From Candidatus Accumulibacter cognatus (GTDB lineage Bacteria > Pseudomonadota > Gammaproteobacteria > Burkholderiales > Rhodocyclaceae), in NCBI GenBank assembly GCA_013414765.1, contig CP058708.1, forward strand, positions 365,503 through 429,502: 64,000 nucleotides of DNA, written 5' to 3'. The notes beneath the pieces were generated by a model that was not told where the DNA came from, searched no databases, and worked only from the letters and a program-made list of their open reading frames with translations. Below are positions 1-64,000 of this stretch, piece by piece; position 1 is the stretch's first letter; every line of letters begins with the position of its first letter. The position numbers and the translations under genes are program-made.

Positions 1-169
1 CTGAAGATCAAAGTCGCTCAGGTACACTTATTGGCTCCACGGGATACGATCACACCCTCACTGCCGCTATAAGATACCCAGACCGTCCTGCGCTGGCAAG
101 CGCTGTGCTCAATTGCTCAACTCCGCGCCAACCTGCTGGGTAGGTGTCGTAGGGGGGCTAAACGCTTAC
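1..169. other. Flank without recognisable gene
   Basis: No reading frame here resembles a known protein and no tRNA or repeat is visible. It is the flank left of the ISKra4-like element; the outer boundary of that element may lie a little inside this stretch, because only the inner part of its terminal repeat is recognisable (from 170). Confidence 0.5.
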
Positions 170-183
170 ATTCAAAGTGATGC
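170..183 (+). repeat. Left inverted repeat of ISKra4-like element
   Basis: ATTCAAAGTGATGC, exactly complementary to 3096-3109. It lies 41 bp upstream of the inferred transposase start at 225. Confidence 0.7.
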
Positions 184-284
184 AAGCCCCATAATTTCAG
201 CATTTGCCACCAGAGGGAACAGCCATGCTAGCAGCCTGTCGGACTTGGAGCCCGGGAAACCGACAAATTTTACTTTTCGGCATG

Positions 285-320
285 AAAAAGGCCGGAATTT
301 GTCGATTTTCCGGCCTTTTT
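285..320. terminator. Bidirectional hairpin terminator inside IS1182 copy A
   Basis: AAAAAGGCCGGA (285-296) pairs with TCCGGCCTTTTT (309-320), giving a GC stem with an A-run on one side and a T-run on the other. It sits 23 bp beyond the transposase stop and would also stop transcription entering from the flank. Confidence 0.75.
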
Positions 321-342
321 GAGGTTTTTTCCTCGTTTTTCT

Positions 343-1701
343 CTACTGCGGGCGCAACTTGGCCATGCGCTTCAAATTCCACGCCAGGCAGACCAGCGTC
401 CATTCCCCGGTGACCTTCTGCCAACCCCGCAAGGAAAACTGGCGAAAGCCCATGACCGACTTGATGATGCCGAAGACCGGCTCGACGGTCTGCTTGCGCA
501 ACGCATAGAGCGCTCGCCCCGCTCTGGTCTTCAAACGATGCGACATGGCCTGCACGGGTGTCGCATGCTCCGGTAGCGCGGCCGGTTCGCTATGCCGCTC
601 CCGCCAGTCAGGATGGTGCTCGTCGCGCGCCACCGCGATCAAGGGGACGATGCCGGCCGCCTCGCACGCCTTGATGTTCTTCTCGCTGTAGAAGCCCGTG
701 TCGGCGATCATCCCGTGCACGGAACCCAGCCCATCGGCCTGCGCCTGGAGCGTCGCCAGCATCGGCTCGACCTGCTCCTTGTCGTTGGGGGCTTGCGTCA
801 CGCCGACCGCCACCACCAGCAGGGTCGCGGGATCAACCGCCGCCTGGGCGTTGTACGCCTGCTCGAAGCCGCCACCGGCCACCGGCATGATGCGCGATTC
901 TTCGTCGGTCAGATTGATCTGGTCACTGTCCCGTACGCCGGGCTCGGGGGCTTTGGGCACGCTGCCCCCCCACTTCCTGCCGGTCTCTTCTTCTTTCGCC
1001 TTGCGCCGCGCCCTCTTCTCGTCGTACTGCGCCTTCTCTCGCTGATCGCGCTCCTCGGCCCGCGCCGCAATCTTCGCCTTGGCCGCCGCCATCGCCACCA
1101 GCCGATCTTCGCGGCGCTTGATTTCTTCCGGCAGGCTGACGCCGTCCGGAACCTCCGCCTGATCCGCCTGTTCGGCCAGCGCGAACAGTTCCTGCACCTC
1201 CGCCTTGAGTTGCGCTTCCAGCTTTTCGATGTGGCCGTGCGAAAGCGCACGGTGGCGGGAGGCGTTGGCCTGAATCTTCGTGCCGTCAAGACAGACATTG
1301 CCCAGTTTGAGCAGCTTCATCTCCCGGGCCATCTCCAGAACCTGCACGAACAAGTCGCTCAGTTCCTCCAGAAAACGCCGGCGGAACGTCGCCAGGCTGT
1401 CGTGATCGGGATGGCTGCCGGCGGCAATGTAGCGAAAGGCGACCGAATCGTAGGTCGCCTGCTCCAGCCTGCGGCTGGAGAAAATACCCGTCGCGTAGCC
1501 ATAGACCAGAATGGCCAGCAGCGTCGCCGGATGGTACGCCTTCGATCCCCGTCCAGCGTACTGCCGCGTCAGCTTCGACAAATCAAGCGAGTCGATCACC
1601 TCCACAATGAATCGCGCCAAATGATCCTCGTTCAACCAATCGTCGAGTGACGGCGGCAGCAGGTAGTCGGTCTTGCGATCGGTGACGATGAAATGGGACA
1701 T
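343..1701 (-). CDS. IS1182-family DDE transposase
   Basis: 452 residues, the usual size for the family. N-terminal residues 1-110 hold the conserved DYLLPPSLDDWL and LLAILVYGYATG regions. The catalytic core includes CLDGTKIQANAS (about residue 137), a Lys/Glu/Arg-rich linker (residues 160-250), a DTGFYS motif (about 340) and the C-terminal RKQTVEPVFGIIKSVMGF block with the catalytic Glu. The frame is intact. Relative to copy B it has Asp, Arg and Ser where copy B has Tyr, Met and Arg in the linker (AEER-D, DEK-R, WGG-S). It catalyses transposition of its own element. Confidence 0.9.
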   Translation of the reverse strand: MSHFIVTDRKTDYLLPPSLDDWLNEDHLARFIVEVIDSLDLSKLTRQYAGRGSKAYHPATLLAILVYGYATGIFSSRRLEQATYDSVAFRYIAAGSHPDHDSLATFRRRFLEELSDLFVQVLEMAREMKLLKLGNVCLDGTKIQANASRHRALSHGHIEKLEAQLKAEVQELFALAEQADQAEVPDGVSLPEEIKRREDRLVAMAAAKAKIAARAEERDQREKAQYDEKRARRKAKEEETGRKWGGSVPKAPEPGVRDSDQINLTDEESRIMPVAGGGFEQAYNAQAAVDPATLLVVAVGVTQAPNDKEQVEPMLATLQAQADGLGSVHGMIADTGFYSEKNIKACEAAGIVPLIAVARDEHHPDWRERHSEPAALPEHATPVQAMSHRLKTRAGRALYALRKQTVEPVFGIIKSVMGFRQFSLRGWQKVTGEWTLVCLAWNLKRMAKLRPQ

Positions 1702-2030
1702 GCCGGACCTCCGTTCCTGGAACGGCTATGATTGTAGCATATTCAGCGGGCGGCAAGGGTAAAGTCCGACAGGCTGCTAGCCACTGACCGCGACCAGATG
1801 TTGTTGGAGCGTCTGAATCGTCATCCTACGTTGCGTGCCCGTATGGAAAGCTTGCTGGGCGTGGTGGAAGACGCTGCCGGAGACTTGGAGAAGGCGGATG
1901 CAGCGGAACGTCGAGTGATCGAAGAACTCCGCCAGATGGGCAACGAAGCTCTGGCCGCCTGGGCGGAACGTGGAGTGGAGAAGAGTGTGGCAGTGGCACG
2001 AGTGGAGCCTGATTTACGTTTGGCGGGTAA

Positions 2031-2037
2031 AAAAAAC
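2031..2037 (+). other. Slippery heptamer A AAA AAC for -1 frameshifting
   Basis: In the zero frame of the upstream transposase phase the sequence reads A AAA AAC inside a run of eight A (2029-2036). A -1 slip leads into the frame that encodes the rest of the transposase. The zero frame stops at 2074-2076, about 37 bp further on. Sites of this X XXY YYZ type are established for many IS families. A sequencing error in the A-run is the alternative. Confidence 0.7.
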
Positions 2038-3095
2038 TCTATTGGCACACGACCTTCGGTAAAGTCGATGTGGTAGAGCCTCTGTGGCGGAATGGCACAC
2101 GGATCGAGCGGCGTTTCAGCACCCGAGCGGGGATCAGTTGCCGGGGCAGTTCGCAGCCGTTGCAACGGGTGATGAGTGATTTTGGGGCAGATGCGGCTTT
2201 TGGGCGGGTGCCGGAAAAGCTGAAGGAACACTATGGGATCGAGATGCCGGTAAGCACGATTCAACGGATCACCGAACATCACGCGCCAATCATTTGCGAG
2301 CAAGAGGCCAAGCGGGAGATTGTGGCCGGGACGATGGCCGGAGTCACCTTTATCGGCGAGATGGATGGTTCGATGGTCCCGGTGGTGGAAATTTCTTCGG
2401 ATGCCGAAGACAAACGCAAAGGGAAGCGTTTGGCCTGGAAAGAAGTTCGCCTGAGTCTCGTGCATCCGAAAGGCAGCGTCACCCCGATATTTGGTGGAAA
2501 TTTTGCCGGTGGGGTCGAGGAAAGCGGGCGACAGTGGTGGCGTTGTGCGGCCAAAGCGGGGTTTGGCCCGGGGAGTTACCTGCATGCGGTGGGCGATGGC
2601 GCGTCGTGGATTGCCACGCAGGAGGAGATCCAATTCGGTGCGCAAGGAGCCTATTTGGTGGATTTCTTCCATCTCTGCGAGTACCTCGGCGAAGCGTCCA
2701 AGGTCTGCGCCGCCAATGATCCCCGAGCCTGGTTGGAAGAACAAAAAAGTCGGCTCAAGGCGAACCAATCCGGTGCTGTGCTGGAAGCGTTGGCACCGTT
2801 CGTAGAGACCAATAGCGACGACCCCGCCACCGCCTGTGACCGCTATATTCGTAACCGCCGGGATCAACTGGACTACCAAGGCGCGATCAAGCAGGGGCTA
2901 CCCATTGGGTCGGGGGAAATCGAGAGCGCCCACCGCTACGTTATCCAGGAGCGGATCAAGCTTCCCGGTGCTTGGTGGTCACCAGATCATATCGAGACCA
3001 TGTTAGCCCTACGGCTTAACCGGGCCAACCGGGAATGGGACGCCTATTGGCGGGGTGTCGAAAAAGAAGCCGCATAAAGGGGTCATCTCAACGAC

Positions 3096-3109
3096 GCATC
3101 ACTTTGAAT
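3096..3109 (-). repeat. Right inverted repeat of ISKra4-like element
   Basis: Exact reverse complement of 170-183, located 19 bp after the transposase stop. Confidence 0.7.
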
Positions 3110-3152
3110 CACACCCCACCAATCTCCTCTCTCCCTCGCTGGGGGGAAGACG

Positions 3153-3313
3153 CATAGCCTTATACACAACTCATTCAGCATGAGCAAAAAAGCGATCTAA
3201 ATCGTTGATTTTTAGATGAAACATGCTCAAACGAGCAGGTTTTTATGCAATTCGGTAACTTATTGTTTCATATCGATATTTATGATGTCAGATGAGTTGT
3301 GTATAAGGCTATG
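3153..3313. mobile_element. MITE-like element with 22-bp perfect inverted repeats and 9-bp target duplication
   Basis: The 22 bp at 3153-3174 (beginning CATAGCCTTATACACAAC) are the exact reverse complement of 3292-3313. The unit is 161 bp, AT-rich against its GC-rich surroundings, and has no plausible gene. It is flanked directly by GGGAAGACG at 3144-3152 and again at 3314-3322, a perfect 9-bp duplication. Perfect ends plus a perfect duplication indicate recent movement by a transposase supplied from elsewhere. I cannot assign the parental IS family. Confidence 0.88.
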
Positions 3314-3403
3314 GGGAAGACGGGGTTTCCGAGCATCGCTCCCGTCGCTGCAGCCGGCCCGCGATGCAGGGCAAGCCGTGGAAGGGATCGGGGAAAGGGC
3401 AAA

Positions 3404-3441
3404 GTCATGATGACCGTTACCGTGAAAGCCCGCTTTCATCA
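3404..3441. repeat. Nested inverted repeat in the intergenic region after the isc operon
   Basis: Outer arms ATGATGA (3406-3412) and TCATCAT enclose a GAAAGC/GCTTTC hairpin. It lies about 45 bp beyond the stop of the last minus-strand gene of the isc cluster. It may be a transcript end or processing structure but lacks a convincing T-run. Confidence 0.35.
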
Positions 3442-3484
3442 TCGGAGGCGATCGGATTACCCATCATGATGGCTTAGTCGTTTT

Positions 3485-3874
3485 TCAGTTCAGGTCGACC
3501 GCATGGCGTTTGAGATCATCAAGGCCGACGATCAGCAGTGCAGCTTCGTTGGTGGCGTTAAGAACGACGCGCGGCGCCCTGCCGGCATGAAGGGCTTCAC
3601 GCCAGCGGGCGGCACAGAGGCACCAACGATCGCCGGGGCGCAGGCCGGGAAAGCCAAATTCGGGGCGTGGCGTCGACAGGTCATTGCCATGCGCTTTCGA
3701 GAATTCGAGGAATTCGGCAGTCAGCAGCACGCAAACGGTGTGACTGCCGAAATCTTCGTCGCTGGTGTTGCAGCAGCCATCCCGAAAAAATCCGGTCATC
3801 GGCTTTTCGCTGCAGGACCCCAGTGGTCCACCGAGAACGTTGCGCTGGCCTCCGCCCATATCGCCGGGTTTCAT
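3485..3874 (-). CDS. DUF2237 family protein
   Basis: 129 residues. The protein carries the family's signature stretches: NVLGGPL near residue 12, FFRDGCCNT (residues 29-37), GSHTVC (43-48), LEFSKAHGNDLSTPRP (56-71) and PGDRWCLCAARW (79-90). No biochemical function is established to my knowledge. Several conserved Cys (CC and CLC) suggest metal or redox chemistry, which is inference. The start overlaps the iscX stop in ATGA, so it is translated as the last gene of the isc operon. A link to Fe-S metabolism is only contextual. Confidence 0.85.
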   Translation of the reverse strand: MKPGDMGGGQRNVLGGPLGSCSEKPMTGFFRDGCCNTSDEDFGSHTVCVLLTAEFLEFSKAHGNDLSTPRPEFGFPGLRPGDRWCLCAARWREALHAGRAPRVVLNATNEAALLIVGLDDLKRHAVDLN

Positions 3875-4065
3875 GTCAACTCGTCGATCCAGGCTTGCTG
3901 GATCGCCTCGAGAATTTTCTCGCCACAGTGTCTGGAATCTTCGTCAAAACCGGGCAGGGCGAGCACCCAGTTCATCAGGTCGACGAAGTTGATCTTCAGT
4001 GGGTCGACCTCAGGATGCGCTTCCACGAGTTCGACAGCGATATCGTTGATGTCAGTCCATTTCAT
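3871..4065 (-). CDS. iscX: IscX, Fe-S assembly adaptor
   Basis: 64 residues, the family's standard size. It begins [10 protein letters not shown] and has the DPxxINFVDL segment (residues 21-30) and a C-terminal acidic helix. IscX binds IscS and is thought to modulate iron delivery or desulfurase activity. It follows fdx with a 4-bp ATGA-type overlap and is followed by the DUF2237 gene in the same way, so translation is coupled. Confidence 0.93.
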   Translation of the reverse strand: MKWTDINDIAVELVEAHPEVDPLKINFVDLMNWVLALPGFDEDSRHCGEKILEAIQQAWIDELT

Positions 4066-4403
4066 CGATGCCCCTCCTTGGTCATGTTGATCGAGTAACG
4101 CGGGATCTCAATCACCAGCAACGCTGTATTGACGATCACCTGACACGACAGGCGGGAATTCGGTTCGAGACCCCAAGCCTTGTCGAGCAAGTCGTCCTCG
4201 ACCTCGTCGGAAGGGTCGAGGTCGGCGAAGCCTTCACGCACGATGACATGGCAGGTGGTGCAGGCACACGACATCTCACAGGCGTGCTCGATGGCAATGC
4301 CGTTTTCGAGCAGGTTTTGGCAGAGCGACTCGCCCTGCCTAGCGTCGATCACTGCTCCGTCTGGACAGAGTTCGATGTGTGGTAGAACGATGACCTGGGT
4401 CAT
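4062..4403 (-). CDS. fdx: ISC-type [2Fe-2S] ferredoxin
   Basis: 113 residues. The [2Fe-2S] ligand pattern [10 protein letters not shown] (residues 42-51) is present, with the fourth Cys near residue 87 (SRLSCQ). This cytoplasmic ferredoxin supplies electrons for cluster assembly on IscU. It overlaps hscA by 4 bp upstream and iscX by 4 bp downstream. Confidence 0.95.
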
Positions 4404-6301
4404 ACGGTCTCCCCCGTACTTGCCCCGCCGGACCCACCATCCAGATCGTTGATGTTGCGGCCGGTGAAAGCCTGCCGGATCGATTTGTCCATGCGTCTCG
4501 CAGCGAAATTCTGAGTATCGGCTTCGAGTTCGTCGATCGCCAGCATGATCTGACGTCGCTTGTCACCGCGTACCGCCGCCTGCAACCTAGCGATGTCGAG
4601 GTCGATGCGAGCCCGTTCGTCGGCGCTCAGCAGATCCCCGTCGCGAGCCAGCGCCGAGCTGACTGCCTGGACCAATCGTTCGGCATCGACCTGCGTTTCC
4701 TTGAGCGCACGTTGCAGCGCGTCGTCTCTGACGTGCACCAGAGAGTCCTTGAGCATGCCGGCAATTTCGTCGTCGGACAGTCCGTACGAGGGCTTGACGA
4801 CGATGCTCGCAGCAACGCCAGAAGTCTTTTCACGGGCGGTCACCGCCAGCAGGCCATCAGCGTCGACCTGAAAAGTGACGCGGATGCGGGCAGCGCCAGC
4901 GACCATCGGAGGAATGCCACGCAACTCGAAGCGCGCCAGCGAACGGCAATCGCTGACCAACTCGCGCTCGCCCTGTACGACATGCAGGGCGAGCGCCGTC
5001 TGGCCGTCGCGAAAGGTTGTGAATTCCTGCGCGCGCGCCGTCGGAATCGTCGAATTACGGGGAACGATCTTCTCGACCAGACCGCCCATGGTTTCGAGAC
5101 CCAGCGACAAGGGGATCACATCGAGCAGCAGCCAGTCATCGCCGGCCAGGCCGTTGCCAGCCAGCAGGTTGGCCTGTTTGGCCGCTCCGATGGCGACGAC
5201 CTTGTCGGGATCGAGATTGTTCAGCGGATCCTGACGGAAAAAGTCACCAACGGCGCGCTGCACCTGCGGCATGCGCGTGGCGCCACCGACCATCACCACG
5301 CCCTTGACTTCGGCAACCGACAGACCGGCATCGCGTAACGCCTTCTTCACTGGTTGCATGGTCTTGGCTACCAGTGTCTGGGTGATTTCGGCAAAGATTT
5401 CGGTGGTCAGTGTCAGGTCGATCTGCTCACCACTGTTCAGATGCGCGTTGATCTGGGCAACGCCGTGAAAGGTCAGGTATTCCTTGGCCTCGCGAGCGCG
5501 TGTCAGGAGCATCCGGGCATCTTCGACCGACAGGGGTCTGAGCCCGGCGGTTTCGAGGATCCAGCAGAAGATGCGATGGTCGAAATCATCACCACCCAGT
5601 GCCGAGTCGCCACCGGTTGCCAGCACCTCGAAGATGCCGCGCGACAGTCTGAGGATCGAGATATCGAAAGTGCCACCGCCGAGGTCATAGACGGCATAGA
5701 CGCCTTCGGCAGCGTTGTCGAGACCGTAGGCAATCGCTGCTGCGGTCGGCTCGTTGAGCAGGCGCAGCACCGGGAGTTCTGCCAGCCTAGCAGCATCCTT
5801 GGTGGCCTGTCGCTGCGCATCGTCGAAGTAGGCGGGAACGGTGATCACCGCACCGAGCAGTACGCCCCCCAGCGATGCTTCGGCACGCCGACGCAGGGTG
5901 CGCAGGATCTCGGCCGAGACTTCGACCGGGCTTTTCAGCCCGGCAGCGGTGTGCAATCGCAACATTCCAGGAGCATCGTCAAACAGGTAGGGCATGCCTT
6001 CGCGGTTGGCAATGTCCTGCAAGCCGCGGCCCATGAAGCGTTTGACCGAGACGATGGTGTTGCGCGGATCAAGGGCCTGTTTCGCTTGCGCTTCGTAACC
6101 GACCTCGCTATGTCCGTCGGGCAGGTAGCGTACCACCGAGGGCAGCAGGGGACGCCCCAGTTCGTCGCCGAGAACGGCCGCCAGGCCACTGCGGACCGTT
6201 GCGACCAGTGAGTTGGTCGTGCCGAGGTCGATGCCGATCACCAGCCGGTGCTGGTGCGGCGCCGTGGACTCGCCTGGTTCTGCAATCTGTAACAATGCCA
6301 T
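4400..6301 (-). CDS. hscA: HscA, Hsp70-type chaperone for Fe-S transfer
   Basis: 633 residues, slightly longer than E. coli HscA. The ATPase domain starts with [12 protein letters not shown] (residues 23-34) and contains the [13 protein letters not shown] phosphate-binding loop near 205. The substrate-binding domain follows after about residue 400. HscA works with HscB to release the cluster from IscU; it recognises the LPPVK motif, which is present in the IscU encoded here. It lies downstream of hscB and overlaps fdx by 4 bp. Confidence 0.96.
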
Positions 6302-6352
6302 GAAGAAGTTCCTGGTACTTGTGGCGGGTAGTTCGGCGCAGTGGATTGGTTG

Positions 6353-6880
6353 CTATTCTTCGCAGGCCGCCATCGCTTCGTCGATCTCGGCGAGCAGCTT
6401 CTCCAGGAACATCAGTCGCCGCACACGGTCTGCGGTCTGTTCCAGGTCATGCCGATCGTCGAGCAGGACAGCGATTTCCTCGTAGCGTTCGCGCATGTCA
6501 CGCTGCAGACGATGGTACAAATGCTCAAGTTCGTGGTATTCGCCAGCGGCACGCGCTTCGGCAGCTGCCTCGCGCCATTCCATCTGCTCGATCAGGAAAT
6601 CTGCCGGCATCAGGGTATTGTTGTCGCTGCCGATATCGTGCGCAGCCAGATGCAGCAAATATTTCGCCCGTGTCAGGGGTTTCTTGAGCGTCTGGTAGGC
6701 TTCATTGATCCGCGTCGCCCACTGCAGCGAAAGCCGTCGTTCAGCCTCGCCGGCACTTGCAAAGCGGTCGGGATGCAACTTGGACTGGATTTCTCGGTAG
6801 CGATGGTCGAGCAGCGCTGCGTTCAGCCGAAAGGCGACCGGCAACTCGAAGAGGGTGAAGTGATCGGCGTTGAATTCCAT
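6353..6880 (-). CDS. hscB: HscB, J-domain co-chaperone
   Basis: 175 residues from the ATG at 6880. A GTG at 6904 would add eight residues (KLCCWEQ-type) not seen in the family, so I prefer 6880. The J-domain contains the essential HPD motif (in SKLHPDRF) about residue 35, followed by a C-terminal three-helix IscU-binding domain (LYHRLQRDMRERYEE). HscB brings loaded IscU to HscA and stimulates its ATPase. Confidence 0.93.
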   Translation of the reverse strand: MEFNADHFTLFELPVAFRLNAALLDHRYREIQSKLHPDRFASAGEAERRLSLQWATRINEAYQTLKKPLTRAKYLLHLAAHDIGSDNNTLMPADFLIEQMEWREAAAEARAAGEYHELEHLYHRLQRDMRERYEEIAVLLDDRHDLEQTADRVRRLMFLEKLLAEIDEAMAACEE

Positions 6881-6979
6881 TTGTTCCCAGCAGCACAGCT
6901 TCACTCAGCTCGGAGTGGTATACGCGACTTTCGCCTGCACCAACCTGCCTGTCGCTCCCCCTCCCATCTTATCTGCGAA

Positions 6980-7303
6980 TTACACGTTGAAACTTTCGCC
7001 GCAGCCGCAAGCGTCCTTGACGTTCGGGTTGTTGAAGCGGAATCCTTCGTTCAGGCCCTCTCGCGCGTAGTCGAGTTCGGTCCCGTCAAGATAGGGAAGG
7101 CTTTTTGGGTCGATCAGAACCTTGACGCCGTACGATTCAAACTCGATGTCATCCGGTCGCGCGTTATCAGCGAATTCGAGCTTATAGGCCATCCCGGAGC
7201 AGCCGCTGGTGCGCACGCCGAGGCGCAGCCCGATGCCTTTGCCGCGCTTGACCATGAAATTAGCAACGTGGCGGGCGGCCCTTTCAGAAAGCGTCACTGC
7301 CAT
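6980..7303 (-). CDS. iscA: IscA, A-type Fe-S carrier
   Basis: 107 residues, standard length. The three conserved Cys are in SGCSGMAY (residues 33-40) and the C-terminal CGCGESF. A-type carriers hold iron or clusters and pass them to apoproteins. It lies 27 bp after iscU. Confidence 0.95.
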
Positions 7304-7330
7304 GCAAAAACCTCCTGCTGTACTGGTCTG

Positions 7331-7726
7331 TTAAGCCGGGAACTGCTCGCCATGCTTTTTCTTGTAATCAGCCACCGCCGCCTTGATCGCATCCTCTGCA
7401 AGTATCGAGCAGTGGATCTTGACCGGTGGCAGAGCCAGTTCGTCGGCAATCTGAGTGTTCTTGATGTCCAGTGCCTGATCGATGGTCTTGCCCTTGACCC
7501 ATTCGGTCACCAGCGAAGAAGAAGCAATCGCCGAACCGCAGCCGTAAGTCTTGAACTTGGCGTCTTCGATGACACCGCCCTTGCCAACCTTGATCTGCAG
7601 CTTCATCACGTCACCGCAGGCGGGCGCACCGACCATGCCGGTGGCCACGCCCTCCTCTTCCTTGCCGAACGATCCGACGTTACGCGGATTTTCGTAGTGA
7701 TCCAGAACCTTGACACTATACGACAT
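7331..7726 (-). CDS. iscU: IscU, Fe-S scaffold
   Basis: 131 residues. The three ligand Cys are in APACGDVMKL, TYGCGSAIASSS and KIHCSILAED. The HscA recognition motif LPPVK immediately precedes the third Cys. IscU is the scaffold on which IscS-derived sulfur and iron are assembled. It lies 28 bp after iscS. Confidence 0.96.
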   Translation of the reverse strand: MSYSVKVLDHYENPRNVGSFGKEEEGVATGMVGAPACGDVMKLQIKVGKGGVIEDAKFKTYGCGSAIASSSLVTEWVKGKTIDQALDIKNTQIADELALPPVKIHCSILAEDAIKAAVADYKKKHGEQFPA

Positions 7727-7754
7727 GCTGTTTCTCCTTCAATACATTCATTCA

Positions 7755-8966
7755 TCAATGAGCGGCCCACTGGACCGTACTGAGGTCGACTCCGTCCTGA
7801 ACCATTTCCCACAGTGGCGAGAGTTCGCGCAATCTGCCGATCTTCTCGTGCAGGAGCTTGATCGCGTAGTCGACGTCCTCCTCGCTGGTGAAACGGCCAA
7901 GCGTGAACCGGATCGAACTGTGCGCGAGTTCGTCATCGCGACCGAGCGCTCGCAGGACATATGACGGTTCGAGAGAGGCAGAAGTACATGCCGACCCGGA
8001 CGACACGGCGAGATCCTTGATCGCCATCAGCAACGATTCGCCTTCGACGTAGGCGAAGCTGATGTTCAGGTTGTGCGGCACCCGGCGCTCCATGTCGCCA
8101 TTGACATAGACATGCTCAATGTCCGACAGACCTTTGAGCAGGCGATCACGCAGCATACGGATGCGCTCGTTCTCTGCACCCATCTCCAGGCGTGCCAGGC
8201 GAAAAGCCTCACCCATGCCGACGATCTGATGCGTTGCCAGGGTCCCGGAGCGGAAACCACGCTCGTGGCCACCGCCATGCATCTGCGCGTTCAAGCGAAC
8301 GCGCGGTTTGCGCCGCACGTACAAGGCGCCGATCCCTTTCGGGCCGTAGGTCTTGTGCGCCGAGAAGCTCATCAGATCGACCTTGAGCGCCGCGAGATCG
8401 ATTGCCACTTTGCCGGTCGCCTGCGCCGCATCGACATGCAAGATGATTCCCCTGCTGCGGCAGATCTCGCCAATCTCGCTGATCGGCTGGATGACGCCAA
8501 TTTCGTTATTGACGAACATCACCGAGGCGACGATCGTATCCGGGCGTAGTGCCGCCTTGAACACATCGAGGTCGAGCAGACCGTCGTTCCTAACGTCAAG
8601 GTAGCTGACTTCAAAACCCTGCCGCTCGAGTTCGCGGCAGGTATCGAGAACGGCCTTGTGCTCGGTCTTGACCGTCACCAGATGCTTGCCCTTGCCGGAG
8701 TAGAAATGCGCCGCTCCCTTGAGCGCCAGATTGTTCGACTCGGTCGCACCGGAGGTCCAGACAATTTCCTTGGGGTCGGCATTGACCAGTCTGGCCACTT
8801 CTGCACGCGCTTCTTCGACCGCAGCCTCGGCTTCCCAGCCGAAAGAATGTGAGCGAGAAGCTGCGTTGCCGAATTTCTCGAACAGATAAGGGATCATCTT
8901 TTCCGCCACGCGCGGATCAACCGGCGTCGTGGCGGAATAATCGAGATAGATAGGCAGTTTCAGCAT
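7755..8966 (-). CDS. iscS: IscS, cysteine desulfurase
   Basis: 403 residues, matching E. coli IscS (404). The PLP Lys is in [12 protein letters not shown] (about residue 206). The active-site Cys is in [14 protein letters not shown] (about 328), in the long flexible loop of group I desulfurases. The reaction is L-cysteine to L-alanine with sulfur kept as a persulfide for IscU, thiamine and tRNA thiolation. It is the second of two desulfurase genes in this operon. Confidence 0.96.
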
Positions 8967-9025
8967 TGCTCTTGCTCCGGGTTGTTCATGTTTCTTGCAG
9001 ATCTTCAGTTCGTCGTCTGGCGCGC

Positions 9026-10183
9026 TCAGGCGGTCATTGCGGTCAGCCGCCGCAAGCCGGCGACAGTGGCCCGCAGGGTTTCCAGAAAACCGGCGACATG
9101 TTCCTTGCGGTTGCCGGCACCAAGACTGATGCGCACCGCGCCGCGGGCCAGCTCGGGATCGACCCCCATCGCCCGCAGCACATGCGAGGGCTCGGGGTTG
9201 GCACTTGAACAGGCCGCGCCGCTGGCAACTGCGTAGCCGGCGCGGTCCAGGTGTCCGACCAGCGTTTCACCATCAAGTTCAGGAAACGAAAAATAAACGG
9301 TGTTCGGCAGGCGCTCGGCGGCCTGGCCAAAGAGTGTCGCGCCGAGGGCGATGAGACCGGCTTCAAGCCGCCTGCGCATTTCGAGCAGAGGCTTCGCCAG
9401 CTTGGCTTGTCGCTCTGCAGCCAGGGTACAGGCGACGCCGAAACCGACGATTGCCGCAACATTCTCGGTCCCCGAACGTAGTCCGCGTTCTTGACCACCG
9501 CCGGCAATCAGTGGCTCCAGTTCGACGCGTTTATCGAGCACCAGCGCTGCCGCACCCTTGGGACCGCCGATCTTGTGTGCCGACAAGGTTAGCGCATGCA
9601 CTCCAGCGGCATTGAGACGACGGAAATCGACGGCCAGCTTGCCGACCGCCTGCACCGCATCGGTGTGAAACCAGGCGCCGGCCATGCGCGCGTGCTCGGC
9701 GAGTGGTTCGAGATCCTGCAATACACCGGTTTCGTTGTTGGCCAGCATTACCGAAACGATCTTCGGTTTTCGGGTCATTATCATCGCAAAGTTGTTGATA
9801 TCGACCCGTCCGTTGGCGTCAACCGCTAGTTTTTCGAGTGTCCAGCCACGTTTGCACAATTGTTCGGCCGGCTTGATCACACAGGGGTGCTCAATCGCGC
9901 TGACGGCCAGCAGACCAGGCTTCAGACAAGCTGCGGCACCCTTGATCAACAGATTGTTGGCTTCCGAACCGCCACTGGCAAACACCACTTCGCTCGCATG
10001 CGCACCGACTGCCGCAGCAACCTGGCTGCGCGCCTCGTCGATCGCCCACCGTGCCGCACGCCCATACTCGTGCCGGCTCGAGGCATTGCCGAACTGCCCC
10101 GAAAGATAGGGCAGCATCGCCTCGAGCACCTCCGGATCGGGCGGAGTACTGGCATTGTGGTCGAGATACACGGGCGCGAACAT
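9026..10183 (-). CDS. Second cysteine desulfurase (NifS/IscS-like)
   Basis: 385 residues. The PLP Lys lies in [11 protein letters not shown] (about residue 196), and the loop Cys in [16 protein letters not shown] (about 321), so it is a group I desulfurase. It differs clearly from the adjacent IscS over most of its length, which makes it an old paralogue rather than a recent duplicate. It sits between iscR and iscS, 59 bp before iscS. Similar arrangements occur in related betaproteobacteria. Its partner (IscU or another acceptor) cannot be told from sequence. Confidence 0.9.
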
Positions 10184-10195
10184 GGCGATCGACGC

Positions 10196-10687
10196 TTAGC
10201 TTTCAAGGGCAACGGCCTTGACACGTGCCCGCGGCCTGCTCCGGCGCGCATCATGGACAACGGCGACCTTGCCACCGGTTCTCTGGAGTTGTTGATTGAC
10301 GAGCTCGGCTAGCGTCACCGAACTGAGAAACTCGTACATTTTGTCGTTGAGCGTCGACCATAACTCGTGCGTCATGCAGCGCTCATCGTCGCGGCAGTTC
10401 TCGCGGCCACCGCATTGCGTCGCATCGAGTGGTTCATCGACGGCACGGATGATGTCGGTAACCGTCATCTCGCTGGTTGGTCGCGCCAGACAGTAGCCGC
10501 CACCGGGGCCGCGCACGCTGTCGACGAGGCCATAGCGGCGCAGCTTGCCGAACAGCTGCTCGAGATAGGAAAGGGAAATCTTCTGGCGATCGCTGATTCC
10601 GGCCAGAGACACCGGACCTTCGCTGCAACGCAGTGCCAAGTCGATCATCGCAGTGACTGCGAAACGTCCTTTGGTAGTTAGTCGCAT
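10196..10687 (-). CDS. iscR: IscR, Rrf2-family [2Fe-2S] regulator
   Basis: 163 residues. The N-terminal winged helix ([19 protein letters not shown]) is typical. The cluster-binding Cys pattern is [13 protein letters not shown] (residues 92-104), with His in MTHELW. [2Fe-2S]-IscR represses its own operon when clusters are plentiful. It is the first gene of the operon, and an operator-like promoter lies directly upstream. Confidence 0.95.
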
Positions 10688-10726
10688 GGCTCCTCCACGG
10701 ATATTAGTAGTTGATCAAGTTATTAG

Positions 10727-10759
10727 ACTATAGTGACAACTCGGTAATTAGTCAACTAT
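10727..10759 (-). promoter_or_regulatory. iscR promoter with overlapping IscR-type operator
   Basis: On the minus strand, TTGACT (10755-10750) is followed by a 17-bp spacer and TATAGT (10732-10727), a near-consensus sigma-70 promoter. The -35 box is embedded in ATAGTTGACTAATTACCGAG, which resembles the E. coli iscR site (ATAGTTGACC-AATTTACTCGG, from memory). A second, weaker ATAACTTGA-like sequence follows towards the gene. The -35 lies within the last codons of cysE, so the operon promoter starts inside the upstream gene. Confidence 0.75.
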
Positions 10760-11500
10760 TTTACTCAGGTATTTAGGGTCAAAATGGTCAGTCGTGACCA
10801 AGTCGTCCTTGACCTCGACGCCGGCCTCGTCAAGTTTCCTGAGCAGTAGTTCAAAACGCCGGTCAACCTCGACCGCATGGTCGAGAAGTCCATGAATCGC
10901 CTTGGCCAGCGGGTCATCCTGATCGCCAGCCAGGGCATAAGCCGAGAAACCCAGCTGCCCGGCCATCTGCTCACGCTTCTCGGCCTGCACGCTGTCGATG
11001 ATGCGCGCCGGATTGCCCACTGCAGTGGCTCCTGGCGGCACGCTCTTGATCACCACAGCATTCGAACCGACCTTGGCCGACGCACCGACGGTGATCGGTC
11101 CGAGCACCTTGGCGCCAGCTCCGATGACCACGCCATTTTCCAGCGTCGGATGCCGCCTGCCCTTGTTCCATGAAGTGCCGCCGAGGGTGACGCCGTGGTA
11201 GAGCGTGACATCGTCGCCAATGATGGCGGTCTCGCCGATCACCACGCCCATCCCGTGATCGATGAACAGACGCCGGCCGATCGTCGCTCCGGGGTGGATT
11301 TCAATGCCGGTGAAGAAACGACCGAGATGCGAAACTGCGCGGCCCAGCCAGTGCAATTGATGCGTCCACAGCCAGTGCGCCAAACGATGTGAGGCCATCG
11401 CATGCACCCCGGGATAACAGGTCAGCACCTCCCAGAAGGTCCGGGCAGCAGGGTCACGATCGAATACCGATTGAATGTCTTCTCGCAGGCGGCTGAACAT
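10748..11500 (-). CDS. cysE: Serine O-acetyltransferase
   Basis: 250 residues from the ATG at 11500, which has AAGGA 9 bp upstream; an in-frame start at 11563 is not supported by the family. The N-terminal helical domain is followed by left-handed beta-helix hexapeptide repeats ([30 protein letters not shown]). The enzyme converts serine and acetyl-CoA to O-acetylserine for cysteine synthesis. It is encoded immediately upstream of the isc operon, which consumes cysteine as sulfur donor. The last codons overlap the iscR promoter. Confidence 0.93.
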
Positions 11501-11562
11501 GAAAGGAAAATCCTTCAGCGAAAATCCTTGTGGGAAGTAACTCATCATACAATAACCAACCA

Positions 11563-12381
11563 TTATGATCCACTATTATCCACGGTGTCGCTTGTACCGC
11601 TGGCCATTCTGCGCTTTCCGGCGACCTGCCTTTCGACCGCGTCGAGCAATCCGCGCAGAATGTTGATCTCGTCGCACTCGAGCTCGGCACGTCCGAACAG
11701 GCGACGCAGCTTGGGAAGCAACCGCCGTGGTCGCCGCGGGTCGAGAAAACCGCTGCTCACCATGACCCGTTCAAGATGCTCGAAAAACCGCTGCACATCC
11801 TGGTGGCTTGCCGGTGGCGAAGCAAAAGGCACCGTTTTGCTGAGTACCGGTGGATGGCCATCGAAAGCCGCCAGGCGCAACTCGTAACACAGCAGTTGCA
11901 CCGCTGCAGCCAGATTGAGTGAAGTGTACTCTGGGTTCGCGGGGATGAAGACTGTACGCTGACAGCGCTGTACCTCGGCGTTCGACAGCCCGGCAGTCTC
12001 GTTGCCAAACAATAGCGCTACCTCGCCCTCGTCGGCCCTGGCGAGAATCTCTGCCGCAGCCAGGCGCGCCGGCAATGGCGGTGGCCCGAGGTTACGCTGC
12101 CGCGCCGAGATTGCGCAAGCAAATACGCAATCGGCCAGGGCTGCATCAACGCTCGTACACACCTCGGCCGTCACGAGAAGGCTTTCGGCCCCGGCGGCGC
12201 GGGCCAGCGCCTGGTCATCGGGAAAGTGCTTCGGATTGACCAGCAGCAGGCGCGATAGACCCATCGTCTTCATCGCGCGCGCGGCGGCGCCTATGTTGCC
12301 GGGATGACTGGTATGCGACAGGACGACGCGGACCCGGTCGAGCGGCGAGCTCGAAGATTGAGACCTGGCAGGCCGGTTCAT
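11563..12381 (-). CDS. trmJ: tRNA (cytidine/uridine-2'-O-)-methyltransferase TrmJ
   Basis: 272 residues from the ATG at 12381; an upstream start at 12408 is possible. It is a SPOUT methyltransferase: N-terminal [20 protein letters not shown] (residues 18-37), then [12 protein letters not shown] and the knot motif [15 protein letters not shown]. The C-terminal extension ([16 protein letters not shown]) is typical of TrmJ, which methylates tRNA position 32. Association with the cysE-iscR region is common in gamma- and betaproteobacteria. Confidence 0.92.
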
Positions 12382-12444
12382 ATTAGAATCGAAGCTCTCC
12401 CACAGCAATCAGTCCGCACCCGCCGGGTTCCTTAAAATTCATCC

Positions 12445-13254
12445 ATGCATCCAGCTCTCAACATCCTCATCAAGGCGGCTCGCCGCGCCAGCCAGATCAT
12501 CAATCGTGCCTCACTGGATCTCGAGCACCTACAGGTCGCCACCAAGCGTCAGAGCGATTTCGTCACGGAAGTGGATAAGACCGCCGAAGCGGCGATCATC
12601 GAGGTGCTGCGCGAGGCATATCCAGAGTATGGCATTCTAGCAGAAGAGTCCGGTCAAACCGCCGGCAGCACTGGCACCAGCGAGTATCAGTGGATCATCG
12701 ATCCGCTTGACGGCACCACCAATTTCATTCACGGTCTTCCTCAATACGCGGTCTCGATTGCACTCGCTCACCGCGGCCAGATCACCCAGTCGGTGGTATA
12801 TGACACGGTCAGGAACGAGATGTTCACTGCCAGCAAGGGCGCTGGCGCCTTCCTCAACGAACGCCGCATCCGTGTCAGCAAGTGCGTCAGGCTCGAAGAC
12901 GCGTTGATTGGCACCGGCTTCCCTTACCGCATCTACGACCACATCGACGCTTACTTGGCGATCTTCAAGGAACTGGCGCGAAAATCTGCCGGCCTCCGCC
13001 GCCCCGGCGCCGCTTCTCTCGATCTGGCCTATGTGGCCTGCGGTCGTTTCGACGGCTTCTGGGAATTCGGCTTGTCGCCCTGGGACATCGCCGGTGGCGC
13101 GCTGTTGATTTCCGAGGCCGGCGGCTTGATCAGTGATCTTGCAGGCAACGAAAGCTACCTGCAAACCGGCAACCTGGTCGCTGGTACGCCCAAAGTCTTT
13201 GCTCAATTGTTGCAAGTGATCGACAATCATCGGACGGCGGGGCTGGCGGCGTGA
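12445..13254 (+). CDS. suhB: Inositol-1-monophosphatase SuhB
   Basis: 269 residues. Metal and substrate motifs are EESG (about residue 67), WIIDPLDGTTNFIHGLP (85-101) and SPWDIAGGALLISEAGG (about 212-228), as in the Mg-dependent IMPase family. In E. coli SuhB also acts in rRNA antitermination. It is transcribed divergently from trmJ across a short gap. Confidence 0.95.
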   Translation: MHPALNILIKAARRASQIINRASLDLEHLQVATKRQSDFVTEVDKTAEAAIIEVLREAYPEYGILAEESGQTAGSTGTSEYQWIIDPLDGTTNFIHGLPQYAVSIALAHRGQITQSVVYDTVRNEMFTASKGAGAFLNERRIRVSKCVRLEDALIGTGFPYRIYDHIDAYLAIFKELARKSAGLRRPGAASLDLAYVACGRFDGFWEFGLSPWDIAGGALLISEAGGLISDLAGNESYLQTGNLVAGTPKVFAQLLQVIDNHRTAGLAA

Positions 13255-13293
13255 ATGGGCGGGAATACCGTTGACTACGGTGTCCGCCTGCCG

Positions 13294-14106
13294 TCAGAGT
13301 TCGAGTTCCGCGATCAGCGGCGCGTGATCCGAACAGCGAGCCCAGGACAGACCCTTGGGGACCTGCATTTCGAGTATCTGGAAGCCGCGCACGTAGATGC
13401 GATCGAGCGTCAGCCACGGGGCAAAACTCGGAAATGTGCGCGCCACTCCAGCCTGCGTATCACTAGCGGTGCGCCAGGGCAGCAACCAGTCGAGAACCCC
13501 ACGGTCAGGGGTTTCCGACCTGGCTGCCTCACCCACTTCATCGACACCCAGCCGGTCGCGAAGCAGACTATCGACTCGCTGTTGCCAGTCATTGAAGTCG
13601 CCGGCAATGATCAGCGGCGCCTTAATGGGTACTTCACGCTGCACGAAATCGGCCAGAAAAGTGGCCTGCCGCAGGCGGCTACGCTTGATCAGGCCGAAAT
13701 GGACGCAGATCAGGTGCACCTCACGGCCCTTGCCGCGGCCAAAACGCACCACGGCGTGCAACAGGCCGCGTTTTTCCAGGATATGGTCGGAGATATCGTG
13801 GTTAGTGAAGTCTACAATCCGATGGCGCGAGAGGATGGCATTCCCGTGATGCCCATGCGGATAAACGGCATTCATGCCATAGGCACGGTGCGCGTAAGTG
13901 CCGGTGGCCAGAAAATCGAGCTGCGTACCCGATAATGGGTAGCCAGGCTGACGAGCGAGCCGTTCGTTGCGGTCCTGCACTTCCTGCAGGAAAACGATGT
14001 CGGCGTCGATGGCGTCGAGCGCCATGCGTACGTCGTGGATGCGCGGTCGCCCGCGGATACCAGTGACACCCTTATGGATATTGTAGGTAGCAACTCGTAG
14101 CCTCAT
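13294..14106 (-). CDS. Endonuclease/exonuclease/phosphatase family protein
   Basis: 270 residues. The EEP fold motifs are visible: TYNIHKG (residues 7-13), DIVFLQEVQDRN (35-46), AGDFNDW (about 168) and the C-terminal SDHAPLIAEL with the catalytic His. Members hydrolyse phosphodiesters in DNA, RNA or lipids; the substrate here is unknown. No signal peptide is visible. It converges with suhB. Confidence 0.88.
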   Translation of the reverse strand: MRLRVATYNIHKGVTGIRGRPRIHDVRMALDAIDADIVFLQEVQDRNERLARQPGYPLSGTQLDFLATGTYAHRAYGMNAVYPHGHHGNAILSRHRIVDFTNHDISDHILEKRGLLHAVVRFGRGKGREVHLICVHFGLIKRSRLRQATFLADFVQREVPIKAPLIIAGDFNDWQQRVDSLLRDRLGVDEVGEAARSETPDRGVLDWLLPWRTASDTQAGVARTFPSFAPWLTLDRIYVRGFQILEMQVPKGLSWARCSDHAPLIAELEL

Positions 14107-14137
14107 AGCATAGCCTGGCAGGCGGCTGGCTGATGCT

Positions 14138-15592
14138 TCACGGCAGGCGTTCGAAGTAGCGATCGATCAGGGTCGGATCATCGAAATGGCGGCGCCCGAC
14201 GAAAGCCGTCGCATGTCGCCCCCATTGCCGCATCTGCCCGGCGCTGACCACCCCCATCGGCCAGAAGTAGAAGCGTTCGAGCCGCTCGCTGCCGTCGATC
14301 AGCCCATCTGGAGTGAAAGCGCTGCGGCTGCCGCCGTCAGGCAGGGGTAGCGCACGCAGCTCGTCGTCGTCGCGCAGCACGAGTGCGACGCTGTGATCCT
14401 GTCGCGCGACGTCGATTTCGACTCGCTGCAGATAGTGCGTGCCAGCTGCAAGTTTCAGCACGACGCGCTCGTGCGTCGCCGGCGAGCGTAGCGTTTGGGG
14501 GGCAAACAGGTTTTCATCGATGCTCTCGGTTTGCGGTCGCGCCTGTACCTGCTCGGTCGGAATGAACAGATGATAGCAGCCACAGGGATGAATCGTGTCA
14601 TAGACCAAGGGGGTGCCGTCCTCGGCCAGGGTGACGCGCCACATCAGGCCATCGAGCCGCCCGGCCAAAACGTCGTAGGCATGCACCGGTGGGCGTGCCG
14701 AAAACCAAACAGTGTATATCAGTTGTAGCAACCAGCGCCCACCGAAATGTGCGTGGCTAGTGCGCACGTACAGAACCGGCTGGTTGAGGCCAACGTCGAT
14801 CCGCGGCCGGCCATCATAACCGATCCGCCAGACCAGTGCGCCGGGGTGATCGGCCTCGCTCGCCGTGGCAATGTCGAGTTGCGGGGCGTGGAGAAGGATC
14901 AGTCTGGTCAGTGTCTGTCGAGTGAGCACCGGCAGGCCAAGTTCGGGCAAATTGAGCAGTGTCGGCATGGTGGCCAGAGATTCGCTGACGGTGTAGCGCC
15001 GACGCATGGCGGCAAACGGGTCAGTCTCGGCCTGTGCGGCAAACTCTGCCAGCGTGTCGCGCTGCCAGCTCCGGATGCCGGCAGCGAAAGTGTAGCGTGT
15101 CAGCGGATAGAGGCCCAGCGCACGCATCCCGATCGAGTAGTCGTCGGGCACCTGGATTGCTTCAAGCAACGCCGGCAGCTCGTTCTGATCGACCCATGCC
15201 AGCAGTTGCCGGCAAGAGGCTAGCGCGTCGGTAAAGGCAGTAGCGTCGTGACTGGCATTGCCAAGTTCAATCCGCCGAGCGGCCGCATCCAGCACCGCCA
15301 GCGCGACGCTCCAGGCTTGTGCCTGAGGCGCGGTCAAGTCGCTCTGCACTGCCATCTGGGCAAGTACACGATCGACCCGTCGATAGGGAAATCCTGGCAC
15401 GCGTGGCGCCTGCGCATCACGTGTGCCTGCCTCGTCGATCAGTCGGTCGCTTACCTGGAAAAGCCGCGCGCAATCCCCCACGGCATCGTCCTGCTGCAGG
15501 CGCAGTGCGACCGGCGCGTATCCGTAGGGGTCAGTACTTGCACAACCGATAAGCAGGCCGCAGCACAGAGCAATGATGAGACTGTTCATCAT
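14138..15592 (-). CDS. Lipoprotein of unknown function
   Basis: 484 residues. The N-terminus is a lipoprotein signal peptide ending in a lipobox LLIGC (Cys 17). I recognise no domain in the remainder. The sequence is rich in Ala, Leu and Arg, and has charged regions near residues 330-370 with CGCYHLF in the middle. Its ATG overlaps the stop of the SRPBCC gene by 4 bp, so both are co-translated and may act together in the envelope. Confidence 0.75.
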   Translation of the reverse strand: MMNSLIIALCCGLLIGCASTDPYGYAPVALRLQQDDAVGDCARLFQVSDRLIDEAGTRDAQAPRVPGFPYRRVDRVLAQMAVQSDLTAPQAQAWSVALAVLDAAARRIELGNASHDATAFTDALASCRQLLAWVDQNELPALLEAIQVPDDYSIGMRALGLYPLTRYTFAAGIRSWQRDTLAEFAAQAETDPFAAMRRRYTVSESLATMPTLLNLPELGLPVLTRQTLTRLILLHAPQLDIATASEADHPGALVWRIGYDGRPRIDVGLNQPVLYVRTSHAHFGGRWLLQLIYTVWFSARPPVHAYDVLAGRLDGLMWRVTLAEDGTPLVYDTIHPCGCYHLFIPTEQVQARPQTESIDENLFAPQTLRSPATHERVVLKLAAGTHYLQRVEIDVARQDHSVALVLRDDDELRALPLPDGGSRSAFTPDGLIDGSERLERFYFWPMGVVSAGQMRQWGRHATAFVGRRHFDDPTLIDRYFERLP

Positions 15593-16308
15593 TCGGCTTG
15601 CTCCGCAGCGACCAGCAGCGCCTGTCGCCGCTCGATCTCGCGCAGCATCGCCTCGAACTGCGCACGCATCGTGCCGCGCACGGCGGCAACGCCAAACAGC
15701 GGGCCGATCACCACGGGCAGCGGTCGCGTCAGTTCGAACTGCGCGTCGTAGTCCAGCCGCACCCCGGCACGCTGCGCCAGGCGGACCACGCTCAGCGTGT
15801 AACGGCCGCTGAAACTGCGCAGCGTCGGCTCACCCGCGTCCAGGGGACTCGCATCCATGCGCGCCAGCACCATCGTGTAGGGAAGGTGCTGAACCGCCAG
15901 GCGGACCCGTACCGGCAGATCGATAAACAATACCGAGAACACGCCGACCTGCTCGATACTGAGCTGGTTTCCTGTACGTGCGAGAACGCGTGCGCGCGTC
16001 ACACCAGGAATAAACTCGCGCAGGCGCTCATAGTCGGTCAGCGTTTCCCAAACCACACGCTGATCGGCGGCCAACTGCGCGCTGGCTCGCACGCTGTAGA
16101 TTTCGCCGTCGAGCGACACCTCGACGCGGGCCGCTGCGCCGCCGGTTGCATCGCTCTGCGCCATGGCATCGCAAGCGATCATCAGTGACATCAGAGCCAC
16201 CAGCGCACTCGGCAAGAAGCGCCGCACAGCTGGACGCAGCGGCGCGGCGAGTGGTCGTCTGGTATACTGCGCAGTCTTGGCAGACATCCCTCTACGACCG
16301 TCGAACAT
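15589..16308 (-). CDS. SRPBCC (START-like) family exported protein
   Basis: Up to 239 residues. A basic N-terminus is followed by a hydrophobic segment ending AMA-QS (residues about 34-52), a signal peptide. The mature part ([31 protein letters not shown]) is the N-terminal strand-helix of polyketide cyclase/START-like proteins, which bind hydrophobic ligands. The start is uncertain: the ATG at 16308 shares CATG with the divergent MBL gene; an ATG at 16287 is an alternative. The lipoprotein gene follows with a 4-bp overlap. Confidence 0.75.
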
Positions 16309-16939
16309 GAAATATCAGATCATCCCGGTGACTCCCTTCGAGCAGAACTGCAGCCTGCTCTGGTGCGAGCAAACCAGACGCGGTGCCGTCGTAGACCCGG
16401 GTGGTGATGTATCGCGTATCCTGCGAGCAGTTGCGGCTAACGGCGTCGAGCTGGAGAAAATTCTCGTCACGCACGGTCACATCGACCACGCCGGCGCCGT
16501 CGCTGATTTGGCGGATCGTTTGTCCTTGCCGATCGAAGGACCGCAGCGCGAAGACCAGTTCTGGATTGACGGCATGCCGGTGCAGAGCAGGATGTTCGGC
16601 TTTGCCAACGTGCGTGCCTTCACTCCTGACCGCTGGCTCGTCCAGGGCGACAAGGTATCGTTCGGCAAGGTCGAAATGGATGTCCTGCATTGTCCTGGCC
16701 ACACGCCTGGGCACGTGGTTTTCTTTTACCCGCCGGGCCGCTTGGCGATCGTTGGCGACGTGCTGTTCCAGGGGTCGATTGGCCGTACCGATTTTCCGAA
16801 AGGCGATTTTGATACGCTGATTTCTTCGATCCGCAACCGGCTCTGGCCGCTCGGCGACGATGTCGCCTTCATCCCTGGTCATGGACCGATGTCGACTTTC
16901 GGAGCCGAGAGACGCAGCAATCCTTTCTGCGGAGACTAA
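16307..16939 (+). CDS. MBL-fold metallo-hydrolase (glyoxalase II-like, YcbL type)
   Basis: 210 residues from the ATG at 16307. Zinc ligands: [10 protein letters not shown] (residues 60-69), HCPGHTPGH (about 130), a bridging Asp in [15 protein letters not shown] and the final His in FIPGHGP. The short length without the C-terminal glyoxalase II domain fits the YcbL subgroup. Likely a thioester hydrolase. The start codon overlaps that of the divergent gene, so its promoter must lie inside that gene; a TATACT box at about 16263 is a candidate. Confidence 0.85.
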
Positions 16940-16987
16940 CGATCCGATCAGTTCTCCGGACGTTGGCGTCGCCTCTCTCGTTCAGAT

Positions 16988-18424
16988 CTAGAAGTGTAGT
17001 GGCCGCTTGTCGCAGGCCAGCGCAGCTTCGTGGACCACCTCCGACAATGTCGGATGCGCATGGCAAATGCGCGCCAGATCCTCGGCGGCGGCGCCGAACT
17101 CCATCGCCACGACCCCCTCCGAGATCAGCTCGGAGGCATTCGCGCCGATGATATGGACACCGAGAATACGGTCGGTCGTGGCGCAAGCGAGCATCTTGAC
17201 GAAACCGTTTGGCTCGCCCATGCCAAGCGCACGACCGTTCGCGGCAAAAGGAATCCTGCCGGCTTTGTAGGCAACGCCTTCGGCCTTCAACTGTTGTTCG
17301 GTCTTGCCGACCCAGGCGATCTCCGGACTGGTGTAAATCACCCAGGGGATAGTCTCGTGATTGCAGTGCCCGGACTGACCAGCCATGATCTCGGCGACCA
17401 TGACGCCCTCTTCCATCGCCTTGTGCGCCAGCATCGGACCGGCGACGACATCACCCACCGCCCATACGCCGGGGAGATTGGTACGGCATTGGGCATCGAC
17501 TTCGATCTGGCCTCGCTCGGTCAGTTTGAGACCCACCTTGTCGGCATCCAGGCCATCCGTGTTGGGAATGCGGCCGATCGAGACAATCAGTCGATCGGCA
17601 TCGAGTTTCTGCTCGCTGCCGTCCCTGCCGGTATAGTCGATCGAGACCCCTTTCTGGGAAATCTTGACATCACCGATTTCGATGCCGGTAATGATCTTCA
17701 GGCCCTGTTTGGCAAAAACCTTGGCAGCTTCCTTGGCCACGTCGATATCGGTGACTGAAAGAAATTCCGGTAGCGCTTCAAGGATGGTCACTTCAGAACC
17801 CAGGCGACGCCAGACGCTGCCCATTTCAAGGCCGATGACGCCGGCACCGATGACCGCGAGCCTCTTCGGCACGGCGTTGAGGTCGAGCGCACCGATGTTG
17901 TCGCAAACGATCTCGTTATCGACAGGCACCCCAGGCAGATGACGGGCCTTGGAACCGGTAGCCACGATTATCTGCCTAGCCTCGACCAGTACGTCACCCA
18001 CCCTGATCTGCCAGACCTCACTTTCAGCCGATTCCTTGCGCCCGACAAAAGCACCGTGCCCATTGAGCAGAGTGACCTTGTTTTTCTTGAACAGGCCCTT
18101 GATGCCACTGGTCAGCTGTTTAACGATACCCTCCTTGCGACCGATCATCCTGGCCACATCGATGGTCGGCGTACCGACACAGATCCCCTGCTCAGCAAAG
18201 CTGTGCCCGCTCTCCTCAAAGAGGTGCGAGGTATGCAGCAGCGCTTTCGAAGGAATGCAACCAACGTTCAGGCAGGTACCGCCAAGACGCGGTTCTCCCT
18301 TGGGATCGGCATAGGCATTTGATTCACAGCAGGCGACATTGAAACCAAGCTGTGCGGCCCGAATGGCGGCAATGTAGCCACCCGGGCCACCACCGATAAC
18401 GAGAACGTCAAATTGTTTGGACAT
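16988..18424 (-). CDS. lpd: Dihydrolipoyl dehydrogenase (E3)
   Basis: 478 residues. FAD site [16 protein letters not shown] (residues 9-24), redox disulfide [17 protein letters not shown] (about 47-63), NAD site [13 protein letters not shown] and the C-terminal [13 protein letters not shown] dimer-interface His-Glu pair are all present. It reoxidises the lipoyl group of the 2-oxoglutarate dehydrogenase complex. It is the last gene of the sdh-to-lpd block, 85 bp after sucB. Confidence 0.96.
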
Positions 18425-18445
18425 GATTGATTCCCTTTATAACAG

Positions 18446-18475
18446 TCATGACTTTCCCGGACACTCCCGATTCAT
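18446..18475. repeat. Short dispersed intergenic motif, copy 1
   Basis: ATGACTTTCCCGGACACTCC followed by CGATTCATG, in the lpd-sucB gap. It closely resembles 30438-30464 (same order, one indel and a few changes). Function unknown. Confidence 0.35.
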
Positions 18476-18509
18476 GATCCGTGAGGACCCGTGCCTCGGT
18501 GGCGAGTGG

Positions 18510-19757
18510 TCAAACGCCAAGCAGCAGGCGAGCTGGATCCTCCAGTGCTTCCTTCATGGTCACCAGGCCGAGCACCGCCTCGCGACCGTCGATAATCCGA
18601 TGATCGTATGACATGGCCAGATAGTTGATCGGACGGATCACTACTTGGCCATTTTCGACCACTGGACGGTCCTTGGTCGCATGAATGCCGAGGATCGCCG
18701 ACTGCGGCGGATTGATGATCGGGGTCGACAACATCGAACCGAAGACACCGCCGTTGGAAATCGAGAAGGTGCCGCCGGTCAGATCTTCCATCGACAGCTT
18801 GCCGTCCTTGGCCTTGCTGCCGAATTCGCCGATTTTCTTCTCGATGTCGGCAATGGTCATCTGGTCAGCGTCGCGCAGGATCGGCACCACCAGGCCGCGC
18901 GGGCTGCCTACAGCAATGCCGATGTCGATGTAGCCATGGTATACGATGTCGTTGCCATCGACCGAGGCGTTGATCACCGGGAATTTTTGCAGCGCCGCAA
19001 CGGCGGCCTTGACAAAGAAGCCCATGAAACCGAGGCGAACCCCGTGTACCTTTTCGAAGCGATCACCATATTGCTTGCGCAGGGCCATGATCGGGCCCAT
19101 GTTCACCTCATTGAAGGTGGTCAGGATCGCATTGGTCGCCTGTGATTGCAGCAGGCGCTCGGCAACTCGGGCACGCAGACGTGACATCGGTACGCGCTGC
19201 TCCGGCCGGTCACCAAGCGGCACCGTCACGCTCGGTGCTGGTGCCAGCCCCGAAACCGGGCTGGCGACCGGGTCTGCAGCCGCAGCCGCTTTCACCACAG
19301 GCGCCTGCGCCTGGGCGGCCAGTGCATCACTCTTGGTCACCCGACCGCCACGACCGGTACCCGCGACACTGCTGGCGGCCATCCCTTTCTCTTCGAGGAT
19401 TTTGCGGGCTGCCGGCAAAGCGACACCCGCAGCCGTAACCGGAGCCATCGCCACGGCCTCTGTTTTGGCCGGTATCCCCCTCGTTGCTGGTACTGCGCCC
19501 GCGACTGCGCCAGCCTGCGCGGCAGTATCGATGCGCGCAATCACCTCACCCGCAACCACAGTCTCCCCGTCAGTCTTGACAATTTCAACCAGCACGCCAC
19601 CATCCGGTGCTGGCAGTTCGAGGACGACCTTGTCGGTCTCGATGTCGATCAGGTTTTCATCCCTTGTGACGGCTTCGCCGGCCTTCTTGTGCCAGGTGAC
19701 CAGGGTCGCTTCGGCAACTGACTCGGAAAGCTGTGGAACTTTGACGTCGATGATCAT
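18510..19757 (-). CDS. sucB: 2-oxoglutarate dehydrogenase E2, dihydrolipoyl succinyltransferase
   Basis: 415 residues. One lipoyl domain (lipoyl-Lys in [10 protein letters not shown], residue 43) is followed by an Ala/Pro linker, an E3-binding domain ([12 protein letters not shown] through [12 protein letters not shown], residues 114-150), a second Ala/Pro linker and the catalytic domain ending in [13 protein letters not shown] with the active-site His. It transfers succinyl to CoA. It lies 12 bp after sucA. Confidence 0.96.
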
Positions 19758-19769
19758 GTTCTCTCCGTT

Positions 19770-22610
19770 CTAGGGCAATTTGTAGTACTCGATCTCACCG
19801 AAGGCGGAGTCGATCAGAGCCTTTTGTTGGGCGTTGTGCTTGCTTTGGTAACCAACCGCCGGGGACGCTGAGGCTGGACGGGAAACCAGCAACAAATGCT
19901 GCTTGTCGCTGAGCGAGCGCGACAGGTGCTGACGCGAGGCGATCCAGTACCAAGCACCTTGATTGCGCGGCTCATCCTGACACCAAACAACTTCCGTAGC
20001 TTTTGGGTACTTGGCCAGTTCCTCCTGGAAAGACTCTTGCGGAAAGGGATAGAGCTGCTCGAGTCGGGCAATCGCAACATGCGAGACCTTCCGCTCGTGC
20101 CGTGCAGCCACCAGTTCGTAGTAGATCTTGCCGGAGCAGAAGATCACTCGGGTGACCTTCTTGGCAATGATCGGTTCGACTTCTCCGATCACGCGCTGGA
20201 ACTCTCCGTCGCTCAACTCCTCCAGCGTCGAGGTTGCATCCTTGTGGCGAAGCAGCGATTTCGGCGAGAAAACGATCAACGGTTTGCGCTGGCTACGCAG
20301 TGCTTGCCGGCGCAGCATGTGGAAAACCTGCGCTGGTGTCGATGGCTGGCAGACTTCCATGTTCATCTCGGCACAGAGCTGCATGTAACGCTCGATGCGT
20401 GCCGAAGAATGCTCCGGACCCTGTCCTTCATAACCATGCGGCAGCAGCAGTACCAGTCCACTGGCCCGCCCCCACTTGGCTTCTCCGGCAGCGATGAACT
20501 GGTCGATGACCACTTGCGCACCGTTGGCGAAGTCCCCGAATTGCGCCTCCCAGACCACCAACTCGTGCGGATTGGCGGTCGAGTAGCCATACTCGAAGGC
20601 CAGCACTGCCTCCTCCGAGAGCACCGAGTCGAAGCATTGGAAACCACCCTGCCGTTCCTGCAGGTTGGCCAGCGGGTAATAGGTCCCATGATCCCAGTGC
20701 TCACGATTCTGGTCGTGCAGCGCGGCGTGTCGGTGGAAGAAAGTGCTGCGGCCAACATCCTCGCCGGAAATACGAACGCCATAGCCGGAAACCAGCAGCG
20801 AGGCGTAAGCCAGGTTTTCGGCCATTCCCCAGTCGACCGGGAGCTTGCCCTCGCCCATCTGGCGACGGTCCTCGATGATCTTCTGAACGCGGCTGTGCAA
20901 CGTGAAGTTCGGTGGAATAGTCGTCAACCGCTCGGACAGGCGCTGCAGTTCGCCGACTGGCACCTTGGTATCACAATTTTCGATGTATTGCGGCGAGACG
21001 AACGGTGTCCAGTCGATGGTCATCGGGTGCTTGTAACCGGCGAGGACCGGGTTATACAACAGTTCGCCACGATCGAGGTGAGCACGGTAATCGGCGATGA
21101 TCTCGTTCGGACCCTCGGCGTGCAGTACGCCTTCGGCAACCAGCTTGTCTGCGTAGAGCTTGCGCGTGCCGGGATGCTGCTGGATCTTCTTGTACATCAG
21201 CGGTTGTGTGACCATCGGCTCATCCTGCTCGTTGTGACCGAGCTTGCGATAACAGACAATGTCGACCACGACATCCTTCTTGAAGGTTTTGCGGAATTCG
21301 ACGGCCAGGCTAGTGACCAGCGCCACCGCTTCCGGATCATCCCCATTGACATGAAAGATGGGTGCTTCGGCCATCTTGAAGATGTCGGTACAGTACAAGG
21401 ACGAACGGTAGTCGCGCGGGTCGGAGGTGGTGAAGCCGATCTGGTTATTGATGACGATATGGACCGTACCGCCCACACCGTAACCGCGCGTCTGCGCGAA
21501 ATTGAGCATTTCCTGGTTGACTCCCTGGCCAGCGACGGCTGCATCCCCATGGATGAGCACGGAGAGTACCTTGTCCTTGCCGTTCTCGCCGCGACGACGC
21601 TGGCGCGAATACACCGAACCGACGACTACCGGGTTCACGATTTCGAGGTGTGAGGGGTTGAACGCCAGCGTCAGATGGCAGGGACCGCCCGGGGTTGACA
21701 CGTCGGACGAGTAACCCATGTGGTACTTGACGTCACCGGCAGTCAGTATCTGCGCCTTTTTGCCCTCGAATTCGTCAAATAACATCGACGGCGCCTTGCC
21801 CAGCGTATTGACCAACACGTTGAGGCGGCCACGGTGAGCCATTCCGACGACGATCTCGTCCACCCCTCCGGCGCCGGCGACACGAATCAGTTCATCCATG
21901 GCCACGATCGTGGATTCTCCCCCTTCGAGCGAGAAGCGTTTCTGCCCGACATAACGGGTGTGTAGGTAGCGTTCGAGCGTTTCGGCGGCAGTCAGACGTT
22001 CGAGCATCCGTCTTCTCTGCTCGGCAGTATAGTTCGGCTTCGAATGGATGCGCTCGAGGCGATCTTGAATCCAGCGTTTCTCGGCGACCGTACTGATGTA
22101 CATGTACTCGACGCCGATCGATCCGCAATAGGTCGCCTTGAGTGCGTCGTAGATCTGGCCAAAGGTGGCGTGGTCCGGCGTTCCCTTGAACGATCCGGCA
22201 TTGAACACGGTATTCAGGTCAGCATCGGAAAGACCGTAATAGGCAGGATCGAGCTGCGGCACCTCCGGACGCGGCGTGCGTTTGAGTGGGTCCAGGTTGG
22301 CCCAGCGGTCGCCAATGAAACGATACGAGGTGATCATCTGGAGAACGCTGACCTGTTTCCTGTCATCTACCGGTGTGACTGCCGCGGCGCGGTAGCCTCC
22401 CTTTCTTGCCAGTTCAGCAAACGCATTGATCACTGGCAAATGAGGAACATCGCGGGCAACGTAACCCGGCAGTTGCGCCAGCTTGTCGAAATACTCGCGC
22501 CATTGATCGGAGACAGAGCCAGGATTGTCGAGATAGTTTTCGTACAACTCCTCGACAAAGGGTGCATTGCCGCCAAAGAGTAGGGAGTTACCAAAAAGCT
22601 GATTCATCAT
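19770..22610 (-). CDS. sucA: 2-oxoglutarate dehydrogenase E1
   Basis: 946 residues, standard size. The N-terminal E2-binding helix (FVEELYENYLDNPGSV) is followed by thiamine-diphosphate-binding motifs (GMAHRGRLNVL about residue 258; HGDAAVAGQGV about 352). The E1 component decarboxylates 2-oxoglutarate and succinylates the E2 lipoyl arm. It follows gltA, with a hairpin terminator between them, and precedes sucB by 12 bp. Confidence 0.96.
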   Translation of the reverse strand: MMNQLFGNSLLFGGNAPFVEELYENYLDNPGSVSDQWREYFDKLAQLPGYVARDVPHLPVINAFAELARKGGYRAAAVTPVDDRKQVSVLQMITSYRFIGDRWANLDPLKRTPRPEVPQLDPAYYGLSDADLNTVFNAGSFKGTPDHATFGQIYDALKATYCGSIGVEYMYISTVAEKRWIQDRLERIHSKPNYTAEQRRRMLERLTAAETLERYLHTRYVGQKRFSLEGGESTIVAMDELIRVAGAGGVDEIVVGMAHRGRLNVLVNTLGKAPSMLFDEFEGKKAQILTAGDVKYHMGYSSDVSTPGGPCHLTLAFNPSHLEIVNPVVVGSVYSRQRRRGENGKDKVLSVLIHGDAAVAGQGVNQEMLNFAQTRGYGVGGTVHIVINNQIGFTTSDPRDYRSSLYCTDIFKMAEAPIFHVNGDDPEAVALVTSLAVEFRKTFKKDVVVDIVCYRKLGHNEQDEPMVTQPLMYKKIQQHPGTRKLYADKLVAEGVLHAEGPNEIIADYRAHLDRGELLYNPVLAGYKHPMTIDWTPFVSPQYIENCDTKVPVGELQRLSERLTTIPPNFTLHSRVQKIIEDRRQMGEGKLPVDWGMAENLAYASLLVSGYGVRISGEDVGRSTFFHRHAALHDQNREHWDHGTYYPLANLQERQGGFQCFDSVLSEEAVLAFEYGYSTANPHELVVWEAQFGDFANGAQVVIDQFIAAGEAKWGRASGLVLLLPHGYEGQGPEHSSARIERYMQLCAEMNMEVCQPSTPAQVFHMLRRQALRSQRKPLIVFSPKSLLRHKDATSTLEELSDGEFQRVIGEVEPIIAKKVTRVIFCSGKIYYELVAARHERKVSHVAIARLEQLYPFPQESFQEELAKYPKATEVVWCQDEPRNQGAWYWIASRQHLSRSLSDKQHLLLVSRPASASPAVGYQSKHNAQQKALIDSAFGEIEYYKLP

Positions 22611-22678
22611 GGCAGTTACCTGTCGTCACCGTTCTGGTTCGAATTGAGAAAAACTGTGGTGTGGGAGGCCACAGCATG

Positions 22679-22709
22679 AAAAAGGGCGGCTACTGCCGGC
22701 CGCCCCTTT
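22679..22709 (-). terminator. Hairpin terminator between gltA and sucA
   Basis: GGGCGGC (22684-22690) pairs with GCCGCCC (22699-22705), and the minus-strand transcript ends in a U-run (A-run 22679-22683 on the plus strand). It would end or attenuate gltA transcription before sucAB. Confidence 0.75.
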
Positions 22710-22721
22710 GAGTCGATCAGC

Positions 22722-24017
22722 CTAGCGCTGGTCGACGGCAATGACGTCACGCCGGGCTTTGCCGACATAGAGCTGGCGTGGACGACCGATCTTGTATTCC
22801 GGATCGTTGATCATCTCTTCCCATTGCGTCATCCACCCGACCGTACGCGCCAGCGCGAAGATGCAGGTGAACATGGTGGTTGGAATGCCAAGCGCCTTCT
22901 GAACGATTCCCGAGTAGAAATCGACGTTGGGATAGAGCTTCTTCTCGATGAAGTAGTCATCCTCCAGAGCGATCTTCTCCAGTTCCATCGCCAGCTTGAA
23001 CAGACGATCGTTCTCTAGACCGAGTTCCTGTAGGACATCGCCGCAGACCTTGCGCATCAGTTTCGCGCGCGGATCGAAGTTCTTGTAGACACGGTGACCA
23101 AAACCCATCAGCTTGAATTCGTCGTTCTTGTCCTTGGCGCGGGCAATGTAGCGGCCAACGCGCGAGACATCGTGGATTTCTTCGAGCATCTGCAGACAGG
23201 CTTCGTTGGCACCGCCGTGTGCCGGGCCCCAGAGGCAGGCGATCCCCGCTGAGATGCAGGCATACGGATTAGCGCCGGAAGATCCCGACAGACGAACCGT
23301 CGAAGTCGATGCGTTCTGCTCGTGATCGGCATGCAAGGTGAAAATGGTGTCCAAGGCGTGCACCAGCACCGGATTCGGCTTGTACTCCTCGCAGGGCGTG
23401 CCGAACATCATGTGCATGAAGTTGGCAGTGTAATCGAGGTCGTTGCGCGGGTAAATGAACGGCTCGCCGACGTGATATTTATAGGCCATGGCGATGATCG
23501 TCGGGAGTTTGGCGACGATCCGGTTGAAGCTGATGTTCTGGTGTTCGAGATCGGAGAAATTCTCGGCTTCATGGTAAAACGCCGACAAGGCGCCCACGAC
23601 CCCCACCAGAACGGCCATCGGATGCGCATCACGACGAAAGCCCTGGTAAAACTTCACCAGCTGCTCGTGTACCATCGTGTGTACCTTGATGTTTTTCTCG
23701 AAGTTGGTTTTCTGAGTAGCCGTCGGCAGCTCGCCGTTCCACAGCAGATAGGCCACCTCAAGGAAGTTGCATTGCTCGGCCAGTTGCTCGATCGGATAAC
23801 CCCGATAAAGGAGTTCGCCCTTGTCACCGTCGATGAACGTGATCTTCGACCGGCAACTCGCCGTCGACAGGTAGCCAGAATCGTAGGTGAAATGACCGGT
23901 CTTGCCCAACAGGGTACGAATGTCGATGCAATCATTGCCGTGGGTAGGCGTCATGATTGGAAATTCGACGGGCGCCCGCCCCTCGATGGTCAAAGTTGCT
24001 TTACGTTCGATCGTCAT
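22722..24017 (-). CDS. gltA: Citrate synthase
   Basis: 431 residues, the size of type II hexameric citrate synthases. Active-site motifs: [11 protein letters not shown] (His, about residue 229), [14 protein letters not shown] (His, about 305) and YPNVDFYSG (Asp, about 361). It condenses oxaloacetate and acetyl-CoA. It lies 69 bp after sdhE. Confidence 0.97.
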
Positions 24018-24086
24018 TTATTTATCCCCGTTCAGGTGTTGAGGTCACAGCTACGAACAGGAAGCTGCCAGACTATGGCAACTTCC

Positions 24087-24341
24087 TTACTTAACTCTTA
24101 CGTTGCGCAACAACGCAACGACTTCGGCCTGGACCGCATCTGAGCACTGGCGGCTACCATTGATCAGTGGCCATAGTTCCAGATCCTCCATGTCGGCCAG
24201 TGTGACAAATGCGTCCGCCTGTTCGGGTTCCAGCATCGGGAAGATCCGGTCAAGAAACTCCCCGAGCAAGAGGTCCATTTCCAGCATTGCGCGTCGAGTG
24301 CAACGCCAGCGCAGGCGGTTGAGGTTTTCTCTGTCCACCAT
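24087..24341 (-). CDS. sdhE: SdhE, FAD assembly factor for succinate dehydrogenase
   Basis: 84 residues, family length. It promotes covalent flavinylation of SdhA. The conserved Arg-Gly-x-x-Glu motif reads Arg-Ala-Met-Leu-Glu here (CTRRAMLEMD, residues 14-23), so the Gly is replaced by Ala and one residue precedes it that I do not expect. The start overlaps the sdhB stop by 1 bp (TGATG), indicating coupled translation. Confidence 0.9.
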   Translation of the reverse strand: MVDRENLNRLRWRCTRRAMLEMDLLLGEFLDRIFPMLEPEQADAFVTLADMEDLELWPLINGSRQCSDAVQAEVVALLRNVRVK

Positions 24342-25054
24342 CAGACCGCACGACGAACCATCAATTCCTTGATCTTACCAATCGCCCGTGTCGGATTCAG
24401 ACCTTTCGGGCAGACGTCAACACAGTTCATGATGGTGTGACAGCGGAACAGACGGTAGGGATCCTCAAGATCATCGAGGCGCTCATTGGTCGCTTGGTCA
24501 CGGGTATCGGCGATGAAACGGTAGGCGTTCAGCAGGCCGGCAGGACCGACAAACTTGTCCGGGTTCCACCAGAAAGAGGGGCACGATGTCGAACAGCAGG
24601 CACACAGGATGCACTCGTACAGACCATTCAGTTCTTCACGTTCCTCTGGCGACTGCAGTCGCTCGCGTTCAGGACGCGGACCTTCATTGATCAGGTAGGG
24701 CTTGATCGAGTGGTACTGCTTGAAGAATTGGGTCATGTCGACGATCAGGTCACGAATCACCGGCAGGCCCGGCAGCGGCCGCAAGACGACCGGCTGCTTG
24801 AGATCCTTGATCTCGGTCAGACAGGCCAGGCCGTTCTTGCCATTGATGTTCATTGCATCCGATCCGCAAATGCCTTCTCGACACGAGCGACGATAGGAAA
24901 GCGTGTCATCCTTCGCCTTCAGTCGGGTCAGAATGTCGAGCAACTTGCGATCGATGGAAAAATCGACCTCGACCGAGATGTCCTGCATGTAGGGCGCGGC
25001 GTCCTTGTCGGGATCGTAGCGGTAAATCTTGAACTGCATGGTACTGGTGGTCAT
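24341..25054 (-). CDS. sdhB: Succinate dehydrogenase iron-sulfur subunit
   Basis: 237 residues from the ATG at 25054, which has AAGGAG 8 bp upstream; the longer frame to 25081 overlaps sdhA. Cluster ligands: CREGICGSDAM and a later Cys ([2Fe-2S], residues 53-76), CILCACCSTSCP ([4Fe-4S]) and CHTIMNCVDVCP ([3Fe-4S]). It conducts electrons from SdhA to quinone. Confidence 0.96.
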   Translation of the reverse strand: MTTSTMQFKIYRYDPDKDAAPYMQDISVEVDFSIDRKLLDILTRLKAKDDTLSYRRSCREGICGSDAMNINGKNGLACLTEIKDLKQPVVLRPLPGLPVIRDLIVDMTQFFKQYHSIKPYLINEGPRPERERLQSPEEREELNGLYECILCACCSTSCPSFWWNPDKFVGPAGLLNAYRFIADTRDQATNERLDDLEDPYRLFRCHTIMNCVDVCPKGLNPTRAIGKIKELMVRRAV

Positions 25055-25077
25055 GACATTGACTCCTTGGCGCACGA

Positions 25078-26862
25078 TCAATAGGAGCGCGTCTTCAGCG
25101 CGATGGATTCGACAGATAGCGGCTTCATGATCACCGGTTTGTAATCGAGATGATTACCGTCGCGGTGCCATAGCGTGTGCTTGTGCCAGTGGAGGTCGTC
25201 GCGCCCGTTCGGATTCGCTGCAGTATCCGGCGCATCGTCACGGACATGGGCACCACGCGACTCCTTGCGCGCTTCCGCCGAAATCATCGTCGCCTTGGCC
25301 ACTTCGATCAGATTGTCCAGCTCCAGAGCCTCGACTCGTGCCGTGTTCCACACTTGGGACTTGTCCTTGATCTCGGTTCTCGCGACCGCCTTCTCGATAT
25401 CGAGGATCTTCGCGACACCCTCGGCCAGCATGTCCTTGAAACGGAAAACGCCACAGTGTTTTTGCATCGTACGCTGCAGTTCGAGACGCGTGGCGTTGAC
25501 GTCGGCCCCACCGGTCTGCGTATCGAGACGGTGCAGGCGTGCCATCGTACGATCCGCGAAATTCTCCGGCAACTCCTTGAGACCGATAGCTCCGGATTTG
25601 AGATCGTCGATCACCGAATCGCCGGACGACTTGCCGAATACCAGCAGGTCCAGCAGCGAGTTGGTTCCCAGCCGGTTGGCGCCGTGCACTGAAGCACAGG
25701 CGACCTCGCCGGCGGCGTAGAAGCCCTTGACCGGTGTTCCGTCATCGGCGACGACCTGACCCTTGTAGTTGGTCGGTACACCTCCCATCTGGTAATGACA
25801 GGTCGGCACCACCGGGATCGGCGCCTTGATCGGATCGATACCGGCAAACTGGATTGAAATCTCGCGAATTCCCGGCAAGCGCTTCATGATCGTCGCAGGA
25901 TCGAGGTGGGTGATGTCAAGCAGCACAAAATCCTTGTTTGGCCCGCAACCGCGACCCTCGTTGATTTCCGTGACCATGGCACGCGATACCACGTCGCGAG
26001 AAGCCAGGTCCTTGGCATTCGGCGCATATCGCTCCATGAAGCGTTCGTTGGTCGAATTACGCAGGATGCCGCCTTCGCCGCGCACTCCTTCGGTAATCAG
26101 CACGCCCGCGCCAGCGACACCGGTCGGGTGGAATTGCCAGAATTCCATGTCCTCCAGTGCAATGCCGGCGCGCGCTGCCATGCCCAGACCGTCACCGGTG
26201 TTGATGAAGGCATTGGTCGATGAATAGAAAATCCGGCCAGCACCTCCAGTGGCAAAGACGGTGGCCTTGGTGTGGAAAGCGACGACTTCCCCCGTTTCCA
26301 TTTCAAGGGCGATAACGCCGAGAATCTGACCGGAATCGTCGCGAATCAGGTCGAGCGCCATCCATTCAACGAAAAACTGCGTATTGGCGCGTACGTTGCG
26401 CTGATAGAGCGCGTGCAGCATGGCGTGACCCGTTCGGTCTGCCGCGGCGCAGGCACGGCGAACCGGCTTCTCGCCAAAGTTAGACATATGTCCACCAAAG
26501 GGACGCTGGTAGATCTTGCCCTCGTCGGTACGGTCGAAGGGCATTCCGAAGTGCTCGAGTTCAACGACGACCTCGGGTGCCATGCGGCACATGTATTCGA
26601 TCGCGTCCTGATCACCGAGCCAGTCCGAGCCCTTGACGGTATCGTACATGTGCCAGTGCCAGTGATCTTCCTCGGAATTGCCGAGCGAGGCCGATACCCC
26701 TCCTTGCGCCGCCACCGTGTGCGAACGGGTGGGAAAGACCTTTGACAACACGGCCGTCTTCAGACCAGCTTCGGAAAGCTGGATCGCCGCGCGCAGACCC
26801 GATCCGCCAGCGCCAACGATGACAGCATCGAACTTACGTACTGGAATGGTTTGCTTGCTCAC
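25078..26862 (-). CDS. sdhA: Succinate dehydrogenase flavoprotein subunit
   Basis: 594 residues. FAD motif VIVGAGGSGLRAAIQL (residues 15-30), the covalent-FAD His in SHTVAAQGG (about 48) and the dicarboxylate-site HPTG and GANRLGTNSLLDLLVFG stretches are all present. It oxidises succinate to fumarate. It is followed by sdhB after 23 bp and preceded by sdhD with no gap. Confidence 0.97.
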   Translation of the reverse strand: MSKQTIPVRKFDAVIVGAGGSGLRAAIQLSEAGLKTAVLSKVFPTRSHTVAAQGGVSASLGNSEEDHWHWHMYDTVKGSDWLGDQDAIEYMCRMAPEVVVELEHFGMPFDRTDEGKIYQRPFGGHMSNFGEKPVRRACAAADRTGHAMLHALYQRNVRANTQFFVEWMALDLIRDDSGQILGVIALEMETGEVVAFHTKATVFATGGAGRIFYSSTNAFINTGDGLGMAARAGIALEDMEFWQFHPTGVAGAGVLITEGVRGEGGILRNSTNERFMERYAPNAKDLASRDVVSRAMVTEINEGRGCGPNKDFVLLDITHLDPATIMKRLPGIREISIQFAGIDPIKAPIPVVPTCHYQMGGVPTNYKGQVVADDGTPVKGFYAAGEVACASVHGANRLGTNSLLDLLVFGKSSGDSVIDDLKSGAIGLKELPENFADRTMARLHRLDTQTGGADVNATRLELQRTMQKHCGVFRFKDMLAEGVAKILDIEKAVARTEIKDKSQVWNTARVEALELDNLIEVAKATMISAEARKESRGAHVRDDAPDTAANPNGRDDLHWHKHTLWHRDGNHLDYKPVIMKPLSVESIALKTRSY

Positions 26863-27210
26863 TTACATTCTCCACAGGATCTGAACCGCCCAGCCGGCAT
26901 ATCCGACCAGCACCGTCGCCGTCGCAATCATCATCAGCAGACGCAAGCCATCGGGCTTGACGTAATCCATCCAGATGTCCCGGACACCAATCCAGGCATG
27001 GTAGAAGACACTGACAAAGAACAGAAATGTGGCGAATTTCATGAAGCCGTTGGCAAAGATGGCGCGCCAGGCTTCGAAGGAATCGGGCCCGACGGCACCG
27101 ACCACGACCAGGAAAACGACCGTGTAAACAGCCATGACGATGGCTGTAGCACGCTGGATGAGCCAGTCCTTGAGGCCATAGTGAGCCCCGACGAGAATAC
27201 GATTTACCAT
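26863..27210 (-). CDS. sdhD: Succinate dehydrogenase membrane anchor subunit D
   Basis: 115 residues with three hydrophobic helices (about 20-40, 52-75, 88-110). FYHAWIGVRDIWMDYVKP (residues 66-83) is the conserved helix-II region with the haem/quinone-site residues. It overlaps sdhC by 7 bp. Confidence 0.93.
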   Translation of the reverse strand: MVNRILVGAHYGLKDWLIQRATAIVMAVYTVVFLVVVGAVGPDSFEAWRAIFANGFMKFATFLFFVSVFYHAWIGVRDIWMDYVKPDGLRLLMMIATATVLVGYAGWAVQILWRM

Positions 27211-27596
27211 AGCACTTTAGCTCCGACGATCAGGGTCAGCGCAATGCTGACCGCGAAAACGACCTTGCTCGACAGACGTGCCGCTTCAAGTTCAATCCCT
27301 TTGTGCAGATCGAGCAGCAGATAGCGGATGCCGGCGCAGAAGTGGTGCATGTAGAACCAGATCAAACCGAGCAGGACGATCTTGACCAGGGGATGAGCCA
27401 CGACCCCCTTGACGCTAGCGAAGGTTTCCGGAGACGTGAGACTGCCCTGGAACAGCCAGAGCAGAAATGGCAACAGCAGGAATAGCCCTGCCCCGCTAAT
27501 GCGGTGAATGATTGAAAGGATACCCGGAAGGGGTAGCCTGATAGTGGGCAAATCCAAATTCTTTGGACGCTTCTTCTTGATCGCCATCTCTGCCAT
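27204..27596 (-). CDS. sdhC: Succinate dehydrogenase cytochrome b556 subunit
   Basis: 130 residues from the ATG at 27596, chosen because GAGGG lies 9 bp upstream; the frame opens at 27605. Three membrane helices are visible. The conserved SIIHRISGAGLFLLLP (residues 29-44) and the haem-ligand region HHFCAGIRYLLLDLHKG identify it. It is the first gene of the sdh block. Confidence 0.93.
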   Translation of the reverse strand: MAEMAIKKKRPKNLDLPTIRLPLPGILSIIHRISGAGLFLLLPFLLWLFQGSLTSPETFASVKGVVAHPLVKIVLLGLIWFYMHHFCAGIRYLLLDLHKGIELEAARLSSKVVFAVSIALTLIVGAKVLW

Positions 27597-27716
27597 GAAC
27601 GTCATCCCTCATATGATTAGCTGGCCGAATGTACGCCACCCGACCCCCTTGATACCACGCTGGATTATAAATCATCCAGACGTGCCTGACTTGCCCGAGG
27701 AGCCTGTCCCGGGTCC

Positions 27717-28454
27717 TCAGCCCAGTTCATTGTGATAATGATAGTTGCGTGTCGAATAGAAACCCCGCCGCCATTCGACGGGCTTGTGGCCATAGGTGAA
27801 AGTCACCCGCTCGACCAGTAACAGCGGACTTCCCTCGGCCACCTGCAGCCACTCGGCACTGACCCGGTCAGCCGCAACGGCGCGCAGCCGTTCGTTGGCA
27901 CGGATCATGCGAACGCCGTAACGCGTCTCGAACAGGCTGTACAGTGACTCGCCGGATCTGAGCACCTCCAGTGACAGATCGGGAAAGAGTTCGCTCGGAA
28001 GATAGATCTCGTCGAAGACGACCGGCTCGTCACCCAACTTCAACAGGCGGCGAAGAATCGTAATGGGCGCACCCGTCTCGATGGCCAGAATGCGCGCGAC
28101 ATCGGCACCGGCCTTGGCCCGCCAGCATTCGAGCGGGATGCTCTGGGAGATCTGCAACTCTCCTTGATTGGGGAGCAGTCGGAGAAAGCGGAAAAACGAA
28201 CCCGGATCCTTATGGGTAGCGACGAAAGTCCCTTTACCTTGCTGGCGAACAAGGAGATTCTCGGCAGCCATTTCGTCAATGGCCTTGCGCACCGTACCCT
28301 GGCTCACACCGAAACGGCTAGCCAGTTCGGACTCACTCGGGATGGAGTCCCCCGGACCCCACTCACCCGCCTCCAAATTGTGCAGGATCAGTTCCTTGAT
28401 CTGCCGATACAGCGGACTGAATGTAGGAGGATGCAATGACGATGACCGGCCCAT
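27717..28454 (-). CDS. GntR-family regulator (HutC/UTRA type)
   Basis: 245 residues. The N-terminal winged helix-turn-helix has IPSESELASRFGVSQGTVRKAIDEM (residues about 38-62, given in part). The C-terminal UTRA ligand domain runs from about residue 95 and ends YSTRNYHYHNELG. Effector unknown. It is transcribed away from mdh and sits just upstream of sdhC, a position suggesting control of mdh and/or TCA genes, which is inference. Confidence 0.88.
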   Translation of the reverse strand: MGRSSSLHPPTFSPLYRQIKELILHNLEAGEWGPGDSIPSESELASRFGVSQGTVRKAIDEMAAENLLVRQQGKGTFVATHKDPGSFFRFLRLLPNQGELQISQSIPLECWRAKAGADVARILAIETGAPITILRRLLKLGDEPVVFDEIYLPSELFPDLSLEVLRSGESLYSLFETRYGVRMIRANERLRAVAADRVSAEWLQVAEGSPLLLVERVTFTYGHKPVEWRRGFYSTRNYHYHNELG

Positions 28455-28511
28455 GGACAGTCATTTCAGCATAATTTGACGCTCACGTCTATCCTGTTCG
28501 AACTATTCGTA

Positions 28512-28523
28512 TCTTATATAAGA
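28512..28523. promoter_or_regulatory. Perfect 12-bp palindrome, candidate GntR operator
   Basis: TCTTATATAAGA, with a further ATAAGAT at 28525-28531 and an inverted ATCTTAT near 28556, between the GntR gene and mdh. Palindromes of this kind are typical GntR-family sites. It lies just upstream of the mdh -35 box. Confidence 0.55.
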
Positions 28524-28535
28524 CATAAGATAGAT

Positions 28536-28565
28536 TTGACACCTGCTGACCATAGATCTTATGAT
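28536..28565 (+). promoter_or_regulatory. mdh promoter
   Basis: TTGACA (28536-28541), an 18-bp spacer and TATGAT (28560-28565), a strong sigma-70-like promoter about 108 bp before the mdh start. An inverted ATCTTAT overlaps the -10, so the neighbouring regulator could block it. Confidence 0.7.
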
Positions 28566-28672
28566 TTGTCCGATTTGCCAGCCCCACAGCACACGGCTTG
28601 TGGGGGCAACGCCGATCGTTTTTCTGCTCACGCTGCCTACTTTACGTCGTCACTAACAACAGGAGCCGCATC

Positions 28673-29659
28673 ATGTCCAAAGTCCCCATGCGCGTCGCGG
28701 TCACCGGCGCCGCCGGTCAAATTGGTTACAGCCTGCTTTTCCGGATTGCCTCCGGCGAAATGCTCGGCAAGGATCAACCGGTCATCCTCCAGCTACTCGA
28801 CCTCCCGCAAGCTCAAAAAGCCTGCCAGGGCGTGATGATGGAACTCGAAGACTGTGCCTTCCCGCTGCTCGCCGGCATGTTCGCCACCGACGATCCGAAC
28901 CTTGCTTTCAGGGATGCGGATGTCTGCCTCCTGGTTGGCGCACGCCCACGTGGTCCGGGAATGGAGCGCGCCGACCTGCTGACCGCCAATGGCGCGATCT
29001 TTACCGTGCAGGGCAAGGCCATTGCCGAGAATGCCCGCGAGGACGTCCGCGTTCTCGTCGTTGGCAACCCCTGCAATACCAATGCCCTGATCGCTGGCGC
29101 TGCCGCCAGAAAAATCGGCCGCACCAATCCGGACAACTACCATGGCATGCTGCGCCTCGATCACAACCGTGCCCTTTCGCAACTTGCCGCAAAAACCGGC
29201 CGGCCGGTCGCAAGCTTCAAACAGCTCGTCGTGTGGGGCAATCATTCGCCAACGATGTACGCCGATTACCGCAATTGCACCTCTGGCGGCGACAACGTCA
29301 AGGCCCTGATCAATGACCCGGTGTGGAACAATGATGTGTTCCTGCCAACTGTCGGCAAGCGCGGCGCCGCGATCATCGATGCGCGCGGTCTCTCCTCCGC
29401 TGCCTCGGCAGCCAATGCCGCCATCGACCACATGCGCGACTGGGTCCTCGGTTCTGACGAATGGGTGACCATGGGCGTCCCCTCCGATGGCTCCTATGAC
29501 ATCCCGGTCGGTATCGTTTTCGGTTTCCCATGCGAATGCAAAGACGGTTCGTTCAAGATCATCCAGGGAATCGAAATCGACGAGTACTCGCGCGAGAAGA
29601 TGAACAAGACTCTCAAGGAACTGACCGACGAAGCGGATGCTGTCAAGGACATGCTCTAA
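28673..29659 (+). CDS. mdh: Malate dehydrogenase
   Basis: 328 residues from the ATG at 28673 (AGGAG 8-9 bp upstream). NAD-binding [14 protein letters not shown] (residues 10-23), [10 protein letters not shown] (about 129) and the catalytic-His stretch [13 protein letters not shown] (about 184) match the cytosolic-type MDH common in betaproteobacteria. It interconverts malate and oxaloacetate, linking to the sdh-gltA block on the other strand. Confidence 0.96.
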
Positions 29660-29690
29660 GCGAGTCATCAGCAGTCGCTGCGAACTTTCA

Positions 29691-29716
29691 GCCGCGGGCC
29701 AGTCCGCGGCTTTTTT
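29691..29716 (+). terminator. mdh terminator
   Basis: GCCGCGG (29691-29697) pairs with CCGCGGC (29704-29710), followed by six T. It lies 31 bp after the mdh stop. Confidence 0.85.
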
Positions 29717-30013
29717 CACAGGAGTACGTTCCAATCTAAGGAGGAGCCTGAAAAGGTGAGGATGGCGGAGAAGTTGACAGGCTGCTGTCCGCATCCTGTT
29801 ACGGAAACAGATTTTGTTAAGGGCTATTAGGGTGGCCTTGGATTTCTTTTCCTTCCCTATTTGTTTTCCTTCTAGAATAGCCGCTTCGCAAAACCCGCAA
29901 GCAACCCTCATGCGCCGCTCCACAGAGAACCTCTTCACAGGTGTGAATCCGTTACCTCTGTTACAGAGAGTCGCTCGCAGGCACTCGGACAACCCGCATG
30001 TACCTGTTGGAGG
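29717..30013. other. Intergenic region, no gene seen
   Basis: About 300 bp, T-rich around 29840-29880 and lacking a credible reading frame. GACAGGCTGCT near 29776 matches the outer end of the IS1182 inverted repeat over 11 bp but nothing else nearby supports an IS. The promoter of the following gene presumably lies here. Confidence 0.5.
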
Positions 30014-30424
30014 ATGCAAAACCGCGCTTCTTCACCTGCAGCCATGAGTCTGTCGACGCTGACCGCGGCAATCCTCGAATTTCGCGATCAACGCAACTGG
30101 GCGCAGTTCCACAGTTTGCGCAACTTGATCGTCTCGCTGAATCTTGAAGCCAGCGAGTTGCTCGAATTGACGCAGTGGAAGAGTGACGCCGAAATGGCTG
30201 CAATTGCAGACAGCGCCAGCGCGCAGGAAGCCCTGCGCGACGAATGTGCCGACGTCCTGATTTACCTGTTGTTGATTGCCGAAAATGCCGGAATCGACCT
30301 TGAAGAAGCTGTGAGCGCCAAACTCGTGAAAAATGCAATCAAGTATCCGGTTGCGCGCAGCTATGGATCGAACCGGAAGCATTCAGAGCAAACAGGGCTT
30401 GAGGATGCTCAGGAAATCGAGTGA
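30014..30424 (+). CDS. MazG-like nucleotide pyrophosphohydrolase (dCTPase type)
   Basis: Up to 136 residues. The MazG/dCTPase metal motifs are present: EASELLE (about residues 46-52) and DECADVLIYLLL (about 75-86), plus the VKNAIKYPV segment. Such enzymes hydrolyse dNTPs, often dCTP or modified forms, to the monophosphate. The start is uncertain: GGAGG directly abuts the ATG at 30014; an ATG at 30044 fits the family better but lacks a ribosome site. Confidence 0.85.
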   Translation: MQNRASSPAAMSLSTLTAAILEFRDQRNWAQFHSLRNLIVSLNLEASELLELTQWKSDAEMAAIADSASAQEALRDECADVLIYLLLIAENAGIDLEEAVSAKLVKNAIKYPVARSYGSNRKHSEQTGLEDAQEIE

Positions 30425-30430
30425 TTCTCC

Positions 30431-30479
30431 AACGGCCATGACTTTTCCAGCCCTCCCGATCATGCAAGTCATGACCGTT
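30431..30479. repeat. Imperfect inverted repeat, includes short dispersed motif copy 2
   Basis: AACGGCCATGACTT (30431-30444) pairs with AAGTCATGACCGTT (30466-30479) at 13 of 14 positions. The left arm and loop (ATGACTTTTCCAGCCCTCCC then GATCATG) resemble 18446-18475. It may terminate the preceding gene, but no T-run of useful length follows. Confidence 0.4.
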
Positions 30480-30618
30480 TCCCCATCCTCTGTGAGAGGG
30501 AGGGGTGATTCGTGAGTCGCTGACGCGACTTCCACATCAACAGTGGATCGGCAATCTGGGCAGCGATGAACGCAAAGAACTGTTCACCTGCATTGCACAC
30601 CAGCAAGGAGGAGCAATC

Positions 30619-30729
30619 ATGAACCCATATTTTTCTCCGGGATCCATCGGCAAGTTCTCTCTGGCTATCCGCATCGTGGTCGCGCCGATATACCGGTACT
30701 CGGCCAAGAATGGCAAAGCCTGCCGATGA
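30619..30729 (+). CDS. Small ORF (36 aa) translationally coupled to the DUF2189 gene
   Basis: An ATG with a strong AAGGAGGAG 6 bp upstream begins a 36-residue frame (MNPYFSPGSIGKFSLAIRIV...). Its stop overlaps the next start in ATGA. The peptide has a hydrophobic, basic middle but no family I recognise. It is either a small membrane-associated protein or a leader that drives translation of the next gene. Confidence 0.5.
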   Translation: MNPYFSPGSIGKFSLAIRIVVAPIYRYSAKNGKACR

Positions 30730-31517
30730 GCAGCACACCAGACCCGGCCGCGAGCCGCTTCCCGACCATCCGTCAAATCCAGGCCAGTGCCGTTCTTGGC
30801 TGGGTGCAGGCAGGCTGGCATGACTACCGTCAGAGTGGGTTTGCCAGCCTGTTCTATGGCGTCTGTTTTGCCTTCGGCGGCTGGTTGCTGCAAGTGGTTT
30901 TTTCTCATGCCATCGCACTTCTCGCAGGGCTGACGACCGGCTTCCTGCTGTTTGGCCCTTTTCTGACATTCGGGCTCTACGATCTGAGTCGGCGTATCGA
31001 AACCGGCAAACTACCCCGATTGGCCCCGACCCTTGTCGCTTGGCGCTCGAATCTTGCGGATATCGGGCTGTTTGCCGCGCTGTTGGCGGTGATCCTGCTG
31101 ATCTGGGCACGCGCGTCAATCATTATCTTTGCGCTATTCTTCGCTGGCGGATTGCCCAGCTTCGCTGATGTCGTGCGAACTGTCCTGACATTCGAGCAAC
31201 TCGACTTTGCTTTCGCCTACTTTGCCGTCGGCGGGTTCTGCGCCTGCTTCGTCTTCGCGATGAGCGTCATCGCCCTGCCCATGATGCTCGACCGCAAGAC
31301 CGATGCGATCACGGCGGCGCTGGCCAGCCTCTTCGCCTGCGCCCGCAACCCCGGCCCGATGCTGCTCTGGGCTGCCTGCATCGCGATCCTCGCCGCGATC
31401 GGTTTTGCGACGCTGTTTCTCGGGCTGATTGTGACCATGCCCCTGGTGGGGCATGCGAGCTGGCACGTCTACCGCGAAGTCGTGGCCGACGAGGAGAAGC
31501 AGACCGACCCGCGCTGA
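30726..31517 (+). CDS. DUF2189 membrane protein
   Basis: 263 residues with about six hydrophobic helices (roughly 43-65, 68-90, 115-135, 138-155, 170-195, 215-240). N-terminal IRQIQASAVLGWVQAGWHDY and FGLYDLSRRIETGK are family hallmarks. The family is found in many proteobacteria; function is unknown. It overlaps the upstream small ORF by 4 bp. Confidence 0.85.
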   Translation: MSSTPDPAASRFPTIRQIQASAVLGWVQAGWHDYRQSGFASLFYGVCFAFGGWLLQVVFSHAIALLAGLTTGFLLFGPFLTFGLYDLSRRIETGKLPRLAPTLVAWRSNLADIGLFAALLAVILLIWARASIIIFALFFAGGLPSFADVVRTVLTFEQLDFAFAYFAVGGFCACFVFAMSVIALPMMLDRKTDAITAALASLFACARNPGPMLLWAACIAILAAIGFATLFLGLIVTMPLVGHASWHVYREVVADEEKQTDPR

Positions 31518-31539
31518 ACGCGATCGCAGCCTGATCCGG

Positions 31540-32400
31540 CTACTCCGGCAAACCGTTCAGGAAGTACAGGCTCTCCAGCCGCAGCCCCGGTTTGCCGAGC
31601 ATTCCGAACCAGCGATCATGGATCGCGTGCATCTCGCGGCTGCGGCTGAGGCGAGCGAGTTCGCGGTTCACCGCCAAGCGGAAGGCCGCATCATTGCGGC
31701 GCATCATCAAGGCATAGGGCTCGTAGGAAAAGGTCTCGGGACCGATCGACCAGTCATTCTGGCTGCCTGAATCGAGGACAAGCCCGATCAGCAACGATCG
31801 ATCGGAGGCATAGGCCTCGACCTTTCCCTGCAGCATCGCCGCTATCCCCTGCGAGTGATCGCTGACCTTGACCAACTCGGCAGCAACCTTGTACTGCAGC
31901 AGTGCCGCGGCAATCGTCCTCTCGCTGGTCGTTCCGGTGGCAACGGCAATCCGCTTGTCGGCCAGGTCTTCGAAGCGCCGGATTCCGGCGGCCCTGCGCG
32001 ACAGATACGCGCCACCGTCAATGTAGGTCAGCAGGCTGAAATCGACTTCTTCCATGCGTGCCAGCGTACTGGTGGTTGAACCACATTCGAGGTCGATCGC
32101 ACCCGATTTCAATTTGGCGATCCGCGTTTCCGGTGTCACCGGCACCCACTGCAGCTGCAGCTCGTCAAGGTCCAGTTGCTTGACGATTGCCGCCGCCACC
32201 CTGGTACATAGGTCGACCGAATAACCCCAGGGCTGATTGTCATCGCCAGTATAAGAGAAGGGTACCGAGCTCTCGCGGTAACCGAGTGCAATGGTTTTTG
32301 AGGCCTTGATCTTGTCTAGCGTCCCCGCCGCCTGCGCCGGTACGACAAGGCCCAGGAGCACAGTCGTTGCCGCCCGCAGAACCCAACGATGCAACTGCAT
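31540..32400 (-). CDS. Periplasmic amino-acid-type solute-binding protein
   Basis: 286 residues from the ATG at 32400 (GGGAGG 6 bp upstream); the frame opens further upstream without support. A signal peptide ends VVPAQA-AG (about residue 25). The fold signature FSYTGDDNQPWGYSVDLC (about 47-64) and LECGSTTSTLAR match family 3 (GltI-like) receptors. No permease or ATPase gene is adjacent, so it is an orphan or serves a distant transporter. Confidence 0.85.
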   Translation of the reverse strand: MQLHRWVLRAATTVLLGLVVPAQAAGTLDKIKASKTIALGYRESSVPFSYTGDDNQPWGYSVDLCTRVAAAIVKQLDLDELQLQWVPVTPETRIAKLKSGAIDLECGSTTSTLARMEEVDFSLLTYIDGGAYLSRRAAGIRRFEDLADKRIAVATGTTSERTIAAALLQYKVAAELVKVSDHSQGIAAMLQGKVEAYASDRSLLIGLVLDSGSQNDWSIGPETFSYEPYALMMRRNDAAFRLAVNRELARLSRSREMHAIHDRWFGMLGKPGLRLESLYFLNGLPE

Positions 32401-32595
32401 GCAATTCCTCCCAACGGTAATGGCGCGAATATCGCCTGATCGAATGATCGAAGCCGTGAAGACATGATTCTGATCGATTGAAGGTGATTTGAACATCGCT
32501 ATGACCTGGGTTCTGCGGAATGCACCCTGTCACTTGCGGTTTGAACCCGTCACAAGACTATACTTTACCCCGTGCCTGCCAGGAGATCACTGCTC

Positions 32596-33591
32596 ATGAA
32601 CAACAACTGTCCGATGTGTGTCGCCGCCCTGTTTCTGAATACGCTTCTGATGACTGCACCCGTCCATGCAGAAGCGACGCGCTACCTTGGCCTCTGCGAT
32701 GCTTCCGCTGCCGTTGCGCTCGGCGCAAGGCACTTCGTCGTCGCTGACGACGATCGTCATGTCCTGACCATCTACCAACGCGGCAAACCCGAAGCCGTAG
32801 CCTGTGTCGAGTTGCTCGAAAACAGTGGCGAGTGCCTGCCCAAGGCAAAGGTTAAGGCCACGAAATCGGACATCGAGGGTGCCGCGCGCATCGGCAACCG
32901 GATTTACTGGATTTCCTCGCACGCCCGCAACCAGGACGGTGAAATCAAGGTGCAGCGACGGCAGATATTTGCCACCGACATGCTCGCGGGTGCTGCCTCA
33001 CCAACGGTCAGCGCGGCCACGCCGCCCTACACCCTGCTTGTCGAGCACATCGCCGCTGAGCCGAGGTTCGCAGTCCTCGGCTTGGCCAGCAAGCAGACGA
33101 TTGATCCCGAAATGCCGGGCGGCCTGAACATCGAAGGCCTCGCCGCGACCCCTGATGGGCAACTCCTGATCGGCTTCCGCAATCCCTTGTCCGTGCGCAA
33201 GGAAGCCCTGTTGCTGCCACTGAGGAATCCTGCGGCAGTGATCGACCAGTCAGCCAAGCCGGTTTTTGGCGATCTGATTGCGCTCGATCTTGGCGAGCGC
33301 GGGATTCGCAGCATCGATTTCGTCAATTCCCGTTTCGCGATCATCGCCGGACCCTGGGGCGACAAGAAGAGCGGCAAGGGTTTCGCCCTCTATACTTGGT
33401 CGGGCAAGACGGCCGATTCGCCGCAACGGGTCAAGAAGATCGACTTCTCTGACATGCACCCGGAGGCGCTCTTCGCGGCCGCCGGGAAAAACGAGATCTA
33501 TGTACTCAGCGACGACGGCAACCAGTGCAATGACACCAGGCCAGGCGAGAAATCATTTCGTGGCTTGTCCTTGACCTTGCCTGATCTCTGA
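32596..33591 (+). CDS. DUF3616 domain protein, exported
   Basis: 331 residues from the ATG at 32596 (AGGAG 11 bp upstream). A signal peptide ends PVHA-EA (about residue 26). The body contains repeated strand motifs such as DIEGAARIGNRIYWISSH, LNIEGLAATPDGQLLIGFRN and IRSIDFVNSRFAIIAGPWG, suggesting a beta-propeller. Function unknown. It is divergent from the solute-binding protein gene. Confidence 0.82.
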   Translation: MNNNCPMCVAALFLNTLLMTAPVHAEATRYLGLCDASAAVALGARHFVVADDDRHVLTIYQRGKPEAVACVELLENSGECLPKAKVKATKSDIEGAARIGNRIYWISSHARNQDGEIKVQRRQIFATDMLAGAASPTVSAATPPYTLLVEHIAAEPRFAVLGLASKQTIDPEMPGGLNIEGLAATPDGQLLIGFRNPLSVRKEALLLPLRNPAAVIDQSAKPVFGDLIALDLGERGIRSIDFVNSRFAIIAGPWGDKKSGKGFALYTWSGKTADSPQRVKKIDFSDMHPEALFAAAGKNEIYVLSDDGNQCNDTRPGEKSFRGLSLTLPDL

Positions 33592-33636
33592 GCAGGCCTG
33601 CCGATCGCGAGAAGAAGGGGCCGGCGAACGGCCACG

Positions 33637-34422
33637 CTACTGCCAGGCAGCCAGAAATTCCCGCCAGTGCGGTTTGTCGATCCGCGCCAGTTCAGCACGC
33701 ACGGAGGCCATCTCGTTTTCGTATCCGGCACGCGCAATCTCACCGCGCATACGGCGAAAGCACACAGAAACCAGGTAGGTGTTGAGTGCGTCGGTCTCAC
33801 AATAATCGCGGATTTCAGCGTTTCGGCCTGCCTGCCATGCGCTCCACACCTTGCTGCCATCCATCCCGAGCTTGCCAGGAAACCCGATCAACCTGGCCAG
33901 CTCGTCGAGCGGCACACTGGCGCGTGGCTGATACATCGCCAGCAGGTCCATCAGATCCAGGTGGCGCATGTGATAGCGGCTGATGTAGTTGTTCCATTTG
34001 AATTCTCGGCTGTCGGAGTAGTCGCCGTCACCGAGGTCCCAATATCGCGGCGCGACCACACCATGCATCAGCCCCCGGTAGTGCAACACCGGCAGGTCAA
34101 AACCACTGCCATTCCAGGACACGATCTGCGGTGTGAACTTTTCGATGCCGTCGAAAAAGCGTTGAATGATTTCGGCCTCACCCTGCTCCGGTTCAGCCAG
34201 CGACCACACGCGAAAATCCTTGCCAATCCTGAGAACGCAGGAGATCACCGTAACGCGTTGCAGGTGCAGCGGCAGGAAGTCGTTGCCGCTGCTAGCACGG
34301 CGCTGCTGAAAGGCAAGTTCGGCAACCTCGTCGTCGGAAAGCGCCGCATCGAGGCCATGCAGACGGCGCAAGCCCCCGACGTCCGGGATGGTTTCAATGT
34401 CAAAGGCAAGAACCGGCTTCAT
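33637..34422 (-). CDS. PolB-type 3'-5' exonuclease (DnaQ superfamily)
   Basis: 261 residues. Exo motifs: I, FDIETIP (residues 5-11) with Asp and Glu; II, VSWNGSGFDLPVL (about 100-112); III, YCETDALNTYLV (about 215-226). It resembles the stand-alone 'predicted 3'-5' exonuclease related to PolB exo domain' family, likely single-strand specific. It is the last gene of the hldE-hldD-cysM cluster, 3 bp after the cysM stop. Confidence 0.88.
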   Translation of the reverse strand: MKPVLAFDIETIPDVGGLRRLHGLDAALSDDEVAELAFQQRRASSGNDFLPLHLQRVTVISCVLRIGKDFRVWSLAEPEQGEAEIIQRFFDGIEKFTPQIVSWNGSGFDLPVLHYRGLMHGVVAPRYWDLGDGDYSDSREFKWNNYISRYHMRHLDLMDLLAMYQPRASVPLDELARLIGFPGKLGMDGSKVWSAWQAGRNAEIRDYCETDALNTYLVSVCFRRMRGEIARAGYENEMASVRAELARIDKPHWREFLAAWQ

Positions 34423-34425
34423 GCG

Positions 34426-35325
34426 TCAAGCAGGAAAGACCCCGGTTGACAGATAGCGATCCCCACGATCGCAAACGATGCTGACGATCGTCGCATTCTC
34501 GACTTCACTGGCGACCCGCAAGGCGACGGCCAACGCGCCACCCGATGAGATGCCGGCGAAAATGCCTTCTTCGCGCGCCAGGCGGCGGGTCATTTCTTCT
34601 GCCTCTCCCTGCCCGACCGATTCGACGCGATCGATACGCGAGCGGTCGAAGATCTTCGGCAGATAGGCTTCCGGCCACTTGCGGATGCCGGGGATCTGCG
34701 AACCGTCTTCGGGTTGGCAGCCGACGATGCAGATGCCGGGATTCTGTTCCTTGAGGTAGCGCGACACCCCCATGATCGTTCCGGTGGTGCCCATGCTGCT
34801 CACGAAATGAGTGATGCGCCCCGCAGTCTGGCGCCACAGCTCGGGACCGGTACCTTCGTAGTGTGCCAGCGGGTTGTCCGGGTTGGCAAACTGATCAAGG
34901 ATGATACCGCGGCCTTCGTTGCGCAGGCTCTCGGCGACGTCGCGCGCCAATTCCATGCCGCCATCCCTGGGCACCAGCACCAATTCGGCGCCAAAAGCAC
35001 GCATCGTCTGCCGGCGTTCGACACTCTGATTTTCCGGCATCACCAGAATCATCCGATAGCCGCGCACCGCCGCCGCCATGGCCAGGGCGATGCCGGTATT
35101 GCCCGAAGTGGCCTCGATCAGGGTGTCCCCCGGTTGAATATCACCACGCTGCTCGGCGCGTGCGATCATCGACAGCGCCGGCCGATCCTTGACCGAGCCG
35201 GCCGGGTTGTTGCCTTCCAGTTTGGCCAGCACCAGATTTCCGCGAGCATGGTTGGCGGTACCCGGAATACGCTGCAGACGCACTAGCGGCGTTTCGCCGA
35301 CATAGTCTTCAAGGGTGTTATGCAT
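34426..35325 (-). CDS. cysM: Cysteine synthase B
   Basis: 299 residues. PLP Lys in GSVKDRPAL (about residue 45) and the phosphate loop [10 protein letters not shown] (about 74-83). It makes cysteine from O-acetylserine and sulfide or thiosulfate. It overlaps hldD by 8 bp. cysE, its supplier of O-acetylserine, is at 10.7-11.5 kb. Confidence 0.93.
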
Positions 35326-36322
35326 GCTCGTTCAGCCAGTTAACATATTGCGCAACGCCTTCCTCGACACTGGCAAAAGGGGCGTCATAACCCGCCTTGC
35401 GCAGCATGGTGAGGTCGGCTTCGGTGAAACTCTGGTACTTGCCCTTGAGATCCGCCGGAAACGGGATGTATTCGATCAGCCCTTGCTGCACCAGTTCGGC
35501 GAGCGGCAGCGCTGCCTCGCCAAACAAGGCTCGGCAGCCATTGACGCTGGCCATCGCCAGATCGTTGAAGGGTTGTGCGCGACCGCTGCCGACATTGAAA
35601 ATCCCTGATTTCTCAGGATGATCGAGGAAAAACAGGTTGACGCTCGTGACATCGCCGACATGCACGAAATCGCGTCGCTGTTCGCCATCCGCATAGCCAT
35701 CGCAGCCTTCGAAGAGCTTGACCTTGCCCTGGCTGCGAAACTGCTGAAAATGGTGGAAGGCGACCGAAGCCATGCGCCCCTTGTGCGACTCGCGCGGACC
35801 ATAGACGTTGAAATAGCGAAAGCCGACGATCTGCGAGTGGGACGAACCGGCGGCGGCAAGACGTTGCCGAACCACTTGGTCGAACAGGAACTTCGAATAG
35901 CCGTAGACATTCAGCGGTGCCTCGTGAGCCCGCTCTTCCCGGAAAACGTTGCCCCCTCCATAGGTTGCCGCGCTCGATGCGTAGAGCAGCGGGACTTCCT
36001 GATCAAGACACCAGTCAAGGAGACCTAGCGAGTAACGGTAATTGTTCTCCATCATGTAGCGGCCATCGCTCTCCAGGGTATCAGAACATGCCCCCTGGTG
36101 GAAAATGGCATCGATGTCACCGTCAAAGTCTCCGGCCAGCAGACGGTCGAGGAATTTCTGTTTGTCGATGTAATCGGCGATGTCGCAATCGACTAGATTA
36201 CGAAACTTCTCGGCCCGACTCAGATTGTCGACGGCAATGATCCTGCGCATGCCGCGCTCGTTGAGCGCCTTGACGAGATTGGAACCTATGAAGCCGGCTG
36301 CGCCGGTAACGATGGTATACAT
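35318..36322 (-). CDS. hldD: ADP-L-glycero-D-manno-heptose-6-epimerase
   Basis: 334 residues. The NADP-binding [16 protein letters not shown] (residues 5-20) and the short-chain dehydrogenase YSKFLFDQ (Tyr/Lys, about 140) are present. It completes ADP-heptose synthesis for the LPS inner core. It lies 9 bp after hldE and overlaps cysM. Confidence 0.94.
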
Positions 36323-36331
36323 GGATTGACC

Positions 36332-37264
36332 TCACTTGAGTGCTGCGGCCAGTTCATGATGACTGACCACCGCCGTACCGAGCTTGCCAACGACGACGCC
36401 GGCCGCGACATTTGCCACCCGGACGGCTTCCGGCCAGGCCCTGCCGCACGCGAGCATCACCGCCAGGGTGGCGATGACCGTGTCGCCGGCGCCAGAAACA
36501 TCGAAGACCTCCCTAGCCACTGCCTGCTCATAGATCGCCCCGCCGGCATGGAAGAGCGACATCCCTTCCTCGCTGCGGGTCACCAACAGCGCTTCGAGTC
36601 CCAAATCGCTGCGCAGTGCCCCAGCCTTGTACGCCAGTTCGCCGTCGTCATGCCAGCGACCGACCACAGCGCGCAACTCGGCGCGGTTCGGTGTGACGAT
36701 GGTCGCGCCCGCATACTTGGAGAAATCGTCTCCCTTGGGATCGACCAAAACCTTTTTGCCGGCCGCTCGCGCCAATCGGATCATCTCGCCGATGTGCGCC
36801 AAGCCGCCCTTGCCATAATCGGAGAGGATCACCGCGTCGCATGTTGGCAGGCGCGCCGCAAACTCGACGAGTTTGGTGCGCAACACCTCATGCGAAGGTA
36901 CCGTTTCAAAATCGATGCGCAGCAATTGCTGTTGCCGGCCGATCACGCGCAGCTTGACCGTCGTGCTGATCGCGGCATCGAGATGCAGGCTGGCCTCGAT
37001 GCCACTTTCGGCCAGCAGTCTCTGCAAGCAGCGCCCGGCCTCGTCGTCGCCAACCACCGACAGCAGGGCGACCTGCGCACCCAGGGCGGCGACGTTGCGG
37101 GCGACGTTAGCCGCCCCGCCAGGGCGCTCCTCGCTGCGCTCTACCTTGACCACCGGCACCGGTGCCTCGGGAGAAATGCGTGTGACCTCGCCAAACCAGT
37201 AGCGATCCAGCATCACGTCGCCGACGATCAGCAGCTTCGCGGTCGCAATATCAGGGATGTGCAT
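36332..37264 (-). CDS. hldE: D-beta-D-heptose-7-phosphate kinase (kinase domain only)
   Basis: 310 residues, PfkB-type. GGAANVARNVAALGAQ (about 52-67) and DVSGAGDTVIATLAVML (about 259) bind sugar and ATP. The nucleotidyltransferase half of E. coli HldE is absent, so this is an HldA/RfaE1-type single-domain enzyme; the adenylyltransferase must be encoded elsewhere. Confidence 0.9.
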   Translation of the reverse strand: MHIPDIATAKLLIVGDVMLDRYWFGEVTRISPEAPVPVVKVERSEERPGGAANVARNVAALGAQVALLSVVGDDEAGRCLQRLLAESGIEASLHLDAAISTTVKLRVIGRQQQLLRIDFETVPSHEVLRTKLVEFAARLPTCDAVILSDYGKGGLAHIGEMIRLARAAGKKVLVDPKGDDFSKYAGATIVTPNRAELRAVVGRWHDDGELAYKAGALRSDLGLEALLVTRSEEGMSLFHAGGAIYEQAVAREVFDVSGAGDTVIATLAVMLACGRAWPEAVRVANVAAGVVVGKLGTAVVSHHELAAALK

Positions 37265-37346
37265 CGCTGCGGCTTTCTAAACGGCAGGATCTGCTCATGA
37301 GGCGAAGGTACCCCGTATCGCGTATGGCGACTGGCAAGTTGAACTC

Positions 37347-38516
37347 CTAAGGTGTGAGGTCAAATTCTTCGGTGCGCTTTGGCGAATAGGTCTCCCAACC
37401 GCCACAGGCCGGACAGCGCCAATAGAACTGACGCGCCTTGAAGCCGCAATTATCGCATCGATAGCGCGCTAGGCGGCGTGTATAGCCCTGCACGATCCCT
37501 TTTGCAAGGTCGAGATCGGGGCGACTCTCGGGCGGCGCAATCAGTAATCTGGCCTCCAGCAACTTGTCGAAACCGAGCAGGGTCGGATTGCGCTTCAACT
37601 CATCGCGAACCAGTTTGTACGCTGCATCCGGCCCGTCGCTCTCGAGCACCAGTTGAAAAACCACGTCGAGCAGGTCCAGCGAAGGATAGTGCTCAAGATA
37701 GCCGCGCAACAGTTGCAAGCCCCTTTCTCGGCGATCGAGCTTGCGAAAGGCGTCGAGCAGGCGTTGCGCAACCAGTGCCAAGTAGGTTGGATCCTGCTGT
37801 TCGATGCGTTGCCAGGATTCGATTGCTGCCAGCGGCTGATCCTGCTGGAGCAGAATGTCACCTTGGAGCAGGCTGGCGCGAACACATTTACGGTTGCGCT
37901 CAAGCGCCGTCTGCAGATGGCTGACCGCCAGATCACGGCGCGAGCGAATCAGCTCAGCAGCGGCCAACTCGCAATGGTACTCAGCGATTTCCTTGTGTGA
38001 CGCGTAGTCCGGCAGTTCCGAAGCGATCGTGATCGCCTTTCCCCAGTCCTTTTCGAGTTGATAGATCTCGAGCAGGTTGCGCTTCGCTTCTTCGGCCAGA
38101 GATGAATCGCGCAGCTTGTCAAAAATTTGTTCGGCGCGATCGAGCAAGCCGGCCTTAAGATAGTCCTGTCCGAGTTCCGCCAGTGCCTGCAGTTTCAAAT
38201 CCTGTTTCAGATCTTCACGTTCGATTAGGTTCTGGTGCATGCGGATGGCGCGTTCGGTCTCGCCGCGACGACGGAATAGGCTGCCCAACGCAAAGTGCAG
38301 CTCAATGGTCTGGGGATCGATCTTGACGGCTTCGACAAAGGCCTCGATGGCGCGGTCAGGCTGCTCGTTGAGCAAGAAGTTGAGCCCCTGAAAATACGAA
38401 CGCGGCAGCGTTCGCGACTCCTTCACGAGATGCCGGATATCGATGCGCGCCGCTGCCCAGCCGAACCCGAAGAACAGAGGGAAACACAGGAGCTGCCAGT
38501 ATTCGAATTCAATCAT
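37347..38516 (-). CDS. lapB: LapB, LPS assembly regulator
   Basis: 389 residues. One N-terminal membrane helix (residues 5-21) precedes nine or so TPR repeats (about 40-340). A C-terminal rubredoxin-like zinc site (CDNCGFK and CPACGGW) completes the LapB/YciM architecture. It scaffolds FtsH-dependent control of LpxC. Normally lapA precedes it; here only a remnant does. Confidence 0.93.
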   Translation of the reverse strand: MIEFEYWQLLCFPLFFGFGWAAARIDIRHLVKESRTLPRSYFQGLNFLLNEQPDRAIEAFVEAVKIDPQTIELHFALGSLFRRRGETERAIRMHQNLIEREDLKQDLKLQALAELGQDYLKAGLLDRAEQIFDKLRDSSLAEEAKRNLLEIYQLEKDWGKAITIASELPDYASHKEIAEYHCELAAAELIRSRRDLAVSHLQTALERNRKCVRASLLQGDILLQQDQPLAAIESWQRIEQQDPTYLALVAQRLLDAFRKLDRRERGLQLLRGYLEHYPSLDLLDVVFQLVLESDGPDAAYKLVRDELKRNPTLLGFDKLLEARLLIAPPESRPDLDLAKGIVQGYTRRLARYRCDNCGFKARQFYWRCPACGGWETYSPKRTEEFDLTP

Positions 38517-38576
38517 GTGTCACCTGATTCTTGATGGCAAACGCGAACATGACAAAGCCCACGACAGTGCACGCAT
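38517..38576 (-). pseudogene. lapA: Collapsed lapA remnant
   Basis: After GGGAGG and 7 bp an ATG at 38576 begins MRALSWAL, a typical LapA-like start. That frame stops after 18 codons. A neighbouring frame of the same DNA reads VVGFVMFAFAIKNQVT (LapA first membrane helix) and runs directly into the lapB start. So the sequence looks like a lapA beginning, frameshifted and missing everything after about residue 25. The reading is short and could be chance. Confidence 0.5.
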
Positions 38577-38591
38577 CGATCAGCCTCCCAC

Positions 38592-38624
38592 AAAAAACGG
38601 GCGGCAACTCTCGTTACCGCCCGT
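38592..38624 (-). terminator. ihfB terminator
   Basis: A 12-bp stem (ACGGGCGG core) with a four-base loop, followed in the minus-strand transcript by six U (A-run 38592-38597). It separates ihfB from the lapB-hldE transcript. Confidence 0.85.
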
Positions 38625-38646
38625 CATTCGCCACGGTCTTAGCAAC

Positions 38647-38949
38647 TCAGATCGAGTCTACCGCGTCCAGAGCGCCGTCGACGCGTTCCCGCAACTCCTT
38701 CCCGGCCTTGAAGTGCGGTACCCATTTTTCTGGGACCTCGACCTTGTCGCCGGACTTAGGATTCCGACCGACCCGCGGTGGCCGGTAATTCAGAGAAAAA
38801 CTCCCAAAGCCGCGAATCTCGATGCGATCACCCTGGGCCAGGGCCTCCTCCATCGCAGCGAGAATCATCTTCACCGACAGGTCCGCATCCTTGGCGACCA
38901 GTTGCGGAAAGCGCTCGGCCAGCTGGGTGATAAGATCCGACTTGGTCAT
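38647..38949 (-). CDS. ihfB: Integration host factor beta subunit
   Basis: 100 residues. [20 protein letters not shown] (about 44-63) and [10 protein letters not shown] are the DNA-binding arm signature of IHF-beta. It bends DNA as heterodimer with IHF-alpha. It follows rpsA by 10 bp, the usual pair. Confidence 0.95.
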
Positions 38950-38959
38950 TCGCTAAACC

Positions 38960-40657
38960 CTAGTTCGGGTTGTTGAGCTTGGCTTTGAGCAGGGCCCCGA
39001 GATTCGTGGTACCTGAACTGGCATTGCTGTCAGCCGAAAACTTCTGCATGGCCTCCTGCTGCTCGGCCTGCTCCCGGGCCTTGATCGACAGGCTGATCGA
39101 ACGTGTCTTGCGATCAACGTTGATGATCATGGCTTCCACCTTGTCACCTTCCTTGTACACCTTGGTCAGATCATCGATGCGGTCTCGCGATACTTCCGAA
39201 GCGCGCAGATAGGCTTCGATGTCGCCATCGAGCGTCACCACAGCACCGCGGGCATCGACCGATTTGACGATGCCACGCGCGATGCTGTTCTTGTCGTGAG
39301 TCGCGATATAACTGGTATAGGGATCACCATCAAGCTGTTTGATGCCCAGCGAAATCCGCTCCTTGTCAGTATCGATGGCCAGCACCACAGCATCGACCTC
39401 GTCGCCCTTCTTGAAGTTGCGGATCGCCTCTTCACCTGGCAGCGACCATGAGAGGTCGGACAGATGTACCAGACCGTCGATGCCCCCAGGCAGACCAATG
39501 AAGACGCCAAAGTCGGTGATCGACTTGATGGCGCCACGGACCCGATCGCCCTTCTTGTAGTTCATCGAGAAGTCGTCCCACGGATTGGCTGCACACTGCT
39601 TCATCCCCAGGGAAATTCTGCGCCGATCCTCATCGATCTCGAGGATCATCACCTCGACTTCATCGCCGAGTTGAACGACCTTCGACGGGTGCACGTTTTT
39701 GTTGGTCCAGTCCATTTCGGAGACATGCACCAGGCCCTCGATGCCTTGTTCGATCTCGACAAAGGCGCCGTAGTCGGTGAGGTTGGTGACTTTCCCGAAT
39801 AGCCGGGTGGTCGGTGGGTAGCGGCGCGAGATGCCGACCCAGGGATCTTCGCCCAACTGCTTGAGACCGAGGGAGACGCGGTTTTTCTCCTGGTCGAACT
39901 TGAGGATCTTGGCCTGTACCTCGTCGCCAACTGCAAGCACTTCAGAGGGGTGGCGAACCCGGCGCCAAGCCAGGTCAGTAATATGCAGCAGGCCATCGAT
40001 GCCGCCCAGGTCAACGAAAGCGCCGTAATCAGTGATGTTCTTGACCACCCCTTTAACGATGCTGCCTTCCTTGAGCGCCGCCAACAGTGCATCGCGCTCT
40101 TCGCCCACACTGGCTTCGAGGACGGCACGCCGGGAAACGACGACGTTATTACGCTTGCGGTCGAGCTTGATGACCTTGAATTCGTAGGTCTTGCCTTCGT
40201 ACGGGCTGGTGTCCTTGACCGGACGCATGTCCACCAGCGAACCTGGCAGGAAAGCGCGGACGCTGTTGGTCATTACCGTCAGCCCGCCCTTGACCTTGCC
40301 GGTAATGGTGCCAGTCACCAGGCTACCGTCATTGAGCGCCTGTTCGAGAGCATTCCACGCCGCGACACGTTTGGCACGGTCACGTGACAGACGGGTTTCA
40401 CCGAAACCGTTTTCGAGCTGCTCAATGGCGACTTGAACAAAATCCCCGACCTTGACCTCGATTTCGCCCTTGTCACTCAGGAATTCTTCAATTTCAATAT
40501 AGCTCTCGGACTTGAGACCGGCATTGACGACCACAAAATTCTGGTCAATGCGCACGACTTCCGCGGTGATCACCTCTCCGGGACGCATTTCCTGACGACC
40601 GAGGCTCTCTTCGAAGAGTTCGGCAAAACTTTCTAGCATGGTGGGATTAGCTGACAT
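38960..40657 (-). CDS. rpsA: 30S ribosomal protein S1
   Basis: 565 residues from the ATG at 40657 ([19 protein letters not shown]); the frame opens at 40684. Six S1 RNA-binding repeats can be followed at about residues 20-90, 105-170, 190-260, 277-345, 362-432 and 450-520, with repeated [20 protein letters not shown] motifs. It binds mRNA on the 30S subunit. Confidence 0.96.
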
Positions 40658-40839
40658 ATGAGTTGAGTTACCTAGCCGCAGCATTGCGGGGTGAATGAAT
40701 GAACGATCACCAGTTCCGGCTTGACGGTCTTACCAAGGCGGGGGAGGGCAGCACCGGCAGACCAAGTGCGGCAGAACCTGCCGGGCCAACGGAACGACAC
40801 GTCGAACTGATGACACCTAAGGAAACGACGGTTGCCGTT

Positions 40840-42792
40840 TCACCTTTTCTGCAGACCCTTGCTGACCCAGTCCAGAACCTGTGCCACCGCTGAGTCGATG
40901 GTGTGATTCGTGGTGTCGAGTAGCTCGGCGTCCGCACTCTGCTGCATCGGAGCGACGCTACGTTGGCTATCCCGTTCGTCGCGCTCGCGCAGATCCAGCA
41001 AGAGGTCCGCAATACTAGCAGCCATTCCTTTTTCGATCAACTGCTTATGCCGGCGCATGGCGCGCATCTCGGCGCTCGCGGTGAGAAAAACCTTGATCAT
41101 CGCATCAGGAAAAACTACCGAACCCATGTCGCGCCCATCGGCAACGAGTCCAGGTGACCGGCGAAAAGCCCGTTGCCGGAACAGCAGGGCAGCGCGTACG
41201 GCAGGCAGCGCAGCCACTCGCGAAGCACCGACAGAGATCTCCTCGCTGCGGATGGCGTCAGAAACTTCCTCGCCAGCCAGAATGATTGCATGGTCGCCGA
41301 ACTCGACATCGAGACCGGCAGCAATTGCTGCGACAGTGTCTTCATCGTCCCAGGCCGTTCCAGCATGCCGTGCGGCCAGGGCGGTCAAGCGATAGAGAGC
41401 GCCGGAATCGAGGTAGTGCCAACCCAGCGCCTGCGCGACGCGGATGGCGATGGTGCCTTTGCCCGAAGCCGAGGTGCCATCAATGGCGATCACCGGCACC
41501 GCCTGGCCGACCTCGGCGAAGCGTGCGAAATAGTCCGGGAAGGTCTTGGCCACCGTCTGCGGGTCATTGATCCGCAGAGGCGTTCCCAGTGCTGCCAGCG
41601 AGCAGGCCATGGCCATCCGGTGGTCATCATAGGTGTCGATCGCCGCCGCGTGCAGACCGCCGACTGGCGGATCGATGCGGAGGTAGTCCGCACCCTCTTC
41701 GACGCTTGCACCGAGCTTGCGCAGCTCGGTTGCCATCGCGGCGATGCGGTCGGTTTCCTTGACTCTCCAGCTGGCAATATGGCGCAGGGTGGTCGGCCCG
41801 TCGGCAAACAAGGCCGTGGTGGCCAGCGTCATCGCCGCATCGGGGATGTGATTGCAATCGAGGTCGATACCCCGCAGCCTGCCGACCAACGGCGCCGCAG
41901 CCTCGATCCAGTGTGCCCCTGCACTGATCCGTGCGCCCATCGCGGAGAGGGCATCAGCAAAGCGCACATCCCCCTGAATCGAGTCCGGACCAATTCCCTC
42001 GACGCGCAAAGGCCCGCCGCCGATTGCGCCGAGTGCGAGGAAGTAGGACGCCGACGAGGCATCGCCTTCGACCTGGACGAGCCCTGGCGAACGATAGGCA
42101 CTGCCCGCAGGCACGGTAAAGCGCCGCCAGCCGTCGCGTCGCACCTCGACGCCAAAGCGCGCCATGCTCGCCAGCGTGATGTCGATGTAGGGTCTGGAAA
42201 TCAGCTCGCCGACCACTTCCACCGTCGTTTCGATCCCGCGTAGCGGCAAGGCCATCAACAGACCGGTGAGAAACTGGCTGGACACGTCGCCACGCACCTG
42301 CACTACGTCATTCGAGCAGGGCATCGGCGGGCGAATCCGCAAGGGCGGAAAGCCCTCGACACCCTGGTAGTTGATCTGGGCGCCTAGCTGGCGCAAGGCA
42401 TCGACCAGATCGCCAATCGGTCGTTCGTGCATCCGCGGCACTCCGCTCAGGCAATAGTCACCTCTGGCGAGCGCCAAGACTGCAGTCAGCGGCCGGAAAG
42501 CCGTGCCAGCGTTGCCGAGGAAAAGGTCGGCCGCACGTACCGGGAAATCCCCTGCCACACCAGTGATACAAAGTGCCTTGCCCTCCCCCGGCTCGACGCC
42601 AACGCCGAGTATCCGCAGCGCTGCGAGCATGCGCGCGGTGTCATCGGAGAGCAGCAGGTCACCAAGCTCGGTCCTGCCAGTGGCCAGCGCTGCCAGCAGC
42701 AGCAGCCGGTTGGAGAGGCTCTTCGAACCGGGCAGGTGTACCGTACCGCGCGCCGCGCACAATTGCGGCAGATCGAGATGGTCGATGCTCAC
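40840..42792 (-). CDS. aroA/cmk: AroA-Cmk fusion: EPSP synthase and cytidylate kinase
   Basis: 650 residues from the GTG at 42792, which overlaps the tyrA stop in GTGA. Residues 1-425 are EPSP synthase ([17 protein letters not shown] near 18, [15 protein letters not shown] near 92, [11 protein letters not shown] near 312). Residues about 433-650 are CMP kinase ([21 protein letters not shown]-loop, then [13 protein letters not shown] and [14 protein letters not shown]). The junction is a short EVGQAVP linker with no stop codon. The two reactions belong to shikimate and pyrimidine pathways; in relatives the genes are adjacent but usually separate. Confidence 0.94.
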
Positions 42793-43676
42793 TCGTTCGC
42801 CTGGCCCGCGGCCCACTCGCGACGAGCGTTCCTGGCGATGTCGAAGGTCGCTTGGAGGCTGGTTCCGTCGCCACGCTGCAGCGCCTCACGCAATTCGTCG
42901 AGTTCTGACCGGTAGTGGTCGAGTTCGTCGAGCAAAGCGGTGCGATTGGCCAGACAGATATCTCGCCACATCTCCGGGTGGCTGGCAGCAATGCGCGTGA
43001 AGTCGCGAAAACCGCTGGCGGCAAAGCCGAACAGCAACTCCCGGTTGTCGCGCCGGGTCAGCTCATGCACCAGGGCAAAGGACAAAAGGTGCGGCAGATG
43101 GCTGACGGCAGCGAAAATCCGATCATGCTCGGCCGCTGTCAGTTCCCTGACCAGGCCGCCGCAACACGCCCATGCCGAACGTACGCGAGCGATGTCCTCC
43201 GGACGGTTTTCCGGCAGTGGTGTCAGGACTATCTGCTTGTGGCGATAGAGATCGGCGCGCGCGGCCAGTGCACCGCTGTTTTCGGCACCGGCAATGGGGT
43301 GCGCGGGGACGAATTGACCGAGTCGAGCAGCAAAATGGACACGCGCTGCGGCAATCACGTTTCCCTTGGTACTGCCCGCGTCGGTAACCAGCGTCCGGCG
43401 CCCCAGGCAGGGGGCGATACGGGCCATGATCTCGGCGGTCTTGCCGACCGGCGTAGCGATCAGTACCAGATCGGCATTGGAAACCTCCTGCCCGACATTG
43501 AATCCGGCACGGTCCACGATACCCAGCTCCAGCGCCTGCGTCAGCGAGCCGATCCGACGCCCGAAACCGACGATCTCTGCGGCCTCTCCGGCAGCCTTGA
43601 GGGCCAGCGCAAAGGATCCCCCGATCAGGCCGACGCCAAAGACAACGACCTTGCCGAACAACGGTGCGCTGCTCAC
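42789..43676 (-). CDS. tyrA: Prephenate dehydrogenase
   Basis: 295 residues. NAD motif [19 protein letters not shown] (residues 8-26) and the catalytic [12 protein letters not shown] (about 118). It makes hydroxyphenylpyruvate for tyrosine. It overlaps aroA by 4 bp and follows hisC by about 25 bp. Confidence 0.93.
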
Positions 43677-43701
43677 GGCAGGAGCCCGCGGCAGCCGCTA
43701 T

Positions 43702-44790
43702 TCACAGCGCCCCCTCCAGGGCGGTGAGGAAGCGGGCATTCTCGCTTTCGGTACCGATCGTGACGCGCAGCCATTCCGGCATCCCGTAGCTGGCGATCGG
43801 ACGAACGATGACCCCCTGCTTGAGCAGCTTCTGGTTAACCAGATGCGCATCCGCTGCCCGGAAAGTCAGGAAGTTGCCATGCGATGGAATATGGGTACAG
43901 CCCAGGCGTTTCAGTCCGCCAACAATCTGCGCCATTCCCGAACGGTTGAGCGCATAGCTGCTGGCGACGAACTGATGGTCATCGAGCGCTGCGATGGCTG
44001 CGGTCAGTGCGAGGTTGTTGCAATTGAAGGGCTGGCGAACGCGATTCATGAGGTCGGCGATCTCGGCCGAGCAGAGCGCATAACCGATGCGCAGACCCGC
44101 CAGACCGTAGATCTTCGAAAAAGTACGGGTGATCACCAGGTTCGGAAAGGCCCCCAGCCAGGCAGTTGTATCGACCCGCTCGGCGGGAGGCAGGTATTCG
44201 TTGTAGGCTTCGTCGAGCACCACCACGACCTCTGCCGGCAGCGACTGTAGAAAGGCCCGAAGCTGCGCATACGGCACAAAGGTGCCGGTCGGATTGTTGG
44301 GGTTGGCGATCCAGAGCAGCCGTGTATCGGGCCGGATTGCAGCGCGCATGGCATCGAGGTCATGGCCGTAGTCCCTGGCCGCGACGGCAATGCCCTCGCC
44401 ACCGGCCGCCAGCGTTGCCAGCGGATAAACGGCAAAGGCATACTGCGCGAAGACTGCCGAGCGCCCCGGCGCAAGAAAAACCCGGGCAACGATATCGAGC
44501 ACGTCATTCGAGCCATTGCCGAGAACGATGCACTCCCTTCCCAGGCCGGTCCGTTCAGCCAGGGACTGTTTCAACGCGAAGTCATCCGGATAACGTGCCA
44601 AGCCGGCGATCGCCTCGGTCACTGCCACGCGCGCCTTGGGGCTCATGCCGAGCGGATTCTCGTTGGAGGCCAGCTTGACGATCTGCTCGACGGCAAGACC
44701 CATCTCGCGCGCCAGTTGGGTGATCGGTTTGCCCGGCTGGTAGGGAGAAATGGCCCGGATATAGGGTAATGAGTGCTCGTAGAGTGTCAT
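43702..44790 (-). CDS. hisC: Histidinol-phosphate aminotransferase
   Basis: 362 residues from the ATG at 44790 (GAGGA 7-8 bp upstream). PLP Lys in TRTFSKIYGLAGLRIGYA (about 216). In this aromatic cluster the enzyme may also transaminate aromatic amino acids, as HisC2-type paralogues do; that is inference. Confidence 0.9.
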   Translation of the reverse strand: MTLYEHSLPYIRAISPYQPGKPITQLAREMGLAVEQIVKLASNENPLGMSPKARVAVTEAIAGLARYPDDFALKQSLAERTGLGRECIVLGNGSNDVLDIVARVFLAPGRSAVFAQYAFAVYPLATLAAGGEGIAVAARDYGHDLDAMRAAIRPDTRLLWIANPNNPTGTFVPYAQLRAFLQSLPAEVVVVLDEAYNEYLPPAERVDTTAWLGAFPNLVITRTFSKIYGLAGLRIGYALCSAEIADLMNRVRQPFNCNNLALTAAIAALDDHQFVASSYALNRSGMAQIVGGLKRLGCTHIPSHGNFLTFRAADAHLVNQKLLKQGVIVRPIASYGMPEWLRVTIGTESENARFLTALEGAL

Positions 44791-44813
44791 CTGCAGTCCT
44801 CGCATCGAAAAGC

Positions 44814-45905
44814 CTAGTAGACCGCGACCGGGTATGAACCCAGCAGCTTCAGATAAGGCGCACGCCGAGCCAGTTCGGTGAGTGCGCTACGCACTGCCAC
44901 ATCGTCGCGGTGGCCCTCGACATCGACGAAAAAGACATACGCCCACAGCGTGTGACGTGCTGGACGTGACTCCAGCCGGGTCAGCGAAACACCGGCATCG
45001 GAAAACGGGGCCAGCAGCTTGCTGAGCGCGCCGGTCTGGTTGTGCGCCGACATGATCAGCGAGGTCTTGTCACGCCCCGATGGCCCGGCGTCGTGGCGAC
45101 CGAGAACGACGAAGCGGGTGGTATTGTTCGGTTCATCCTCGATGTTGCTGGCCAGTTCAGGCAGTCGATAACGCTCGGCAGCTGCCTGACCGGCGATTGC
45201 AGCAACCCCTGCTTCGGTCGCGGCGAGTTGCGCGGCCTGCGCGTTGCTGCCGACCGGAATGCGCTGTACATTCGGCAGCGAGCGATTCAGCCACTCGTGA
45301 CATTGCGCCAGCGACTGCGCATGTGAATAGACCTTCACCACTTCACCCAGCGAGCGCTCGTTCGACAGCAGATGCTGGTGAATGCGCAGCACCACTTCGC
45401 CACAGACCTTGAGCGGCGTCGTCAGTAGCAGGTCGAGGGTGCGTCCGACGGCACCCTCGGTCGAGTTTTCAATCGGCACCACAGCGTAGTCGGCATGACA
45501 GGATTCGACTTCGCGAAAGACATCGTCGATCGAAATCTGGGGCATCGGGCGTGCGGCATGACCAAAATGCTTGATCGCTGCGCTTTCCGAGAAGGTGCCG
45601 AGCGGTCCCAGGAAGGCAATGCCCAGCGGCTGTTCAAGCGACAGGCAAGCCGACATCACTTCCCGGAAAAACCAGGTCACGCTCTCGTTCGACAGCGGCC
45701 CTGGGTTGATCTCCTGAATCCGCTGCAGCACCTGCGCTTCACGCTCGGGCCGATAGATGAAGCCGGCCTCACCATGGCGCGCCTTGATCTCCCCGACCTG
45801 CTGCGCATAGCGGGCACGCCGGTTCAGCAAGTCCAGCAATTGCCTGTCAAGGCCATCGATCTGCTGGCGAACGAGCGCCAGTTCGCTCTGCAGGTCGCCG
45901 CTCAC
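44814..45905 (-). CDS. pheA: Chorismate mutase / prephenate dehydratase (P-protein)
   Basis: 363 residues from a GTG at 45905 (AGGA about 9 bp upstream); a TTG at 45947 is less likely. Domains in order: chorismate mutase (LVRQQIDGLDRQLLDLLNRR, residues 8-95), prephenate dehydratase (FLGPLGTFSESAA, IENSTEGAVGRTLDLL) and a C-terminal ACT domain (LESRPARHTLWAYVFF) for phenylalanine feedback. It directly follows gyrA; serC, usually between them, is missing. Confidence 0.94.
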   Translation of the reverse strand: MSGDLQSELALVRQQIDGLDRQLLDLLNRRARYAQQVGEIKARHGEAGFIYRPEREAQVLQRIQEINPGPLSNESVTWFFREVMSACLSLEQPLGIAFLGPLGTFSESAAIKHFGHAARPMPQISIDDVFREVESCHADYAVVPIENSTEGAVGRTLDLLLTTPLKVCGEVVLRIHQHLLSNERSLGEVVKVYSHAQSLAQCHEWLNRSLPNVQRIPVGSNAQAAQLAATEAGVAAIAGQAAAERYRLPELASNIEDEPNNTTRFVVLGRHDAGPSGRDKTSLIMSAHNQTGALSKLLAPFSDAGVSLTRLESRPARHTLWAYVFFVDVEGHRDDVAVRSALTELARRAPYLKLLGSYPVAVY

Positions 45906-45974
45906 CAGGCATATCCTGTGTGCAATCGCGGCCGGTCGGTCAAGCAAGGTACGCGGTCGAACATGCGGACCACC

Positions 45975-48596
45975 CTACCCCTGCTCCGGATCGGTAACGG
46001 AAAGCTCGACCGCGGCGGTGTCCTCGCCATCCGCCGGGGGCTCAACCCCTTCGACGTCGTCTTCGCTCTCGACGACCTTTTCCAGACCGGCGAGCTTCTC
46101 TCCAGCGTCGAGCGCGATCAGCGTCACTCCCTGGGTCGCGCGCCCAAGTTCGCGAATCTCGCGCACGCGCGTGCGGATCAACACGCCACCGGTGGTGATC
46201 AGCATGATCTCGTCTTCGTCACGCACCAGGCGAGCGGCAACGACCTTGCCGTTGCGTTCGCTGGCGGCAATCGCCTTGACCCCCTGCGTGCCGCGACCGG
46301 AATGACGGAAATCTGCGAGAATCGTGCGTTTGCCAAAACCGTTCTCGGTGGCCACCAGCACCGTCTGTTGATCGTTGTCAGCAACCAACAGCGACAACAC
46401 CTGTTGCTGGTCCGCGAGCCGCATGCCCCGCACGCCGCGCGCGGTACGCCCCATCGGGCGAACCTCCTCCTCGTCGAACCACACCGCTTTGCCGACGTCG
46501 GAAACCAACACCACATCCTGCAGACCATTGGTGATCTCGGCGCCGATCAGAACATCATCCTCGTCGAGGGCGACAGCGATGATTCCTGCCTTGCGAGGGT
46601 TGGAGAAGTCCGACAGCGGCGTCTTCTTGACCGTGCCGTTGGCGGTGCACATGAAGATGTAGCGATCGTCGGCGAACTCCTTGACCGGCAGGATGGCACT
46701 GATTTTCTCGCCATCCTCGAAGGGAAACAGGTTGACGATCGGCTTGCCGCGGCTGCTGCGCGTTCCCTGCGGTACCTCATAGACCTTCAGCCAGTAGACG
46801 CGCCCCCTGTTGGTGAAGCAGAGAATGAAATCGTGCGTATTGGCCACGAACAGATGGTCGACGAAATCGTCCGCCTTCATCGCTGCCGCCTGCTTGCCCC
46901 GTCCACCCCGCCGCTGTGCCCGATAGTCGGCGAGCGGCTGCGCCTTGATGTAACCGGTATGCGAAAGCGTTACCACCATGTCGGCCGGGGTGATGAAATC
47001 CTCGATGCCGAGATCCTGGGTGTGGGTGACGATCTCCGAGCGACGCCTGTCGGAGAACTGGGCACGGATGCCGGTCAATTCGTCGACGATCATCTCGGTG
47101 ATGCGCTCGGGTCGCGCCAGGATGTCCATCAGGTCAGCAATGCGCTCCAGCAGTTCGCCGTAATCGGTCACGATCTTGTCGCGTTCGAGGCCGGTCAGGC
47201 GCTGCAGGCGCAGTTCGAGGATCGCCTGTGCCTGTGCTTCCGAGAGCAGGTAGCCGTTCTCCGTCAGGCCGAATTCGCGACCCAGCCCTTCTGGGCGGGT
47301 TGCATCGAGCGCCGCCCGCCGCAGCATCTCGGCCACCGTCGGCGAAGTCCAGGGCTTGGTCATCAGCCCGCGGCGAGCATCGGCCGGCGTCGGCGCAGCC
47401 TTGATCAGGGCGATGATCTCGTCGACATTGTCGAGCGCCACCGCCAGGCCTTCCTGGATGTGCGCTCGCTCGCGTGCCTTGCGCAATTCAAAAACGGTTC
47501 GACGGGTCAACACCTCGCGCCGGTGCCAGAGAAAACATTCGAGCATCTGTTTGAGGTTGAGCAGGCGCGGCTGCCCATCGACCAAGGCAACCATGTTCAT
47601 GCCGAAGGTGTCCTGCAGTTGCGTCTGCTTGTACAGACAATTGAGCACCACTTCAGCCACTTCGCCACGCTTCAGCTCGATCACCACCCGCATGCCCGAT
47701 TTGTCGGACTCGTCGCGCAGATCGGAAATGCCTTCGATCTTCTTTTCGTTGACCAGTTCGCCGAGCCGTTCGAGCAACGTTCGCTTGTTCACCTGGTAAG
47801 GCAGTTCGTCGATGATGATCGCCTGACGATTGTTGCCCTTCTCCAGTTCCTCGAAGTGCACCTTGCCGCGCATGATGACGCGTCCCCGCCCGGTGCGATA
47901 GCCCTCGCGGACCCCGGCAAGGCCGTAGATGATGCCGGCGGTCGGAAAGTCGGGTGCCGGCAGCAGATCGATCAGATCGTCGACGCCGATCTCGGCGTTG
48001 TCAAGCAACGCGAGGCAGGAGTCGATCACTTCGCCGAGGTTGTGCGGCGGAATATTGGTCGCCATGCCGACCGCAATTCCCGACGAGCCGTTGATCAGAA
48101 GGTTCGGAATGCGCGCTGGCATGACCAGCGGCTCTTCCTCCGAGCCGTCGTAGTTAGGTCCGAAATCAACGGTTTCCTTGTCGATGTCGGCAAGCAATTC
48201 GTGCCCGATACGCGCCATGCGCACTTCGGTGTAACGCATCGCGGCAGCATTGTCGCCGTCGACCGAGCCGAAGTTGCCCTGCCCGTCGACCAGCATGTAG
48301 CGCAGGGAGAATTCCTGCGCCATGCGCACGATAGTATCATAGACTGCCGTGTCGCCATGCGGATGGTACTTACCGATGACATCGCCGACGATCCGCGCCG
48401 ATTTCTTGTACGGCTTGTTCCAGTCATTCGACAACTCATGCATGGCGTACAGCACACGCCGATGCACCGGCTTGAGGCCATCGCGTGCGTCGGGCAGCGC
48501 GCGCCCGACAATCACGCTCATCGCATAATCGAGATACGATCGACGCATCTCGTCTTCGAGACTGATCGGGAGGGTTTCTTTGGCGAAAGCTTCCAT
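45975..48596 (-). CDS. gyrA: DNA gyrase subunit A
   Basis: 873 residues. Active-site Tyr in [10 protein letters not shown] (about 121). The quinolone-resistance region reads [15 protein letters not shown]: the position equivalent to E. coli Ser83 is Thr, a common natural variant, and Asp87 is present. The C-terminal domain has GyrA-box-like motifs ([10 protein letters not shown]). It introduces negative supercoils with GyrB. Confidence 0.97.
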
Positions 48597-49083
48597 CTTC
48601 TATCCGCTGGCGACGTGACTTCGGCAGGAATGTCGTCGTCTTGTTGAAGCCTGCTATTTTAGCATGCTCCCGATTGCCCCGGACCCGGCAGAGGGGATAG
48701 CGAGTGTGAATAATTGACCTGAGTTGATCATGAACATATACTCTCGCGGACAGTTTTGGATTTTCTGTTCTCCACATATGCTTGGGATGGTTTGGAGAGC
48801 AGTTGGCAGTGCGGCCACGTTGCCCTGAAGACTTCCGGAACATTTCTGGTTGGTGGTCTATGCTCCCCTAACGGCGCGAACGCCGCCACTCACCGATCGA
48901 CGTGTGTATTCTCGCAGGTTGACCGGCTGGTTTGGACTTACGTATTAACGAAGTACGAACTTCGCTACGCCTGCAACACCCCTTCTTGGTTATCACGTTT
49001 TCAGCAAGCCTTTGGCATAGCAAGGACACCGTGCCATGGCGCGGGCAGTAATCGCTAATGCTGTGGATAGTTTTGAGGTAAAG
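48597..49083. other. Divergent intergenic region between gyrA and the MBOAT-SGNH gene
   Basis: About 490 bp without a credible gene. The gyrA promoter may use TAAAAT near 48656 (minus strand). A short palindrome CGAAGT-ACGA-ACTTCG lies near 48955. Base composition from 48700 on is less GC-rich than the genes around it, consistent with the edge of an accessory segment. Confidence 0.45.
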
Positions 49084-51618
49084 ATGCCCACAAACGCCAT
49101 TCCTTCACAACCAAACAGCCTCGACAGGCCAGGCACGATCAGGATTTTCGATTTTGCATTGGTCGGTGTCCAATTGATGTTGCTTTTGCTTCTCTTGCGC
49201 CAATTCCAAATCGAATCCGCAGCCTTCCTGCGGCTCGCCGCCCTTGCCTTCGGCGGCTTTGCCATTCATGCCTGGTTGCCCCTGCGCTACCGTTTGCCAT
49301 TCTTTCTGCTCTTGAGTTTCACAGGCATCGGGGTCGTCATGGGCTTCGAGAACGGCGCCTGGATGATCGGAATCGGTCTGCTCCTGATAGGCATCTGCCA
49401 TATCCCGGTTTCCTTTACGTTCAGAGGAGCCTTGCTGTTGCTCGTGGGGGCGCTGCTGGCGGCACAACGCGCAAAGCTCCTGCCGTTTCCCTGGTCGGAG
49501 GCAATCTGGCCAATTCTCGGCTCGATGTTCATGTTCCGGCTGATCGTATACTTCTATGACCTGCGCCACGAAAAGGTACCGGGAACGCCAGTCCAGGCTT
49601 TGGCCTATTTCTTCATGCTGCCGAATGCCTGTTTTCCCCTCTTCCCCGTGGTTGACTACAAGGCGTTTCGCCGCAGCCATTTCGACGATGATGCCTACCG
49701 TGTCTATCAGGTCGGCATCGACTGGATGGTCCGCGGGGTCATCCATCTGATCCTGTATCGGGTGATTTACTATTACTTTACGATGGCGCCCTCGGAGGTC
49801 AACACCCCGGCCGACCTGTTGAATTACCTCGTATCGAACTTCCTGCTCTACCTCCGCGTATCGGGCCTGTTTCACCTGATTATCGGCATGCTTTACCTGT
49901 TTGGTTTCCGTCTCTCGGAAACGCACAACCGCTACCTGCTGGCGACGAGCTTCACGGATTTCTGGCGGCGCATCAACATCTACTGGAAAGACTTCATGCA
50001 GAAGGTCTTCTATTACCCGGTGGTGTTCAAACTGAAAAAACTGGGGGCGACCAAGGCCCTGGTAATCGCGACGCTCTATGTTTTCGTAATGACCTGGTTC
50101 CTGCACGCCTACCAATGGTTCTGGCTGCGTGGAACGCTGCTCTTCGTGCCACAGGACATCCTCTTCTGGGCGATCCTGGGCGTTCTGGTGGTGCTCAACT
50201 CGCTCTACGAGATCAAGCACGGACGGTCGCGAAGCATTGCGGCGAAGAAGCGAACCCTGCGCGATGTCCTTCTTTCGATCGTGAAGACCTACGGCACCTT
50301 CTGGTTCATCTGTGTCCTCTGGTCTTTCTGGACTGCGGAAAGCCTGGGCGACTGGTTCTCCTTATGGGGCGCCCTACACGGCGACTTCAGCTGGCAGGTT
50401 CTGGCCTGGCCGGCCGTCGTCCTGCTGGTGGTTGCCGTCGGCTCGATCCCCAAGGAGACCTTGCGCAACATCAAGGTCTCGGCGCAGGAAGAAAGCGAGT
50501 GGATTCGCTCACGCATCGTCACTGTCGTCGCATTGATTGGACTGATTCTGATCAGTATCGAAGGGGTAGCCACCCGGATTAGCCCGGATATCGCGACGAT
50601 CGTGCATTCGCTACGTTCCGGACAGTTGAGCCGCCTTGATCAAGCCAAGCTCGAGAAAGGCTATTATGAAAACCTTCTGTCGGTAGACCGTTTCAACTCG
50701 CAGCTCTGGGAGGTCTATACCAAGAAACCCGCCAACTGGCTGGACGTCGACAATGCCAATCTGAAGCGTTTTGACGGCGGCTTTGCGCAAACGGAACTGA
50801 TCCCGTCTTTCGTTTCTCGCACCAAATACGGTGATATCACCATCAATCGGTGGGGAATGCGGGATCGTGACTACGCACTGGAACCCGCTGCCGGTGTCTT
50901 TCGTGCCGCAGTCCTCGGCGCATCTTCGGTGATGGGCTGGGGTGTAGGAGACGGTGAAACCTTTGAAGCGCTCGTGGAAGAGCGCCTGAATGCCGAGCGA
51001 CCGATCGTTGACATCGACCACTATGAATTCCTGAACTTTGGCGTTCCAGGTTATCAACCGCTGCAGCAACTCGTGGCCTTTGAGAAGGCCATGCAGTTTC
51101 GGCCGAATGCTGTGATCTACGTCGCGACCGGACGCGAGCTGTCGCGTGCCGCGGCTTACCTTACCGAGGCGGTCAGAAAGCGGATCGACATCCCCTACGA
51201 GGAGTTGCGACAGATCGTTCAGCGCTCAGGGGTCACGCCGGAGATGGAGGAAGCCGAGGCACTCAAGCGCCTGACGCCATACCGCAAGGAAATGCTGAAT
51301 TTCGTCTACGGATCGATCGCGGAGCGCGCGCGCGCCGGCGGCACCATCTCGATCCTGCTTTTCCTGCCACAGGTTACCGATGGGTCGTGGCGAGAGGAGA
51401 CGGCCGATACCCTCGCGATCGCAGCGGGTGCGGGCTTCCTGATCATTGATCTGGACGACCTCTACAAGGGCCGCGACATCAACCAGTTGCGGCTTGCCGA
51501 GTGGGATGACCATCCGAACACGCAAGGCCATCGCCTGATCGCAGAGCACCTGTACCAGAGACTTCTCGAACGACGCGACCAAGTGTTCAATACCGCTGGC
51601 ATCGGCCAAGCACAGTAG
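49084..51618 (+). CDS. MBOAT acyltransferase fused to an SGNH-hydrolase-like domain
   Basis: 844 residues from the ATG at 49084 (TTGAGGT just upstream); the frame opens at 49036. Residues 1-470 hold about 11 membrane helices. Inside them FTDFWRRINIYWKDFMQKVFYYP (given in part) and the conserved His in WFLHAYQWFWLRG match the AlgI/DltB-type MBOAT core. Residues about 600-840 look like an SGNH esterase: block I VLGASSVMGWGVG (Ser), block II NFGVPGYQP and block V DDHPNTQGHRL (Asp-His). MBOATs transfer acyl groups across the membrane; in the Dlt and alginate systems an SGNH partner (DltD, AlgX/J) does the extracytoplasmic step. Here both are one chain. The carrier-protein gene follows 28 bp later. 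Confidence 0.82.
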   Translation: MPTNAIPSQPNSLDRPGTIRIFDFALVGVQLMLLLLLLRQFQIESAAFLRLAALAFGGFAIHAWLPLRYRLPFFLLLSFTGIGVVMGFENGAWMIGIGLLLIGICHIPVSFTFRGALLLLVGALLAAQRAKLLPFPWSEAIWPILGSMFMFRLIVYFYDLRHEKVPGTPVQALAYFFMLPNACFPLFPVVDYKAFRRSHFDDDAYRVYQVGIDWMVRGVIHLILYRVIYYYFTMAPSEVNTPADLLNYLVSNFLLYLRVSGLFHLIIGMLYLFGFRLSETHNRYLLATSFTDFWRRINIYWKDFMQKVFYYPVVFKLKKLGATKALVIATLYVFVMTWFLHAYQWFWLRGTLLFVPQDILFWAILGVLVVLNSLYEIKHGRSRSIAAKKRTLRDVLLSIVKTYGTFWFICVLWSFWTAESLGDWFSLWGALHGDFSWQVLAWPAVVLLVVAVGSIPKETLRNIKVSAQEESEWIRSRIVTVVALIGLILISIEGVATRISPDIATIVHSLRSGQLSRLDQAKLEKGYYENLLSVDRFNSQLWEVYTKKPANWLDVDNANLKRFDGGFAQTELIPSFVSRTKYGDITINRWGMRDRDYALEPAAGVFRAAVLGASSVMGWGVGDGETFEALVEERLNAERPIVDIDHYEFLNFGVPGYQPLQQLVAFEKAMQFRPNAVIYVATGRELSRAAAYLTEAVRKRIDIPYEELRQIVQRSGVTPEMEEAEALKRLTPYRKEMLNFVYGSIAERARAGGTISILLFLPQVTDGSWREETADTLAIAAGAGFLIIDLDDLYKGRDINQLRLAEWDDHPNTQGHRLIAEHLYQRLLERRDQVFNTAGIGQAQ

Positions 51619-51646
51619 TTTGACAAACTAGACTAACGGGGATCAC

Positions 51647-51898
51647 ATGAGTACAGAAGAACTGAAACAGGCAATAAAGAATTACATCATCCAGGAGTTC
51701 CTGCCGGGCGAAAACCCCGAGAACGTGACCGATAACCTTCCGCTGATTAGCAGCGGGATTCTTGACTCGATTGCGACGCTCAAGCTTGTGCTCTTCATCG
51801 AGGAACGCTTCGGGATTACGCTCGAGGCGCACGAAACCGATAAGGAGAACATGGATACCCTTGCCCAGATGGTAGCCACCATCGAGGCCAAACAATAG
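51647..51898 (+). CDS. Stand-alone acyl/peptidyl carrier protein
   Basis: 83 residues. The phosphopantetheine Ser is in SSGILDSIATLKLVLF (Ser about 44; motif LDSI). The layout (IKNYIIQEFLPGE then DNLPLISSG) resembles DltC and PltL-type carriers rather than fatty-acid AcpP. It would carry the activated group from the adenylation enzyme to the dehydrogenase and the MBOAT. It ends 7 bp before the ligase start. Confidence 0.88.
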   Translation: MSTEELKQAIKNYIIQEFLPGENPENVTDNLPLISSGILDSIATLKLVLFIEERFGITLEAHETDKENMDTLAQMVATIEAKQ

Positions 51899-53138
51899 TG
51901 AATTGATGATGAGCACTCGGGCATTGCACCAGGCGTTTCTTGCCGCCGCCGAGCGTTTTCCGGAACGCATAGCCGTCGTCGAACCCGGCGATGGAGAGAT
52001 CAGCTATGGACAACTTGCCGATTTGTCGGGCCGCACGTGCGATCAACTGCGCGCACGTGGCATCGGTCGCGGTGACCGGGTTGGTCTGTACCTGCGCAAG
52101 TCAATCGATACCGTCGCCGCGATTTACGCGATCCTGCGCGCCGGCGCAGCCTATGTACCGGTTGATCCGGGTGCGCCGCCAGCTCGCAACGCATACATCA
52201 TGCACAACTGTGGGGTGAAGTTGGTGTTCAGCGAGAGCCGCGTCACAGAAAAGTTCTGCGCTGAACTCGACGCCATCGGAGCGGCACCGCAGGTGATTGC
52301 TCTCGACGACGTGTGTGCCGGACGGGCCCTGGAGCGGTGGCTCGGTACGCAACCGAGTGCCCTTCCGTCAGCGCAGGAGACAGACGCCAGCCCCGACGAT
52401 GACGATCTCGCCTATATCCTGTACACCTCAGGATCAACAGGAAAACCCAAAGGCGTGATGCTGTCGCACCAGAATGCCGTCAGTTTTGTCGACTGGTGTT
52501 CCGAGGTCTTTGAACCGCGAGAGACGGATATTTTCTCCGCGCATGCACCGTTTCATTTTGACCTCTCGATTCTTGATCTGCACGTTTCCTTGAAGCATGG
52601 TGCCGCGCTCGTGCTGATCACGGAAGATGTTGGCAAGGATCCGATGCGTCTGGCAAGAATTATCGCGGAGCACAGGATTTCGATCTGGTACTCGGCACCA
52701 TCGATTCTGGGCCTGCTCGCACAGTTCGGAAACCTCGCCAACCTCGCGTTCCCGGCTCTACGCCACGTGTTGTTCGCCGGTGAGGTTTTCCCCGTCAAGC
52801 ACCTGCGCATCCTCTGCGGTTTGTGGACGCAACCGCGATACTTCAACCTGTACGGCCCAACCGAAACGAATGTCTGCACCTTCTACGAGGTCATCACTCC
52901 GGTACCGGATGATCGCTCTGTGCCCTATCCGATCGGGCAGGTCTGCTCGCACCTGCTCGGAAAAGTAGTTGATGAGAGCGGCACGACCGTCGAGCGAGGT
53001 GCGGAAGGCGAGCTGTGCATCACGGGCCGGGGGGTCATGCAGGGTTACTGGGGACTCCCCGAGCAGACCGTGAATAGTTTCCTAGCAGCCTGTCGGACTT
53101 GGAGCCCGGGAAACCGACAAATTTTACTTTTCGGCATG

Positions 53139-53174
53139 AAAAAGGCCGGAATTTGTCGATTTTCCGGCCTTTTT
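53139..53174. terminator. Bidirectional hairpin terminator inside IS1182 copy B
   Basis: AAAAAGGCCGGA (53139-53150) pairs with TCCGGCCTTTTT (to 53174). Transcripts of the interrupted operon would meet it within 100 bp of the insertion, so downstream expression is probably reduced. Confidence 0.75.
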
Positions 53175-53195
53175 GAGGTTTTTCCTCGTTTTTCT

Positions 53196-54554
53196 CTACT
53201 GCGGGCGCAACTTGGCCATGCGCTTCAAATTCCACGCCAGGCAGACCAGCGTCCATTCCCCGGTGACCTTCTGCCAACCCCGCAAGGAAAACTGGCGAAA
53301 GCCCATGACCGACTTGATGATGCCGAAGACCGGCTCGACGGTCTGCTTGCGCAACGCATAGAGCGCTCGCCCCGCTCTGGTCTTCAAACGATGCGACATG
53401 GCCTGCACGGGTGTCGCATGCTCCGGTAGCGCGGCCGGTTCGCTATGCCGCTCCCGCCAGTCAGGATGGTGCTCGTCGCGCGCCACCGCGATCAAGGGGA
53501 CGATGCCGGCCGCCTCGCACGCCTTGATGTTCTTCTCGCTGTAGAAGCCCGTGTCGGCGATCATCCCGTGCACGGAACCCAGCCCATCGGCCTGCGCCTG
53601 GAGCGTCGCCAGCATCGGCTCGACCTGCTCCTTGTCGTTGGGGGCTTGCGTCACGCCGACCGCCACCACCAGCAGGGTCGCGGGATCAACCGCCGCCTGG
53701 GCGTTGTACGCCTGCTCGAAGCCGCCACCGGCCACCGGCATGATGCGCGATTCTTCGTCGGTCAGATTGATCTGGTCACTGTCCCGTACGCCGGGCTCGG
53801 GGGCTTTGGGCACTCTGCCCCCCCACTTCCTGCCGGTCTCTTCTTCTTTCGCCTTGCGCCGCGCCATCTTCTCGTCGTACTGCGCCTTCTCTCGCTGATA
53901 GCGCTCCTCGGCCCGCGCCGCAATCTTCGCCTTGGCCGCCGCCATCGCCACCAGCCGATCTTCGCGGCGCTTGATTTCTTCCGGCAGGCTGACGCCGTCC
54001 GGAACCTCCGCCTGATCCGCCTGTTCGGCCAGCGCGAACAGTTCCTGCACCTCCGCCTTGAGTTGCGCTTCCAGCTTTTCGATGTGGCCGTGCGAAAGCG
54101 CACGGTGGCGGGAGGCGTTGGCCTGAATCTTCGTGCCGTCAAGACAGACATTGCCCAGTTTCAGCAGCTTCATCTCCCGGGCCATCTCCAGAACCTGCAC
54201 GAACAAGTCGCTCAGTTCCTCCAGAAAACGCCGGCGGAACGTCGCCAGGCTGTCGTGATCGGGATGGCTGCCGGCGGCAATGTAGCGAAAGGCGACCGAA
54301 TCGTAGGTCGCCTGCTCCAGCCTGCGGCTGGAGAAAATACCCGTCGCGTAGCCATAGACCAGAATGGCCAGCAGCGTCGCCGGATGGTACGCCTTCGATC
54401 CCCGTCCAGCGTACTGCCGCGTCAGCTTCGACAAATCAAGCGAGTCGATCACCTCCACAATGAATCGCGCCAAATGATCCTCGTTCAACCAATCGTCGAG
54501 TGACGGCGGCAGCAGGTAGTCGGTCTTGCGATCGGTGACGATGAAATGGGACAT
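53196..54554 (-). CDS. IS1182-family DDE transposase, copy B
   Basis: 452 residues, intact and differing from the copy at 343-1701 by three residues in the charged linker (Tyr, Met and Arg here). Catalytic motifs are identical. The very high identity implies recent transposition or conversion between the two copies. Confidence 0.9.
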   Translation of the reverse strand: MSHFIVTDRKTDYLLPPSLDDWLNEDHLARFIVEVIDSLDLSKLTRQYAGRGSKAYHPATLLAILVYGYATGIFSSRRLEQATYDSVAFRYIAAGSHPDHDSLATFRRRFLEELSDLFVQVLEMAREMKLLKLGNVCLDGTKIQANASRHRALSHGHIEKLEAQLKAEVQELFALAEQADQAEVPDGVSLPEEIKRREDRLVAMAAAKAKIAARAEERYQREKAQYDEKMARRKAKEEETGRKWGGRVPKAPEPGVRDSDQINLTDEESRIMPVAGGGFEQAYNAQAAVDPATLLVVAVGVTQAPNDKEQVEPMLATLQAQADGLGSVHGMIADTGFYSEKNIKACEAAGIVPLIAVARDEHHPDWRERHSEPAALPEHATPVQAMSHRLKTRAGRALYALRKQTVEPVFGIIKSVMGFRQFSLRGWQKVTGEWTLVCLAWNLKRMAKLRPQ

Positions 54555-55021
54555 GCCGGACCTCCGTTCCTGGAACAGCTATGATTGTAGCATATTCAGC
54601 GGGCGGCAAGGGTAAAGTCCGACAGGCTGCTAGTCGATCCGCAAGGAACACGGTGGTACAAGACGGGCGACATCGTCGTCGAGGAATCCGATGGCTGCTA
54701 CATCTACCGTGGGCGGCGCGATCGTATGGTCAAACGGCGCGGCTATCGCGTCGAACTCGGCGAAATCGAAGCCGGTCTGTACAAGCATGCGCAAGTGAAG
54801 GAAGCTGCAGTCGTCTCCGTTCCCGATGAGGAAGCGGGCGTCAGGATCGTCGCACACCTGAGCTGCAAGGTGCAGACCGTACCGTCGTTGATCGAAATGA
54901 AACGCTTTTGCGGCGAGAATCTGCCCTTGTACATGATCCCGGACCGTTTCGTCTGGCAGCCGTCACTTCCCAAAACCTCGACCGACAAAATCGACTACCA
55001 GCGCCTGAAGGAGATGGCTTG

Positions 55022-56170
55022 ATGGATTTTTCTTTCTCGGAAGAGCAGCGATTGCTGCGAGACAACATCGTCAGATTCGCCAAGGGTACGCTGAACCAGA
55101 AAGTGATCGAGCGCGATCACAACCATGAGTTCTCCCGGGATCTATGGCGCAAATGCGGAGAGATCGGCATCCAGGGTTTGCCTGTTCCTGAACAGTACGG
55201 CGGTTCCAATGTCGATCCGCTGACTTGTGCGATCGCCCTGGAAGCACTTGGCTCTGCCTGCCACGATGGCGGCCTGGTGTTCTCTCTGTCGGCGCATCTG
55301 CTGGCTTGCGTCGTGCCGATCTGGCGGCACGGGACCGACGCCCAGAAGCAACGTTATCTGCCGGGATTGTGCGACGGAACTTGGATCGGATCGCATGCGA
55401 TCACCGAGCCAGGCTCGGGTTCGGACACGTTTTCGATGCGCACCCGCGCCGAAAAGGTGGACGGGGGCTGGAAGATCAACGGAACCAAGACCTTCATCTC
55501 AAATGGCCCGGTCGCAGACGTAGCAATCATCTTCGCGGTGACCGATCCTGGCAAGGGTTTCCACGGCGGGGTCAGCAGCTTCCTGGTGGATGCTGGGCAA
55601 CAGGGCCTGACGACCGGCAAGCCGTTCGCAAAGATGGGTTTGCGCACATCGCCGATCGGTGAATTGGTCTTTCAGGACATGTTCGTTCCCGACGACGCAG
55701 TGCTCGGAAAAGTAGGGGCCGGATCCGCCGTTTTCGGTACGGCCATGGATTGGGAACGTGCTCTGCTCGTCGCCGGACATGTCGGAGTGATGGAACGGCT
55801 GCTGGAAACGGCGGTCGGCTATGCGAGATCGCGCAACCAGTTCAATCAGAGCATCGGCAAGTTCCAGGCGGTCTCGCACAAGATCGCCGACATGAAGGTC
55901 CAGCTCGAAGCGGCGCGCCTGCTCGCCTATCGAGCTGCCTGGAAACTCGGCAACTCGCGTAGCGCGTCCCTCGACGCGTCTATCGGTAAGCTGTTCGTGA
56001 GCGAGTCGCTACTGCAATCCGCGCTCGACTGCGTGCAGTTGCATGGAGGCTACGGCTTCATGGTCGAGTACGAAGTCGAGCGAGTCTTGCGTGACGCCGT
56101 CGCGGGAACGATCTACTCGGGAACTTCAGAGATGCAGCGAAACATCATCTCGCGCTGGCTGGGATTGTAG
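55022..56170 (+). CDS. Acyl-CoA-dehydrogenase-like flavoenzyme (candidate carrier-bound aminoacyl dehydrogenase)
   Basis: 382 residues from the ATG at 55022, overlapping the ligase stop in TGATG. It begins MDFSFSEEQRLLRD; FAD/substrate motifs are AITEPGSGSDTFSM (about 132-145) and WKINGTKTFISNG. The C-terminal motif is IYSGTSEMQRNII: the Glu that is catalytic in short- and medium-chain enzymes is Ser. Instead a Glu is present in MDWERALLVAG (Glu245), at the helix-G position used by isovaleryl-CoA dehydrogenase. Prolyl-carrier dehydrogenases of the PltE/RedW kind belong to this branch as I recall. In context it could oxidise a prolyl thioester to pyrrolyl. Confidence 0.82.
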   Translation: MDFSFSEEQRLLRDNIVRFAKGTLNQKVIERDHNHEFSRDLWRKCGEIGIQGLPVPEQYGGSNVDPLTCAIALEALGSACHDGGLVFSLSAHLLACVVPIWRHGTDAQKQRYLPGLCDGTWIGSHAITEPGSGSDTFSMRTRAEKVDGGWKINGTKTFISNGPVADVAIIFAVTDPGKGFHGGVSSFLVDAGQQGLTTGKPFAKMGLRTSPIGELVFQDMFVPDDAVLGKVGAGSAVFGTAMDWERALLVAGHVGVMERLLETAVGYARSRNQFNQSIGKFQAVSHKIADMKVQLEAARLLAYRAAWKLGNSRSASLDASIGKLFVSESLLQSALDCVQLHGGYGFMVEYEVERVLRDAVAGTIYSGTSEMQRNIISRWLGL

Positions 56171-56206
56171 ATCCCTGCGCGTGCCTCGCGAACCAGTACG
56201 CCCTAA

Positions 56207-57001
56207 CAGCCGTCAGACTTAAGGTTTGGAAAACTGCCAAATTTCTTCATGCGGAATGAGAAGCCCGGAACTTGTCGACTCTCCGGCCTTGTCGAAGGTT
56301 TTCCGATCATTTTCCCTACTGTGGGCACAATTTGGCCATGCGCTTCAAGTTCCACTCCAGGCAGACCAGCGTCCACTCGTCCGTGACCTGCTTCAAACCG
56401 CGTAGCGAGAACGGGCAATAGCCCATGACCGATTCGATGGTTCCGAAGACCGGCTCGACCGTCTGCTTTCGCAATAGGCGTAGAGCGCTCGTCCCGCTGG
56501 GGTTTTCAAGCGATGCGATAGGGTCTGCAGGGTTGTCGCATTCTGCCGGTTCGCGGTGCCACTCCCGCCAGGCTGGAGGATTCTCGTCGCAAGCCACCGA
56601 GATCACCGGATCGATGCCGGCCGCCTCGCATGCATGGATGTTCTTCTCGCCGCTGCTTGATTTCTTCGGGCAGGCTGACGCCACGCCGTCTAAAACGTCG
56701 GCCTGATCGGCCTGTTCCGCCAAGGCGAAAAGTTTCCTGCAGTCCGGCCTTGAGCTGGGCTTCCCGCTGTTCGATGTGGCCGTGCGAGAGCGCCCTGGGC
56801 CTCGATGCGTTGGCTTTGAACTTCGTGCCGTCGAGGCAGACGTTACCCGGCCTGAACAGCTTTATTTCGTGGGCCATCTCCAAGCCAGGTCCTGCAGAAA
56901 CAGCTCGCTCAGTTCGTCAAGAATACGCCAGAGGAACATCGCCAGGCTGTCGTAATCGGGATGGCTTCCGGCAACAAGGTAGCAGAAGACCACCGAATTG
57001 A
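56207..57001 (-). pseudogene. Decayed relic of an IS1182-family element
   Basis: It starts with CAGCCGTCAGACTT, a degraded version of the IS1182 end, 36 bp after the dehydrogenase stop. Translations on the minus strand (56316-56723 and 56506-56883) still show KQTVEPVFGTIESVMGY and CLDGTKFKANASRPRALSHGHIE, in different frames. About 450 bp of the middle is missing near 56650, and the N-terminal third is gone beyond 57001. It is clearly older than copies A and B. Confidence 0.85.
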
Positions 57002-57252
57002 ATACCAAACCTGCCCAATCTGCGCTAACTGCCGAACCTAACGGTCATTGCAGGACAGGTAGCCACCCCGCGTATCATGAAACATTCAAAGGCACGGTCT
57101 GCTCGCCAGCCAAAGTTAGAGGCACCAGGGGTGGTGCTTGACCGAGGCATCTGAGCGATCCTGCCACGCTCTTTTCTTGGCATCGCGACGTCATCGTCTG
57201 CGATTCTTTTTTGCGCCCGAAAGCCGGGTTTTTTCACATTAATGTTGAGGCC

Positions 57253-57582
57253 ATGGATGAGCTTCCCGATTTGAGCAGACTGAGCGTTGCCGAGAAAGAT
57301 CAACTGATCCGCGATCTGTGGTCGTGGGTGCGGAGTCTGACGGTTCAAGTCACCACGCTGCAAGCGAAGGGAGATGAACTGGTAGCGCGCCTTGCGCAAA
57401 ACAGCCGCAATTCAAGCAAGCCACCGTCCTCGGATGGGCTTGCCAAGCCCCAACCCAAGTCGCTGCGCAAGGGAGGAGAGCGCCCAAGTGGCGGACAGGA
57501 GGGGCATGGTGGGCACACGCTGCAGAAAGTGGCGGTTGCAGATCACATTGAAACCCATCTGCCTCCATCGCATTGCGATGAC
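57253..57582 (+). pseudogene. IS66-family transposase (TnpC), N-terminal fragment
   Basis: 110 residues remain: MDELPDLSRLSVAEKDQLIR, a coiled coil, then RLAQNSRNSSKPPSSDGL and GGQEGHGGHTLQ, the zinc-binding N-terminus of IS66 transposases. The frame is cut by the IS3-family element at about 57583. Its C-terminus resumes at 59109, and I estimate about 200 residues (the catalytic core) are missing. Confidence 0.85.
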
Positions 57583-57828
57583 AGAGGTGGCCCCGTTTGT
57601 TTGGACAGAAAATCTGCTTTGATAAGTGGAGCCCTGCCGGTGGTGGTCAGGTGACCGGAGTTGCGCTTGGTTTTGACTTTCTGTGATTTTATCCGAACCG
57701 AATAGAGCTCGGTGGAGCTTGTGGGCGAAGGGACGCGCGGTGGAAAAGTCGCCAGACTTTTCCACCGCAAGCGGCCTGGTGCGCGACAGCGCATCGTCCA
57801 CAAATCCACGGAGCCCCTTCCTCATGCC

Positions 57829-58716
57829 CTACGCCACCGGTCGCGTGGCAGCCGCGAGTGCCGCGAAGTAGGTGGCGTCCGGCGTCTGGCCATCCAGGGA
57901 GCGATGGGGGCGTCGCTCGTTGTAGAAGCGCAGATACGTGGCCAGGTTAGCTTTCGCATCGGCAACGCGGTCATCGGCCTTGAGATACCCCTCCTCGTAC
58001 TTGACCGTCTTCCACAGTCGCTCGACAAAGACGTTGTGACGGGCTTCGCCCTCTCGCCTATCGGCTCGCGAAACTGCGCTTCGCTTGTTTTCCCGCCAGG
58101 ACCCCTTGCCGTCCCTGCTGATCCGAATACCGTGCGCCTTGATCAGACCGGTGAACTCGTCGCTGGTGAACTGGCCACCCTGATCGGTGTTGAAGATCTC
58201 CGGGCAACCATACCGGTGGAGGGCTTCGCGCACCGCTTCCCGACAGAAGTCGGTCGTCAGGGTGTTGGAGAGCCGCCAGGCGAGCACCCGCCGCGAGTAC
58301 CCGTCGATCACGGCGAACAGGTAGAGGAAGCCCCGGCGCATCGGAATGTACGTGATGTCCGCCGCCCATACCTGATTGGGCCGATCAACCACGAGGTCGC
58401 GCAGCAGATACGGATGGATTTCATCCCCCCGCTGCCGACGGGAGGTGTGGGGCTTTCGATAAAGGGCCTCGATCCCCATGCGCGCCATCAGAGTACCGAT
58501 GTGCCTGCGGCCGGCCTGGAACCCCTCGGGGCGCAGCAGATCGCGCAACATGCGGGCGCCGGCGAACGGGTGCTCGAGATGCCACGCGTCAATCCGACGC
58601 ATCAGCGCCAGATCCTCCGGCGAGACTTCGCGTGGCGTGTAGTACGCGCTCGAACGCGCCAACCCGAGGAGGGCGCACTGATGCGAGACGGGGAGCTTGT
58701 GCTTGCGGTCAATCAT
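57829..58716 (-). CDS. IS3-family transposase OrfB, with an 18-residue insertion in the catalytic core
   Basis: 295 residues. Catalytic Asp in WAADITYIP, second Asp in NTDQGGQFTS, and Glu in NVFVERLW. The family spaces the last two by 35 residues; here 53 lie between them because 18 residues (KRSAVSRADRREGEARHN, 58033-58086) are inserted. The insertion is a multiple of three and its DNA contains GGGC-GAA-GCCC and GCGAA/TTCGC hairpins. Activity is doubtful unless the loop is tolerated. Its ATG overlaps the orfA stop. Confidence 0.88.
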   Translation of the reverse strand: MIDRKHKLPVSHQCALLGLARSSAYYTPREVSPEDLALMRRIDAWHLEHPFAGARMLRDLLRPEGFQAGRRHIGTLMARMGIEALYRKPHTSRRQRGDEIHPYLLRDLVVDRPNQVWAADITYIPMRRGFLYLFAVIDGYSRRVLAWRLSNTLTTDFCREAVREALHRYGCPEIFNTDQGGQFTSDEFTGLIKAHGIRISRDGKGSWRENKRSAVSRADRREGEARHNVFVERLWKTVKYEEGYLKADDRVADAKANLATYLRFYNERRPHRSLDGQTPDATYFAALAAATRPVA

Positions 58717-59018
58717 CGTTTTGCGCTCAGCAAGCCCGCCTTGGTGAGCGCATGTTCTAAAAAATCGTTCTCCAGCGTCAGCTGTCCGATCTTGGCGTGC
58801 AGTTTCGTCAGGTCCGGATCGCTGCTTGCGGGGCTTCCGGCGTCTCCAAATACCTGAACCGCACGCTCTGTCAGTTGCCGCTTCCAGTCCGTGATCTGGT
58901 TCGGGTGAATGTCATACTGTTGTGCCCACTCCGCTAGCGTCTTGTCGCTCTTCAGCGCCGCCAGGGCCACTTGCGCCTTGAATGCCGGTGTGTGGTTCCG
59001 CCTCGTCCTTCTCGTCAT
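58713..59018 (-). CDS. IS3-family OrfA (helix-turn-helix protein)
   Basis: 101 residues from the ATG at 59018 (AGGAG upstream). RNHTPAFKAQVALAALKSD and IHPNQITDWKRQL form the DNA-binding helix-turn-helix, followed by a leucine-zipper segment (LHAKIGQLTLENDFLEHAL). It binds the element's ends. It overlaps orfB in ATGA. Confidence 0.9.
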   Translation of the reverse strand: MTRRTRRNHTPAFKAQVALAALKSDKTLAEWAQQYDIHPNQITDWKRQLTERAVQVFGDAGSPASSDPDLTKLHAKIGQLTLENDFLEHALTKAGLLSAKR

Positions 59019-59108
59019 GCTCTTGCTCCTGTTATAGCCGCTTCCGCAGCCGGTCGTGGGGGCAAGGCTACCACCTATCCTCCTGTCCGAATTTCCGGGG
59101 CCACCTCT

Positions 59109-59615
59109 CTCCAGCAGGCTTGGGCAGGCCGCCTGATCGAACTTCTGGTGGCCGCCTGCCATGAGGTTAACCAGGCGGGCGGTTCGCTACCCGTCGAACG
59201 CGTTGCGCTGTTGCGTAACCGATATACCGAAATTCTCAGCGAAGGCGAGGTCCTCAATCCGCAGGCGGAAAAATCGGGGAAGCGCGGACGAACACGACAG
59301 AGCAAGGCGACCCACCTCCTCTGGCGCTTACGCACCTATGCCGATGATGTCTGGCGCTTCGCTTCTGATCCCCACGTCCCGTTCTCCAACCACCTCGCCG
59401 AGCAAGAGGTTCGCATGCCAAAGGTCAAACAGAAGATATCCGGCGGCTTCCGCACCAGGAATGGCGCCGATGCCTTTTGCACGATCCGTTCCTACCTTGC
59501 CACCCTGCACAAGCAAGGGAGCAATCTCTTTCACGCCCTCACGCTGACTTTCCAAGGCCAGCCTCCTCAGCCTCCGTTTGGCTTGACCTACACAGCCCTT
59601 GGCTTGGGCTACTGA
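59109..59615 (+). pseudogene. IS66-family transposase (TnpC), C-terminal fragment
   Basis: In frame from 59109: LQQAWAGRLIELLVAACHEV, HVPFSNHLAEQEVRMPKVKQKISGGFRT-type end (given in part) and the final GLGY stop. The NHLAEQ motif holds the catalytic Glu of IS66. Together with 57253-57582 it is one gene with its core deleted around the IS3 insertion. Confidence 0.85.
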
Positions 59616-59724
59616 GTAGTTACCGCGAAAGGTCGTTTTCGGTATCCCCGTTGCGGTGGGTGACGACCGGACTTTCGGAAGTCCTGCTTGCGAGCTGCGC
59701 TCTCGCAGGTCAGGCGACCGCTCG

Positions 59725-60057
59725 CTATTCCGGGATGCCGCCGGCCGCGGCGTAGTCGCCTCCCGAGAGCAGGACCGCCAGTGCGTGCGCAGCGAGGAGC
59801 TTCCCCGGTGCCTCCTGCGGCCAGAAGCGGTAGTGCCCCTGCGACAGCCGCTTTTGACAGAACCAGAAGCCTTGCCCATCATAGACCAGGAGTTTCACCG
59901 CCGTGCTCCGGCGGTTGCAGAAAACGAACACGCCGCCGCTGAACGGGTCTTGGGCCAGTTTCTGCCGCACACGTCGGGCGAGACCGTCGATGCTGCAACG
60001 AAAATCCGCGGGCTCGGCAGCCACCCAGACACGCAGGTGCGCGTTCAGCGCGAGCAT
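59725..60057 (-). CDS. tnpB: IS66-family accessory protein TnpB
   Basis: 110 residues. VWVAAEPADFRCSIDGLA, GGVFVFCNRRSTAVKLLVYDGQGF and CQKRLSQGHYRFWP are the TnpB signature. It overlaps tnpA by 13 bp. No tnpC follows downstream on this strand, so it is what remains of a second IS66 element in the opposite orientation to the tnpC pieces. Confidence 0.88.
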   Translation of the reverse strand: MLALNAHLRVWVAAEPADFRCSIDGLARRVRQKLAQDPFSGGVFVFCNRRSTAVKLLVYDGQGFWFCQKRLSQGHYRFWPQEAPGKLLAAHALAVLLSGGDYAAAGGIPE

Positions 60058-60458
60058 GCCTGGACCTGCCAGAGGCTACACGCGACCTCGGCGAGGTGGC
60101 TGCTCGCCGCTTGTGGCAGTTCGATGCGCAGCGCGCGGCGCGCTCGGTCGGTGAGAACCAGGACGCACACAGGTGGCGTCAGCGGCAGGCCGAGATCGAG
60201 TTCGACGAAGCTCGATGACGCGGCCGCGCTGCGCGCGTTTTCGGCCGCGTTCCTGGCGGTCAGGCGGTGCTTCAGGCTCTTGTAGTCGAGCTTCAGGGCG
60301 ACGGCAACCTGAGCGATGCCGTACCGCTCGGCGAGTTCGGTCGCTTGCGACCACAGCTCCTCCGGAATGCGAGAACTGCGGCGGGTGCTCCGCCACTGGG
60401 CAAGCGCCGCGGCGGTTTCGCCCACCTGCGGGGCGGTTGCAGGTAAAGACGTTGACAT
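60045..60458 (-). CDS. IS66-family accessory protein TnpA-like
   Basis: 137 residues. A helix-turn-helix region (ELAERYGIAQVAVALKLDYKSLKHRL) is followed by a segment ending in HLAEVACSLWQVQACSR. This variant accompanies TnpB in many IS66-type elements. Start at 60458. Confidence 0.75.
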   Translation of the reverse strand: MSTSLPATAPQVGETAAALAQWRSTRRSSRIPEELWSQATELAERYGIAQVAVALKLDYKSLKHRLTARNAAENARSAAASSSFVELDLGLPLTPPVCVLVLTDRARRALRIELPQAASSHLAEVACSLWQVQACSR

Positions 60459-60637
60459 AAGTAGGCCTCTCGAACGGTCGTTACGGGCCTACCAAGGTAC
60501 CAGGCCAGCGCTGGGATTTCACGCAGCATTGCCGAAAGGACAGGCTGGCAAGCGATCAGCAAGCCTGCGATACTACTGGTGTTTCTGCAATGACGTGCCT
60601 GAGTCATTGCTGGCGACCCATCAAGGAGTGACATCTC

Positions 60638-61153
60638 ATGAAGCTTCGGACCATTATTCTGCTGCTTACCCTCGGTACCATCGCAGCATTTTCTCTACTC
60701 AACTGGAATGCCTTCATCACCCCGACAACACTTTCCCTGGGACTTACCGAAGTGCAGGCCCCACTCGGAGTGATCATGCTCGGCGTGGTGGCATTTCTCA
60801 CCGCTTTCTTCCTCGTGTTCGTTGTTTACATGCAAGCCTCGGCGATATTCGATTCCCGGCGTCACGCCCAGGAACTGCAGGTCAACCGCGAACTGGCCGA
60901 CAAAGCCGAGGCCTCACGCTTCACCGAACTGCACAACTTTCTTGAGACCGAATTGCAGAAACTGGGGGCCAACCGCGATGCCAGATCGTCATTGGCAACA
61001 GATCATCAGGTCATTCTGGACAGACTAGATCGGCTGGAAAAGGAACTGTTTCTCGCCGTCGAGCAGTCAGGAAACAGTCTTGCCGCAAGTATCGGCGAAC
61101 TAGAGGACCGTCTCGAAAGAAGCGCGCTACTACCCCGTCAGCCGGGTCATTGA
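60638..61153 (+). CDS. Small membrane protein with LapA-like topology
   Basis: 171 residues from an ATG with AAGGAG upstream. Two membrane helices (residues about 4-22 and 43-68) flank a short loop with LTEVQAPLGVIML, followed by a charged coiled coil (QVNRELADKAEASRFTEL to LEDRLERS). The arrangement is that of LapA/DUF1049 proteins, although longer than the usual 100 residues. Function unknown; it is interesting given the loss of lapA in front of lapB. Confidence 0.65.
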   Translation: MKLRTIILLLTLGTIAAFSLLNWNAFITPTTLSLGLTEVQAPLGVIMLGVVAFLTAFFLVFVVYMQASAIFDSRRHAQELQVNRELADKAEASRFTELHNFLETELQKLGANRDARSSLATDHQVILDRLDRLEKELFLAVEQSGNSLAASIGELEDRLERSALLPRQPGH

Positions 61154-61250
61154 TGACCATTCAACGAGGAGCGCCCAGCAGCACAATCTCGCGGCTTCAT
61201 GGCGGAACGGCGCTCCTGCCTGAAGAACCGTCGCATCCGATTTTGCAAAG

Positions 61251-61288
61251 CCAAAAACCCTCGCCGCAAGTATGCGGGAGGGTTTTGG
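61251..61288 (-). terminator. rrn operon terminator
   Basis: CCAAAAACCCTC (61251-61262) pairs with GAGGGTTTTGG (to 61288) just after the 5S gene in its direction of transcription. The stem has a T-rich 3' side on the minus strand. Confidence 0.75.
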
Positions 61289-61300
61289 TAAAGGGGGGAG

Positions 61301-61414
61301 CCTGGCGGTGACCTACTTTCACACATGAAGTATGCACTATCATCGGCGTACCTTCGTTTCACGGTCCTGTTCGGGATGGGAAGGGGTGGGTCCAAAGGGC
61401 TATGGCCGCCAAGC
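61301..61414 (-). rRNA. rrf: 5S ribosomal RNA
   Basis: About 114 nt. On the minus strand it begins GCTTGGCGGCCATAGCCC and ends GGTCACCGCCAGGC, whose ends pair as the 5S terminal stem. No tRNA gene follows before the terminator. Confidence 0.95.
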
Positions 61415-61523
61415 GTAAGAGGATCGCACGCCGCCAAGGCGGGTGCGCTGGAAGAAGGGGTTCCGGAACACATTCCGGGGTTGTGATTGACTCGAACGGG
61501 AGTTCGAGTTGCTGCTCAAGGTT

Positions 61524-64000
<2,477 letters not shown>

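Follow-up and report, generated by a model that had tools for sequence, protein, structure and literature searches.

A predicted carrier-fed MBOAT-SGNH acylation operon with prolyl-type activating and oxidising enzymes in Candidatus Accumulibacter cognatus

The Dlt system (DltA, DltB, DltC, DltD and DltX) works from a carrier-bound donor: an adenylation enzyme loads the carrier, a DltB-type MBOAT protein acts together with an SGNH protein, and DltX provides the tyrosine shuttle. In PatA/PatB, AlgI/J/X and WssH, the MBOAT protein that feeds an SGNH enzyme has a tyrosine segment and two additional helices (PMC12148441); in these systems the donor is acetyl-CoA, and the motif FXYXXF lies at the C-terminus of the MBOAT protein. 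OatA-type fusions carry a membrane acyltransferase, an SGNH domain and a shuttle tyrosine on one chain (PMC12148441), but their AT3 domain belongs to another membrane family and the donor is again acetyl-CoA. Acetyl and D-alanyl are the groups moved by those MBOAT/SGNH systems for envelope acylation that the Discussion of that paper names. In AlmE-type glycylation of lipopolysaccharide, an adenylation enzyme supplies the amino-acid decoration of an envelope molecule (for AlmE, the part of PMC11253843 cited here). The transferase differs from the one described below. In glycylation by AlmE and its partners, moreover, the amino acid is not known to be oxidised.

Oxidation of a carrier-bound prolyl group belongs to a different setting. 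The thiotemplated pyrrole triads (PltF/PltL/PltE, PigI/PigG/PigA, RedM/RedO/RedW and AnaC/AnaD/AnaB) combine a stand-alone prolyl adenylation enzyme, a small carrier and an ACAD-type dehydrogenase, in some clusters with a halogenase, and they supply the assembly of soluble natural products.

The locus described here has features of both groups. Like Dlt, it has an adenylation enzyme, a carrier, a DltB-type MBOAT domain, an SGNH domain and a candidate shuttle tyrosine; unlike Dlt, it has a PltF-like pocket, an added dehydrogenase of the prolyl-carrier type, an MBOAT domain fused to the SGNH domain and, in some relatives, a halogenase or other possible tailoring genes. All three components of the pyrrole triads are present, but the usual partner of the cluster is a membrane MBOAT-SGNH protein. 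In contrast with PatA/PatB, AlgI/J/X and WssH, the predicted donor is a carrier-bound group, and the tyrosine is found in the linker to the fused SGNH domain. We think it likely that the operon encodes a carrier-fed MBOAT/SGNH acylation system, which would export prolyl in an oxidised form and deliver it to an acceptor outside the cytoplasm. The group is most likely pyrrole-2-carboxyl, and the acceptor may be a surface glycan. A search of the open-licence PMC literature found no paper on the four-part combination or its parts.

Gene layout and genomic distribution

The window, that is, the whole stretch of 64,000 nucleotides that was analysed, was surveyed through its open reading frames of at least 70 aa. 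The four-gene set of the original prediction is real; it occupies 49084–56170 on the plus strand and codes for a protein in which MBOAT and SGNH are fused, for a carrier and for two enzymes, one for adenylation and one homologous to acyl-CoA dehydrogenases:

49084–51618, plus strand: fused MBOAT-SGNH protein of 844 aa, or of 860 aa if the ATG at 49036 is used
49084–50358, plus strand: MBOAT core, residues 1–425, with a DltB-like predicted fold across residues 45–425
50104–50106, plus strand: codon of His341, the putative MBOAT catalytic histidine
50392–50556, plus strand: two further predicted membrane helices past the MBOAT core, residues 437–453 and 470–491
50659–50676, plus strand: candidate acyl-shuttle motif GYYENL, residues 526–531 (Tyr528 codon, 50665–50667)
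50758–51597, plus strand: SGNH domain (Ser614 codon, 50923–50925; His810 codon, 51511–51513)
51647–51898, plus strand: carrier protein, 83 aa
51903–53081, plus strand: adenylation enzyme, N-terminal part, with a PltF-identical pocket
53082–54633, no strand assigned: insertion sequence inside the adenylation gene (transposase at 53196–54554, minus strand)
54634–55022, plus strand: adenylation enzyme, C-terminal part
55022–56170, plus strand: 382-aa homologue of prolyl-carrier dehydrogenases, with the codon of Glu245 at 55754–55756

Because the adenylation gene is split by this 1.55-kb insertion sequence, the pathway is probably off in the window genome, unless another ligase substitutes. The earlier call for an intact homologue was therefore apt, and three relatives of the same genus have a full-length ligase.

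The co-occurrence of the genes in other genomes, on which the original prediction depended, was borne out. In three MBOAT-seeded surveys, the carrier, ligase and dehydrogenase genes adjoined the MBOAT-SGNH gene in 7 of 7 non-self genomes. One of the surveyed loci, L041, is from the same genome as L003, since gene lengths and scores are equal; it was counted in the survey and adds no lineage. Within the genus, 28 genomes were compared, and the 4 that have one of the two genes also have the other. With 4 positive genomes among 250 in the order, the system is rare; the four-gene neighbourhood spans several bacterial phyla. Of 16 genomes found with the ligase as seed, 3 lacked an MBOAT-SGNH match, namely those with L002, L011 and L013; L002 and L013, but not L011, are on short contigs that end at the cluster. 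Four loci with ligase and dehydrogenase genes (L044 in G358, L047 in G153, L048 in G214 and L065, a second copy in G479) showed no MBOAT-SGNH match on the stretches examined and were set aside as other pyrrole-type clusters.

The MBOAT-SGNH protein

The MBOAT half of the fusion had no sequence match in Pfam, NCBIfam or the PDB, and fold prediction was therefore used. Among the matches listed for the predicted folds of the fusion were DltB and SGNH proteins. In all rows that cover them, His341 (23/23), Tyr528 (23/23), Ser614 (24/24), Asn651 and His810 (24/24) are invariant, and Asp808 is kept in 21 of 23 rows. Tyr528 lies in a linker that is disordered in the prediction, with a pLDDT near 33. 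The exact shuttle motif FXYXXF is absent; in its place we found [GS][YH]Y[ED]x[LI], with the tyrosine in all 23 rows. Tyr528 is a likely counterpart of the shuttle tyrosine of DltX and PatA, the segment GYYENL being analogous only.

Activation and oxidation of the predicted prolyl group

The closest single-domain PDB relative of the window ligase is PltF (264 bits, against 148 for DltA), and a full-length ligase of the same genus gave 370.5 bits with PltF and 223.8 with DltA. We assigned the pocket positions according to what we take to be the GrsA code. The resulting pocket, DLLYLALVC, is identical to that of PltF at nine positions in 12 of the 14 clade ligases, the window's among them, and the other two are one position off. 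All 18 of the ligases that could be aligned have its aspartate, presumably the residue that holds the amino group of the substrate. Neither the PltF pocket nor the aspartate was found in 20 distant acyl ligases used as controls. These 20 are from a control set of 23 (L018–L040), of which L036–L038 had no alignment of more than 300 residues and were left out of the pocket table; the table also omits L002, L008, L013, L017, L042, L049–L052 and L054. The part of PMC11253843 cited here lists PltF among adenylation enzymes with L-Pro as substrate. The ligase phylogeny that had been proposed as a check, built with 8 of the controls, separated the clade from acyl-CoA enzymes at 100/100; in this tree, which does not include DltA, PltF sits on a long branch with no resolved placement.

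The dehydrogenase scored best with the NCBIfam models for PigA (439.7 bits) and RedW (422.4 bits), the next family being at 304.4, although both scores are below the curated equivalog cut-offs (500 for NF053553 and 650 for NF045652, respectively). Its PDB matches included AnaB (386 bits), an L-prolyl-PCP dehydrogenase (323) and 6cxt (293). In the tree it fell on the side of the prolyl-carrier dehydrogenases, split from 10 ordinary ACADs at 100/100. Glu245 is kept in 21 of 21 dehydrogenase rows, and the part of PMC10849742 cited here calls the equivalent glutamate essential in AnaB and Bmp3. For the carrier, the top PDB chains were a PCP (42.4 bits) and PltL (35.2), with a D-alanyl carrier near at 33.2.

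Proposed relay, exported group and acceptor

We infer the reactions of the system and its acceptor, whereas gene content, order and conservation, pocket identity, conserved residues and co-occurrence were observed. Judging from the PltF-identical pocket, the adenylation enzyme would activate L-proline and load it onto the carrier. The dehydrogenase, given its clade and conserved glutamate, would then oxidise the prolyl thioester, with a pyrrolyl product if it acts like RedW or Bmp3, and in some relatives a flavin-dependent halogenase may halogenate the carrier-bound ring. The DltB-like MBOAT domain, with His341, would take the group off the carrier and hand it to Tyr528 in the linker. Finally, Tyr528 may swing to the SGNH domain, where Ser614 and His810 would load the group onto an extracytoplasmic hydroxyl.

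Where the group would go is the point on which a serious, though unlikely, alternative bears: the carrier-bound group could be made as proposed and exported onto a small molecule or lipid, so that the product would be either a natural product released from the cell or a compound resembling an amino-lipid. Halogenases, which are typical of natural products, are found beside some relatives, and the examined neighbours in the window, gyrA and transposases, include nothing that identifies the acceptor. The best NCBIfam model of the window carrier is an ornithine-lipid carrier (104 against a cut-off of 130 bits; 124 of 130 for the L003 carrier). The paper behind that name (PMC12493201), in the part cited, makes no mention of an acyl carrier protein, an MBOAT protein or a dehydrogenase. 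Other known examples of the triad, too, come from pathways to natural products (PMC10849742, in the part cited). Against such an acceptor, an MBOAT domain, an SGNH domain and a conserved tyrosine segment form the layout of polymer acylation (PMC12148441), and several relatives sit among glycosyltransferase, exosortase or capsule genes, although no glycan cluster was seen among the scanned neighbours of nine relatives.

It is rather improbable that the exported group is prolyl, or the two-electron product pyrroline-carboxyl, instead of pyrrole. AnaB, the closest solved relative of the dehydrogenase, stops at two-electron oxidation and makes a pyrroline-carboxyl-carrier, so that by analogy the window enzyme could possibly do the same; in the tree, however, AnaB pairs with L044, a halogenase-linked locus, away from the window. 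Halogenase-like genes are present in six loci, four of them with an MBOAT-SGNH gene (L006, L012, L014 and L046), and would require an electron-rich ring. A flavin-dependent halogenase accompanies 4 of 19 related MBOAT-SGNH loci and is absent from the stretches examined for the other 15 and from the window. One halogenase, between the dehydrogenase and MBOAT-SGNH genes, matches PltA-type enzymes best. The scores of the L046 halogenase are 160.3 bits with 5buk and 159.8 with PltA. We favour pyrrole as the group because halogenases adjoin some relatives.

That the locus is an ordinary D-alanylation operon with an accessory dehydrogenase is highly improbable, and we reject it. The MBOAT domain has the predicted DltB fold, and the leading NCBIfam matches include profiles for DltA and DltC, but three intact ligases scored 289.1, 297.2 and 286.0 with the DltA profile TIGR01734 (cut-off 559.85; 199.9 for the N-terminal part in the window), and the window carrier scored 37.9 of 68 and 31.9 of 52.35 with DltC profiles. 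PltF outscores DltA by 116 and 147 bits in the two PDB comparisons, and in its tree the dehydrogenase is on the prolyl-carrier side. An operon for fatty-acyl activation and desaturation is hardly credible and was also rejected: fatty-acyl enzymes do occur in the ACAD and AMP-ligase superfamilies, but profile scores, PDB ranking, the pocket with its aspartate and both trees (100/100) place the two enzymes with those acting on amino acids (prolyl). With both fatty-acyl grouping and lack of co-occurrence failing, the original reading, an oxidised aminoacyl group, perhaps pyrrole-2-carboxyl, exported via MBOAT and SGNH, is supported.

If pyrrole-2-carboxyl export is correct, the system would be a case in which cell-surface chemistry has recruited a triad that makes precursors of natural products, with antibiotic building-block chemistry wired into envelope decoration and heteroaromatic esters as an undescribed surface chemistry. 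A carrier-fed oxidised-proline donor, perhaps halogenated in some relatives, would add aromatic groups, some of which might bind metals or carry halogens, to the range of surface decorations. We suggest, more tentatively, that bacteria of at least five phyla may make pyrrole-2-carboxyl on a dedicated carrier, with halogenation or other tailoring in some lineages, and export it by a single MBOAT-tyrosine-SGNH relay onto surface glycans, and that halogenated surface polysaccharides may exist; this is possible, if somewhat short of probable. The system can be tested because full-length copies are present in named isolates, Aromatoleum anaerobium (L010), Pseudothauera rhizosphaerae (L008) and Methylomonas sp. 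SURF-2 (L005). The tyrosine-shuttle model is likewise testable, as one polypeptide of the fusion type contains the donor site, the candidate shuttle and also the acceptor enzyme, and the version in a planctomycete (L015) is split, with MBOAT and SGNH as separate genes within one cluster.

Operon layout and insertion sequences

The original prediction placed four collinear genes at 49084-56170 (plus strand), and an ORF listing together with a Pfam scan of the window showed that all four exist at those positions. The likeliest start of the fused MBOAT-SGNH protein is 49084, and 70% of this protein aligns with a Candidatus Accumulibacter vicinus protein at 96% identity, which suggests that the host probably belongs to Candidatus Accumulibacter. 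The likely phosphopantetheine-site serine of the carrier lies within GILDS. The stop of the adenylation enzyme (ligase) gene and the start of the dehydrogenase gene overlap as TGATG, the start being inside the stop. The host genome is a single contig of 5.17 Mb.

Insertion-sequence (IS) features in and directly after the operon
53082-54633, insertion sequence in the adenylation gene, with inverted repeats of 19 bases
within 56319-60057, DDE transposase fragment (IS debris)
within 56319-60057, rve integrase with HTH_Tnp_1 partner, IS3-like (IS debris)
within 56319-60057, DUF6444 fragment (IS debris)
within 56319-60057, IS66 Orf2-like protein (IS debris)

The insertion sequence separates the large and small domains of the ligase. 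Its transposase has 31 matches in the host genome, and because 24 of these show 99-100% identity, the insertion is likely to be recent. A second copy of the element that occupies 53082-54633 is found at 228-1780, and the near-identical genome-wide matches make it probable that the element is still mobile or ceased to be so only a short time ago. The stretch at 56319-60057, directly after the operon, consists of IS debris. On the other flank, a 1050-codon open frame (45495-48647) runs opposite to gyrA (45975-48596, minus strand) and most likely reflects nothing more than the high GC content of the coding sequence.

The ligase and the dehydrogenase

When the N-terminal part of the ligase was compared with the PDB, PltF was the top single-domain match (264 bits; DltA, 148), and linear gramicidin synthase scored close to PltF with two domains summed. 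With a full-length ligase from the same genus, PltF and DltA scored 370.5 and 223.8 bits, and gramicidin synthase ranked first at 435, again as the sum of two domains. The nine substrate positions of the pocket, located by the GrsA code, read DLLYLALVC in the window ligase, identical to PltF. The same pocket was found in 12 of the 14 clade ligases (window counted), L014 and L043 each differing at one position; among four more distant ligases it was off at one position in L044 and L046 and at several in L047 and L048. The 20 distant acyl ligases that the same scan yielded all lacked both the PltF pocket and the pocket aspartate. PMC11253843 gives L-Pro as the amino acid of PltF. In a tree of 36 rows, with PltF and no DltA row, the MBOAT-type ligases fell within a 20-row group (support 96/94) that also contains L011, and all amino-acid-type rows were separate from eight acyl-CoA ligases at 100/100. 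PltF lay on the amino-acid side on a long branch, its placement unresolved.

Against NCBIfam, the dehydrogenase scored 439.7 with PigA and 422.4 with RedW, missing both curated cut-offs, and 304.4 with the next family. In the PDB, AnaB led with 386 bits, followed by a prolyl-PCP dehydrogenase at 323 and 6cxt at 293; the ordinary acyl-CoA dehydrogenases came after these, at 282 bits or less. PMC10849742 identifies 6cxt as Bmp3. Glu245, the catalytic-glutamate position, was present in 21/21 aligned rows. A tree of 36 sequences split 26 prolyl-type rows, including AnaB and 5zw0, from ten ordinary dehydrogenases at 100/100, with weak support for finer branching on the prolyl-type side.

Acylation by MBOAT/SGNH proteins is an established process, and so is the formation of pyrrole on a carrier; searches of open-licence PMC papers for the combination or its parts turned up no report of the two together. 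We have filed the operon as a variant of MBOAT/SGNH acylation, and neither as Dlt nor as a PigA or RedW equivalog.

Halogenase-like genes and other possible tailoring genes

A flavoprotein that recurred when neighbourhoods were compared is classed by Pfam as a flavin-dependent halogenase (PF04820). Across the window and all related loci, six loci have halogenase-like genes: L006, L011 (two), L012 (two), L014, L044 (two) and L046. Four of the six also have an MBOAT-SGNH gene, that is, four of 19 distinct MBOAT-SGNH loci (L003-L010, L012, L014, L015, L017, L042, L043, L046 and L051-L054, some on short stretches; the window and small duplicate contigs are left out of this count). L046 has the order carrier, ligase, dehydrogenase, halogenase, MBOAT-SGNH. 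The PF04820 scan covered seven proteins (from L006, L011, L012 (two), L014, L044 and L046), all of which had only sub-cut-off NCBIfam matches, with CmlS ranking first in 7/7. Two enzymes were compared with the PDB: the top matches of the L046 halogenase were 5buk (160.3 bits) and PltA (159.8), and for that of L014 other halogenases came first, with PltA at 112.8 bits. According to the title of a work cited in PMC10849742, pyrrolyl-carrier is dichlorinated by PltA. The halogenases are the strongest hint for pyrrole as the ring.

In the Methylomonas locus (L005, 4380-7953), carrier and ligase are separated by genes for a Rieske oxygenase and a B12 radical-SAM protein; possibly, these proteins tailor the carrier-bound group further. 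The Gemmatimonadaceae genome of L012 has MBOAT-SGNH genes on three contigs (L012 3683-12539, L066, L067), a separate SGNH copy that lacks the tyrosine motif and two halogenase-like genes. L044 (3644-10046) comprises the triad of ligase, carrier and dehydrogenase and two halogenase-like genes, with no MBOAT-SGNH match; a 657-residue open frame without Pfam match lies between its carrier and ligase.

Distribution and neighbouring genes

With the own genome counted each time, the MBOAT-SGNH query matched 4/250 genomes of the order, 4/28 of the genus and 2/349 of the phylum. The triad adjoins MBOAT-SGNH in all seven non-self genomes from these surveys; in G703 (L054) the four functions form two divergent pairs. 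Within the genus (28 genomes), the dehydrogenase (E up to 1e-80) occurred in exactly the same four genomes as MBOAT-SGNH. In the order, it was found (E up to 1e-100) in 6/250, namely the four MBOAT-SGNH genomes, G352, whose locus ends at a contig end, and G358, which has no MBOAT-SGNH match. The ligase query (E up to 1e-60) added G340 and G369 to these six (8/250), and no dehydrogenase was seen on the stretch examined in either. In the class, the dehydrogenase query (E up to 1e-80) matched 18/229 genomes. Apart from the own genome, identity was above 41% in just three, G143, G153 and G214, of which G143 (L046) has an MBOAT-SGNH gene.

In public genomes, the ligase query gave 39 loci, 16 of them close (L002-L017), and nine of the 16 had all four functions on the examined stretch. 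In L009 and L012 the dehydrogenase was missing from the stretch and present elsewhere in the genome; a genome-wide check found it in 9/9 genomes queried. L017, L016, L013 and L002 are cut off by contig ends, and L011 has the triad, with no MBOAT-SGNH match in the whole genome. Genome-wide, 13 of the 16 had such a match, the exceptions being L002, L011 and L013. By record titles or tree labels, MBOAT-SGNH loci span Pseudomonadota, Acidobacteriota, Rhodothermota, Gemmatimonadota and Planctomycetota; a Chloroflexota locus has the triad and halogenases only. This patchy distribution suggests that the four-gene system spread by horizontal transfer. G479 carries a second prolyl-type dehydrogenase and ligase pair followed by another adenylation domain (L065, 6546-9272), with no MBOAT-SGNH match on the 16-kb stretch examined.

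The flanks of the window operon, gyrA on one side and IS debris on the other, do not indicate the acceptor. Neighbour scans at the related loci covered chosen genes only, so that the tally of glycan genes is not a frequency. Scans of one to three neighbours each at L005, L007, L008, L010, L014, L042, L046, L051 and L053 revealed no glycan cluster. Two group-1 glycosyltransferases, a pyruvyl transferase and a polysaccharide deacetylase neighbour L003/L041 (one genome), and a capsule-synthesis protein and a sulfotransferase neighbour L012. On the L009 contig, hexapeptide transferases, MocA and DegT enzymes and a glycosyltransferase lie between ligase and dehydrogenase. The dehydrogenase contigs of G834 and G829 encode an exosortase and an epimerase, and an epimerase and a glycosyltransferase, respectively; L011 has a neighbouring glycosyltransferase and L054 an epimerase.
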